A stretch of DNA of 34,475 bases from positions 1 to 34,475 of IMG/VR virus record IMGVR_UViG_3300031730_000016. One strand, given 5' to 3'. The stretch's first letter is position 1. Each line of letters begins with the position of its first letter. The DNA comes from a virus. The notes beneath the pieces were generated by a model. The model was not told the origin of the DNA. It searched no databases and worked only from the letters and a program-made list of their open reading frames with translations. Below, piece after piece: positions 1-34,475 of the stretch. The translations under genes and the position numbers were made by a program.

Positions 1-127
1 CAAATGTTGCAATCTGGTTCCAGCGCTACACCAGCATGGAGTACGGCTACATGGCCGGCTACCACAACTCAGTATGATATTCTGTATTCTTCTGGAACAA
101 ACGTAGTTGGTGAAATTAGTACTGCCG
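1..127. repeat. Terminal direct repeat, left copy (circular overlap)
   Basis: These 127 bases are identical to 34349-34475. The tail-fibre frame passes through the repeat without interruption, so the two copies are the same piece of a circular or circularly permuted genome. A length of 127 equals a k-mer size commonly used by short-read assemblers. The repeat is therefore more likely an assembly overlap than a biological terminal repeat. Confidence 0.93.
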
Positions 128-783
128 TTAATGGTGTGCTCGTTACAGGCGGCACGGGAATTCCTAGCATTAGCTCTACTTTGCCTGCAGCCGTCCAAGG
201 AAATATTACGTCTGTAGGCGCGTTATCATCTGGCAGTCTTGTTTCTGGATTTACTCCAGTTACAGTTCCAATTGGGGGTACGGGCGCTACAAGCTTTACT
301 CAAAATGGAATGCTTTATGGTAATGGCGTTAGTGCAATTGGTGCTACTTCTGGCATGACGGATGGTCAAATAGTTATAGGAAGTTCAATAGGCGTTCCTG
401 CTGCTGCAAGTATAATAGCGGGTACAAATATTACTATAACTAATGGTAATAATACCATTCAAATTGATGCCTTATCTGGATCTGATATTGTATCCTTTAC
501 AAACATAACAAATGCCTCTACACCATATACGGCTTTAAGTACAGATTATTACATTTCTTGCGATGTCACGGCTGGAGTAATAACGGTTAGATTGCCTAAT
601 GCTCCAACAACAGGCAGAACGTTTGTAATTAAAGATAAAGTCGGTCTTGCTGCTACTAGTAATATTACAATTACCACGGTAGGAGGCATAATCACTATTG
701 ATGGTGCAACTACATTTGTTATGAATACGGCTTATCAGTCTGCTAATTTGATATTTAATGGGACTAATTATGAAATATGGTAG
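1..783 (+). CDS. Tail fibre protein, C-terminal part (continues from 33113 across the circular junction)
   Basis: This is the C-terminal 260 or so residues of a 672-residue fibre whose real start is at 33113. The ATG at 4 is in frame with 33113 (34352 in the right-hand copy) and is only an internal methionine. The sequence is rich in Gly, Thr, Ser and Ala and contains fibre modules such as PIGGTG followed by a short loop and a PAWS/PATTT strand. The last 95 residues change character (IVSFTNITNASTPY, then a TLPNAPTTGRTF-like beta region), as in a distal receptor-facing domain. The stop TAG is at 781-783. The next fibre-like gene starts 8 bases later, so the two are co-translated. The receptor cannot be deduced. 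Confidence 0.85.
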   Translation, partial: QMLQSGSSATPAWSTATWPATTTQYDILYSSGTNVVGEISTAVNGVLVTGGTGIPSISSTLPAAVQGNITSVGALSSGSLVSGFTPVTVPIGGTGATSFTQNGMLYGNGVSAIGATSGMTDGQIVIGSSIGVPAAASIIAGTNITITNGNNTIQIDALSGSDIVSFTNITNASTPYTALSTDYYISCDVTAGVITVRLPNAPTTGRTFVIKDKVGLAATSNITITTVGGIITIDGATTFVMNTAYQSANLIFNGTNYEIW

Positions 784-791
784 GGTGAATA

Positions 792-1940
792 ATGGCTTAT
801 AAACGTATTTCTCCAATTCCCGTAATTGAAGGCGGGACTCAATTAACTACGTGGGGAACAGCTTTTGGCTTGCTTTGTGCAGGAACAACAGTCACAAATC
901 CAGTTCAGGTTTTAGCAAGCTTAGGTGCTACAGGTACAATATTAACATCTCAAGGTGCTGGTGCTCTTCCAACTTGGACTACTGCTGTTTATCCGGCTAC
1001 TACCACTATCAATCAAATCTTATATTCTAGTGCAGCAAATAATGTTGTTGGTTTGGCTACTGCCAATTCAAGTGTATTGATTACTTCTGCTGGCGGCATT
1101 CCATCTCTTAGTCAAACTTTACCATCTGCAGTTCAGGGAAATATCACAAGTGTTGGAACAATCACAAGCGGAACATGGAATGGATCAGTAATTGGTTTAA
1201 CATATGGTGGAACTAATGCGAATCTAACGGCTGCTAATGGTGGAATATTTTATTCGACTGCAACTGCTGGGGCTATCTTAGCTCCGACTGCTACTGCTAA
1301 CCAAGTATTACTTAGTGGCTCTAATACTACTCCAGCTTGGAGCTCAGCTACTTATCCTGCAACGACCACAATTAATCAGATTTTATATTCGAGCTCGAAT
1401 AATGTAATCGTTGGGTTATCTACGGCAAATCAAGCTGTGTTAACTACTGGAACAGGCGGAGTTCCAGTGCTAACTGCTATAGCAACAAATGGTCAGTTAA
1501 TAATTGGTTCTACCGCCGGCGCTCCAGCTGCCGCAACTTTAACGGCAGGTTCAGGAATTACTATCACTAATGCTGCAAATTCCATTACCATAGCTTCTAC
1601 GACTGGTAGTTTAACGTGGACAGATGTAACGGGAGCTACTCAAACATTAGCAGCAGCTAATGGTTATATTACCAACAGAAGTGGTGGAGTTACATATACA
1701 TTACCTGCCTCTGGAACACTAGGTGACTTAATCAGAATAGTGGGATTACTTGGATTATCTACTATTGCACAAAACGCTAATCAACAAATTGTAACCGGCT
1801 CGGATTCTAGCACTATTGGAGCATCTGGTACTGTTGTTGGAACTAACGTCGGCGATTGTATAGAATTAATTTGTATAACCGCAGGTGCTTCTACTGTATG
1901 GCGTACTTCATCTATGATGGGAAATTGGACCACTACTTAA
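792..1940 (+). CDS. Second tail fibre-like protein, paralogous to the upstream fibre
   Basis: This 382-residue low-complexity beta-rich protein has the same modules as the 33113-783 fibre: GTWN, then IGLTYGGTNANL, then a LLSGSNTTPAWS and QILYSS motif. It carries two full or partial copies of the PATTTINQILYSS unit (about residues 68-80 and 188-202). The N-terminus contains the EGGTQLTTWGT element typical of phage fibre repeats, and the C-terminal 110 residues are a different beta domain. It starts 8 bases after the fibre stop with an AGGGTG ribosome site. It is probably a fibre partner, a shortened duplicate, or an alternative distal adhesin. It lacks the N-terminal attachment domain seen at 33113 and 3719, so it may bind the other fibre rather than the tail. 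Confidence 0.75.
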   Translation: MAYKRISPIPVIEGGTQLTTWGTAFGLLCAGTTVTNPVQVLASLGATGTILTSQGAGALPTWTTAVYPATTTINQILYSSAANNVVGLATANSSVLITSAGGIPSLSQTLPSAVQGNITSVGTITSGTWNGSVIGLTYGGTNANLTAANGGIFYSTATAGAILAPTATANQVLLSGSNTTPAWSSATYPATTTINQILYSSSNNVIVGLSTANQAVLTTGTGGVPVLTAIATNGQLIIGSTAGAPAAATLTAGSGITITNAANSITIASTTGSLTWTDVTGATQTLAAANGYITNRSGGVTYTLPASGTLGDLIRIVGLLGLSTIAQNANQQIVTGSDSSTIGASGTVVGTNVGDCIELICITAGASTVWRTSSMMGNWTTT

Positions 1941-1953
1941 ATAGGGAAATGCT

Positions 1954-2640
1954 ATGACTGTTGTTTCAAATTCTATAAATGGTTCTTTAAAGAGCGTTCA
2001 GGTTTTCACTTCAGGAACTGCTGCAACTTATACAAAACCGGCTAATATTAGAAATATACTGGTCGAGTGTCTTGGTGGCGGAGGCGGAGGTGGTGGCGTT
2101 ACTTGTCTTGCTGGTGCTTTTGCATCCTCTGCTGGTGGAGGAGGTGCTGGAGGGTATTGTAGAAGACTGATTACATCTGCCGCTGGAACTTATACCTATA
2201 CAGTTGGACCTGGTGGCGCTGGCGGCACATCTTTTTCTGTAAATGGTTCAGCTGGAACAGCAACAACATTTAGCGGGGGAACTATGTCTGCGGGTGGTGG
2301 TGCCGGTGGTGGTTCGAGTGCTGCATTTTCTGTTGCAGTTGCCAGCGGTTCCGGTGGAGCAGGAGGTTCTTCCTCAGGCGGTGATATTAATTTCACAGGA
2401 CAGGCAGGAACGATTGGTGTAATTTATAGTACTGCTGTAGCATTTGGAGGAATAGGGGGAAGTTCCCATTATGGAGCAAATGGAGTTGCAACTGCTTCTG
2501 CAGCTAATACGGTAGCTGGAACAACTGCAGTAGCTAATTCTGGAAGTGGTGGTGGAGGAGCTTCGGGAACTAATTCAGGAACTAGTGCTTCTGGCGGAGC
2601 TGGTGGAAGTGGTTTAATAATTGTTTATGAGTATTCTTAA
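1954..2640 (+). CDS. Glycine-rich tail-tip/adhesin-like protein
   Basis: This 228-residue protein has an N-terminal beta segment (VFTSGTAATYTKPANI, about residues 16-32) that leads into LVECLGGGGGGGG. More than 150 residues of poly-glycine loops follow, and it ends GGSGLIIVYEYS. This is the architecture of the phage glycine-rich domain, found at fibre tips and as receptor-binding adhesins, where stacked polyglycine-II helices present variable loops. It follows two fibre genes, with a 13-base gap and an AGGGA ribosome site. That fits a receptor-recognition or fibre-tip role. The mirrored proline-rich frame on the opposite strand (2196-2396) is a shadow of the glycine codons. Confidence 0.75.
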   Translation: MTVVSNSINGSLKSVQVFTSGTAATYTKPANIRNILVECLGGGGGGGGVTCLAGAFASSAGGGGAGGYCRRLITSAAGTYTYTVGPGGAGGTSFSVNGSAGTATTFSGGTMSAGGGAGGGSSAAFSVAVASGSGGAGGSSSGGDINFTGQAGTIGVIYSTAVAFGGIGGSSHYGANGVATASAANTVAGTTAVANSGSGGGGASGTNSGTSASGGAGGSGLIIVYEYS

Positions 2641-3366
2641 ATGTTCAAAGCTATTAATTTCATGGAACCGAAATATCAGGATAAACAAAGTCAGATTTCT
2701 CCTTTGGTTTTAGCATTGCTTGCCATGCAACAGAACCCTCAAAACCCAAATCAAAACCAACAACAAATTCCAGACGAATATCTTCAATATTTATTAAGAC
2801 AACAAGGTCAACAAGAGGAAGAGCCGTATAATCCACTTGGTAACCAAGAGCAAATGTTGGCCAGAATTCGCCAGCCTAGCAAGTTCTCAAATCCTATGTC
2901 CGAATTTGAGGGCGAAGATACTGGTGATTTAATGAGTAGATTAAGGCAGAGAGAATCTGGAGGCGATTATGGCGTTAGAAATAAGCTTGGATATTCTGGT
3001 GCCTATCAATTCGGAGCACCCGCACTAGAGACTGTTGGTATGTTAAAGCCTGGCACAGGCAGATATGGAAATAAAGCTTTGCAAAATCCTGAAAACTGGA
3101 CCATTCCTGGTGGTCTAGAACAATATATGTCTAATCCAGCTATTCAAGATGAGGCTATGAGAAGACTAATGAGCGCTAACAAGCAATCATTAACAAAAAT
3201 GGGTTTAATAAATAGAAATACGAGTCCTCAAGATGTAAATGGAATGCTTGCTGCAGCACATTTATCTGGGCCTGGTGGAGTTAAAAAAATGATGCGAGGT
3301 GAAAATCCTCGAGATGCATTTGGCACCGGTGCAAGGGAATACTATAATCTAGGAAGGAGAGGTTAA
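2641..3366 (+). CDS. Virion-associated lytic transglycosylase-like protein
   Basis: This 241-residue protein starts directly after the previous stop. Residues 1-80 are glutamine- and asparagine-rich and disordered, with a short hydrophobic patch at 21-29. From residue 100 there is a lysozyme/transglycosylase-like core: RQRESGGDYG, with Glu105 the likely catalytic acid, and GYSGAYQFG at 118-125. A helical region with an AAHLSGPGG motif follows. These are hallmarks of virion peptidoglycan hydrolases that open the cell wall during DNA entry. Its position after the fibres and among late genes supports a virion role rather than endolysis. A separate endolysin candidate lies at 5616. Substrate specificity is inferred, not shown. 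Confidence 0.68.
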   Translation: MFKAINFMEPKYQDKQSQISPLVLALLAMQQNPQNPNQNQQQIPDEYLQYLLRQQGQQEEEPYNPLGNQEQMLARIRQPSKFSNPMSEFEGEDTGDLMSRLRQRESGGDYGVRNKLGYSGAYQFGAPALETVGMLKPGTGRYGNKALQNPENWTIPGGLEQYMSNPAIQDEAMRRLMSANKQSLTKMGLINRNTSPQDVNGMLAAAHLSGPGGVKKMMRGENPRDAFGTGAREYYNLGRRG

Positions 3367-3513
3367 ATGCCATTAGTTAAAGGGAAGTCTAAAAAGATAA
3401 TTTCAGAAAATATAGCGGAGCTTCGAAGTTCGGGACGTCCCGAAAAACAAGCAATAGCAGTTGCAATGTCAGAAGCGGGAAAATCTAAGCGCAAAAAAGG
3501 GAAAAAGAAATGA
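3367..3513 (+). CDS. Small basic phage protein (48 aa), SGRPEKQA motif
   Basis: This small ORF starts ATGCCATTAGTT one base after the previous stop. The 48 residues begin [10 protein letters not shown], contain [20 protein letters not shown], and end in a lysine tail. Short proteins with this S-G-R-P-x-K-Q-A...A-x-S-E-A-G core occur widely next to phage structural genes; their function is not known to me. The stop overlaps the start of the next ORF (ATGA). The basic tail suggests nucleic-acid or capsid-surface contact, which is inference. Confidence 0.72.
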
Positions 3514-3617
3514 ACTTAAAGAAAGTTAAAAATGTAGTTCCAAATAGAGAAATAAACGAAGAAATGAAAAAAGATGAAAAGAAAATGAAAAGCACAAAGA
3601 AGGGGAAAAAGAAATGA
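3510..3617 (+). CDS. Tiny lysine-rich protein (35 aa), translationally coupled
   Basis: The ORF starts at the ATG that overlaps the TGA of the preceding 48-residue gene. It encodes 35 residues, about 40 percent lysine, ending in the same KGKKK tail as its neighbour. The DNA around both stops is nearly the same (GGGAAAAAGAAATGAA at about 3500 and 3603), so a local duplication probably produced the two ends. Its stop overlaps the next ATG. No known function. Coding status rests on the tight ATGA overlaps. Confidence 0.45.
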
Positions 3618-3688
3618 AAGAGCAGCGCATGAAAGATAAAAAAAAGGATATGAAGAAAAAGGAAACAAAGGAAAAAAAGGGTTACTAA
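3614..3688 (+). CDS. Tiny lysine-rich peptide (24 aa)
   Basis: This is the third ORF in an ATGA-overlap chain, with 24 residues, more than half of them Lys, Glu or Asp. It may be a real micro-peptide or simply the tail of an A-rich stretch that happens to stay open. The overlap with the preceding stop favours translation by reinitiation; no other support is visible. Confidence 0.28.
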   Translation: MKEQRMKDKKKDMKKKETKEKKGY

Positions 3689-3718
3689 CTTTACGGATTT
3701 AATTTAGGAGAATGAAAA

Positions 3719-5287
3719 ATGGCTGTTTTATCGTGGACTACAGAAGTAACTGGTTTTGAAGGTATTATTCCAAAACTAATTTATATTGATACTAATGATA
3801 CTTTCGCTACTATTACAGCGGCTGGTTACTTAAATCCATCAGTTGAGATGGGCATGGAGTTTACCAATGATGCCATGGCATTAGTTATGTCAAACACTGG
3901 GCCTCTATGGTTACAGACTTCACTGGTTGGATCTAACCATAGTTTAGTTTCCCCATCAAATTCAACCAATGTTATTTTGCCAACTATTGCTAATCATATT
4001 GCTACCTATACAAATACTATAGGCACTTTAAGTGAAGATCCTGTAACTGCGATTTCAGGCGGAAATATTCAAGCTGGCTTGAGTGGAGTTGCCGGTGGTT
4101 TTATTTCCTATCCTGCAACTATGACTACTGGCACCTTAAGGCTAACCGCTACAAGTAGTGCAGGAGATTTTGCTACATTTATCACTAATGCATCTCAGGC
4201 TGCATCTCGCACTTATACCATTCCAGATGCAGGGGCAAGTTCTAGCTTCTTGTTAACCAATAATGCTACTACACAGACTATAGCAACTGGAAATTTAGCA
4301 CTAACAGTTGGTACATTGACGTTAGGTTCATCAGGTCATGCGTCTTCTTTAACCATATTTCCAGGAACAGCTGCTAATGGAACCCTCATAATTTCACCAG
4401 TTAATAATGCTGGTAATTTTAACACTACTATTAGCAGTGTAACTGGTCTTGGTCAAAGTACTATTTACACATTCCCAGATCCCGGCGCCGCAACTGCTAA
4501 CGTTTTATTATCCGCTAGTGGTGGAACTCAAACCATTGCGACTGGAAACTTAGCACTTACTGTTGGTACTCTAACATTAGGTTCTTCTGGCAATGCGTCT
4601 TCATTACAGATATTTCCAATAACCGCTAATAATGGTAGTTTTTCAATTATTCCACTTAATATTGCGGGTAATTTTACGGTTACGCTTAGTAATGCATCGA
4701 TTGGACAAAGTACAGTATATTCTCTACCGGATGCTGGTGCAGCCACTTCAAATATTGCCGTTACAACAGGCGCTACTGTTGCGAATAATTTCGTGATGGC
4801 TTCAGGAGTTGCTGGTCAAATTACAGACTCAGGCATACCTGTTGCAGGTTTACAATTAAATGCATCTGGAACTATAAGTGATGTAAATTTCCAAGGAATG
4901 TATGCGACTCCTGTTCAATTAATTCCAGCTCCTGCGGCTGGTTTTGGAATAGTGGTTTTTAGTGCATATCTCGAGATTGTGTTTGCTACAGCGGCTCCTG
5001 CAAATGGTGGCGCCATTATATTCCAATATGGAAATACAATTCATGGCGCTGGTGTAAATACTATCGCTAACGGTGGAACTTTGACTATTGCAGCTGCATT
5101 TGCCACTGGTGCTGCCGTCAATCAATGGACCACATTAGAGAATGGTACCAATATTGGCACCACTGCTTCTTCAACAACTACAGCATTAGGAGTGTTCTTA
5201 TCTAATGATACTGGTGCATTTACAGCTAATGGCGGTACTAGCTCAATAAGATATGCAGTAAACTATATGATAGTACCTATGGTTTAA
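3719..5287 (+). CDS. Fibre/appendage-like virion protein with internal tandem repeat
   Basis: This 522-residue protein is preceded by an AGGAG ribosome site. Residues 1-65 resemble the first 65 residues of the main fibre at 33113: GI(I/L)P, I(D/N)T(N/D)DT-x-AT, GYL, SV, ALV and GPxW occur in the same order. This is probably a shared virion-attachment domain. Residues about 187-271 and 272-350 are two tandem copies of a beta module starting TIATGNLALTVGTLTLGSSG; a third, more diverged copy precedes them (138-186). The DNA of the copies differs mainly at silent sites, so the duplication is old. The C-terminal 170 residues form an unrelated beta domain. It may be a second receptor-binding appendage or a spike. 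A strong terminator follows. Confidence 0.7.
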   Translation: MAVLSWTTEVTGFEGIIPKLIYIDTNDTFATITAAGYLNPSVEMGMEFTNDAMALVMSNTGPLWLQTSLVGSNHSLVSPSNSTNVILPTIANHIATYTNTIGTLSEDPVTAISGGNIQAGLSGVAGGFISYPATMTTGTLRLTATSSAGDFATFITNASQAASRTYTIPDAGASSSFLLTNNATTQTIATGNLALTVGTLTLGSSGHASSLTIFPGTAANGTLIISPVNNAGNFNTTISSVTGLGQSTIYTFPDPGAATANVLLSASGGTQTIATGNLALTVGTLTLGSSGNASSLQIFPITANNGSFSIIPLNIAGNFTVTLSNASIGQSTVYSLPDAGAATSNIAVTTGATVANNFVMASGVAGQITDSGIPVAGLQLNASGTISDVNFQGMYATPVQLIPAPAAGFGIVVFSAYLEIVFATAAPANGGAIIFQYGNTIHGAGVNTIANGGTLTIAAAFATGAAVNQWTTLENGTNIGTTASSTTTALGVFLSNDTGAFTANGGTSSIRYAVNYMIVPMV

Positions 5288-5341
5288 TCTTTATTGATTT
5301 GAAAGTTAAGTATTGCAATAATAGAGATTGATTATGGCATT

Positions 5342-5367
5342 GGGGGGGATGGTTCCCCCCTCTTTTT
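5342..5367 (+). terminator. Rho-independent terminator after the fibre block
   Basis: A G-run (5342-5348) and a C-run (5355-5360) pair over an ATGGTT loop and are followed by TCTTTTT. The hairpin lies between the stop at 5287 and the next start at 5384. It would end the late structural transcript; some read-through into the lysis genes is possible because no promoter is obvious between them. Confidence 0.88.
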
Positions 5368-5383
5368 AACCTTTGGGGGATAG

Positions 5384-5593
5384 ATGGACAAACAGAATTT
5401 AATTGCTAGAATAGAAGAAATTGGGAAAGCAATCGAGAATTCTTTGGCTCAACACAATGCTTTAGTCGGAAGACTAAATGAAGCTCAATTCATTTTACAA
5501 CAAATGGAAAAGTTTGAGCAGGATTTGGCTTCTAAGAATATTTCTGGTATTGTTGAGGACTGTACTACCATAGCTGGGGAAATAGTTTCCTAA
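5384..5593 (+). CDS. Small coiled-coil protein (69 aa), start of probable lysis cassette
   Basis: The start is preceded by GGGGGATAG. The 69 residues are almost entirely helical with heptad spacing (IARIEEIGKAIENSLAQHN, then LNEAQFILQQMEKFEQDL) and have no membrane segment. Proteins of this kind are common just before endolysin genes in phages, with no assigned role. The gene is 22 bases ahead of the putative endolysin, so the two are probably transcribed together. Confidence 0.65.
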   Translation: MDKQNLIARIEEIGKAIENSLAQHNALVGRLNEAQFILQQMEKFEQDLASKNISGIVEDCTTIAGEIVS

Positions 5594-5615
5594 TACTGTT
5601 CGATTTAGGAAAGTC

Positions 5616-6095
5616 ATGAGTATAGACATCAAACAATTTCATGATTTAATTCTAGTTCCAACTATGAATTCTGTTTCTCTTTATTCTAAAGAATCCTGTC
5701 AGCTTATTATTGGTACTGGATGCCAAGAAAGTCAATTTACTTTTTTGCATCAAGAAGGAAATGGGCCTGCTCTTGGATTTTTTCAGTGTGAATCTCTCAC
5801 TTATAGAAATATTATAAATGATGTTTTTTTGCATGATATAAATTTAAAACAAAGATTTCTTTCTACTTTGGGATATGAGATGATGCCAGATTTTAGTTTT
5901 CTTGTCTGGAATCTTAAACTTGCGTGTCTTGTTTGCAGACTTCATTATCATAGAATTCAAGAGAAAATACCTTGTGATTTACCAGGTCAAGCAGCGTATT
6001 ATAAAAAATATTACAATACAATATTGGGAAAAGCTACTACTGAAGAATATATTGAAAACTTTAATAAACATGCATCACACATATGGACAGACTAA
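5616..6095 (+). CDS. Putative endolysin/lysozyme-like protein
   Basis: This 159-residue protein has an AGGA ribosome site. The core IIGTGCQESQF (Glu38) followed 12 residues later by GPALGFFQCES matches the general E-S...G-x-(L/A)-G-(F/L)-x-Q layout of transglycosylase-like lysozymes. In that layout the first Glu is the catalytic acid and the G-Q motif lines the substrate groove. No signal peptide is present, so a holin would be needed for export. It sits between a coiled-coil gene and a one-pass membrane gene, as in a lysis cassette. The assignment rests on motif and context; a virion or regulatory role is not excluded. Confidence 0.5.
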   Translation: MSIDIKQFHDLILVPTMNSVSLYSKESCQLIIGTGCQESQFTFLHQEGNGPALGFFQCESLTYRNIINDVFLHDINLKQRFLSTLGYEMMPDFSFLVWNLKLACLVCRLHYHRIQEKIPCDLPGQAAYYKKYYNTILGKATTEEYIENFNKHASHIWTD

Positions 6096-6385
6096 TATCA
6101 AAATTTCTTAAAGAATTAATTTCTCCAGGAAATCATTTGATAGTATATTTTGTAATTTTAGTTACTTCATTATGTGTGGGATTCTTTTCTGCTCACTTTT
6201 TTAAAGGAAATAAACAAGCTAAAATTATTGAGGATTATGCTGAGAAAATTATAGAACGAGAAACAGGGATTTCAATAAATTTCGAAGAAATAGATGAAGA
6301 TATTTCTAAGCCTTCCACAATGAAGCTATCAGAACCAATTTCTGACCCATTTCCAGAATTATCATTTCCGCAATCTATGCCTTAA
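6083..6385 (+). CDS. One-pass membrane protein, possible lysis (holin/spanin-like) component
   Basis: This 100-residue protein overlaps the end of the endolysin candidate by 13 bases. Residues 18-40 (HLIVYFVILVTSLCVGFFSAHFF) form a single transmembrane helix with a short basic N-terminus. An acidic tail follows (IIEDYAEKIIERETGI and a Glu/Asp-rich end). The tail would be cytoplasmic or periplasmic depending on orientation. Location and topology suggest a holin, pinholin or inner spanin-like factor, but no family motif confirms this. The stop TAA at 6383-6385 overlaps the end of the opposing leftward gene, so this is where the late block meets accessory DNA. Confidence 0.6.
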   Translation: MDRLISKFLKELISPGNHLIVYFVILVTSLCVGFFSAHFFKGNKQAKIIEDYAEKIIERETGISINFEEIDEDISKPSTMKLSEPISDPFPELSFPQSMP

Positions 6386-6600
6386 CCAGCTGCCATCAAA
6401 AATGAATGAATTTGTCTCTGCAATGGACGATCTTGATTTGGTAATACTTCTTCATAAGTGATTACCGATTCTTCTTTAGAACTTTTTTCTACGATGTAAT
6501 TTCTAATCTGTTGTATTTTCTTTGATGAATCCCATTCTTTGAGATCAAGCAATCTATCTATAACAAACTCTAAATTATTCAATATTTCAGACTCTGTCAT
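6382..6600 (-). CDS. Leftward small protein, MT(E/D)(S/T)EIL family, copy I
   Basis: I chose the ATG at 6600 because GGGAG lies 7 bases upstream; an in-frame upstream start exists but has no ribosome site. The 72 residues begin MTESEILNNLEFVIDRLLDL and then become a basic helix, ending in a hydrophobic tail. The N-terminus matches two other leftward genes, at 8156-8377 (MTETEILLKM) and 29997-30077 (MTDSEILNRL). This shows a phage-internal family. No domain is recognised. It is convergent with the lysis genes and divergent from 6702. Function unknown. Confidence 0.62.
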   Translation of the reverse strand: MTESEILNNLEFVIDRLLDLKEWDSSKKIQQIRNYIVEKSSKEESVITYEEVLPNQDRPLQRQIHSFLMAAG

Positions 6601-6632
6601 AACCATCTCCCTTTGTTGACATATCGCGACAA

Positions 6633-6660
6633 TCGACATTTGGTACAAATTTAGTATAAT
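6633..6660 (+). promoter_or_regulatory. Sigma70-type rightward promoter for the 6702 gene group
   Basis: TCGACA (6633-6638) and a perfect TATAAT (6655-6660) are separated by 16 bases. The pair lies in the divergent gap between the leftward gene at 6600 and the rightward gene at 6702. A further TTGACA at 6616-6621 is not spaced for this -10 element. Confidence 0.6.
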
Positions 6661-6701
6661 AGAATTAGATGGAAATTAACAGAAAGTAAGGTGAATGAAT
6701 A

Positions 6702-6983
6702 ATGCATAGATACATGCCGGCTTGTCTTCAAACAATTGAATTGCTTGAGAGTCATATGCCTTCTATTGACTCTTTAGATAATGCAGATATTACAGTTCGC
6801 TTGCATTTGCATAAACTTCAGTTTTTAGTCATAAATGAATTGATGATATATCTAGGTAAATTTTCAGATTCTGGAAGTGCTGCTAATATCGAAGTTATTG
6901 AAAAATTACGAGAACATAAAAATATTATAAAAGATGTTATTGACATGATAGAAAAAAGTGAGAAGCCAGTTACGGTGAATTGA
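6702..6983 (+). CDS. Hypothetical protein (93 aa)
   Basis: A soluble, mostly helical 93-residue protein with an AAGG ribosome site and a start 41 bases after a TATAAT box. It begins MHRYMPACLQTIELLESHM and ends in a charged helix (VIDMIEKSEKPVTVN). No motif is recognised. It is the first gene of a three-gene rightward group whose starts overlap the preceding stops, which suggests one transcription and translation unit. An early role is inferred from its promoter. Confidence 0.6.
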   Translation: MHRYMPACLQTIELLESHMPSIDSLDNADITVRLHLHKLQFLVINELMIYLGKFSDSGSAANIEVIEKLREHKNIIKDVIDMIEKSEKPVTVN

Positions 6984-7300
6984 TGAGTAAATACATTGAA
7001 ATTATATGTGATGCCATTAATGACGCTTTAACGTATCAATCTTATTATGATGAAATAAATGAAAATACTACTCTCAGAATAATGGCTACAGTCGATGTGG
7101 CTATGTCTTATATTTCAAATCATTATTTTGACCAACGGGAATACGAAGATTTAATATTAAATATAAACTCATATAAAGGAGATAATAATTATATTCATAA
7201 CATGTTCGAAAGGTTAGAAGATTACCACAAGGAATCTTTGGAAGAATGCGAGAAAGACCCAGCTTGGAAAAAGTTTGATAATGGGATGGGTAGTGGATAA
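6983..7300 (+). CDS. Hypothetical acidic protein (105 aa)
   Basis: The ATG at 6983 shares a base with the TGA of the upstream gene (TGATG). The 105 residues are acidic and helical with many Tyr, Asn and Asp (for example YQSYYDEINENTT and FERLEDYHKESLEECEKD). There is no membrane segment or recognised domain. It is the second gene of the 6702 group. Confidence 0.6.
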   Translation: MSKYIEIICDAINDALTYQSYYDEINENTTLRIMATVDVAMSYISNHYFDQREYEDLILNINSYKGDNNYIHNMFERLEDYHKESLEECEKDPAWKKFDNGMGSG

Positions 7301-7514
7301 TGGGAGTTCAGAATTAGAAGATATTATTAACACATTATTGCGATTGCAGGCTTTAAAGATTGAACGAATATTTGATCTTGTTGCTGATCAAATATTGATG
7401 ACATTTAGTTTCGAAAATATGCAAGAGATAATTGAGAGGCGTGATCAAGAAATTGCATTGATTAATGCTGAGACCGAAAAAGAGTTAAGGAAATATAAAA
7501 GTAATATTAAATGA
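7281..7514 (+). CDS. Hypothetical coiled-coil protein (77 aa)
   Basis: This frame overlaps the end of the preceding gene by 20 bases. The most likely starts are ATG 7281 or GTG 7293, and neither has a strong ribosome site, so the 5' end is uncertain. The protein is helical, with a C-terminal charged coiled coil (IIERRDQEIALINAETEKEL). Last gene of the rightward group; it faces the leftward gene at 7618 across about 100 bases. Function unknown. Confidence 0.5.
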   Translation: MGWVVDNGSSELEDIINTLLRLQALKIERIFDLVADQILMTFSFENMQEIIERRDQEIALINAETEKELRKYKSNIK

Positions 7515-7617
7515 TCAATTTTGTCATTCATATTTAAGCAGTTTTATTCGGGACGTTTTCAGATATTAGTTGCCTATATATTGTGATTATTGGTCTATAA
7601 TCCTTATAGGGCATATT

Positions 7618-7812
7618 TCATCTGAAAAAGTTAGCTGCGAATAAGGTTATCATTCCTATACCTATAATTCTCATCCACATTAAATCTTTTCTAATTTCCA
7701 TCATTATATCTCCCAGATCACCCATTTGATGGGCTGTTATCTTTGCCTGCGCTTCGGGTGTCCCAGTTGACACAAGTTCTTCATATAATGTTAGCGTATC
7801 TTTGTAAGCCAT
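7618..7812 (-). CDS. Leftward membrane-anchored small protein, (Y/F)xEL...G family
   Basis: These 64 residues have a strong AGGAGG ribosome site 5 bases before the ATG. The N-terminus DTLTLYEELVSTGTPEAQAK resembles the neighbouring leftward gene (DTLTIFELLVEAGIEKEAAK) and the gene at 30084 (IKRYDELRASGISDEQAL). The C-terminal helix MRIIGIGMITLFAANFF (about residues 47-63) is a membrane anchor. The N-terminal signature, coiled coil and C-terminal anchor recall DUF1640-type coiled-coil proteins, though this one is very short. A membrane-associated accessory role is likely; the exact function is unknown. Confidence 0.66.
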   Translation of the reverse strand: MAYKDTLTLYEELVSTGTPEAQAKITAHQMGDLGDIMMEIRKDLMWMRIIGIGMITLFAANFFR

Positions 7813-7842
7813 TTCAGCCTCCTGTTTACTATAGTTAAATAA

Positions 7843-7983
7843 CTATTTATTTATATTGTCAATCTTGTCATTTACTTCTTTACGTAATGCTTCCGTTATC
7901 CGGGCTATCATTTTAGCTGCTTCCTTTTCAATTCCAGCCTCAACCAATAGTTCAAATATTGTCAGCGTATCTAAGCTTAACAT
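7843..7983 (-). CDS. Leftward small protein (46 aa), soluble paralog of the 7618 gene
   Basis: An AGGAG site lies just before the ATG at 7983. The 46 residues contain DTLTIFELLVEAGIEKEAA, matching the N-terminus of the next gene downstream, but the membrane anchor is missing: it stops after a charged helix. Duplication followed by loss or gain of the anchor would explain the pair. A leftward promoter lies 25-52 bases upstream. It may form hetero-oligomers with its anchored paralog, which is inference. Confidence 0.62.
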   Translation of the reverse strand: MLSLDTLTIFELLVEAGIEKEAAKMIARITEALRKEVNDKIDNINK

Positions 7984-8007
7984 TTCACTCTCCTTTATCG
8001 GTTTTCT

Positions 8008-8035
8008 ACTATATTACACTACTTCGATTTTCCAA
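8008..8035 (-). promoter_or_regulatory. Leftward promoter for the 7983/7812 gene pair
   Basis: Read on the minus strand, TTGGAA (8035-8030) and TATAGT (8013-8008) are 16 bases apart, followed closely by the AGGAG of the 7983 gene. A short inverted repeat, CATAAT/ATTATG, lies upstream at 8051-8066 and might be an operator. Confidence 0.45.
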
Positions 8036-8155
8036 AATCTATTTACTCACCATAATGCTGATTATGCATGGTAATAACCGGTCTTAAATCCTGAGTTTCA
8101 GAGCCACAAATTACATAATATTACATGGCATGTTTTACATTACGAAAAAAAGCTT

Positions 8156-8377
8156 TTAAATTGGGGGAAGCAAACCCTTTTCAACAAATACTTCATGTAA
8201 TAAATCGGCTATTAATTTAGCTAAATCAGTCTTCAGAATTTTTGGATAAGGTTGCAAAAGTTCGCTAGTAACCAATCCGAGGGCAAAGTTTATTTTTCTA
8301 TAATGTTTTCTATCTTCAGCCTCAAGCATTCTTTCAAGTGTAGATTGCATTTTTAAAAGGATTTCAGTTTCTGTCAT
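8156..8377 (-). CDS. Leftward small protein, MT(E/D)(S/T)EIL family, copy II
   Basis: I chose the ATG at 8377 (GAGG 7 bases upstream) over the in-frame upstream codon. The 73 residues start MTETEILLKMQSTLERML, clearly like the starts of the 6600 and 30077 genes, then diverge into an amphipathic helical region (LAKLIADLLHEVFVEKGLL). No membrane segment. It lies just downstream of the ribbon-helix-helix gene, presumably in one leftward transcript. It may be a partner or co-regulator of that protein, which is inference. Confidence 0.62.
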   Translation of the reverse strand: MTETEILLKMQSTLERMLEAEDRKHYRKINFALGLVTSELLQPYPKILKTDLAKLIADLLHEVFVEKGLLPPI

Positions 8378-8385
8378 TCTTAACC

Positions 8386-8589
8386 TCAATGATTCATATA
8401 TCCAGGTTTTGGCTTATTTGGTATAGCCAATTCTCGTTCAATAGCCTCACTTAGCCACTTTCTAACCAGAGCAGAACTATTGTTTTCAATCGTCTTCTTG
8501 GCAAGCTTTCGTATTTGCTTAACCATATCTGGATGAACCTTCACGTAAAGCCGAGTTGTAAATTGTCCTTCATGATCTTCAGTCGTCAT
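8386..8589 (-). CDS. Ribbon-helix-helix (Arc/CopG-like) transcriptional regulator
   Basis: A 67-residue protein with one beta strand (QFTTRLYVKVHP, about 9-20) followed by two helices (DMVKQIRKLAKK and SSALVRKWLSEAIERE) joined by an N-S-S-A turn. This is the ribbon-helix-helix fold, in which paired strands of a dimer read the DNA major groove. It is the first gene of the leftward cluster and is driven by a near-consensus promoter at 8625-8653, next to palindromes at 8660-8691 and 8731-8753. Autoregulation and control of the divergent recombination genes are the natural inferences. It is the only clear regulator in the genome, so it may be the early or lysogeny-type switch protein. Confidence 0.75.
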   Translation of the reverse strand: MTTEDHEGQFTTRLYVKVHPDMVKQIRKLAKKTIENNSSALVRKWLSEAIERELAIPNKPKPGYMNH

Positions 8590-8624
8590 CTTTGTCTCAG
8601 TATAATTTGAGTGTAGGTGAGCAC

Positions 8625-8653
8625 ATGATACCTACGTGACATCAAGTTGTCAA
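8625..8653 (-). promoter_or_regulatory. Strong leftward sigma70 promoter (drives the RHH regulator)
   Basis: On the minus strand there is a perfect TTGACA (8653-8648), a 17-base spacer and TATCAT (8630-8625; 5 of 6 consensus). The start of transcription would fall near 8618, about 29 bases ahead of the regulator ATG. A 12-bp inverted repeat abuts it on the upstream side. Confidence 0.78.
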
Positions 8654-8659
8654 GCTCCC

Positions 8660-8691
8660 AAGATGGACTATGAAATTCAATAGTCCATCTT
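8660..8691. promoter_or_regulatory. Perfect 12-bp inverted repeat, probable operator
   Basis: The arms AAGATGGACTAT (8660-8671) and ATAGTCCATCTT (8680-8691) are perfectly complementary over an 8-base spacer. The repeat lies 7 bases upstream of the -35 box of the leftward promoter, in the divergent control region. It could be an operator for the adjacent ribbon-helix-helix protein or an RNA hairpin in a rightward leader. No U-tract follows, so it is not a terminator. Confidence 0.65.
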
Positions 8692-8730
8692 ATGGGGTCG
8701 AAAATAGACTATTAATTAATAAGTTTTTAT

Positions 8731-8753
8731 TTACGCCACAAGTTGTGGCGTAA
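8731..8753. promoter_or_regulatory. Near-perfect 23-bp palindrome upstream of the exonuclease gene
   Basis: TTACGCCACAA and TTGTGGCGTAA are 11-base complementary arms around a single G. It shares the CCAC...GTGG core with the palindrome inside the promoter at 9684-9702, although the centre spacing differs (5 versus 3 bases). It is a probable protein-binding site controlling the recombination genes. No well-matched promoter is seen overlapping it. Confidence 0.6.
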
Positions 8754-8856
8754 TTGGGTAGAAGCGAGAGGTTTGTTTTAAATGAAAATAAGTGTTGACA
8801 TTGGTTTCAAACGTGCGTACGATGTGGGTATCGAAACTATTAAATGGGAGAAAATC

Positions 8857-9669
8857 ATGAGAGACGCAGGCATTTATACCGACTTAGACATTAATGAGTA
8901 TCACTCATCGGAAGGAATAAGCTCAAGTGGCATTACACTACTTATAGACTGTCCTAAGCGATATTTCCACAAGTACATCGAAAAAGGAAAGAGTGAGGAT
9001 ACTTCCGCTATGCAATTAGGGCGCGCAGTCCATATGCTAGTCCTGGAGCCTGAAGTATTTGCCAAGACTTTCTTTATCATGAGAAATGCTTGTGACTTGA
9101 GAACTAAGGATGGAAAAGAGAAGTTTGCCCAGGCTGAGATAGATGCCCATGGTCGAACCATTTTAAGGAAAGGGATGTGGGAGCATGTTTATGATATGGC
9201 TGACGCAATTAAAAAGAGTGCTACGTGGAACAAAATCATCCCCGGAAACGTGGAACATTCAGTACTGTGGGATGCCGGTATTTATAATACCCGACTACGG
9301 GCTAGACCTGACTTTTATAACGGCACGATGATTGTAGACATAAAGACGACTGACTCTATAAAGAGCTTTTCTAAGTCCATTCACAGTTATGGTTACCATA
9401 GGCAGGCAGCCATGCAGATAGACGGCCTCAAGCAGCACGACGGAAAAGAGCGGTTTTTCGGATTTATGGTTGTCGAAAATAAGGCGCCATATCTAACGGC
9501 TTGCTTCGTATTGAACGAGCAGAGCGTTAGACAAGGTAGAAGAGAGTATTTGGATGCAGCAGCCGTATATCATGACTGTATGAGCACGGGAATCTGGCCA
9601 GGATATGAAGACAGTTTTCAGGAAATCTCTATCCCTGCATATGCAATCAAAGAAGAGCAATTAATTTAA
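8857..9669 (+). CDS. RecE-like 5'-3' exonuclease (PD-(D/E)XK family)
   Basis: The frame is open from ATG 8782, but I prefer ATG 8857. GGGAG lies 6 bases ahead of it, and the product then begins GIYTDLDINEYHSSEGISSSG, the usual N-terminus of RecE C-terminal-domain exonucleases. From 8857 the protein is 270 residues. Visible family features are the GISSSG helix start, LIDCPKRYFHKYI, the QLGRAVHMLVLEPE segment, the catalytic ARPDFY...IVDIKTTDS (D-x(n)-D-x-K) motif, and HSYGYHRQAAMQ. It should degrade 5' ends of duplex DNA to give 3' tails for the RecT-like annealer encoded 430 bases downstream. Together they form a RecET-type recombination module, likely used to repair ends and to make concatemers for headful packaging. 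Confidence 0.85.
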   Translation: MRDAGIYTDLDINEYHSSEGISSSGITLLIDCPKRYFHKYIEKGKSEDTSAMQLGRAVHMLVLEPEVFAKTFFIMRNACDLRTKDGKEKFAQAEIDAHGRTILRKGMWEHVYDMADAIKKSATWNKIIPGNVEHSVLWDAGIYNTRLRARPDFYNGTMIVDIKTTDSIKSFSKSIHSYGYHRQAAMQIDGLKQHDGKERFFGFMVVENKAPYLTACFVLNEQSVRQGRREYLDAAAVYHDCMSTGIWPGYEDSFQEISIPAYAIKEEQLI

Positions 9670-9676
9670 AAAAAAC

Positions 9677-9705
9677 TTGACGCGTACCCACCACGTGGGT
9701 ACAAT
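9677..9705 (+). promoter_or_regulatory. Strong promoter with a palindromic operator in its spacer
   Basis: TTGACG (9677-9682) and TACAAT (9700-9705) are exactly 17 bases apart. The spacer is almost filled by the palindrome GTACCCACCACGTGGGTAC (9684-9702): 8-base arms around CAC, with the right arm entering the -10 box. A protein bound here would block RNA polymerase. It drives the two small genes at 9741 and 9905 and probably the RecT-like gene. The binding protein is unknown; the RHH regulator is the obvious candidate. Confidence 0.78.
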
Positions 9706-9740
9706 AACATATATAGACAGCAGTAACCAGGAGAAAGAAG

Positions 9741-9908
9741 ATGTACGAGATGATAGAAGATTGGAATTATCCTTCACAAGAGAAAAGAGTGGCAAAAGGG
9801 CTTTTGTTGATGAAAGTGAGAGGCTGCAAACTTGATGGACTTTTGGAATCGGACTTAAGACGCGGGATTGTTAGGGTTATTCCAGCTCAGGAGGTATCTT
9901 CACGATGA
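9741..9908 (+). CDS. Small hypothetical protein (55 aa)
   Basis: GGAGAAAG precedes the ATG, and the start is 35 bases after a strong promoter. The product has 55 residues, beginning MYEMIEDWNYPSQEKRVAKG with a basic C-terminus (DLRRGIVRVIPAQEV). No family recognised. The stop TGA overlaps the next ATG (ATGA), so the pair is translationally coupled. It is probably an early protein. Confidence 0.6.
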   Translation: MYEMIEDWNYPSQEKRVAKGLLLMKVRGCKLDGLLESDLRRGIVRVIPAQEVSSR

Positions 9909-10075
9909 AAGACGCAAGTACATCTAAAAATAATGGTTTTACTGATTTCATGGGAAAGATGGAACAGATAGGGTTTTTGCTTCTTAACCAGGAATCTATT
10001 ATCAAGGATGACAGACAATCTTTAAGCGTACCAAAGCCATTTCAAGGATTCATCAATAGTCATCATTTGGTATAA
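9905..10075 (+). CDS. Small hypothetical protein (56 aa)
   Basis: The ATG overlaps the preceding stop, and GGAGG lies 9 bases upstream. The 56 residues are Lys/Asp/Ser-rich with one amphipathic stretch (FTDFMGKMEQIGFLLLNQES). No domain is recognised. It lies directly ahead of the RecT-like gene and its 3' end contains an extended -10 promoter. Confidence 0.58.
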   Translation: MKDASTSKNNGFTDFMGKMEQIGFLLLNQESIIKDDRQSLSVPKPFQGFINSHHLV

Positions 10076-10076
10076 T
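10068..10076 (+). promoter_or_regulatory. Extended -10 promoter ahead of the RecT-like gene
   Basis: TGG directly precedes a perfect TATAAT (10071-10076), giving the TGnTATAAT extended -10 form that can act without a good -35. It sits at the end of the 9905 gene, 21 bases before the RecT-like start. It may give extra expression of the annealer. Confidence 0.45.
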
Positions 10077-10096
10077 ATATAAAACAGGAGAACAGA

Positions 10097-10948
10097 ATGA
10101 GTAACGAGATAATTGTATCAGAAAAGAACCAAGGGTTTATGAATGTTTCTACCATAGAAAACGCCATAAAAGTCAGCGAATATATTGCGGCAAGCAGCTT
10201 TTGTCCCGTAAGTCTCAAAGGAAAACCGGGAGATATTTTGGTCTGTCTTCAGATGGGACAAGAGCTTGGTTTAAAGCCTATGCAGGCTATGCAAAATATT
10301 GCCGTTATCAATGGTAGGCCTAGCCTTTGGGGTGATGCAATGATAGCTGTTTGCCGCCAATCTCCTGATTTTGAGTTTATTAAAGAAGAATTTGATGCTA
10401 AAACCATGACGGCAACATGCACAATCAAACGAAGAAACGAGCCTGAATTTGTATCTTCGTTTAGCCAAGCAGATGCTGTGACGGCTAACCTATGGAAAAA
10501 GGCTGGTCCATGGACTCAATATCCTAAGAGAATGCTACAAATGAGAGCGCGTGGATTTGGTTGTCGTGACTGCTTCCCAGATTTACTACGTGGTATCATT
10601 ATAAAAGAAGAGGCGGAAGACATGCCGCGCCAAAGGACAGACTATAGCAGAGCTGTTGGCGTGACTCTTGATAACGAGCCTGAACAGATTCAGTTAATTA
10701 ATGATGACCAAATCCATGAGCTAAAGACCACAGCAATGGAACTTGGCGCTAACTTGAACAAAACGTGTGACCATTTGAACATTAATTCAATTGAAGATAT
10801 GAGCATTTCTCAATGGGCTGAAGTTATGAGGCAGTTTGAGAAAAAGCTTGTTATTAAGAGAAAAGCGGAGAACTTGCCTATTAATATGCACGTTCAGGAA
10901 ACGATGACTAATAATGCTAAGGAATTCTTTGGGGATGAAAATGAGTGA
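10097..10948 (+). CDS. recT: RecT-family single-strand annealing recombinase
   Basis: This 283-residue protein has an AGGAG ribosome site. It contains the conserved core of phage RecT/Bet-type annealing proteins: GKPGDILVCLQMGQELGL, then MQNIAVINGRPSLWGDAM, CTIKRR, and LWKKAGPW with a YPKRMLQMRARGF motif and FPDLLRGI. It binds the 3' single strands left by the exonuclease encoded at 8857 and anneals them to complementary DNA, independently of RecA. The last 90 residues are variable and charged. The two small genes between exonuclease and annealer are unusual for a RecET pair and may be accessory or anti-nuclease factors, which is inference. The end overlaps the following gene. Confidence 0.86.
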   Translation: MSNEIIVSEKNQGFMNVSTIENAIKVSEYIAASSFCPVSLKGKPGDILVCLQMGQELGLKPMQAMQNIAVINGRPSLWGDAMIAVCRQSPDFEFIKEEFDAKTMTATCTIKRRNEPEFVSSFSQADAVTANLWKKAGPWTQYPKRMLQMRARGFGCRDCFPDLLRGIIIKEEAEDMPRQRTDYSRAVGVTLDNEPEQIQLINDDQIHELKTTAMELGANLNKTCDHLNINSIEDMSISQWAEVMRQFEKKLVIKRKAENLPINMHVQETMTNNAKEFFGDENE

Positions 10949-11135
10949 TGAAGAAAGAGAAGAGGTTTTAAATATTAATTTTCAAATAAGCAAAGAAGGT
11001 GAGATATTTGGCAGATATGGGTTTGTTCCCCGTTTTTTGTCAAATCTCAAGAAAAATGACAGCCATCGTCAATGCTTTATTTCTGAATTGGTGGAAAGGT
11101 TAAATGGATACATAGATGGAGCTAATGATGATTAA
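10941..11135 (+). CDS. Small hypothetical protein (64 aa)
   Basis: The ATG at 10941 (GGGG 6 bases upstream) overlaps the last codons of the RecT-like gene. The 64 residues include an acidic start (MSDEEREEVLNINFQIS), a short beta-like part (EIFGRYGFVPRFL) and a helical end (FISELVERLNGYIDG). No recognised family. The overlap implies coordinated expression with the annealer. Confidence 0.55.
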   Translation: MSDEEREEVLNINFQISKEGEIFGRYGFVPRFLSNLKKNDSHRQCFISELVERLNGYIDGANDD

Positions 11136-11232
11136 TTGGTTGCGTGATATTTGGAGCCGAATAAAAGGAAGGGGAAAAATTTTAGACTCCAGATCAAGGT
11201 TGGTTGAGCGAGATGAAGTTTCTGGAGATTAA
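11125..11232 (+). CDS. Micro-protein (35 aa) bridging two genes
   Basis: The start (ATGATG at 11125/11128) overlaps the end of the previous gene, and the stop TAA at 11230-11232 lies one base before the ATG at 11234. The peptide begins MMINWLRDIWSRIKGRG and is basic and amphipathic. Tight overlap on both sides suggests translation, either for its own product or to carry ribosomes into the 11234 gene. No family is known. Confidence 0.38.
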   Translation: MMINWLRDIWSRIKGRGKILDSRSRLVERDEVSGD

Positions 11233-11233
11233 C

Positions 11234-11701
11234 ATGAGCAAATTAAATTCTGTTACGGAAGAAGATGGTTACTGGGTTGTTGATAAGTTTGGAAACAACA
11301 GAGTAAACTATGACGTTCTTATTTTAGAAAATGATATACCTTTTTTGCCAGAACTTATAAAAAGATATAAAAGTATAGATGCAGCTATTTTAATGTATAG
11401 AATGTTTTGTTTGATAGACTCCAATAAAGCGGTCATAAGAAAAGATGGATTTTATTGGTATTCAGCTTCTTATGAAGATCTCAGAGATCAGTTTCCATGG
11501 ATAACATTGAATAATATAAAAATTGCCATGAAGCTTTTGGTTAAAATAAAAGTTTTGGTGTCAGAATCTGTTAAAAATACACAAGGGAAGACAAAATGGT
11601 ATCGCATGTTTTACCCCTCTGATTTAGAATCACTACACCCTATTTTTAAAAAAGAAAAACCATCATCTAATAATGTTATAAATTTTATTTTAAAGAGATA
11701 G
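11234..11701 (+). CDS. Winged-helix replication protein-like (155 aa)
   Basis: I start this at ATG 11234, because GGAG lies 6 bases before it; upstream in-frame starts are weaker. The product has one winged-helix unit: AAILMYRMFCLI (helix 1), a W-Y-S strand, YEDLRDQFPWITLNNIKIAMKLLVKIKVL (recognition helices) and TKWYRMFYP (wing). This is the same layout as each N-terminal unit of the initiator at 13541 (for example LSDDQLKNILIWLEGNN followed by KWYSI). The C-terminus is short and basic. It is probably a DNA-binding helper of replication or a copy-control relative of the initiator. Only the fold is supported. Confidence 0.55.
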   Translation: MSKLNSVTEEDGYWVVDKFGNNRVNYDVLILENDIPFLPELIKRYKSIDAAILMYRMFCLIDSNKAVIRKDGFYWYSASYEDLRDQFPWITLNNIKIAMKLLVKIKVLVSESVKNTQGKTKWYRMFYPSDLESLHPIFKKEKPSSNNVINFILKR

Positions 11702-11703
11702 TT

Positions 11704-12207
11704 ATGGGAAAAGAGATATTTTTACATAGTTTTGACCCAATTTATTTATGCAGGGATCCTTTTTACTTTGTCAATAAAGAGATTGCCACAAAATATAGCT
11801 CTACATATGCAGGAGCTTTATATAGCAGAATAATGTCCCTGTCACTATCAGACAAAGGGTCCATTAAAGATGGGTATGTTAGTTTTGTTTCTTCAGACTC
11901 TATTTGGAGTTTGGAAAATTCATGGATAAATCATAAGGATTTGACTAGAGCTTCAAATAAATTAATTAAATTTAATGAAATTGCATATCAGTGTTTTATA
12001 AGCGAAAAAAGAACATATTACGATAATGATTTAAAGCCTAATGGTTATAGCAATAGATATTCTCATGCCTACAGAATCACAAGGTTTCCAAAATGTAAAA
12101 TTATTAAAAAAGAATCAATTCCATTTGATAAAAATAAATGGAAACATCTTTCCGAAACTATGATTAAATGGTGGGGAAAAGAAAGTCTTGAAATTCATCA
12201 AAGATAA
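11704..12207 (+). CDS. Winged-helix-like replication-associated protein (167 aa)
   Basis: It starts 2 bases after the previous stop. The 167 residues show the same general order as the neighbouring gene: a helical start (AGALYSRIMSLSLSD), a helix-turn-helix-like stretch (SIWSLENSWINHKDLTRASNKLIKFN) and a wing-like strand region with many Tyr (TYYDNDLKPNGYSNRYSHAYRITRFP). It is basic overall. It is likely a diverged paralog of 11234, probably DNA-binding. Its 3' end carries the promoter of the beta-barrel gene. Function is inferred from fold and location only. Confidence 0.5.
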   Translation: MGKEIFLHSFDPIYLCRDPFYFVNKEIATKYSSTYAGALYSRIMSLSLSDKGSIKDGYVSFVSSDSIWSLENSWINHKDLTRASNKLIKFNEIAYQCFISEKRTYYDNDLKPNGYSNRYSHAYRITRFPKCKIIKKESIPFDKNKWKHLSETMIKWWGKESLEIHQR

Positions 12208-12215
12208 GCTATACT
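12188..12215 (+). promoter_or_regulatory. Dedicated promoter for the outer-membrane barrel gene
   Basis: TTGAAA (12188-12193) and TATACT (12210-12215) are 16 bases apart, each matching 5 of 6 consensus bases. They straddle the stop of the preceding gene and lie 35 bases before the barrel ATG. A private promoter is typical of accessory (moron) genes expressed independently of the lytic programme. Confidence 0.65.
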
Positions 12216-12249
12216 ATATTTAAGCAGAAAATTTAGCACGGAGGCTGTC

Positions 12250-12975
12250 ATGGTTAAAGTATTAATAGGCGCATTTTCTGTTGTTTGTCTAGCTACTGCT
12301 AATTGTCAGCCATATGTTGGAGCAGATGGTCAAGTACGTATTATAAACTTCAAACAAGATTACGGTGGAAACGTTCTTAAGAATCATTATCCCCAGGCAA
12401 ATGTGTTTGGTGGCATAATGCTTAACCAGAATTTTGGATTTGAGGCTGGATATGAGTTTTCTAAACAACAATATTCAATAAGCGAAGATAATCCAAGAAA
12501 GGTTGTTTTAGGTAGAATTATTCGTCCTTATATTCCTCATCATATGAGAACGGTATATGACTACAGCTATTCCTCTTCTAAAATGAATGGCATAAATATA
12601 AATCTTGTTGGATTATTTCCAATACAGAAAAACATTGCATTAATTGGGTCAATCGGTCTTGCTAATTTAAAATTACAAGTAAAAAATACATTTAGACAGA
12701 CGATTATAACCGACACTGGACTTTTAGAGTTACCTATAACAGATATATATTCTGATGATGTCAATTATAATAAGAGAAAAACTGTGCTTAGATTCACCGG
12801 CGGAATTAAACTTAGGCTGAATGATTGCGTTGGTATGAGAATACTACTAAGCTGGGAAAACACTTCAAAACTCGAAGCAAAAGCAATAGATGCAATAACT
12901 AAAAGAAAAGTTCTCGGCATGGCTAAACCTAAAAATAGTTTTCAATATGGCATAGGATTATTTCTTACTCTCTAA
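12250..12975 (+). CDS. Outer-membrane beta-barrel protein (accessory, moron-like)
   Basis: This 241-residue protein has a GGAGG ribosome site. Residues 1-17 (MVKVLIGAFSVVCLATA) form a Sec signal peptide. The mature part starts with YVGADGQVRIINF and has alternating strands and turns such as ANVFGGIMLNQNFGFEAGYEFSKQ, GININLVGLFPI, LRFTGGIKLRLND and FQYGIGLFLTL. This is the pattern of an 8-strand OmpA/Lom-type barrel. It ends in Leu rather than the usual Phe. Phage-encoded barrels are known to change host surface properties, for example in serum resistance, adhesion or phage exclusion. Here the gene has its own promoter and sits between replication genes, so it is probably host-derived cargo. 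The precise effect is unknown. Confidence 0.78.
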   Translation: MVKVLIGAFSVVCLATANCQPYVGADGQVRIINFKQDYGGNVLKNHYPQANVFGGIMLNQNFGFEAGYEFSKQQYSISEDNPRKVVLGRIIRPYIPHHMRTVYDYSYSSSKMNGININLVGLFPIQKNIALIGSIGLANLKLQVKNTFRQTIITDTGLLELPITDIYSDDVNYNKRKTVLRFTGGIKLRLNDCVGMRILLSWENTSKLEAKAIDAITKRKVLGMAKPKNSFQYGIGLFLTL

Positions 12976-13023
12976 TCTCGTCAATGTGGTAAATTGACTT
13001 GTAATGTTAGAGGGTAAAATATA

Positions 13024-13200
13024 ATGGATGTTTTAGATTCAATTGAAAATGTTGAACGAAAGTTAAGATTCTTAACCTATAGAATAGATATATTGGTAAA
13101 GTTAACTGAATTAACCTGTTTGTATCTTATTGAAAAAGATTCTCACTTCGAAAAAATTTTAGAGAAAGGATGCCATGGAATATTAAATGATGGCACTTAA
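13024..13200 (+). CDS. Small hypothetical protein (58 aa)
   Basis: AGAGGG lies about 9 bases before the ATG. The 58 residues are helical (MDVLDSIENVERKLRFLTYR, then LVKLTELTCLYLIEKD), with two Cys and a short C-terminal loop. No recognised family. It lies between the barrel gene and a strong terminator, so it may share the barrel transcript and belong to the same accessory unit. Confidence 0.55.
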   Translation: MDVLDSIENVERKLRFLTYRIDILVKLTELTCLYLIEKDSHFEKILEKGCHGILNDGT

Positions 13201-13239
13201 CTAAAAATAAGATTATTATTGTTTGTGTTTGAAAATCAT

Positions 13240-13278
13240 TCCCTCTTGCATATGGCTTACAAGAGGGAGATTTTATTT
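13240..13278 (+). terminator. Rho-independent terminator closing the accessory unit
   Basis: The arms TCCCTCTTG (13240-13248) and CAAGAGGGA (13260-13268) pair perfectly over an 11-base loop; TTTTATTT follows at 13271-13278. AAAATC upstream and GATTTT downstream can extend the stem past a small bulge. It separates the barrel unit from the initiator unit. Confidence 0.85.
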
Positions 13279-13431
13279 AGAAAACAAACAAGTAGGTCAA
13301 AAATGAAAACAAAACCAAGGAGATTAAAAATGTAATTTAACAATCTGCAGGACCATTTTAATAACGTAATTTAACCTTATCTTAGGAATGTTTTCACTAT
13401 GCTAGTCCCGGTTTTAAAGGAGAAATAACAT

Positions 13432-13548
13432 ATGCGATATGATAACAAATACAACAGAAAAGTCAATAGTAATTTTCAGTTTCATTTTATCGAATATAAT
13501 TTAAGCCTACTAACTTCATTCACTTGCGAGGGATTTGCGCGTGTCTAA
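13432..13548 (+). CDS. Leader-like small ORF (38 aa) overlapping the initiator start
   Basis: A very good ribosome site (AAAGGAG, 9 bases before the ATG) precedes this 38-residue ORF, which begins MRYDNKYNRKVNSNFQFHF. Its stop at 13546-13548 lies 5-7 bases past the GTG start of the initiator gene, in another frame. This arrangement is typical of translational coupling, where the short ORF sets the level of initiator synthesis. Such leaders control several plasmid Rep genes. Upstream (13332-13375) is a 10-base direct repeat, GTAATTTAAC, spaced 34 bases apart. Confidence 0.5.
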   Translation: MRYDNKYNRKVNSNFQFHFIEYNLSLLTSFTCEGFARV

Positions 13549-14875
13549 ACTTTTAATTAATGAGCCTTATATTCCAGTTTCTGTTGCATTGATGTTGAAA
13601 ATTAAGCCATCTCGGGCAATTGTTCTGCAGAAACTTTATTCTTTAACCATTATAAAGAATAATTACTTAGCCGACTTCCAGGATTGGAATGGATTAATCC
13701 CTTACTTAAGCGATGATCAATTAAAAAATATTCTTATTTGGCTTGAGGGTAATAATCTTATAATTTCAAAAAGCGAAAAAGGTAAGCGTGGTAAATGGTA
13801 TTCAATTAACTTAAAGGGTATAACTGAATTTGGACTTGAGGTTATTGAAGATTATATATTTCCAATGAGTCGTAAAAATAAGAAGAAGTCATTTATTTTA
13901 CCATCATTAGTTAAGTTAGTTGGGATACCATCTGCAATAATTATCCAAGACTTTTATTTTAATAATGGAATTGCGTTTTATCAGATGAAGCATAAAAAAA
14001 TTATTAATGAATTTATTTATTTCAAAAGCAGACGACAAATAGAAATTATTTTTCAGGATTTACAAAATAGAGATATATTTAAATCTGAGTTACGTGATGA
14101 TTCTAATAAAAATGAAGGAAAATTTTATGCAGTTAACAAACGAAATATATATGCATTATTAGGGGTTTGTTTTACAGAATATGTTGAAAACGAACAGAAT
14201 GAAGCTAGGTCAGAGCCTGTGGATAAGTCCTTGATTGTGGATAACTTTAACAATCAAAACCGAATTTCAGCGGGACTAAAACCGAATTTCAGCGGGACTA
14301 AAACCGAATTTCAGCGGGACTACTCTATAGATCAAGATCAAGAAAGATCTTTAAAGAAAACAATACTAATACCTTGGGGCGCAGACAAAGGTTGTGGTAT
14401 AATACCAACCATGAAAGATAATATTGTTTCTTTAAAAGAAAGATTGATGACTTTTAAAATTAATTCTATCGAGTCTGACGATTTATTGACTAAATTTTCT
14501 ATCTCAAGAATTGAAGAAGTTTTAGATGCAGCTTTCAAAAAAGAAAAGAAAGATGGTAAACAAATTTTCCGTGGTTGGATTATTAAAGCTCTTCAGCTGG
14601 GATGGAACCTGAAAGAAAAATCTAAGGAGGTCAAAGTGATAATACATACTAAGCCAGAAGATTCACTTTACAGGCGTGAGCTTGAAGTAAAAACAAAAAT
14701 TGCGAAAGAAAAAATTTATTCGGTTAAGCGTTCTGCTGAAGATGTTGAAAAACATTACATGGACATGATTCGAGGAATGCTTCGTGTTTCTTCTTCGAAG
14801 CCAGAATCAAATCGAGAATTCGCTAAACGTATCGCCCCCAATGTTTTAGAGATATACTCAAGATCTGAGGCTTAA
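13541..14875 (+). CDS. Replication initiator protein with two winged-helix domains and internal origin
   Basis: The likely start is GTG 13541 (GAGGG 8 bases upstream), giving 444 residues. Two winged-helix units are visible. The first is at about residues 10-95 (PSRAIVLQKLYSL, LSDDQLKNILIWLEGNN, KRGKWYSIN). The second is at about 115-205 (SRRQIEIIFQDLQNRDIF, then GKFYAVNK). This double arrangement is the fold of iteron-binding Rep proteins. Residues near 225-262 are encoded by DnaA boxes and iterons and form a disordered linker. The C-terminal 150 residues include FRGWIIKALQLGWNL, a helix resembling Rep C-termini, and a basic tail that could contact host helicase or its loader. No polymerase or helicase gene is present, so it must recruit host machinery, as lambda O does. 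The family name is uncertain; the initiator role is well supported by the origin inside it. Confidence 0.74.
   Translation: MSKLLINEPYIPVSVALMLKIKPSRAIVLQKLYSLTIIKNNYLADFQDWNGLIPYLSDDQLKNILIWLEGNNLIISKSEKGKRGKWYSINLKGITEFGLEVIEDYIFPMSRKNKKKSFILPSLVKLVGIPSAIIIQDFYFNNGIAFYQMKHKKIINEFIYFKSRRQIEIIFQDLQNRDIFKSELRDDSNKNEGKFYAVNKRNIYALLGVCFTEYVENEQNEARSEPVDKSLIVDNFNNQNRISAGLKPNFSGTKTEFQRDYSIDQDQERSLKKTILIPWGADKGCGIIPTMKDNIVSLKERLMTFKINSIESDDLLTKFSISRIEEVLDAAFKKEKKDGKQIFRGWIIKALQLGWNLKEKSKEVKVIIHTKPEDSLYRRELEVKTKIAKEKIYSVKRSAEDVEKHYMDMIRGMLRVSSSKPESNREFAKRIAPNVLEIYSRSEA
14218..14244. promoter_or_regulatory. Two perfect DnaA boxes (origin element)
   Basis: TGTGGATAA, the complement of the DnaA consensus TTATCCACA, occurs at 14218-14226 and again at 14236-14244. 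They are in the same orientation, 18 bases start to start. They lie 11 bases before the iterons. Two exact 9-mers this close together are very unlikely by chance and point to host DnaA binding at the origin. Confidence 0.83.
14256..14321. repeat. Three perfect 22-bp tandem iterons (replication origin)
   Basis: The unit runs from AAAACCG through the core AATTTCAGCGGGACT. Copies lie at 14256-14277, 14278-14299 and 14300-14321, with no mismatch. At 22 bases each repeat sits on the same face of the helix (about two turns). An AT-rich stretch follows (14325-14375), suited to strand opening. The array lies within the initiator gene, like the lambda origin within gene O. Confidence 0.87.
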
Positions 14876-14919
14876 AACGTCTCAGCTCTTCATCGTAAAC
14901 TTTAGCAATGACTTCCTTG

Positions 14920-15025
14920 GCGAAAAAACCCGGATGGTGAATCCGGGTTTGAAGGGAAAGTTAATTATACCATTAACAAAGGTTGGGCGAATTACTTATA
15001 GTCTACTTTTCCATTCTCAACCTTT
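14920..15025 (-). ncRNA. Candidate leftward structured small RNA
   Basis: Read leftward there are three consecutive stems. The first pairs 15025-15018 with 14985-14978 (8 bp), extended by 15016-15013 with 14992-14989. The second pairs 14977-14972 with 14965-14960 around a 6-base loop. The third is the terminator hairpin with six U. The first two stems abut. A promoter-like pair (TTGGCA at 15055-15050, TATCGT at 15031-15026, 18-base spacer) would start RNA inside the first stem, so the true 5' end is unresolved. The stems could also act on DNA or in a rightward transcript. Confidence 0.33.
14923..14950 (-). terminator. Intrinsic terminator oriented leftward
   Basis: The 10-base arms AAACCCGGAT (14926-14935) and ATCCGGGTTT (14941-14950) flank a GGTGA loop. 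Read on the minus strand the hairpin is followed by six T (14928-14923); read rightward only the stem Ts are present. It should therefore stop leftward RNA well and rightward RNA from the initiator gene poorly. No leftward protein gene ends here. Confidence 0.72.
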
Positions 15026-15185
15026 ACGATAAATATTTGGTCGTTAATATGCCAAAATCGTTAATTTAAGGTACCAAGGTGGCGAGATCTAGTCTCAAAT
15101 ATATATCTCTTAGGGTGCCATTAAAATCTGTCCGCTATGAGCTTTAAATTTAGAATTAGGAATTTTACGTATGTGATTAAAATTA

Positions 15186-15215
15186 TTGACAATTATGAGT
15201 ACTTACACTTACTAT
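15186..15215 (+). promoter_or_regulatory. Rightward promoter for the packaging/late genes
   Basis: A perfect TTGACA (15186-15191) is followed after 18 bases by TACTAT (15210-15215; 4 of 6). TATTAT three bases further on is an alternative -10 with too long a spacer. It is the only good promoter ahead of the zinc-finger, terminase and portal genes. Confidence 0.55.
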
Positions 15216-15247
15216 TATTCTGATAGATTTTTCACAAGGAGCGGTCA

Positions 15248-15613
15248 ATGTCAATTTGCTTATCATGTCTCGGACAAAAGAAAATTCAAGGAATGGGATT
15301 TATGGGTGAAGTTGACTGTCGGACTTGTAAAGGGACCGGTATAGCGCCTGTGAAAGCAGAAGAGCCTATTCTTGTAAAAACTTTGGAAGCCAAACCAGTT
15401 CAGCCTTTGAATAACGATGCTTTGACAATGAATGCTGCTAGTGTTGATAAATCTGAAAGATTGGAGCTCACAATTGAAACCCATGAAGCCGTTTTAAAAA
15501 AACTATTCAATTCAGAAAATTCAAATGTGAATGCTGTCGAACCTGATGAGAAAAAACCTCATGAATCCATAGCCGATAAAATCAAGCGGAAATATACAAA
15601 ATCAGCTAAATGA
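15248..15613 (+). CDS. Small zinc-ribbon protein (DnaJ-type CxxC pair) ahead of terminase
   Basis: This 121-residue protein has AAGGAG 7 bases before the start. The first 32 residues hold two zinc-binding half-sites, CLSCLGQKKIQGMG and CRTCKGTG, spaced like the CxxCxGxG repeats of DnaJ; only two of the usual four are present, enough for one zinc ion. The rest is a disordered charged tail ending in a basic KIKRKYTKSAK. It is the first gene of the packaging transcript. It may help assemble the terminase or bind DNA, which is inference. Confidence 0.65.
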   Translation: MSICLSCLGQKKIQGMGFMGEVDCRTCKGTGIAPVKAEEPILVKTLEAKPVQPLNNDALTMNAASVDKSERLELTIETHEAVLKKLFNSENSNVNAVEPDEKKPHESIADKIKRKYTKSAK

Positions 15614-15629
15614 ATTCTAGGGTGGAATT

Positions 15630-16124
15630 ATGGCAAAGGAAAAAACTCTGATTGAAAAAGTTAAGGCAAAAAGAAAATCACCACCAAAAAGTCCGTTTAA
15701 AATAAATACCGAAATATCCACCGGAGTTGGAAAAGACGGAGCGCCTCCTTTTCCATGGACTCCAGAATTAGAAAATGAAATTGCCGATTACATTTCAAAT
15801 AATGCTATGTCTTTAAAAAGATGTAAATTAAATAACCCACATTGGCCAGAGATGAATTGTATCTATGAACGAATACACAAAAACCCAAAGTTTGGCGAGA
15901 TGTACGAGTTAGCTAAACAAAATCAAACGCTTGCTTTGAACGAAGAAACGCTAGATGTTGTACATGAAATTAAATCTAATCCTGAACTTGTTCCTTGGGG
16001 TAGAGAAGCTATCAGGCAATTCAATTGGCAAGCAGCAAGACTCAAACCAAGAAGATTTGGAGATAAAACATTTACCGAGACCACTGTTATCACCCAAGAA
16101 GATTCTCTCGATAAACTGAAATGA
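15630..16124 (+). CDS. terS: Terminase small subunit
   Basis: This 164-residue protein starts with a basic N-terminus (KVKAKRKSPPKSPFK). A helix-turn-helix-like DNA-recognition domain follows (WTPELENEIADYISNNAMSLKRCKLNNPHWPEMNCIYERIHKNPKFGEMYELAKQ, in pieces at about residues 43-97). After it come an oligomerisation helix with EETLDVVHEI and the typical RQFNWQAARLKPRRFGDK ending seen in Sf6/P22-type small terminases. It recognises the packaging site and loads the large subunit. The stop overlaps the start of the large subunit (ATGA). Confidence 0.8.
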   Translation: MAKEKTLIEKVKAKRKSPPKSPFKINTEISTGVGKDGAPPFPWTPELENEIADYISNNAMSLKRCKLNNPHWPEMNCIYERIHKNPKFGEMYELAKQNQTLALNEETLDVVHEIKSNPELVPWGREAIRQFNWQAARLKPRRFGDKTFTETTVITQEDSLDKLK

Positions 16125-17671
16125 CCGAAGAAGAAATAGCAATTAGGCAAAAGCTCAAAGATAACTTCGTGCACTATGCTATAAAATGTTTAAGCATCAG
16201 GTCAAAATTGGGTGTCATAAAACCTTTCGAATTAAATGCCGCCCAAAAATATATCCATAACCAATTAGAAATGCAGAAGGGTCAAACTGGAAAAGTCCGC
16301 GCTTTGATCCTTAAAGGGCGCCAGATGGGATGTTCTACATACGTTGGCGGTAGGTTTTATCATCGGACAACTTATAACAGAGGAACCCAATGTTTCATAC
16401 TGACTCATGCATTGGATGCCACAAATAATTTGTACAAAATGGCTCAAAGATTTTATGAAAATACTCCTCCACTTGTTCGGCCCCAAGTTTCAACCAATAA
16501 CTCAAAAGAACTTATTTTTGGGAGATTAGATTCTGGATATAAAATTGGGACAGCAGAAAATAAATCTGTAGGTAGGTCGTCGACTATACAATTGTTCCAC
16601 GGAAGTGAATGTGCATTTTGGGCAAACGCCTCCGAGCATGCTAAAGGCATTCTACAAGCTGTACCTGACGCTCCAGGAACTGAAATCATTCTCGAATCAA
16701 CAGCCAATGGCGTAGGTAACTACTTTCACCAAATGTGGCAAAAAGCAGAAGCAGGCATGTCTGACTTCATCGCTATTTTTGTTCCATGGTTTTGGCAGCC
16801 AGAATATCAGCGTGAAGTTTGCCATGGATTCACACCGAGTGAATATGAGATTTCATTAAAAGATAATTATGGATTGACTGATGAGCAGCTAAACTGGCGT
16901 CGGTTCAAAATTGTAGACTTATCGGTTAATGGGCAAGACGGTGAGAAAAGCTTTTGCCAAGAATATCCTTGTAATGCTAATGAGGCTTTCCAGCTTACTG
17001 GTGAAAATACATTTGTTGAATCTAGTCTCGTTATGCGTACTCGAAAAGATACGGAAGCAGAACGATTTGGCCCGCTTCTTTTAGCCTGTGACCCAGCCCG
17101 ATTCGGAGATGACCGTACATCAATCATTATGCGGCAAGGACGGGTTGCTTTTGGATTACAAAGTTATAACAAAAAGGATACGATGGAAGTCGTCGGTATA
17201 CTTGTCCAGCTGATAAAAGAACACAATCCCATTAAAGTTTTTGTGGATGTAGGAGGTCTTGGTGCCGGGGTTGTTGACCGCCTCATGGAACTCGGCTATA
17301 AGGAAATCGTGGTCTCTGTAAATGCTGGTTCCAAACCATTGGATGGCAAAAGATACTCAAACAAACGCGCCGAGATGTGGGGACTTTGTAAGGCTTGGCT
17401 GCTTGAAGAACCATGCAAAATCCCCGATGTCGATTCTTTACACGCTGACATCTGTGGTATAAAATATAGTTTTGATTCAAACTCAAGACTTGTCATGGAA
17501 CGAAAAGAAGATATGAAAAGACGTGGGGTTAGATCGTCCGATGAAGCAGATGCACTTTGTTTAACATTTGCGCTTCCGGTTTCAGCTTTTGAAGTTAAGA
17601 AACCCCAACCCTCTTTTCAAAAATCTTTTTCAGATGAACTCAATGCACGGATAGGATATTTAGGATATTAA
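16121..17671 (+). CDS. terL: Terminase large subunit (packaging ATPase/nuclease)
   Basis: These 516 residues are similar in length to P22 gp2 (499). The ATPase part has a Walker A-like LKGRQMGCST (about 64-73), a Walker B region IQLFHGSECAFW (about 156-167, catalytic Glu163) and the coupling motif LESTANG (191-197). The RNase H-like nuclease part has LLACDPARFGDDRTS (Asp324), VFVDVGGLGAGVVDRL (Asp376) and SSDEADALCLTFA (Asp474 and Asp477). It pumps DNA into the prohead and cuts headfuls. ATGA overlap with the small subunit and a 1-base gap to the portal gene show a packaging operon. The headful type is inferred from P22-like relatives. Confidence 0.94.
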   Translation: MTEEEIAIRQKLKDNFVHYAIKCLSIRSKLGVIKPFELNAAQKYIHNQLEMQKGQTGKVRALILKGRQMGCSTYVGGRFYHRTTYNRGTQCFILTHALDATNNLYKMAQRFYENTPPLVRPQVSTNNSKELIFGRLDSGYKIGTAENKSVGRSSTIQLFHGSECAFWANASEHAKGILQAVPDAPGTEIILESTANGVGNYFHQMWQKAEAGMSDFIAIFVPWFWQPEYQREVCHGFTPSEYEISLKDNYGLTDEQLNWRRFKIVDLSVNGQDGEKSFCQEYPCNANEAFQLTGENTFVESSLVMRTRKDTEAERFGPLLLACDPARFGDDRTSIIMRQGRVAFGLQSYNKKDTMEVVGILVQLIKEHNPIKVFVDVGGLGAGVVDRLMELGYKEIVVSVNAGSKPLDGKRYSNKRAEMWGLCKAWLLEEPCKIPDVDSLHADICGIKYSFDSNSRLVMERKEDMKRRGVRSSDEADALCLTFALPVSAFEVKKPQPSFQKSFSDELNARIGYLGY

Positions 17672-17672
17672 T

Positions 17673-19787
17673 ATGAGTTACAAGGTCGCCAAGGTTCACG
17701 AAGATAAGCTTGAAGGAATCAAAAAGAATGTAGAAGATTCTCATGGATATTTTGAAGAGAATGCAAAACGATATCATAAGTTTGTTCGTTTTGTTTTTAA
17801 GACCGCCCTTGACGATCCTACGATTCAAAACCTTAAGACTCTTCAAAAGCCGCCGATTGAATTTAATATCCTAGAGGCAATCATATCTCGACTAAGAGGC
17901 GAATTTTCTAAACAAGAACCTTCAATTTGTGTGAGAGCTGCAGATGGGATACGTGTTGATTCTCTTACACCTGAATTTATTAACACGATGGAAGTTCTTG
18001 AAGCCCATCTTAGAGAGGTCTTTTTCGATGCTACAAACGATTCTTTGGAATACAATATCTATTCTGATCTTCTGGCTGGTGGTTATTCAGCTGTTGAAAT
18101 ATATACTGACTATGTAAATGAAATGTCATTTGAACAGAAGATTAAAGTGGAGAGGGTATTCGACCCAACCTTAACCGGATTTGACCCATTGGCTCGTGAA
18201 TCTCACAAAGGCGATGGTCGTTATTGTTTTAAGATTGTTCCATGGACAGTTGAAGAATTTCAGGCTGAATTTCCAGATATTAAAACCAATGGATTTAACT
18301 TCTCGAGAAATTTAGACAGCAGTTTTAACTGGTCATATAAGAATGCTGAGCAAGAGATTGTTTTGGTTTGTGATTATTATGAGAAGAAGGATAAAAAGGT
18401 AACTATCGTTAAGTTATCCAATGGTCATATTATAACCAAACATGACTACAAAATTCTTCAAGAGATGTGGAGCGATGCGGGATTCATTGAGCAGTGTCCA
18501 ATTGTTATTGAAGAACGTAGGACAGTTATTCAGACAATCTGCAGATATCGATTCTGTGAGCTTGGGATTTTGGATTATGTTGAAACGGATTTCAAATATC
18601 TTCCAATCATATTCATAGATGGAAATTCTATTAATATGCAAGATAGTGAGAATGGTTGCACTTATCAAATGACTCGTCCATTTGTTTATCACGCAATGGG
18701 CATGCAGAAGCTTAAGAACTTTGCAGGTCAAACTATTGGAGCTGAGATTCAGAACATGGTTATGCATAAGTTCAAGGTGGCTCTTGAATCCATTCCAGAG
18801 GAATATAAAGATGCTTACAAGAATGTTCAGGTTATGTCAGTTCTTGTTTACAACGCATTTTTTGAAAAGAATCCAGATGTTCCTTTACCTCCTCCCCAAG
18901 AGATTCAAAGGTCAGAAACTCCAGCTCTTGTTCAGGCGATATTTAATGGCTCAGACCAAACTACACAAATGATTTTGGGCAGCTATGATACCGCACTTGC
19001 TGCTAATTCAGATGCACTCAGCGGAAAAGCTATACAACAAGGTGCTCTCCAATCTAATGGTGCGGCTCTTCCTTATTTGATGGGTTATATTAAAGGATTG
19101 AATAGGATAGCCCAGGTAATGCTTGATTTGATTCCAAAGTATTATAGAACGCCTCGAAGTTTACCTATTATGAAGTCAAATGGAAAACGTTCTTATCAGC
19201 TCATAAATGATTCAACGCTTCGCGATGCCATAATGATGAATTATGACCCTAATGATTTATGTGTCAAGGTAGAAGCTGGTGTTAACTCCAGTATTCAGAA
19301 GCAAATGGCTCTTGAGGAAATCACAGCTATGATGCAGGCAAGTCCAATGTTCTCAGCATTCATTAACGAAAAAGGACTTGAGACATTACTCGACAATATG
19401 GATATTCGTGGTATCGACCATCTTAAAGCTCAAGCTGAAGAGTTTATGAAAGAACAAGAAGATGCTAAGAAACAGCCTCCAGCACCCTCTGATGCCGAGC
19501 AGTTTGCTAAGATGGAAATGGAAAAGACTCAAATGATTACTTCACAAAAGCAAGAAGAAGCGGAAGGTCAGATGTCGGTTGATGCAGCTAAGATAGCTGT
19601 TGAGAAAGAGAAAGTTCAGTTACAATTTATTAAGCTTATGGCTGATATCGAAAGTGGAAAAGTTAAGCAAGCAATTGAACAAGAGCGAGTAGATGCTGAG
19701 AGATCCAGAAATGCTATTGGTATGGCTATGGAGATTGCAAAGCATCATCAAGAAGGTCAAAATATGGAAGTGGATATCATTGAGTAG
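17673..19787 (+). CDS. P22-like portal protein
   Basis: This 704-residue protein (P22 gp1 has 725) starts directly after the large terminase. It begins with a helical region (VEDSHGYFEENAKRYHKFVRFVF), then PPIEFNILEAIISRLRGEFSKQEPSI and a clip/stem part. QTIGAEIQNMVMHKF precedes the wing and crown, with AIQQGALQSNGAALPYLMGY near residue 450. The C-terminal 120 residues form a long charged helix (VEKEKVQLQFIKLMADIES), matching the barrel helix of P22-type portals. The dodecamer forms the DNA channel and the docking site for terminase and the tail adaptor. Confidence 0.9.
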   Translation: MSYKVAKVHEDKLEGIKKNVEDSHGYFEENAKRYHKFVRFVFKTALDDPTIQNLKTLQKPPIEFNILEAIISRLRGEFSKQEPSICVRAADGIRVDSLTPEFINTMEVLEAHLREVFFDATNDSLEYNIYSDLLAGGYSAVEIYTDYVNEMSFEQKIKVERVFDPTLTGFDPLARESHKGDGRYCFKIVPWTVEEFQAEFPDIKTNGFNFSRNLDSSFNWSYKNAEQEIVLVCDYYEKKDKKVTIVKLSNGHIITKHDYKILQEMWSDAGFIEQCPIVIEERRTVIQTICRYRFCELGILDYVETDFKYLPIIFIDGNSINMQDSENGCTYQMTRPFVYHAMGMQKLKNFAGQTIGAEIQNMVMHKFKVALESIPEEYKDAYKNVQVMSVLVYNAFFEKNPDVPLPPPQEIQRSETPALVQAIFNGSDQTTQMILGSYDTALAANSDALSGKAIQQGALQSNGAALPYLMGYIKGLNRIAQVMLDLIPKYYRTPRSLPIMKSNGKRSYQLINDSTLRDAIMMNYDPNDLCVKVEAGVNSSIQKQMALEEITAMMQASPMFSAFINEKGLETLLDNMDIRGIDHLKAQAEEFMKEQEDAKKQPPAPSDAEQFAKMEMEKTQMITSQKQEEAEGQMSVDAAKIAVEKEKVQLQFIKLMADIESGKVKQAIEQERVDAERSRNAIGMAMEIAKHHQEGQNMEVDIIE

Positions 19788-19795
19788 TTTATGTT

Positions 19796-19866
19796 TGGCA
19801 CATGGGGGACAGCAAATACCGGTATTAATTTCTAGGTAATTGATCTTAACTTACCCCATGTTGCCA
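19796..19866 (+). other. Long stem-loop between portal and next gene
   Basis: TGGCACATGGGG (19796-19807) can pair with CCCCATGTTGCCA (19854-19866), with one bulge, around a 46-base loop. The loop holds a perfect 12-base palindrome AATACCGGTATT (19815-19826). No U-tract follows, so it is not a classical terminator. It may be an RNA processing or stability element, or a packaging or protein-binding site. Confidence 0.45.
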
Positions 19867-19895
19867 GACGCCAATATATTTAATAGGAGATTAAA

Positions 19896-20111
19896 ATGGC
19901 TAAATTGACTGAAAAGGATAGAAAGAAGTTACCTAAGAAAATGTTTGCAATGCCTGGTGAGCGTAAGTATCCGATTGAAGACAAAGCTCACGCTAGGAAC
20001 GCAAAAGCGCGCGCTTCTGAGATGGAACATAAAGGGAAGATTTCACCTTCAACTAAAGCCAAGATTGACGCAAAGGCTAACAAGGTTCTGGGAAAAAAGA
20101 AGGTGAAGTAG
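19896..20111 (+). CDS. Conserved small basic phage protein (KYPI-D-AHARNA motif)
   Basis: The start is preceded by AGGAG. The 71 residues contain LPKKMFAMPGERKYPIEDKA followed by HARNAKARASE, a strongly conserved core of small proteins found next to phage structural genes (a DUF6582-like family). The protein ends in a lysine tail. It lies between portal and scaffold genes, consistent with a virion or assembly role, but no activity is established. Confidence 0.72.
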   Translation: MAKLTEKDRKKLPKKMFAMPGERKYPIEDKAHARNAKARASEMEHKGKISPSTKAKIDAKANKVLGKKKVK

Positions 20112-20112
20112 G

Positions 20113-20379
20113 ATGTATAAATATATTGAAATTCTTAAGAAAATATTAGGACATTTTCCGGAAGATTTATTTGAAAAATATAAACAATGCGATTACGATA
20201 GTTATGAACGGGAAGATTATGAAGAAATTATTTATCTTAAAAGGGAAATACTAGAGACAGCTGCTTATGATCTTGAGCCATATAATGGTGAAACTAATCC
20301 TGAAGAAGTTGAAAAGTATTACAAAGAAATAGTTAAAACCCGAGATGATTTTATTAGAGAAATTGATGAGTTTAGATAA
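20113..20379 (+). CDS. Hypothetical acidic protein (88 aa)
   Basis: It starts one base after the preceding stop. The 88 residues are acidic, with very many Tyr, Glu and Asp (YDSYEREDYEEIIYL, NPEEVEKYYKEIVKTRDDF). It is all-helical with no membrane segment. No family recognised. Its end overlaps the next small membrane gene by 14 bases. Confidence 0.58.
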   Translation: MYKYIEILKKILGHFPEDLFEKYKQCDYDSYEREDYEEIIYLKREILETAAYDLEPYNGETNPEEVEKYYKEIVKTRDDFIREIDEFR

Positions 20380-20497
20380 AAGTAAATGTATTGATTTTCT
20401 TAAATATCTCTTTAAGATAATCTGTTTTGTAATATTTTGCTATGTTTTAGTTACTCTTTTTTCATTTCAGCATGCTCCAATAGATTATGGACCTTAG
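20366..20497 (+). CDS. Small one-pass membrane protein (43 aa)
   Basis: The ATG at 20366 overlaps the previous gene in another frame. The 43 residues have a basic start (MSLDKSKCIDFLKYL), one strongly hydrophobic helix (IICFVIFCYVLVTLFSF, about 19-35) with several Cys and Phe, and a short polar end. It overlaps the next membrane ORF by 11 bases. Small one-helix proteins of this kind are often holin- or exclusion-like. Its site between portal and scaffold is unusual for lysis genes. Confidence 0.5.
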   Translation: MSLDKSKCIDFLKYLFKIICFVIFCYVLVTLFSFQHAPIDYGP

Positions 20498-20582
20498 ATT
20501 GAAATTTATGTTTTATGGTTTTTTTATATTTGTCATTGTCTATGGAAGCGTTTTGTTATTGGTTTGGGATGGTGGTGATTAA
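20487..20582 (+). CDS. Second small one-pass membrane protein (31 aa)
   Basis: This ORF overlaps the stop of the 43-residue gene and encodes MDLRLKFMFYG followed by a hydrophobic helix (FFIFVIVYGSVLLLVW) and an acidic end. There is no clear ribosome site, so coupling to the preceding gene is assumed. Both membrane ORFs together resemble a paired membrane unit. Coding status is moderately supported by composition and overlap only. Confidence 0.38.
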   Translation: MDLRLKFMFYGFFIFVIVYGSVLLLVWDGGD

Positions 20583-20734
20583 TTGATGCAATATAATTAA
20601 GTTCAATAACTTTAGTGGTGGTATCAAAAGCAGACTTAACCTTCATTATAGATACCAAACAAATTATAACATCGAATATATTTAGTGTATTTACTTGCTT
20701 TTCTAATTAACCCTATATACACTATTACTTAATA

Positions 20735-20847
20735 GGACGGGCCTACTAATCCCGGTAAACACCCAGCCAATGGGGGACAAATGGCCGCATGAACTCAGCG
20801 TAACAGAGGTGAACACCGTCACGGGGCAAACGTGGGAAGACAAAGGA
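20735..20847 (+). other. GC-enriched stretch spanning the scaffold leader or N-terminus
   Basis: About 110 bases here are visibly richer in G and C than the surrounding AT-rich DNA. They can form several short hairpins: CGGG/CCCG at about 20738-20754, CCCA/TGGG at about 20762-20774, and GTGA/TCAC at about 20810-20823. ATG 20770 has no ribosome site, while ATG 20848 has GGGAAG before it. The stretch may be an untranslated structured leader rather than coding. The upstream gap 20583-20769 holds no gene I can support. Confidence 0.35.
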
Positions 20848-21588
20848 ATGGAAGAAGGTGTAGTTGAAGAAAGTTTAGGGTCTCCAGAAGAGGTGGTATC
20901 AGAAAAGATGCTTCCAGAATCTAGAGTCAATGAATTAATTCGGAAAGCTAAATTTGCTACAGAACAGAAAGTAAGGCAGGAAATGGAAGCACAGATACAA
21001 GCGCAATCTCAAGCTATGGGCGGTATGAGCCCAGTTGATGAATCTCAGCTTCAGGCGCCCCAACAGCAGCCTCAAGGTATGCCTAATCAAGGCATTAACC
21101 CTGAAGATATGAAAAATCAAATCATGGCTCAAATGCGTGATGAGCAAGAGCGTGCGTATCGTGAACAAATGGAAGCCGAACACAAATCTGCCATGGAACA
21201 GGTGGCCCAGAATTATTTCTTAAAAGTCGGAAAAGGCGCTGAACTTTTTGATGACTTTAATGAAGTAATGAAAGATTTTAAACCTGCAAATTTTGCCAAC
21301 ACTGTATTTCTTGCATCCGAAGTAGATAACACGCCCGAAGTTATGTACGAGCTCCGAAAGAACCCGCACAAATTGGCGCAGATAGATATGATGGCTAAAA
21401 CAGATCCTGATATGGCCCGGGAAATGATGCAAACATTATCTAAATCTATTTCAGAAAACAAGCAAGCAATGCAGCAAAACCCGGGTGTGAAAGAACCTCT
21501 TTCCAGACTTAAATCTTCTACTGTTGGTGCAGATACTGGCATCAAAAGTCTTAGGGATTTAAAGAAGTCACCACTCTTACGAGGGTAA
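20770..21588 (+). CDS. Scaffolding protein (probable)
   Basis: The frame gives 272 residues from ATG 20770, or 246 from ATG 20848, which has the better ribosome site. The protein is charged and almost fully helical. It has EEVVSEKMLPESRVNELIRKAKF followed by a long Gln/Glu/Met coiled coil (RQEMEAQIQAQSQ and DEQERAYREQMEAEHKS, in pieces). The end is basic (SLRDLKKSPLLRG), matching the coat-binding tail of P22-type scaffolds. It stands immediately before the coat gene, the canonical position. It guides coat assembly and then leaves the prohead. Assignment rests on composition and synteny. Confidence 0.68.
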   Translation: MGDKWPHELSVTEVNTVTGQTWEDKGMEEGVVEESLGSPEEVVSEKMLPESRVNELIRKAKFATEQKVRQEMEAQIQAQSQAMGGMSPVDESQLQAPQQQPQGMPNQGINPEDMKNQIMAQMRDEQERAYREQMEAEHKSAMEQVAQNYFLKVGKGAELFDDFNEVMKDFKPANFANTVFLASEVDNTPEVMYELRKNPHKLAQIDMMAKTDPDMAREMMQTLSKSISENKQAMQQNPGVKEPLSRLKSSTVGADTGIKSLRDLKKSPLLRG

Positions 21589-21650
21589 TAAAAACCTGAC
21601 TTATGCCTTTACTGCGTCTAGGATTTTTTTCTAACGTGTGAGGTTTTTAT
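21588..21650 (+). promoter_or_regulatory. Hairpin burying the coat-gene ribosome site
   Basis: ATAAAAACCT (21588-21597), which begins inside the scaffold stop codon, is perfectly complementary to AGGTTTTTAT (21641-21650). The second arm contains the AGG of the coat ribosome site and ends one base before the GTG start. Ribosomes finishing the scaffold gene would open the stem, giving translational coupling of scaffold and coat. A run of seven T lies inside the loop. Confidence 0.55.
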
Positions 21651-21651
21651 C

Positions 21652-22890
21652 GTGCCAAATATTTTACAACAAGTCCAAACCTATCAAATGTCTGGTTTGG
21701 CATATCTCCAAAACTTGAATTGCTTTGTTCATGAAGCCAATACTAAGTTTAAAAATTTCGAAAACTTGGTTGCTAATTTAGGTGACACTGTTACCTTTGA
21801 TTTGCCCCCTCGTTTTACAACCACAAATACTTTGGTTGCAGCATTCCAATCTGCTGATCAACGTGTTCAGAGCTTAACTGTTTCTGAAGCTGCTAATACA
21901 GCATATAGCTTCACAGCTCAACAATTTATCTTCAATGTTGAAGATTATATGACACGCTTCGGAAAATCGGCTATCGAAGAACTTGGAGCTAAAATTGAAG
22001 CTAATGTTGCTCAGAATTGTGTAACCCATACCTATAGATTCTATGGAAATGGATTAACTGCAATTAACTCTTATCAACAATTAGCACAAGCGCTTGCCCA
22101 ATTGCGTAACTATGGTTCCGCTAAAGGAATGGCAAAAGGATTCTTGCAAGATACCGCAATTCCTAACATCATTAACTCTGGTTTAGCTCAATTTGCTGAA
22201 AAGAGAAATGATATATCAGCTAATAGCTGGGAATTAGGTAATTTCAGTAATTGCGAATGGTTTACATCTAACTTGTTGCCTGTTCATATTGCTGGAACCG
22301 AAGGTCAGACTCAAACAGTTTTGACTGTTGTATCTACAACTTTGGATGCAAACGGTGCTGTAATTGCAATTACATTCAGTGGTACAAGTGCTGCACTTGA
22401 TCCAAACTCAGTACTACAATATGACAAGTTCCAATTCCAAGATGGAGTTGCTGGCTTTAACAATCTTAGGTTCCTAACTTTCGTTGGTCACCAAGTTTCA
22501 GCTGTTCCTGTGCAATTCCGTGCAACTGCTTCTGCAGCTTCTACTGGTGGTAGTCAAGTTACAGTGCAGATATACCCCGCATTGCAGGCTGCTCCTACGA
22601 ATGATCAAAACTTAAACTTTGCTATCCAACCCGGTATGCAAGTTCTAGTTCTGCCATCTCATAGAGCCGGTATGATTTATACGGGTGATGCATTCTATCT
22701 GGCAATGCCTAAGTTGCCTGAAGAAGTTCCATTCCCTACAAGTTCTGATCACGATCCAGATACAGGCGTAAGTATTCGTCAGTACTATGGTTCGTTGTTT
22801 GGCCAAAACCAACGCGGGATGGTGCATGATTGTATATGGGGTTCAACGCTTGTTGACGAATATGCAATTTCAATGATTTTCCCTCTGTAA
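21652..22890 (+). CDS. Major coat protein, P22 gp5-like
   Basis: The start is GTG 21652 with GAGG 8 bases upstream. The 412 residues (P22 gp5: 430) have the HK97-fold order seen in P22 coat: an N-arm with LNCFVHEANTKFKNFENLVANLGDTVTFDLPPR, in pieces, and a spine helix (FNVEDYMTRFGKSAIEELGAKIEANVAQ). An inserted beta domain follows (about 215-310: LTVVSTTLDANGAVIAITFSG and after). The A-domain/P-loop end includes HRAGMIYTGDAFYLAMPKLPE and GMVHDCIWGSTLVDEYAISM. It builds the icosahedral shell. The GTG start and hairpin may tune its level relative to scaffold. Confidence 0.88.
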   Translation: MPNILQQVQTYQMSGLAYLQNLNCFVHEANTKFKNFENLVANLGDTVTFDLPPRFTTTNTLVAAFQSADQRVQSLTVSEAANTAYSFTAQQFIFNVEDYMTRFGKSAIEELGAKIEANVAQNCVTHTYRFYGNGLTAINSYQQLAQALAQLRNYGSAKGMAKGFLQDTAIPNIINSGLAQFAEKRNDISANSWELGNFSNCEWFTSNLLPVHIAGTEGQTQTVLTVVSTTLDANGAVIAITFSGTSAALDPNSVLQYDKFQFQDGVAGFNNLRFLTFVGHQVSAVPVQFRATASAASTGGSQVTVQIYPALQAAPTNDQNLNFAIQPGMQVLVLPSHRAGMIYTGDAFYLAMPKLPEEVPFPTSSDHDPDTGVSIRQYYGSLFGQNQRGMVHDCIWGSTLVDEYAISMIFPL

Positions 22891-22898
22891 CGTTAAAA

Positions 22899-22928
22899 TT
22901 CCCCCATGAATTAAGGTTTGTGGGGGAA
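22899..22928 (+). other. Hairpin after the coat gene
   Basis: TTCCCCCA (22899-22906) pairs with TGGGGGAA (22921-22928) over a 14-base loop, 9 bases after the coat stop. No U-tract follows, so it is probably a 3'-end stability or processing hairpin protecting coat mRNA, or an attenuator. Its right arm overlaps the ribosome site of the 18-residue ORF at 22932. Confidence 0.55.
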
Positions 22929-22931
22929 ACA

Positions 22932-22988
22932 ATGAGGAACAGGCTTGAAAGATTAATGAACAAATATTTGAGAGGAATGAAAAAATGA
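22932..22988 (+). CDS. Possible 18-residue basic micro-ORF
   Basis: GGGGGAA precedes the ATG, and the TGA overlaps the ATG of the next gene (ATGA). It codes MRNRLERLMNKYLRGMKK, an amphipathic basic peptide. It may only carry ribosomes to the next start, which has its own AGAGGA site. Evidence is limited to spacing. Confidence 0.3.
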   Translation: MRNRLERLMNKYLRGMKK

Positions 22989-23863
22989 CAGCACCTTTAG
23001 GACCCAATATCCCCATGGTTAACCTTGGTAATCTTTATATAAGCGGATTGCAAATAACCTGGTTAACAACGACTACTATTCAGGTTTCTCCTGGACAATG
23101 CAGAGATCATACAGATCTAAATGATATTCAGCTACCCGCTACTATCATTACTGGACCAACAGCGGCCCCTGTAACCATTACTCCAAGCTATGTTATCAAT
23201 ACAGCACAAAGTGGTGCTTTAGGTTTAGATGTTTTACCTGTTGCCGGTATTGCTGCAAGTACGTTGTATTATGTGTATGCAATTGGTAATAGCAATAACA
23301 ACAGTCCTGATCAACCTGGATTCAATGTAAGTAACTTGCCAAGTGTTATGTTATCACTTAATGCTAATACTCCTACATTGCCTCTAAACTACGATATGTA
23401 TCGTAGGATTGGTTGCGTACGTACCGATACCACTGCAGCCCCCAGTCACATTATTCCATTTTACCAAACCTTTGCTCCAAATAGCGCAAGTCGGTTGATG
23501 GATTATGGTACTGATGGTATTGCAGCTTTAACAGTATTAACTGCTGGTGCGTCTGCAACTTATGCTCCTGTTGTATTAACGGGCTTGTTGCCTCCATTAG
23601 CAACCACAGTAGTTTTAAGGGCAACATTAACCCCTAATGCTGCTGGCGATACAGTATTTTTGAGGCCTACTAATGCTTTAGCAGGATTACAATCTGCATT
23701 AGGTCTTTCAGAAATGAGTGGCGATGTGGCTGCTGTTGCACATGTAGACATGATGGAAGTTCTTACTGGAACTGCTGCTGGGGTAACAAGTATTGACTAC
23801 AAAGTAACTGTGAATACAGATGCTGTAACTTTAGTTTTACAAGGTTATATAGATCAACTTTAA
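22985..23863 (+). CDS. Virion structural protein, likely head or connector associated
   Basis: A 292-residue beta-rich protein starting MTAPLGPNIPMVNLGNLYISG. It has a VSPGQCRDHTDLNDIQLP element seen in several phage virion proteins, then a domain with TLYYVYAIGNSNNN and YDMYRRIGCVRTD. The C-terminal beta sandwich (after about residue 180) has repeated TTVVLRATLTPNA-type strands. No enzyme motif. It lies between coat and tail-adaptor genes. A shell decoration or neck protein is most likely; a more exact role is not visible. Confidence 0.62.
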   Translation: MTAPLGPNIPMVNLGNLYISGLQITWLTTTTIQVSPGQCRDHTDLNDIQLPATIITGPTAAPVTITPSYVINTAQSGALGLDVLPVAGIAASTLYYVYAIGNSNNNSPDQPGFNVSNLPSVMLSLNANTPTLPLNYDMYRRIGCVRTDTTAAPSHIIPFYQTFAPNSASRLMDYGTDGIAALTVLTAGASATYAPVVLTGLLPPLATTVVLRATLTPNAAGDTVFLRPTNALAGLQSALGLSEMSGDVAAVAHVDMMEVLTGTAAGVTSIDYKVTVNTDAVTLVLQGYIDQL

Positions 23864-23875
23864 AGGGGAATTGAT

Positions 23876-24925
23876 ATGCCATATAGCGTTTTGAATCTTA
23901 TTACCAATGCTTACTATATTTCTAGTATTGTTGGGCGTGATTTTCAAACGCTATCTGGCTCTCAATTGTCTACTGGATTAGAAGTTCTTAATGATATATT
24001 GGCTGATAAAGTCATCGAAACCGATATGGTTCCTTATTGGACTACAGGTTTTCAATGGCCGGCAACTGTTGGTCAAGAAAAGTATTTTATTCCAAATCTT
24101 ATTTCAGTTGAGACTTTGGTCTTCTATATAGATTCAGTTAGATATAATACTTCGGAAGTGCACAGGGACCAATATTTTGGGTCTGCTCGAGCTAACAATA
24201 TTAACTCATTACCTTTTACCTGGCATCAGGAAAGAACATTAGGGGGCGTTAATATATTCCTCTACTTCTTTCCACAACAGAACTATACAATGGAAATAAC
24301 AGGTTTGTTTCGATTGTATGATGTTACGCTAAATCAGCAATTAGACTTAAACCAGACAGTTGCTAATCTGGGAACAGCCACTGTTACGGGTGCTGGTACA
24401 TTTGGCGCTGGTCAATTGGTTGTCAATAATGTAGACCTTGCTGGTACATATGCTAATGTTGGATTATTGGTCGCATATGTGAATACCGGAATTATTCCTT
24501 ATGTAACAGCTGCTTTGGTAGGAACTGAATTTCATTTCATTGCTGCTGCGCCGAAATTCTCAATTGGTAATCACAATATAAATATCACAACATTAGGAAC
24601 TGAAGGGAGTATTAGCAATGTTAATTTTGCTAATTATAGCACTATTACTGGACCAAATAATGTTACTTTTTTTCCCCAAGGATTGGAGCGGTTTTACATA
24701 AATTACCTGAAATATGCTCTTGGTGTTCGTTTATGTAAAGAGTTTAACTATACTGTTCCTCCTGGTGCTGATAAACAGTTGCTTACTTATGAAGAGCTGA
24801 TAAGCAAGCGTTCAGCCCCTATAGATTTAACAAATGCTTTAATTTCTACTCTTACCAATGAAGATGACTTTATCAGCTATGGGCAAGTCAACCTCGGCCG
24901 AGGGTGGACTACGGCAGGTTACTAA
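23876..24925 (+). CDS. P22 gp4-like tail adaptor with an inserted beta domain
   Basis: This 349-residue protein is preceded by GGGGAA. The first 60 residues are helical (NLITNAYYISSIVGRDFQTLSGSQLSTGLEVLNDILADKVIE, in pieces) and the last 80 contain PQGLERFYINYLKYALGVRLCKEFNY. That is the split helical core of P22 gp4-type adaptors that bind the portal ring. P22 gp4 has only 166 residues. The extra length here is a beta-rich middle (about 60-270) with a Thr/Gly/Val-rich stretch resembling an immunoglobulin-like fold (GTATVTGAGTFGAGQLVVNN). It sits just before the gp10-like gene, as in P22. The fold is inferred from pattern and synteny. Confidence 0.68.
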   Translation: MPYSVLNLITNAYYISSIVGRDFQTLSGSQLSTGLEVLNDILADKVIETDMVPYWTTGFQWPATVGQEKYFIPNLISVETLVFYIDSVRYNTSEVHRDQYFGSARANNINSLPFTWHQERTLGGVNIFLYFFPQQNYTMEITGLFRLYDVTLNQQLDLNQTVANLGTATVTGAGTFGAGQLVVNNVDLAGTYANVGLLVAYVNTGIIPYVTAALVGTEFHFIAAAPKFSIGNHNINITTLGTEGSISNVNFANYSTITGPNNVTFFPQGLERFYINYLKYALGVRLCKEFNYTVPPGADKQLLTYEELISKRSAPIDLTNALISTLTNEDDFISYGQVNLGRGWTTAGY

Positions 24926-24928
24926 TTT

Positions 24929-26446
24929 ATGAGACAAACTCCTGGGTCAAGCCAAGTTCCAGTTACTGTATGCGGAAGCGATATATTTGGTCGATTTCCT
25001 AAAATATCTAGCGAAAGAACCTATAATCTTTATCTGAGTGATGAATGGTTAATTAATACTGCCGGTTATGAAAGAATATTGGAAATTTTTCCCACCGGAG
25101 AAGGGCGAGGAATTTTCAATTCTATTCGTGGCGGTTTCATGTTAGTAGTAGTTAATGCAAGCGTGTATACCATCAGCAATGTATTGGCTACAACATTTAT
25201 TGGTAATCTTGTGACCGCCAATGGCGAAGTGTTCATAGATGAAAATCTTAACTCACAAATCTGTATTGTTGATGGAGTTAATGCTTATATATACAATTAT
25301 TCTTTGGGCTTCCCTAATCTTACTATTCAAGCTACAGCACCATTAATACCGAATTATGTTGTATATCACAACACGTTCTTTTTATTTGGAAATGGTATTA
25401 ATACGGGTTCTGGTGCTTCATGGTATGCATATAGTTTTGCTACACCTACAACAATTTCTACATCAGCGACTAATACATTTGCTCTGCAAACTAAACCAGA
25501 CTTTCCGATTGCGGTTGTAAGACTTCCGGGTCAAGGCGCAAATGTTTTGGTTTTTGGAACTGCTGTTTGTGAGATTTTTACAAATGTTGGCGGATTACAG
25601 AATTATAGAAGAAACAATACAATAAACGTAGATTATGGGTGTGTATCAGTAAGAACTATAGCGACTTCTGACAAATATGTGGCGTGGCTTGCATCGAACG
25701 AAAATAATGCTCCAATCATACTTGTATATACAGGTGATGGATATCAACCAATATCAACCGATGGCATAGACCATATTCTGAGTAATATCAATTTTCCAGC
25801 TCAATCTACAGCAATGTTTGTACGTTCCGAAGGACACTTGTTTTATCAGCTTACGTTCTATAATCCTGCAGATAATTTAACTTTAATTTATGATTTTACT
25901 ACCCAAAAATTCTTTGATTTAACTGATCATTTTGAGAATTATCATCCAGCAAGGAATTATGTTTTTTTCAATAGAAAAACATATTTTATATCCTTAAATA
26001 ATGGTTCGATATATGAAAGCAGTACTAATTTTACAACCTATAACGAAAGTATAGGTTCAGTGGATCCAACTATTAATTATGTCATACCTAGAACACGAGT
26101 TACTAATACGATTAGGCTTCCTGATACTGCTCGTTTTCTTGCTAATTCGCTGGTCTTGATGATCGATCAGGGTAATGATCCGAATTATGTGGGATTACCA
26201 GAACCTCTAAGCAATGTTCATGCTCCACCTCCAGCTTATATTCCCCATGTTGATTTAACTATCTCGCAAGATGAGGGAATTACATGGAGTAATACTGTGT
26301 CTAGGAATTTAAATCCCATAGGTTATAGGCGTAATCAATTGACATGGGAAAAGATGGGGCAATCAAATTCTTTAACATTTAAGTTTAGATTTTGGTCAAC
26401 AAATTCAGTAATTGTTAATACTTGTACTTTGGACATATACGCATGA
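24929..26446 (+). CDS. P22 gp10-like DNA stabilisation (tail hub/plug) protein
   Basis: These 505 residues (P22 gp10: 472) start 3 bases after the adaptor stop. The opening (MRQTPGSSQVPVTVCGSDIF then SSERTYNLYLSDEWLINTAGYERI) is typical of this family, in which the protein lists its bound loops before a beta-propeller. Propeller-like strands follow with repeated hydrophobic-Gly turns (IRGGFMLVVVNASVYTISN, LPGQGANVLVFGTAV). The C-terminal 100 residues (ITWSNTVSRNLNPIGYRRNQLTWEKMGQSNS, in pieces) form a jelly-roll-like domain. It extends the adaptor ring and helps keep packaged DNA in. The stop overlaps the next ATG. Confidence 0.85.
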   Translation: MRQTPGSSQVPVTVCGSDIFGRFPKISSERTYNLYLSDEWLINTAGYERILEIFPTGEGRGIFNSIRGGFMLVVVNASVYTISNVLATTFIGNLVTANGEVFIDENLNSQICIVDGVNAYIYNYSLGFPNLTIQATAPLIPNYVVYHNTFFLFGNGINTGSGASWYAYSFATPTTISTSATNTFALQTKPDFPIAVVRLPGQGANVLVFGTAVCEIFTNVGGLQNYRRNNTINVDYGCVSVRTIATSDKYVAWLASNENNAPIILVYTGDGYQPISTDGIDHILSNINFPAQSTAMFVRSEGHLFYQLTFYNPADNLTLIYDFTTQKFFDLTDHFENYHPARNYVFFNRKTYFISLNNGSIYESSTNFTTYNESIGSVDPTINYVIPRTRVTNTIRLPDTARFLANSLVLMIDQGNDPNYVGLPEPLSNVHAPPPAYIPHVDLTISQDEGITWSNTVSRNLNPIGYRRNQLTWEKMGQSNSLTFKFRFWSTNSVIVNTCTLDIYA

Positions 26447-26688
26447 CAAATTTAACATTACCGACATATATTCAAGATGCAGACCAGGAAAATTATAACA
26501 TTGAACTTAATGAAACTTTGAGAGAGTTTCTGAACGATAACTGGTGGTTGCCTCAATCATTAACAAATGCTCAAGTTGTTACGTTGACCAATAGTTTCCC
26601 AACTGGAGCTTTTTGGTTTAATATTAATCTAGCAAAGATGCAAGTTTGTACGGCTCCAGGAGTCATAGAAACTATTACGAGCGTATAG
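26443..26688 (+). CDS. Small virion-associated protein (81 aa)
   Basis: ATG 26443 overlaps the TGA of the gp10-like gene (ATGA). The product begins MTNLTLPTYIQDADQENYNI, has a helix (LNETLREFLNDNWWLPQS) and a C-terminal beta part (PTGAFWFNINLAKMQVCTAPG), the pattern of short tail-proximal proteins that carry a G-x-(F/I)-W-(F/Y)-N turn. It lies between the gp10-like gene and the ejection genes, so it may be a small tail or needle-base component. Exact role unknown. Confidence 0.58.
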   Translation: MTNLTLPTYIQDADQENYNIELNETLREFLNDNWWLPQSLTNAQVVTLTNSFPTGAFWFNINLAKMQVCTAPGVIETITSV

Positions 26689-26698
26689 GGAGAAGACA

Positions 26699-27577
26699 AT
26701 GCCATTTGGTTCATTAGCGCAGTTAGCTTTAGGTATAGGCGGTCAAATAGCAAGCAGCAGAGCAAATAGAAGTAGTTCAAATAATCCTTCTAGGGCTGCT
26801 GAGGCACAACTTTCTGCTATACCTGGTGCTGTAAGGCCATATTACGACCCTTATATTCAACTTGGAAATGTTAATGCCAGAATGCCTGCATTAAATCAAG
26901 CTTATCAAAATTTATTTGCAGGTCCAGATGTAGAACAAGGTGCTCTCAATAACCAATATCAATCTATGTCTCAAAATCCTACTGGTTTTATGGATGCATT
27001 AATGCGGAACTATAATCCGTCTGAAGGTTATAGATTTAAACAGCGACAAATGTTAGATGCGATGAGAAACTCTGCTTCTTCAGGAGGATTTGCTGGAACT
27101 CCTTTTAACCAACAACAACAAGCAGAAACTGTTCAAGGCTTGCTTGGTGGTGATATGCAACAATATTTACAAAATGCATTAGGGATTTCTCAAGGTGGAT
27201 TCCAGGGATTAGAAAGTGGCTTAAATCGAAGAGAAAATAGAATGCTTGGCAGAGAAAGGGCGCTTCAGAGCGCTATAGGCCATGAAGAAGGAAATATTGG
27301 ACGCGGGTTTCAAGCTGCAACAGGTCTTGCTGATATTTTATCTAATCTCGCTGGCTCTAGAGCTAGTAATGAATTTGCTGGAGCTCAAAGAAGAGGTCAA
27401 AATGCCCAAAACAACATAGGCGGTTGGATGGCGCTTGGTAATGGTCTTCAGAACTCCATAAATATGTTTGGCCCCGCTATGATGGGTGGCGGAGGAGGCG
27501 GTGGCTGGGGAGGCGCAAGTAGAGGATTTACACCTCCAACAGGTGGCGGATATGGTGGACAAGGAGGTTACTTCTAA
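26699..27577 (+). CDS. Probable DNA ejection protein 1
   Basis: The start follows GGGAGAAGACA. The 292 residues have a hydrophobic, small-residue N-terminus (FGSLAQLALGIGGQIASSRA) and a long helical Gln/Asn/Met-rich middle (YDPYIQLGNVNARMPALNQA, PFNQQQQAETVQGLLGGDMQQYLQ, in pieces). The tail is glycine-rich (GGGGGGGWGGASRGF, about 265-280). Proteins of this make-up at this position in P22-like genomes leave the capsid with the DNA and help it cross the envelope (functional counterparts of gp7, gp16 and gp20). The stop overlaps the next start (TAATG). No enzymatic motif is visible. Confidence 0.62.
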   Translation: MPFGSLAQLALGIGGQIASSRANRSSSNNPSRAAEAQLSAIPGAVRPYYDPYIQLGNVNARMPALNQAYQNLFAGPDVEQGALNNQYQSMSQNPTGFMDALMRNYNPSEGYRFKQRQMLDAMRNSASSGGFAGTPFNQQQQAETVQGLLGGDMQQYLQNALGISQGGFQGLESGLNRRENRMLGRERALQSAIGHEEGNIGRGFQAATGLADILSNLAGSRASNEFAGAQRRGQNAQNNIGGWMALGNGLQNSINMFGPAMMGGGGGGGWGGASRGFTPPTGGGYGGQGGYF

Positions 27578-28638
27578 TGGCCTTTAACGCTATACAATTT
27601 CCTGCTCCACAAAACCAAGGCGGAATATTTGAGAATGCTGCTAGACAATATCAGGGAATGGTTACTCCAAATATTTTGAATCAACAAATGCGACAAGGAG
27701 ATTTAGATATAGCTAATTCTCAAGCCGCTAACTTTATTAAAGATTTAGAAGCTCAATATAAAGAAAAGCAAATATTACAAGATTTAGAGCACAAGCATGC
27801 AGTTGCACTTAATCAGCAGAGAATGGGTGCTGGTATTGGTTTAGGAAGAGGCGCTACTGCTGGTCAAAAACAATATGCTCCAAGTGCTGTCGGAAAATTA
27901 TTGAATGAACAAGAATCAGTGATTGCAACCTATGGAGAGGATTCTCCTCAGGCTGCAATCATGAAAGCTGCAATCGAGAAAGCCACTATGAGCGGCAATC
28001 TTAAATCGGGAGGATATGCGCCTAGTAATATTGGCAAGCTTATGCGGGAAAGAGAGGCGGCAATTGAAATGTACGGCCCAGAATCTGAACAAGCTAAGAT
28101 ATATGACCTTCAAATTCAAAAAACAACAACAGATTCCGATACTAGGAAAAGAAGTCTTTTAGCTTCTAATCTAGAAAAGTCCATGGATGCTTTAAACTCA
28201 AATGATATAGTTCGATATTCCGGACCAGCTGGTGCTGTAAAACTTGCTAAAGAACAAGCAATGGATGCAGCCGGACATCCATCTAAAGAATATTTGAAGT
28301 ACAAAGAGGCTCAAGTTGCAGCCGAGTTCGAAACTTCAGAACTACGGCAGTTCTTTGGAGACTCTATTACTCCTGAAGTTAGAAAGCATATAAGCATGCT
28401 AACCAATCCATCTACATTAGCAAAGAGTCCAGAGGCTGCAAAGACGCAGTTGGAGAAATCTAGAGCTATAGTTAGGAAACAATTGGAAACCTTTAGGGGT
28501 GGATTGAAGAGCACGAAAGAGCATACTGGTAAGTCTTCTGCGAGTGAACCTCAAGAATTTAGTGAAGAAGATATTTTATATATGGCTGAAAAGTATGGTA
28601 AGACACCAGAAGAAGTCCGACAAGATATAGGAATGTAA
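27577..28638 (+). CDS. Probable DNA ejection protein 2 (coiled coil)
   Basis: ATG 27577 uses the last base of the preceding stop. The 353 residues are mostly helical. Gln-rich helices at 30-75 (AANFIKDLEAQYKEKQILQD) are followed by two similar modules, SAVGKLLNEQESVIATYGEDSPQA and SNIGKLMREREAAIEMYGPESEQA (about 107-130 and 148-172), an internal duplication. The acidic C-terminus ends EEDILYMAEKYGKTPEEVR. No membrane helix is obvious. It is probably an internal virion protein acting with its two neighbours. Confidence 0.6.
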   Translation: MAFNAIQFPAPQNQGGIFENAARQYQGMVTPNILNQQMRQGDLDIANSQAANFIKDLEAQYKEKQILQDLEHKHAVALNQQRMGAGIGLGRGATAGQKQYAPSAVGKLLNEQESVIATYGEDSPQAAIMKAAIEKATMSGNLKSGGYAPSNIGKLMREREAAIEMYGPESEQAKIYDLQIQKTTTDSDTRKRSLLASNLEKSMDALNSNDIVRYSGPAGAVKLAKEQAMDAAGHPSKEYLKYKEAQVAAEFETSELRQFFGDSITPEVRKHISMLTNPSTLAKSPEAAKTQLEKSRAIVRKQLETFRGGLKSTKEHTGKSSASEPQEFSEEDILYMAEKYGKTPEEVRQDIGM

Positions 28639-28640
28639 TT

Positions 28641-29915
28641 ATGCCAAGAGATTTCTATGCCGAAAGAGGAATAGTTCCAAATAAAGTTGCGAAACCTACT
28701 CAACGTCGCGATTTCTATGCTGAGCGTGGAATTACACCAAGCGTAAGAGGCTCTGTTCAACAACAAGAACCTGAAGAAGGTTTTCTTTCTGGGCTTGGTA
28801 GCAAATTCATGTCTGGCGTAACAGGATTCAACACAGCCATAGAGCGTCCCATTCATGGAATTTTACAGCCGCTAGTAGAAAATCAATATGTTCCAGAAAG
28901 GTTACGAAATGCTTCAAGACAAGTTGCCGCTAATAGGGAAGCAAATTACGAAAGGGAAGTCGAACGTAATCCATTTAGTGCTTTGGCTGGTAATGTTGGC
29001 GGTAACCTTGCTTTATATGCCCCTGCATTAATGTCTGGAGCTGGAATGGGAATGTCTCCTTATCTGGCGGGTGCTTTATCAGGAGGAGCTCAAGCTGGCG
29101 CTCAATATGTTAATCCAGGAGAATCAAGACTAGAAAATGCACTTTATGGAGGAGTAACTGGAGCGGCATTGCCCGTAGTTGGAAAGGTCATAGGTGGCGT
29201 AGCAAAGAGTGTTAAAAATGTATCAAAAGCTTATCCTGTTAAGAAAGTTGCAGAAAAAGTAATTTCTGGAATGAAAGCAACTAAGTCAAACTATAATAAG
29301 ATGTACTCAGATATCTTCAAAGAAGCATCTGAGTTAGGAATAAATGAGATTAGAAAGCCAAAGATTAATTATACGGCAATACAGAAAAATATTCCTGGTA
29401 AATTTAGACAAGTTCTAAAAGATTTTCAAGAAAATCCTACTCCTGAATTAGCGCAAAAACTACAGAGTGATTTGGGGAAAAGAATTACAACTTTGCAAAA
29501 TAAACAAGGAAAATCCGGATTAGTCAGTTCTGAGATACATGAACTTAAAAGAATAAAAAATGCAAAAGAAAAGCTTTTATCTAACTTAACATCTGCTTTT
29601 GAAAAAAAATCTCCAGGATTGGCTAATAAGTACAAAGAAACTACTAAAGGCTATGCTAAAGATGTAATACCATATACACAAAGCCCTTCAATTAGTAAAT
29701 TTGAAGCCGGTAAAAGTAGCAAAGATAAGCTGGTATCTAGATTGATCAAAGAAGAAGCTTTTATGCATCAATTAGGAAGAAAGATTCCAGAATTAAAAAC
29801 AAGGGAATTAGTTCCTAAACTTGCAACTCGCTTTGGAATAGGGGCAGGAACATTGGGTGGTGTTGAATTGCTACATCAAGGATATAGACATTTTTTTGGT
29901 GGAAATAATGAGTAA
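28641..29915 (+). CDS. Probable DNA ejection protein 3 with hydrophobic glycine-rich segment
   Basis: A 424-residue protein starting 2 bases after the previous stop. Residues 3-12 and 23-32 are a direct repeat (RDFYAERGI twice). A Gly/Ala-rich hydrophobic region (about 113-190: NPFSALAGNVGGNLALYAPA through GKVIGGVAKS) could insert into or span membranes, as expected for an ejection channel protein. The second half is basic and helical (KAKEKLLSNLTSAFEKKSPG-like) and ends with a hydrophobic GIGAGTLGGVELL and a short tail. Its stop lies one base from the end of the convergent leftward cassette. Confidence 0.62.
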   Translation: MPRDFYAERGIVPNKVAKPTQRRDFYAERGITPSVRGSVQQQEPEEGFLSGLGSKFMSGVTGFNTAIERPIHGILQPLVENQYVPERLRNASRQVAANREANYEREVERNPFSALAGNVGGNLALYAPALMSGAGMGMSPYLAGALSGGAQAGAQYVNPGESRLENALYGGVTGAALPVVGKVIGGVAKSVKNVSKAYPVKKVAEKVISGMKATKSNYNKMYSDIFKEASELGINEIRKPKINYTAIQKNIPGKFRQVLKDFQENPTPELAQKLQSDLGKRITTLQNKQGKSGLVSSEIHELKRIKNAKEKLLSNLTSAFEKKSPGLANKYKETTKGYAKDVIPYTQSPSISKFEAGKSSKDKLVSRLIKEEAFMHQLGRKIPELKTRELVPKLATRFGIGAGTLGGVELLHQGYRHFFGGNNE

Positions 29916-29916
29916 A

Positions 29917-29985
29917 TTATTCTTGAAACAGGCACCATATGGAATAGCCGGTCACACTGACAACAATCAAAGCAAAGAACCACAT
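29917..29985 (-). CDS. Leftward membrane micro-protein (22 aa), cassette gene 3
   Basis: On the minus strand AGGAG lies 8 bases before ATG 29985. The 22 residues are one membrane helix (MWFFALIVVSVTGYSIWCLF) followed by QE. The stop at 29917 leaves a single base before the end of the converging ejection gene. A perfect ribosome site, a full-length hydrophobic product and exact fit to the gap support it, despite its size. Confidence 0.55.
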   Translation of the reverse strand: MWFFALIVVSVTGYSIWCLFQE

Positions 29986-29996
29986 TGTATCTACTC

Positions 29997-30077
29997 CTAT
30001 TTTAAATATTTTTCCAGTCTGTTTTGTAGCCTATCTAAATCGTCCCTAAGGCGATTTAGTATTTCAGAATCAGTCAT
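29997..30077 (-). CDS. Leftward small protein, MT(E/D)(S/T)EIL family, copy III (26 aa)
   Basis: Starts at 30077, 6 bases after the stop of the 30464 gene, with GGGG about 10 bases ahead. The 26 residues begin MTDSEILNRLRDDLDRLQNR and are a single charged coiled coil. The first seven residues match the start of the leftward genes at 6600 and 8377. It is a shortened family member kept in the same setting, next to a membrane-anchored partner. Confidence 0.55.
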   Translation of the reverse strand: MTDSEILNRLRDDLDRLQNRLEKYLK

Positions 30078-30083
30078 AAAATA

Positions 30084-30464
30084 TTACCCCAATGGCAAAT
30101 ATTGTTTTAAAAAAATTGAAGCAAAATATCCAATCACAGAAACTGCAATCATAACGTTAACTTTTATGGTCATTGAAGATATTGCTGACTTAACTTCAGA
30201 CTTTATGTCTGATTTTAACGAAGATTCAAGAGAATTAAGTTTCTCTGAAAACATAGAGCCAAACAAATTAAGTTTCTCATCGAAAAATTTTTCCAGACGG
30301 GCAATGTCCTCCCTAACACGACTTAGCTCTTCTTTTGTTGCCATTTTATCAGATACAGCAGATATCATTGTTTCTAAAGTGCTTATTGCTGCTAAAGCTT
30401 GCTCATCTGATATGCCAGATGCGCGTAATTCATCGTATCTCTTAATCATGTCTGTAGCGACCAT
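30084..30464 (-). CDS. Leftward coiled-coil protein with C-terminal membrane anchor (DUF1640-like)
   Basis: GGAG lies 8 bases before the ATG at 30464, and a good leftward promoter lies at 30505-30533. Of its 126 residues, the N-terminal part (IKRYDELRASGISDEQALAA) matches the 7618 and 7843 proteins. ATKEELSRVREDIARLE and a long coiled coil follow, then a C-terminal transmembrane helix (VMIAVSVIGYFASIFL, about 106-121). An N-terminal signature, the A-T-K-E-E-L coiled coil and a C-terminal anchor are features of DUF1640/CCDC90-type proteins. The opposite strand is also open (29857-30591), but that is a shadow. Its role may be envelope-linked (exclusion or lysis control); this is inference. Confidence 0.74.
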   Translation of the reverse strand: MVATDMIKRYDELRASGISDEQALAAISTLETMISAVSDKMATKEELSRVREDIARLEKFFDEKLNLFGSMFSEKLNSLESSLKSDIKSEVKSAISSMTIKVNVMIAVSVIGYFASIFLKQYLPLG

Positions 30465-30504
30465 AATAAATGCTCCTTTAAAAATATTTAATTATCTATC
30501 AACT

Positions 30505-30533
30505 ATTGTACATATACCAAACACCCTTTGCAA
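30505..30533 (-). promoter_or_regulatory. Leftward promoter of the three-gene cassette
   Basis: On the minus strand, TTGCAA (30533-30528; 4 of 6) is 17 bases from TACAAT (30510-30505; 5 of 6). The ATG of the first cassette gene is about 40 bases further on. This lets the cassette be expressed independently of the late rightward operon. Confidence 0.6.
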
Positions 30534-30564
30534 GTTTATTTCCATATTCGCCTCTAAATGCGTG

Positions 30565-30570
30565 TATAAT
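30565..30570 (+). promoter_or_regulatory. Possible rightward -10 box for the appendage/fibre genes
   Basis: A perfect TATAAT lies 21 bases before the start at 30592, but no good -35 sits at 16-18 bases. It may be an activator-dependent late promoter, useful because the leftward cassette interrupts the rightward transcript. Confidence 0.35.
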
Positions 30571-30591
30571 CATCTAATAGGAGTCTTTTAA

Positions 30592-32706
30592 ATGGCCTTA
30601 GATCCCCGTTATGTTGTTAGCCGTGACCTTGAACCTTTACTGGTCGATAAAGACACTGGTGCACCATTAGCCGGCGGTTTTGTATATTTCTACCAAGACC
30701 TTGCGCGCAATACTCTAAAACCTATTTTTGAGCTCACCGGCGCTCCTCCTAACTATACATATACGCAATTGCCTAATCCTATTGTTTTAAGCGCCCTTGG
30801 AACCATACAGAACAACAATGGCGATAATGTGGCTTTATACTATTATCCATGGAGCTCAACAGCGATAGATGCAGTTCTGGAGCAATATTATGTAGTTGTT
30901 CTGAATTCATTGGGTGTTCCACAATTCACGCGCGAAGCTTGGCCAAACTATTTTGGAGAACAGGGTAATGTAGGTTCTTCAGGTGTATATTTGCCTAATT
31001 TAATTGCAAACCCACAGTTTGCTTTTATATCTTTTGTACCCGGAACTACATTAACAGTATCTTCTGTTGGAGCTGGAACTGTAGTTACTCCAATTGCACC
31101 AGAATGGAGTTTGTCGGTGACTTTTAGTGCCGCGGGTTCTCTTACTGTAGCTCAAACGCCAGTAGCGGGTTCTTCTCAATATCCAACAAACCCTCCTTAT
31201 ACCTTGGATATTACACCTGTACTGAACGTTACTGCAGTATCTTTAATTCAAAAATTAAACCATACTCCGGATATATGGAGTCCGGCAACAGGCGCGGCAG
31301 ATGGTTTTGTTGCCACCAATATAACTCTTGGAAACAATACAACCGTAACTATTACTTATGCGCCTTCACAAGTCACGGCTGGTAATCCTCAAACTCTTTT
31401 AACAACAACTAATATATCAGGCGCATATAAAGAATTTAGCAGTACAGTACAATTGTTACCAGCTGCCAATACAGACACAGGCGATACAGGTTTCGTAAAT
31501 ATTGTTGTTAATTTATCTCCAACAAATTTTTCAAGTATTACAAGCATTCAGGTAGTTGGAATTGAATCTAATATCATGAACGTGCCATATCAGCAAGTTC
31601 CGATTAGATTCCAGCAAAGTGATTTGGTAGACATTATTGTTCCACAATTATCTTATAAGCCTATTCCTAGCTATCTAATAGGTTGGGATTTTGCTCTTAA
31701 TCCAACACAATTTTTAGGAGCTACTTTAGCAGCTAGTGCTGCTGGAGCTAATACTTCAAGATATGTTTGGGATCAAACAATTGTATTCCAGTCAGCAAAT
31801 AATGGACCTGCTATTTCACGCGGAACAAATGGATGTTTAACTATAACCGCAACTAATACGACTCAGTTTGCTTTGGTTCAATATCTTGAACAATCTGTGG
31901 CTAGAATGATTTTAAATGACAGAAACTCTGTAAACGTTGCAGCCTTTACAAACCAAGTGGCAGGTTTACAGGCTACTATTTCTCTATGGTATACAACAGA
32001 TGCTGCTTTACCAAGTTGTGCTGCTAATAATTCACTTGTTGCTACTTTGGGAGCAACAGGTGTTCCAGCAACATTTAATGGAAATTGGACGCAAGTGCCA
32101 AGAAGTCTGTTGGGAAATGCCATTTTTACCATCGGTGCCAGCCCTAATACCACTAATTTCAACAATTACGGATTTAGTGGTTGGGATTTACAAGGTATTG
32201 CCGCTACTAATACGGCCACTTTTTTTGCAATAGTAATTGGAACAGCTAGTTTAACTGCAGCAAATGTAGTTAATATAGATTCAGTTTCATTGGTTCCAGG
32301 AGATATTCCAACAAGACCTGCTCCTTATACTGGCGGGATAGTTACGGCTCAGTGCCAAAGATATTACGAAACATCTTTTGATCCTGGAACTATCCCGGCC
32401 CCAGGATTGGGCTTAACATTAGGGATTGATGGGTATCCACTAGCGGCAGCATCAGGCATTCAGCAAATTGGTCCCAGTATTAATTTTAAAGCATCAAAGA
32501 TTATTACTCCTGTAGTAGTTTTATATAATCCAATAAATGCGAACAACGAAATATATAACACATCAAATCCTGGCGATTGTAGTGGTAGCGCTGCAACTAC
32601 GGTTGGTGAAAATGGGTTTATTCCTCAATGTATTAATAATGGCGGCTCTGCTGCTGGTAATGCACTTGGATATTCTTGGACAGCCGATGCAAGGCTTGGT
32701 GTTTAA
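30592..32706 (+). CDS. Large tail appendage/tailspike-like protein
   Basis: A 704-residue protein with AGGAG 9 bases ahead of ATG. The N-terminal 120 residues (LLVDKDTGAPLAGGFVYFYQ, then LPNPIVLSALGTIQNNNG) match a head-binding or particle-attachment domain that recurs at the start of phage appendage proteins. Several beta-sandwich regions follow, with Thr/Asn/Ala-rich strands and a carbohydrate-binding-like segment (ISRGTNGCLTITATNTTQFALVQYLEQ, in pieces, about 400-430). The end is a knob-like domain rich in Gly and Asn. No hydrolase motif is visible. It is probably a receptor-binding or tail-needle-associated protein and is followed by two more tail genes in the same direction. Confidence 0.68.
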   Translation: MALDPRYVVSRDLEPLLVDKDTGAPLAGGFVYFYQDLARNTLKPIFELTGAPPNYTYTQLPNPIVLSALGTIQNNNGDNVALYYYPWSSTAIDAVLEQYYVVVLNSLGVPQFTREAWPNYFGEQGNVGSSGVYLPNLIANPQFAFISFVPGTTLTVSSVGAGTVVTPIAPEWSLSVTFSAAGSLTVAQTPVAGSSQYPTNPPYTLDITPVLNVTAVSLIQKLNHTPDIWSPATGAADGFVATNITLGNNTTVTITYAPSQVTAGNPQTLLTTTNISGAYKEFSSTVQLLPAANTDTGDTGFVNIVVNLSPTNFSSITSIQVVGIESNIMNVPYQQVPIRFQQSDLVDIIVPQLSYKPIPSYLIGWDFALNPTQFLGATLAASAAGANTSRYVWDQTIVFQSANNGPAISRGTNGCLTITATNTTQFALVQYLEQSVARMILNDRNSVNVAAFTNQVAGLQATISLWYTTDAALPSCAANNSLVATLGATGVPATFNGNWTQVPRSLLGNAIFTIGASPNTTNFNNYGFSGWDLQGIAATNTATFFAIVIGTASLTAANVVNIDSVSLVPGDIPTRPAPYTGGIVTAQCQRYYETSFDPGTIPAPGLGLTLGIDGYPLAAASGIQQIGPSINFKASKIITPVVVLYNPINANNEIYNTSNPGDCSGSAATTVGENGFIPQCINNGGSAAGNALGYSWTADARLGV

Positions 32707-32723
32707 TAAAAGGAGTTTTTAAA

Positions 32724-33110
32724 ATGGCAAAAGTTACTGAATACAATATGGATAAATTTCATCAAGGTAAGAATGGTTTTGGTTTGCCTTTTTGTGGGAA
32801 TGTATTTTCTGTTACATTAGCTGCAAATACAGAAGCTACTGTTGCGGTTCCTTTAACCTCTGTTATGGGAAATATAACAGCAACTGTAAAAAATAAATTT
32901 ATGGCAATTTTTACTTGTGATGGAACTGTTTTTGCTTGTATCAATGCTACTGCTGCAAAACCTGTAGGTGCTACATTGGCTTCTGTCACATCTGCTATGG
33001 TCCCAGCTAATTGTCCTTGGGGAAGAGTAGTGCAGGCTGGAGATGTAATCCATGTTATTTCTGGTGGAACACCTAATCTAACTATTGAATTCTACGCTAT
33101 ACAGGAATAG
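32724..33110 (+). CDS. Small virion protein (128 aa), decoration- or fibre-associated
   Basis: The start is ATG 32724, set by AAAGGAG 8 bases upstream; longer in-frame starts overlap the previous gene and lack a ribosome site. The product begins MAKVTEYNMDKFHQGKNGFG and is beta-rich (VFSVTLAANTEATVAVPLT, GDVIHVISGGTPNLTIEFYA) with several Cys. It has the look of a small beta-sandwich decoration or fibre-base protein. The fibre gene starts 2 bases after its stop. Confidence 0.6.
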   Translation: MAKVTEYNMDKFHQGKNGFGLPFCGNVFSVTLAANTEATVAVPLTSVMGNITATVKNKFMAIFTCDGTVFACINATAAKPVGATLASVTSAMVPANCPWGRVVQAGDVIHVISGGTPNLTIEFYAIQE

Positions 33111-33112
33111 TA

Positions 33113-34475
33113 ATGGCAATTAAACAGATATTTACTAATCCAATTGGTCAGGCAGGCATACTGCCTACTATGGTGTTTATTAATACAGATGATACCCAGG
33201 CTACAGTATTAGTAACTGGATATCTAAGCACTTCTGTTCAAGATGGGCTGGTAGCTCTTTCTTCTTATCAATTAGCTTTAGTGAATACCACAGATAAGGG
33301 GCCAGCTTGGTATAATATAATCATTCAAAATGATATATATTCTTTGACATTAAGCTCTCCAGGAACAGTTACTTCTATCTTAGGAACACCTTTTGAAATA
33401 GATGCAACTCTTATTAATCCCAATCAATATCAAATAGGTATATCATCTGTTTATCCAGGTCAAAGTTCAATTATAACGGTTGGACTTGTCACAAATGGTA
33501 CTTGGTTAGCAAATACTATTTCCATTACAAAAGGAGGAACAGGAGCGGTAACAGCTCCCGCAGCATTAGTAAATTTAGGTGCGCTGCCAATTGCTGGTGG
33601 CACAATGACCGGAAATTTGATATTAAATGCAAACCCTACTTTACCCTTACAAGCTGCTACAAAACAATATGTAGATGCGATTTCATCTGGGTTTACCTTT
33701 AAATCTCCAGCTTATGCAGGTTCAACGACCAATCTAAATGCAACATATAATAATGGAGCAGGTGGTGTAGGGGCTACATTAACTAATGCTGGTGTTCAAG
33801 TTGCTTTTGCAATTGATGGTGTATCTCCACCAATTAATTCAAGAATTTTAGTTAAAGACCAAACTGCTCCTGCAGAGAATGGAATTTATGATTTAACTAC
33901 TGTTGGAACGGGTGCTTCAAACTGGGTACTTACACGCTCTACTGATTTCGATACTCCTGCAACTATGGTACCAGGGTCTTTTATTATTGTTAATAATGGT
34001 ACCGTAAATGCTAATTCTGCATGGATAGAAACTGCAACCATTGTCGTTGTTGGAACCGACCCTGTTATTTGGTCTCAGTTTGGAACCCTTGGTGTTCAGA
34101 GCGTTTCCGGAACTGCAGGAAGAATAACTAGCACAGGTGGAATGAACCCAGTAATTGATATAGATGCAACTTATGTTGGTCAAACTTCTATAAATACTGT
34201 AGGTGTAGTGACAGCAGGAACGTGGAATGCAACGGTCATTGGATTAACTTATGGTGGAACAAATGCTAACTTAATTGCTTCTAATGGCGGAATAGTCTGG
34301 TCCAATGCTACACAAATGCAAATACTTTCTGGAACAGCGACTGCACGTCAAATGTTGCAATCTGGTTCCAGCGCTACACCAGCATGGAGTACGGCTACAT
34401 GGCCGGCTACCACAACTCAGTATGATATTCTGTATTCTTCTGGAACAAACGTAGTTGGTGAAATTAGTACTGCCG
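33113..34475 (+). CDS. Tail fibre protein, N-terminal part (continues at 1-783)
   Basis: The frame opens at ATG 33113 and is still open at the right end of the window. Closing the circle gives a 672-residue protein ending at 783. Residues 1-65 form an attachment-like domain shared with the 3719 protein. A KGGTG unit, then GGTMTGNLIL and LPLQAATKQYVDA (about 163-190), are classic phage tail-fibre motifs. The segment LVKDQTAPAENGIYDLTTVG followed by WVLTRSTDFDTP (about 246-285) is a widespread fibre repeat. GTWNATVIGLTYGGTNANL (about 367-385) begins the module also found at 792. The fibre presumably binds the host surface. Confidence 0.88.
   Translation, partial: MAIKQIFTNPIGQAGILPTMVFINTDDTQATVLVTGYLSTSVQDGLVALSSYQLALVNTTDKGPAWYNIIIQNDIYSLTLSSPGTVTSILGTPFEIDATLINPNQYQIGISSVYPGQSSIITVGLVTNGTWLANTISITKGGTGAVTAPAALVNLGALPIAGGTMTGNLILNANPTLPLQAATKQYVDAISSGFTFKSPAYAGSTTNLNATYNNGAGGVGATLTNAGVQVAFAIDGVSPPINSRILVKDQTAPAENGIYDLTTVGTGASNWVLTRSTDFDTPATMVPGSFIIVNNGTVNANSAWIETATIVVVGTDPVIWSQFGTLGVQSVSGTAGRITSTGGMNPVIDIDATYVGQTSINTVGVVTAGTWNATVIGLTYGGTNANLIASNGGIVWSNATQMQILSGTATARQMLQSGSSATPAWSTATWPATTTQYDILYSSGTNVVGEISTA
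34349..34475. repeat. Terminal direct repeat, right copy (circular overlap)
   Basis: Identical to 1-127 over its full length. See the left copy: the reading frame is continuous across the junction, and the unit genome length is 34348 bp. Confidence 0.93.

Follow-up and report, generated by a model that had tools for sequence, protein, structure and literature searches.

Origin-like elements inside the initiator gene of a P22-like phage

Does the cluster of DnaA boxes and short direct repeats inside the initiator gene of this phage serve as its replication origin, and how would replication start in a phage that has no recognisable helicase or helicase loader of its own? The window, i.e. the whole stretch of DNA that was analysed, comprises positions 1 to 34,475 (34,475 nucleotides) of the IMG/VR record IMGVR_UViG_3300031730_000016. 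Since the first and last 127 bases of the record are identical, forming an exact end repeat, we take it to be a closed genome of ~34.35 kb. Moreover, because a small terminase, a large terminase and a P22-type portal are encoded in it, it is assigned to a P22-like podophage; its virion gene set is full. Relatives, designated by L numbers, were reached via the terminase and RecT genes. The features of the locus are as follows.

13432–13548, plus strand: 38-codon leader open reading frame that runs into the start of rep; also recognised in L004 and L006
13541–14875, plus strand: initiator (rep) gene, GTG start (alternative TTG at 13535); open frame, match to PHROG 6493
13541–13870, plus strand: winged helix 1; family HMM domain (E 6e-10), AlphaFold2 model
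13871–14179, plus strand: winged helix 2, internal duplicate of winged helix 1; hhalign against winged helix 1, family HMM domain (E 1.7e-6)
14159–14416, plus strand: predicted disordered linker (residues 209–294) holding the putative origin; pLDDT 21–29 over most of it
14218–14226, minus strand: DnaA box 1, TTATCCACA, exact match; kept in L004, boxes also in L006/L007
14236–14244, minus strand: DnaA box 2, TTATCCACA, exact match; 18-bp spacing identical in L004
14256–14277: iteron 1, AAAACCGAATTTCAGCGGGACT (tandem-repeat analysis)
14278–14299: iteron 2, perfect copy (tandem-repeat analysis)
14300–14321: iteron 3, perfect copy (tandem-repeat analysis)
14323–14410: conserved 88-bp block, three GATC (14330, 14336, 14346), then AT-rich; of equal length and almost unchanged in L004 and L006
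14345–14376: conserved DNA in a shifted frame; 31/32 bases identical to L006, peptides RSLKKTILIP versus IFKENNTNIL
14411–14602, plus strand: helical C-terminal domain (residues 293–356); model pLDDT ~60–77, medium confidence

The two exact DnaA 9-mers reported in the initial annotation are indeed present in the same orientation, 18 bp apart, and read TGTGGATAA on the plus strand (TTATCCACA on the minus strand). The same holds for the three perfect 22-bp tandem repeats (14256–14321, 100% identical), which begin 11 bases past box 2. It is assumed that host DnaA reads TTATCCACA. In the whole genome the exact sequence occurs at these two boxes only, with 0.47 occurrences expected by simulation, and a same-strand pair within 30 bp arose in 0/300 Markov simulations; a chance origin of the box pair is excluded. 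The iteron array is the top-scoring tandem repeat of the window (134 versus 67 for the next), and a whole-genome scan detected no second iteron array or DnaA-box cluster.

The AT-rich stretch that had also been claimed past the iterons exists but is modest: ~5% of the genome is at least as rich in A and T, and so is the DNA that precedes the boxes. In the 88-bp block three GATC motifs are crowded within 20 bp, and the block as a whole (14323–14410) is the probable opening element. Over the whole window GATC is scarce, with 49 observed versus ~104 expected, as if it were counter-selected outside the putative origin. Finally, a change of GC skew near ~14.25 kb had been suggested as a check. Cumulative skew over the whole window shows no turn there, and it is of little informative value, since the genes run almost all in one direction.

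The surroundings of rep contain further elements. At 13403–13416, within a ~34-bp insertion relative to L006, lies TAGTCCCGGTTTTA, which corresponds to the reverse complement of the iteron with its middle missing and both ends joined directly. It is a possible operator for rep autoregulation; we did not use this half-iteron as evidence, because L004 and L006 have no equivalent for their own iterons. The leader reading frame, judging from its overlap with the rep start, may be coupled to rep. A free-standing winged-helix protein of 165 aa (11204–11701, plus strand) belongs to the family of the initiator DNA-binding domains (HMM E 1.4e-12) and lacks a C-terminal domain; it was not detected at the loci of L004 and L006/L007 and is possibly a copy-control or competing regulator. 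Beside the replication gene lies a gene for an outer-membrane beta-barrel protein (OMP_b-brl, E 6e-11; 12250–12975, plus strand), which L004 and L006/L007 retain with ~42–44% identity.

The initiator contains a duplicated winged helix

The initiator gene is 444–446 codons long, its frame being open from 13535/13541 to 14875. GTG at 13541 is the likelier start, because L004 has no TTG at the position of the alternative. The initial annotation had described the gene as encoding a double winged-helix protein, and three analyses bear this out. The two halves match one another in hhalign (probability 95%, E 2.5e-8), both are recognised by an HMM built on a single-winged-helix phage initiator family, and two winged helices can be seen in the AlphaFold2 model. 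As the mean confidence of the model is low (pLDDT 54.5), we used it for domain boundaries alone. The boxes and iterons fall in the part of rep that codes for the linker, a position in which DNA could serve as an origin at little cost to the protein.

The protein matches PHROG 6493, named 'DnaD-like helicase loader' (E 1.5e-5; 1.2e-15 for the L006 initiator), and PHROGs tie it remotely to DnaD-like and O-like sets. In Pfam, no family matched the window initiator at E<=1, Phage_rep_O, Rep_3 and RepA_N included. A PDB sequence search returned weak, irrelevant matches, and Foldseek with the rep model recovered generic multi-winged-helix proteins only. It is possible, going by the model, that the helical C-terminal domain is a DnaD-like loading or contact domain; DnaD gave a weak fold match, with doubtful overlap.

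Layout and DNA are conserved where the repeat sequence is not

Comparison with relatives supports the annotation of the site as an origin, the boxes, repeats and GATC block all being conserved in L004 and L006/L007. L004, whose Rep is 55% identical, has two boxes at a spacing of 18 bp and 3 x 22 bp repeats of AAAGTCGCAAAAGATCGGGACT. L006/L007, at 34% Rep identity, carry three boxes together with 2.8 x 23 bp repeats of GATCATTTCTGCCACCCAGTTGA. The repeat sequences of the window, L004 and L006/L007 are unrelated, the layout and the place in the gene are alike, and the 88-bp GATC/AT block is near-identical across the window, L004 and L006. L004 has an additional partial iteron copy ahead of its DnaA boxes (L004:5636–5657), and the window has no such copy. 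Rep and its alignment matched no relative among genome contigs, named phages and plasmids gave nothing nearer than weak N-terminal matches, and the exact iteron had no match in viral contigs. The GATC-block pattern recovered known relatives only, plus chance matches without boxes.

At residues shared with L004, codons are identical at 46/50 positions (92%) in the origin stretch versus 118/183 (64%) elsewhere (p 9e-5); the corresponding test against L006 was not significant (p 0.36). Over 14345–14376, where the DNA is almost unchanged, there is no peptide similarity with L006, since the frame differs. As read from these alignments, both codon and shifted-frame conservation demonstrate a constraint that acts on the origin stretch at the level of DNA.

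Could the array and the boxes instead be features of the peptide, with the DNA pattern as a by-product? Every box is in the same frame and reads Val-Asp-Asn or Val-Asp-Lys (VDN/VDK) in the window, L004, L006, L010, L012 and L024, which speaks for this explanation; its valine is always GTG, a codon that makes up 11.5% of the valine codons of the window phage, and this constant choice counts in favour of an origin. The frame of the iterons contradicts a peptide-level reading: because 22 bp is not a whole number of codons, the three identical copies encode three different peptides, and only the set of three restores the reading frame. Furthermore, relatives have repeats of unrelated sequence, the codons are more conserved than the residues would require, and the linker is predicted to be disordered. 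We consider a peptide-level explanation barely credible.

Repeats and boxes might also form a regulatory site, for autorepression or titration of the initiator and DnaA, with replication starting elsewhere. P1-type control iterons exist and provide a precedent, and the fused iteron ends TAGTCCCGGTTTTA, 132 bp ahead of rep, would fit a protein that may bind regulatory sites too. Against this, the genome has no other iteron array or box cluster, the neighbouring GATC block keeps its DNA sequence although its reading frame has shifted, and the proven or likely origins of lambda, P22 and L lie at the same position (PMC8022706). We regard a purely regulatory role as improbable, if less so than a peptide-level one.

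The binding domain and the iterons also appear to vary together. The initiators of L045, L046 and L064 combine unrelated N-terminal domains and iterons with a similar tail or C-terminal domain; in L045/L046 the similar tail lies around YPTTAAQEE..YRKEKQLRAQEEA. This suggests that binding domain and origin are exchanged as one module.

Iterons are ordinary and DnaA boxes unusual among related initiators

A wider winged-helix search yielded 426 relatives, P22-type gp18 proteins among them, and we analysed 43 non-redundant genes among the 80 matches listed. Tandem repeats were found in 34/43 of these single-winged-helix initiators, among the matches listed; they are mostly 21–24 bp long, lie right after the winged helix and are often palindromic. 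An exact DnaA box inside the gene, in contrast, was found in 0/43. Iterons inside the initiator gene are ordinary in this family, and the DnaA boxes are the unusual variant. In the literature we searched, which excluded most subscription journals, we found no published description of DnaA boxes beside iterons in a phage initiator gene.

Iteron symmetry differs as well. Compared with shuffled units, the window iteron has no dyad (p 0.92), nor do those of the other two double-winged-helix initiators (p 0.24 and 0.95), whereas the iterons of most single-winged-helix relatives show one. Three double-winged-helix iterons enter this contrast, and a dyad is missing in L012 and L046 too. Together, the duplicated winged helix and the non-palindromic iterons suggest monomer binding to direct repeats.

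Boxed phages lack detectable helicase and loader genes

We searched whole records for DnaB_C, IstB/DnaC, VapE-like, lambda P and AAA_25 families, applying the family cut-offs (L019, a near-copy of L014, was searched with all but lambda P, VapE and AAA_25). No helicase or loader family was detected among the scanned ORFs of the window, and none of the families searched exceeded its cut-off in any of the 11 near-complete records of boxed phages (0/11). A helicase or loader was detected in 24/29 box-less records (Fisher p 2e-6), and within the terminase clade the figures are 0/11 for boxed phages versus 3/3 for box-less ones with a known initiator (Fisher p 0.003); both tests treat records as independent, and the 11 boxed records represent ~8 distinct initiator types with shared ancestry. 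DnaB_C and IstB exceeded the cut-off in 0/23 terminase-clade records, versus 13 and 9 of 27 box-less initiator phages.

The three box-less terminase-clade phages with a helicase or loader are L025 (lambda P, which was also detected in L227), Pseudoalteromonas phage H6/1 and Vibrio phage 1.182.O. The terminases of the latter two are ~50% identical to that of the window, and both phages carry intragenic 22-bp repeats without an exact DnaA box, with a DnaB-like helicase adjoining. L066, also of the terminase clade, is a counterexample that has no boxes and in which no loader was detected either, and L133, L161, L176 and L187 are likewise box-less yet without a detected loader; an HMM search could miss a diverged loader. 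No phage-encoded DnaA gene was found in the 16 relatives searched. From this distribution, the boxes apparently stand in for the helicase-loading gene carried by related phages.

The origin could also be real and the boxes only modulate it, with DnaA as an architectural or transcriptional helper and the initiator C-terminal domain loading the host helicase. This would agree with the name of the PHROG family, with pSK41 Rep, whose C-terminal domain is DnaD-like and whose origin has no known DnaA boxes (PMC5703833), and with the finding that plasmid origins do not need the DnaA ATPase domain (PMC5043065). The PHROG match, however, spans the winged helix and not the C-terminal domain. Moreover, most box-less relatives encode DnaB, a DnaC-like protein or lambda P all the same, and the initiator alone therefore seems insufficient in them. 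We regard modulating boxes as unlikely, while giving them more weight than a regulatory site.

A proposed plasmid-like start at a lambda-like place

We favour, with a probability of about 0.72, a theta origin of a circularising phage, in the linker-coding part of rep, that would be opened by the initiator and host DnaA, with DnaA supplying helicase loading. The initiator, probably a monomer engaging both winged helices as iteron-plasmid initiators do, would bind the three direct repeats of 22 bp, and host DnaA would occupy the two boxes beside them. Jointly, they would open the GATC/AT-rich block just downstream. DnaA, perhaps with the initiator C-terminal domain, would then recruit the host helicase DnaB, given that neither a helicase nor a loader is recognisable among the phage genes. 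Monomer-type iterons, boxes and a missing loader together suggest a DnaA-assisted start of the plasmid type.

A broader proposal remains tentative, and we hold it somewhat less probable than its opposite: in this environmental P22-like clade, the boxes would have replaced the helicase or loader gene, and the duplicated winged helix would have shifted recognition from dimer and palindrome to monomer and direct repeat. If so, origin sequence and gene content would be exchangeable answers to one step. Across phages, a DNA feature, the DnaA boxes, is tied here to a missing gene, which offers a simple, testable rule for how a phage obtains the host replicative helicase. Related initiators with matched, fast-changing binding sites offer a natural series for recognition studies, and the pattern is of practical use in locating origins in uncultivated phages.

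Comparison with known systems

The site had been described as a hybrid of lambda placement and P1/pSC101 parts. This description survives comparison, except that intragenic iterons are common (34/43 among the matches listed) and the boxes are the oddity.

Lambda, P22 and phage L have differing iterons inside their initiator genes, where their proven or likely origins lie, and the latter two also have a gene for a DnaB-type helicase (PMC8022706). The window resembles lambda O, P22 gp18 and L gp18 in that iterons lie mid-gene and their sequence differs between related phages. In lambda, however, O dimers bind iterons that are inverted repeats, with the phage proteins O and P taking the place of DnaA (PMC5043065), whereas the window iterons are non-palindromic and accompanied by DnaA boxes. 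It further differs from all three in its duplicated winged helix and in having no detected helicase or loader.

In iteron plasmids, initiator monomers bind iterons arranged as direct repeats, and DnaA sites are present (PMC5043065), the DnaA ATPase domain is dispensable (PMC5043065), and the initiator has two winged helices and depends on the host helicase (PMC4980987, PMC5043065). With P1, F, RK2 and pSC101 the window shares iterons of ~20 bp in direct orientation, DnaA boxes beside them and two winged helices. Unlike theirs, its origin is intragenic and sits in a phage, there is no Rep_3 match, and its two winged helices are a duplication of a phage domain rather than a Rep_3-type initiator.

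In pSK41, of the RepA_N plasmids, the origin lies mid-gene, where rep codes for the linker, and Rep has an N-terminal winged helix and a DnaD-like C-terminal domain; pSK41-type plasmids have no known DnaA boxes, and in pPR9 the N-terminal domain was exchanged together with the origin (PMC5703833). The origin in the rep linker and the N-terminal winged helix are shared with the window, the exchange of domain and origin being a further parallel; the window differs in its DnaA boxes, its second winged helix and the absence of a RepA_N match. As proposed here, the phage origin would be an intermediate between two textbook systems, lambda O and the iteron plasmids.
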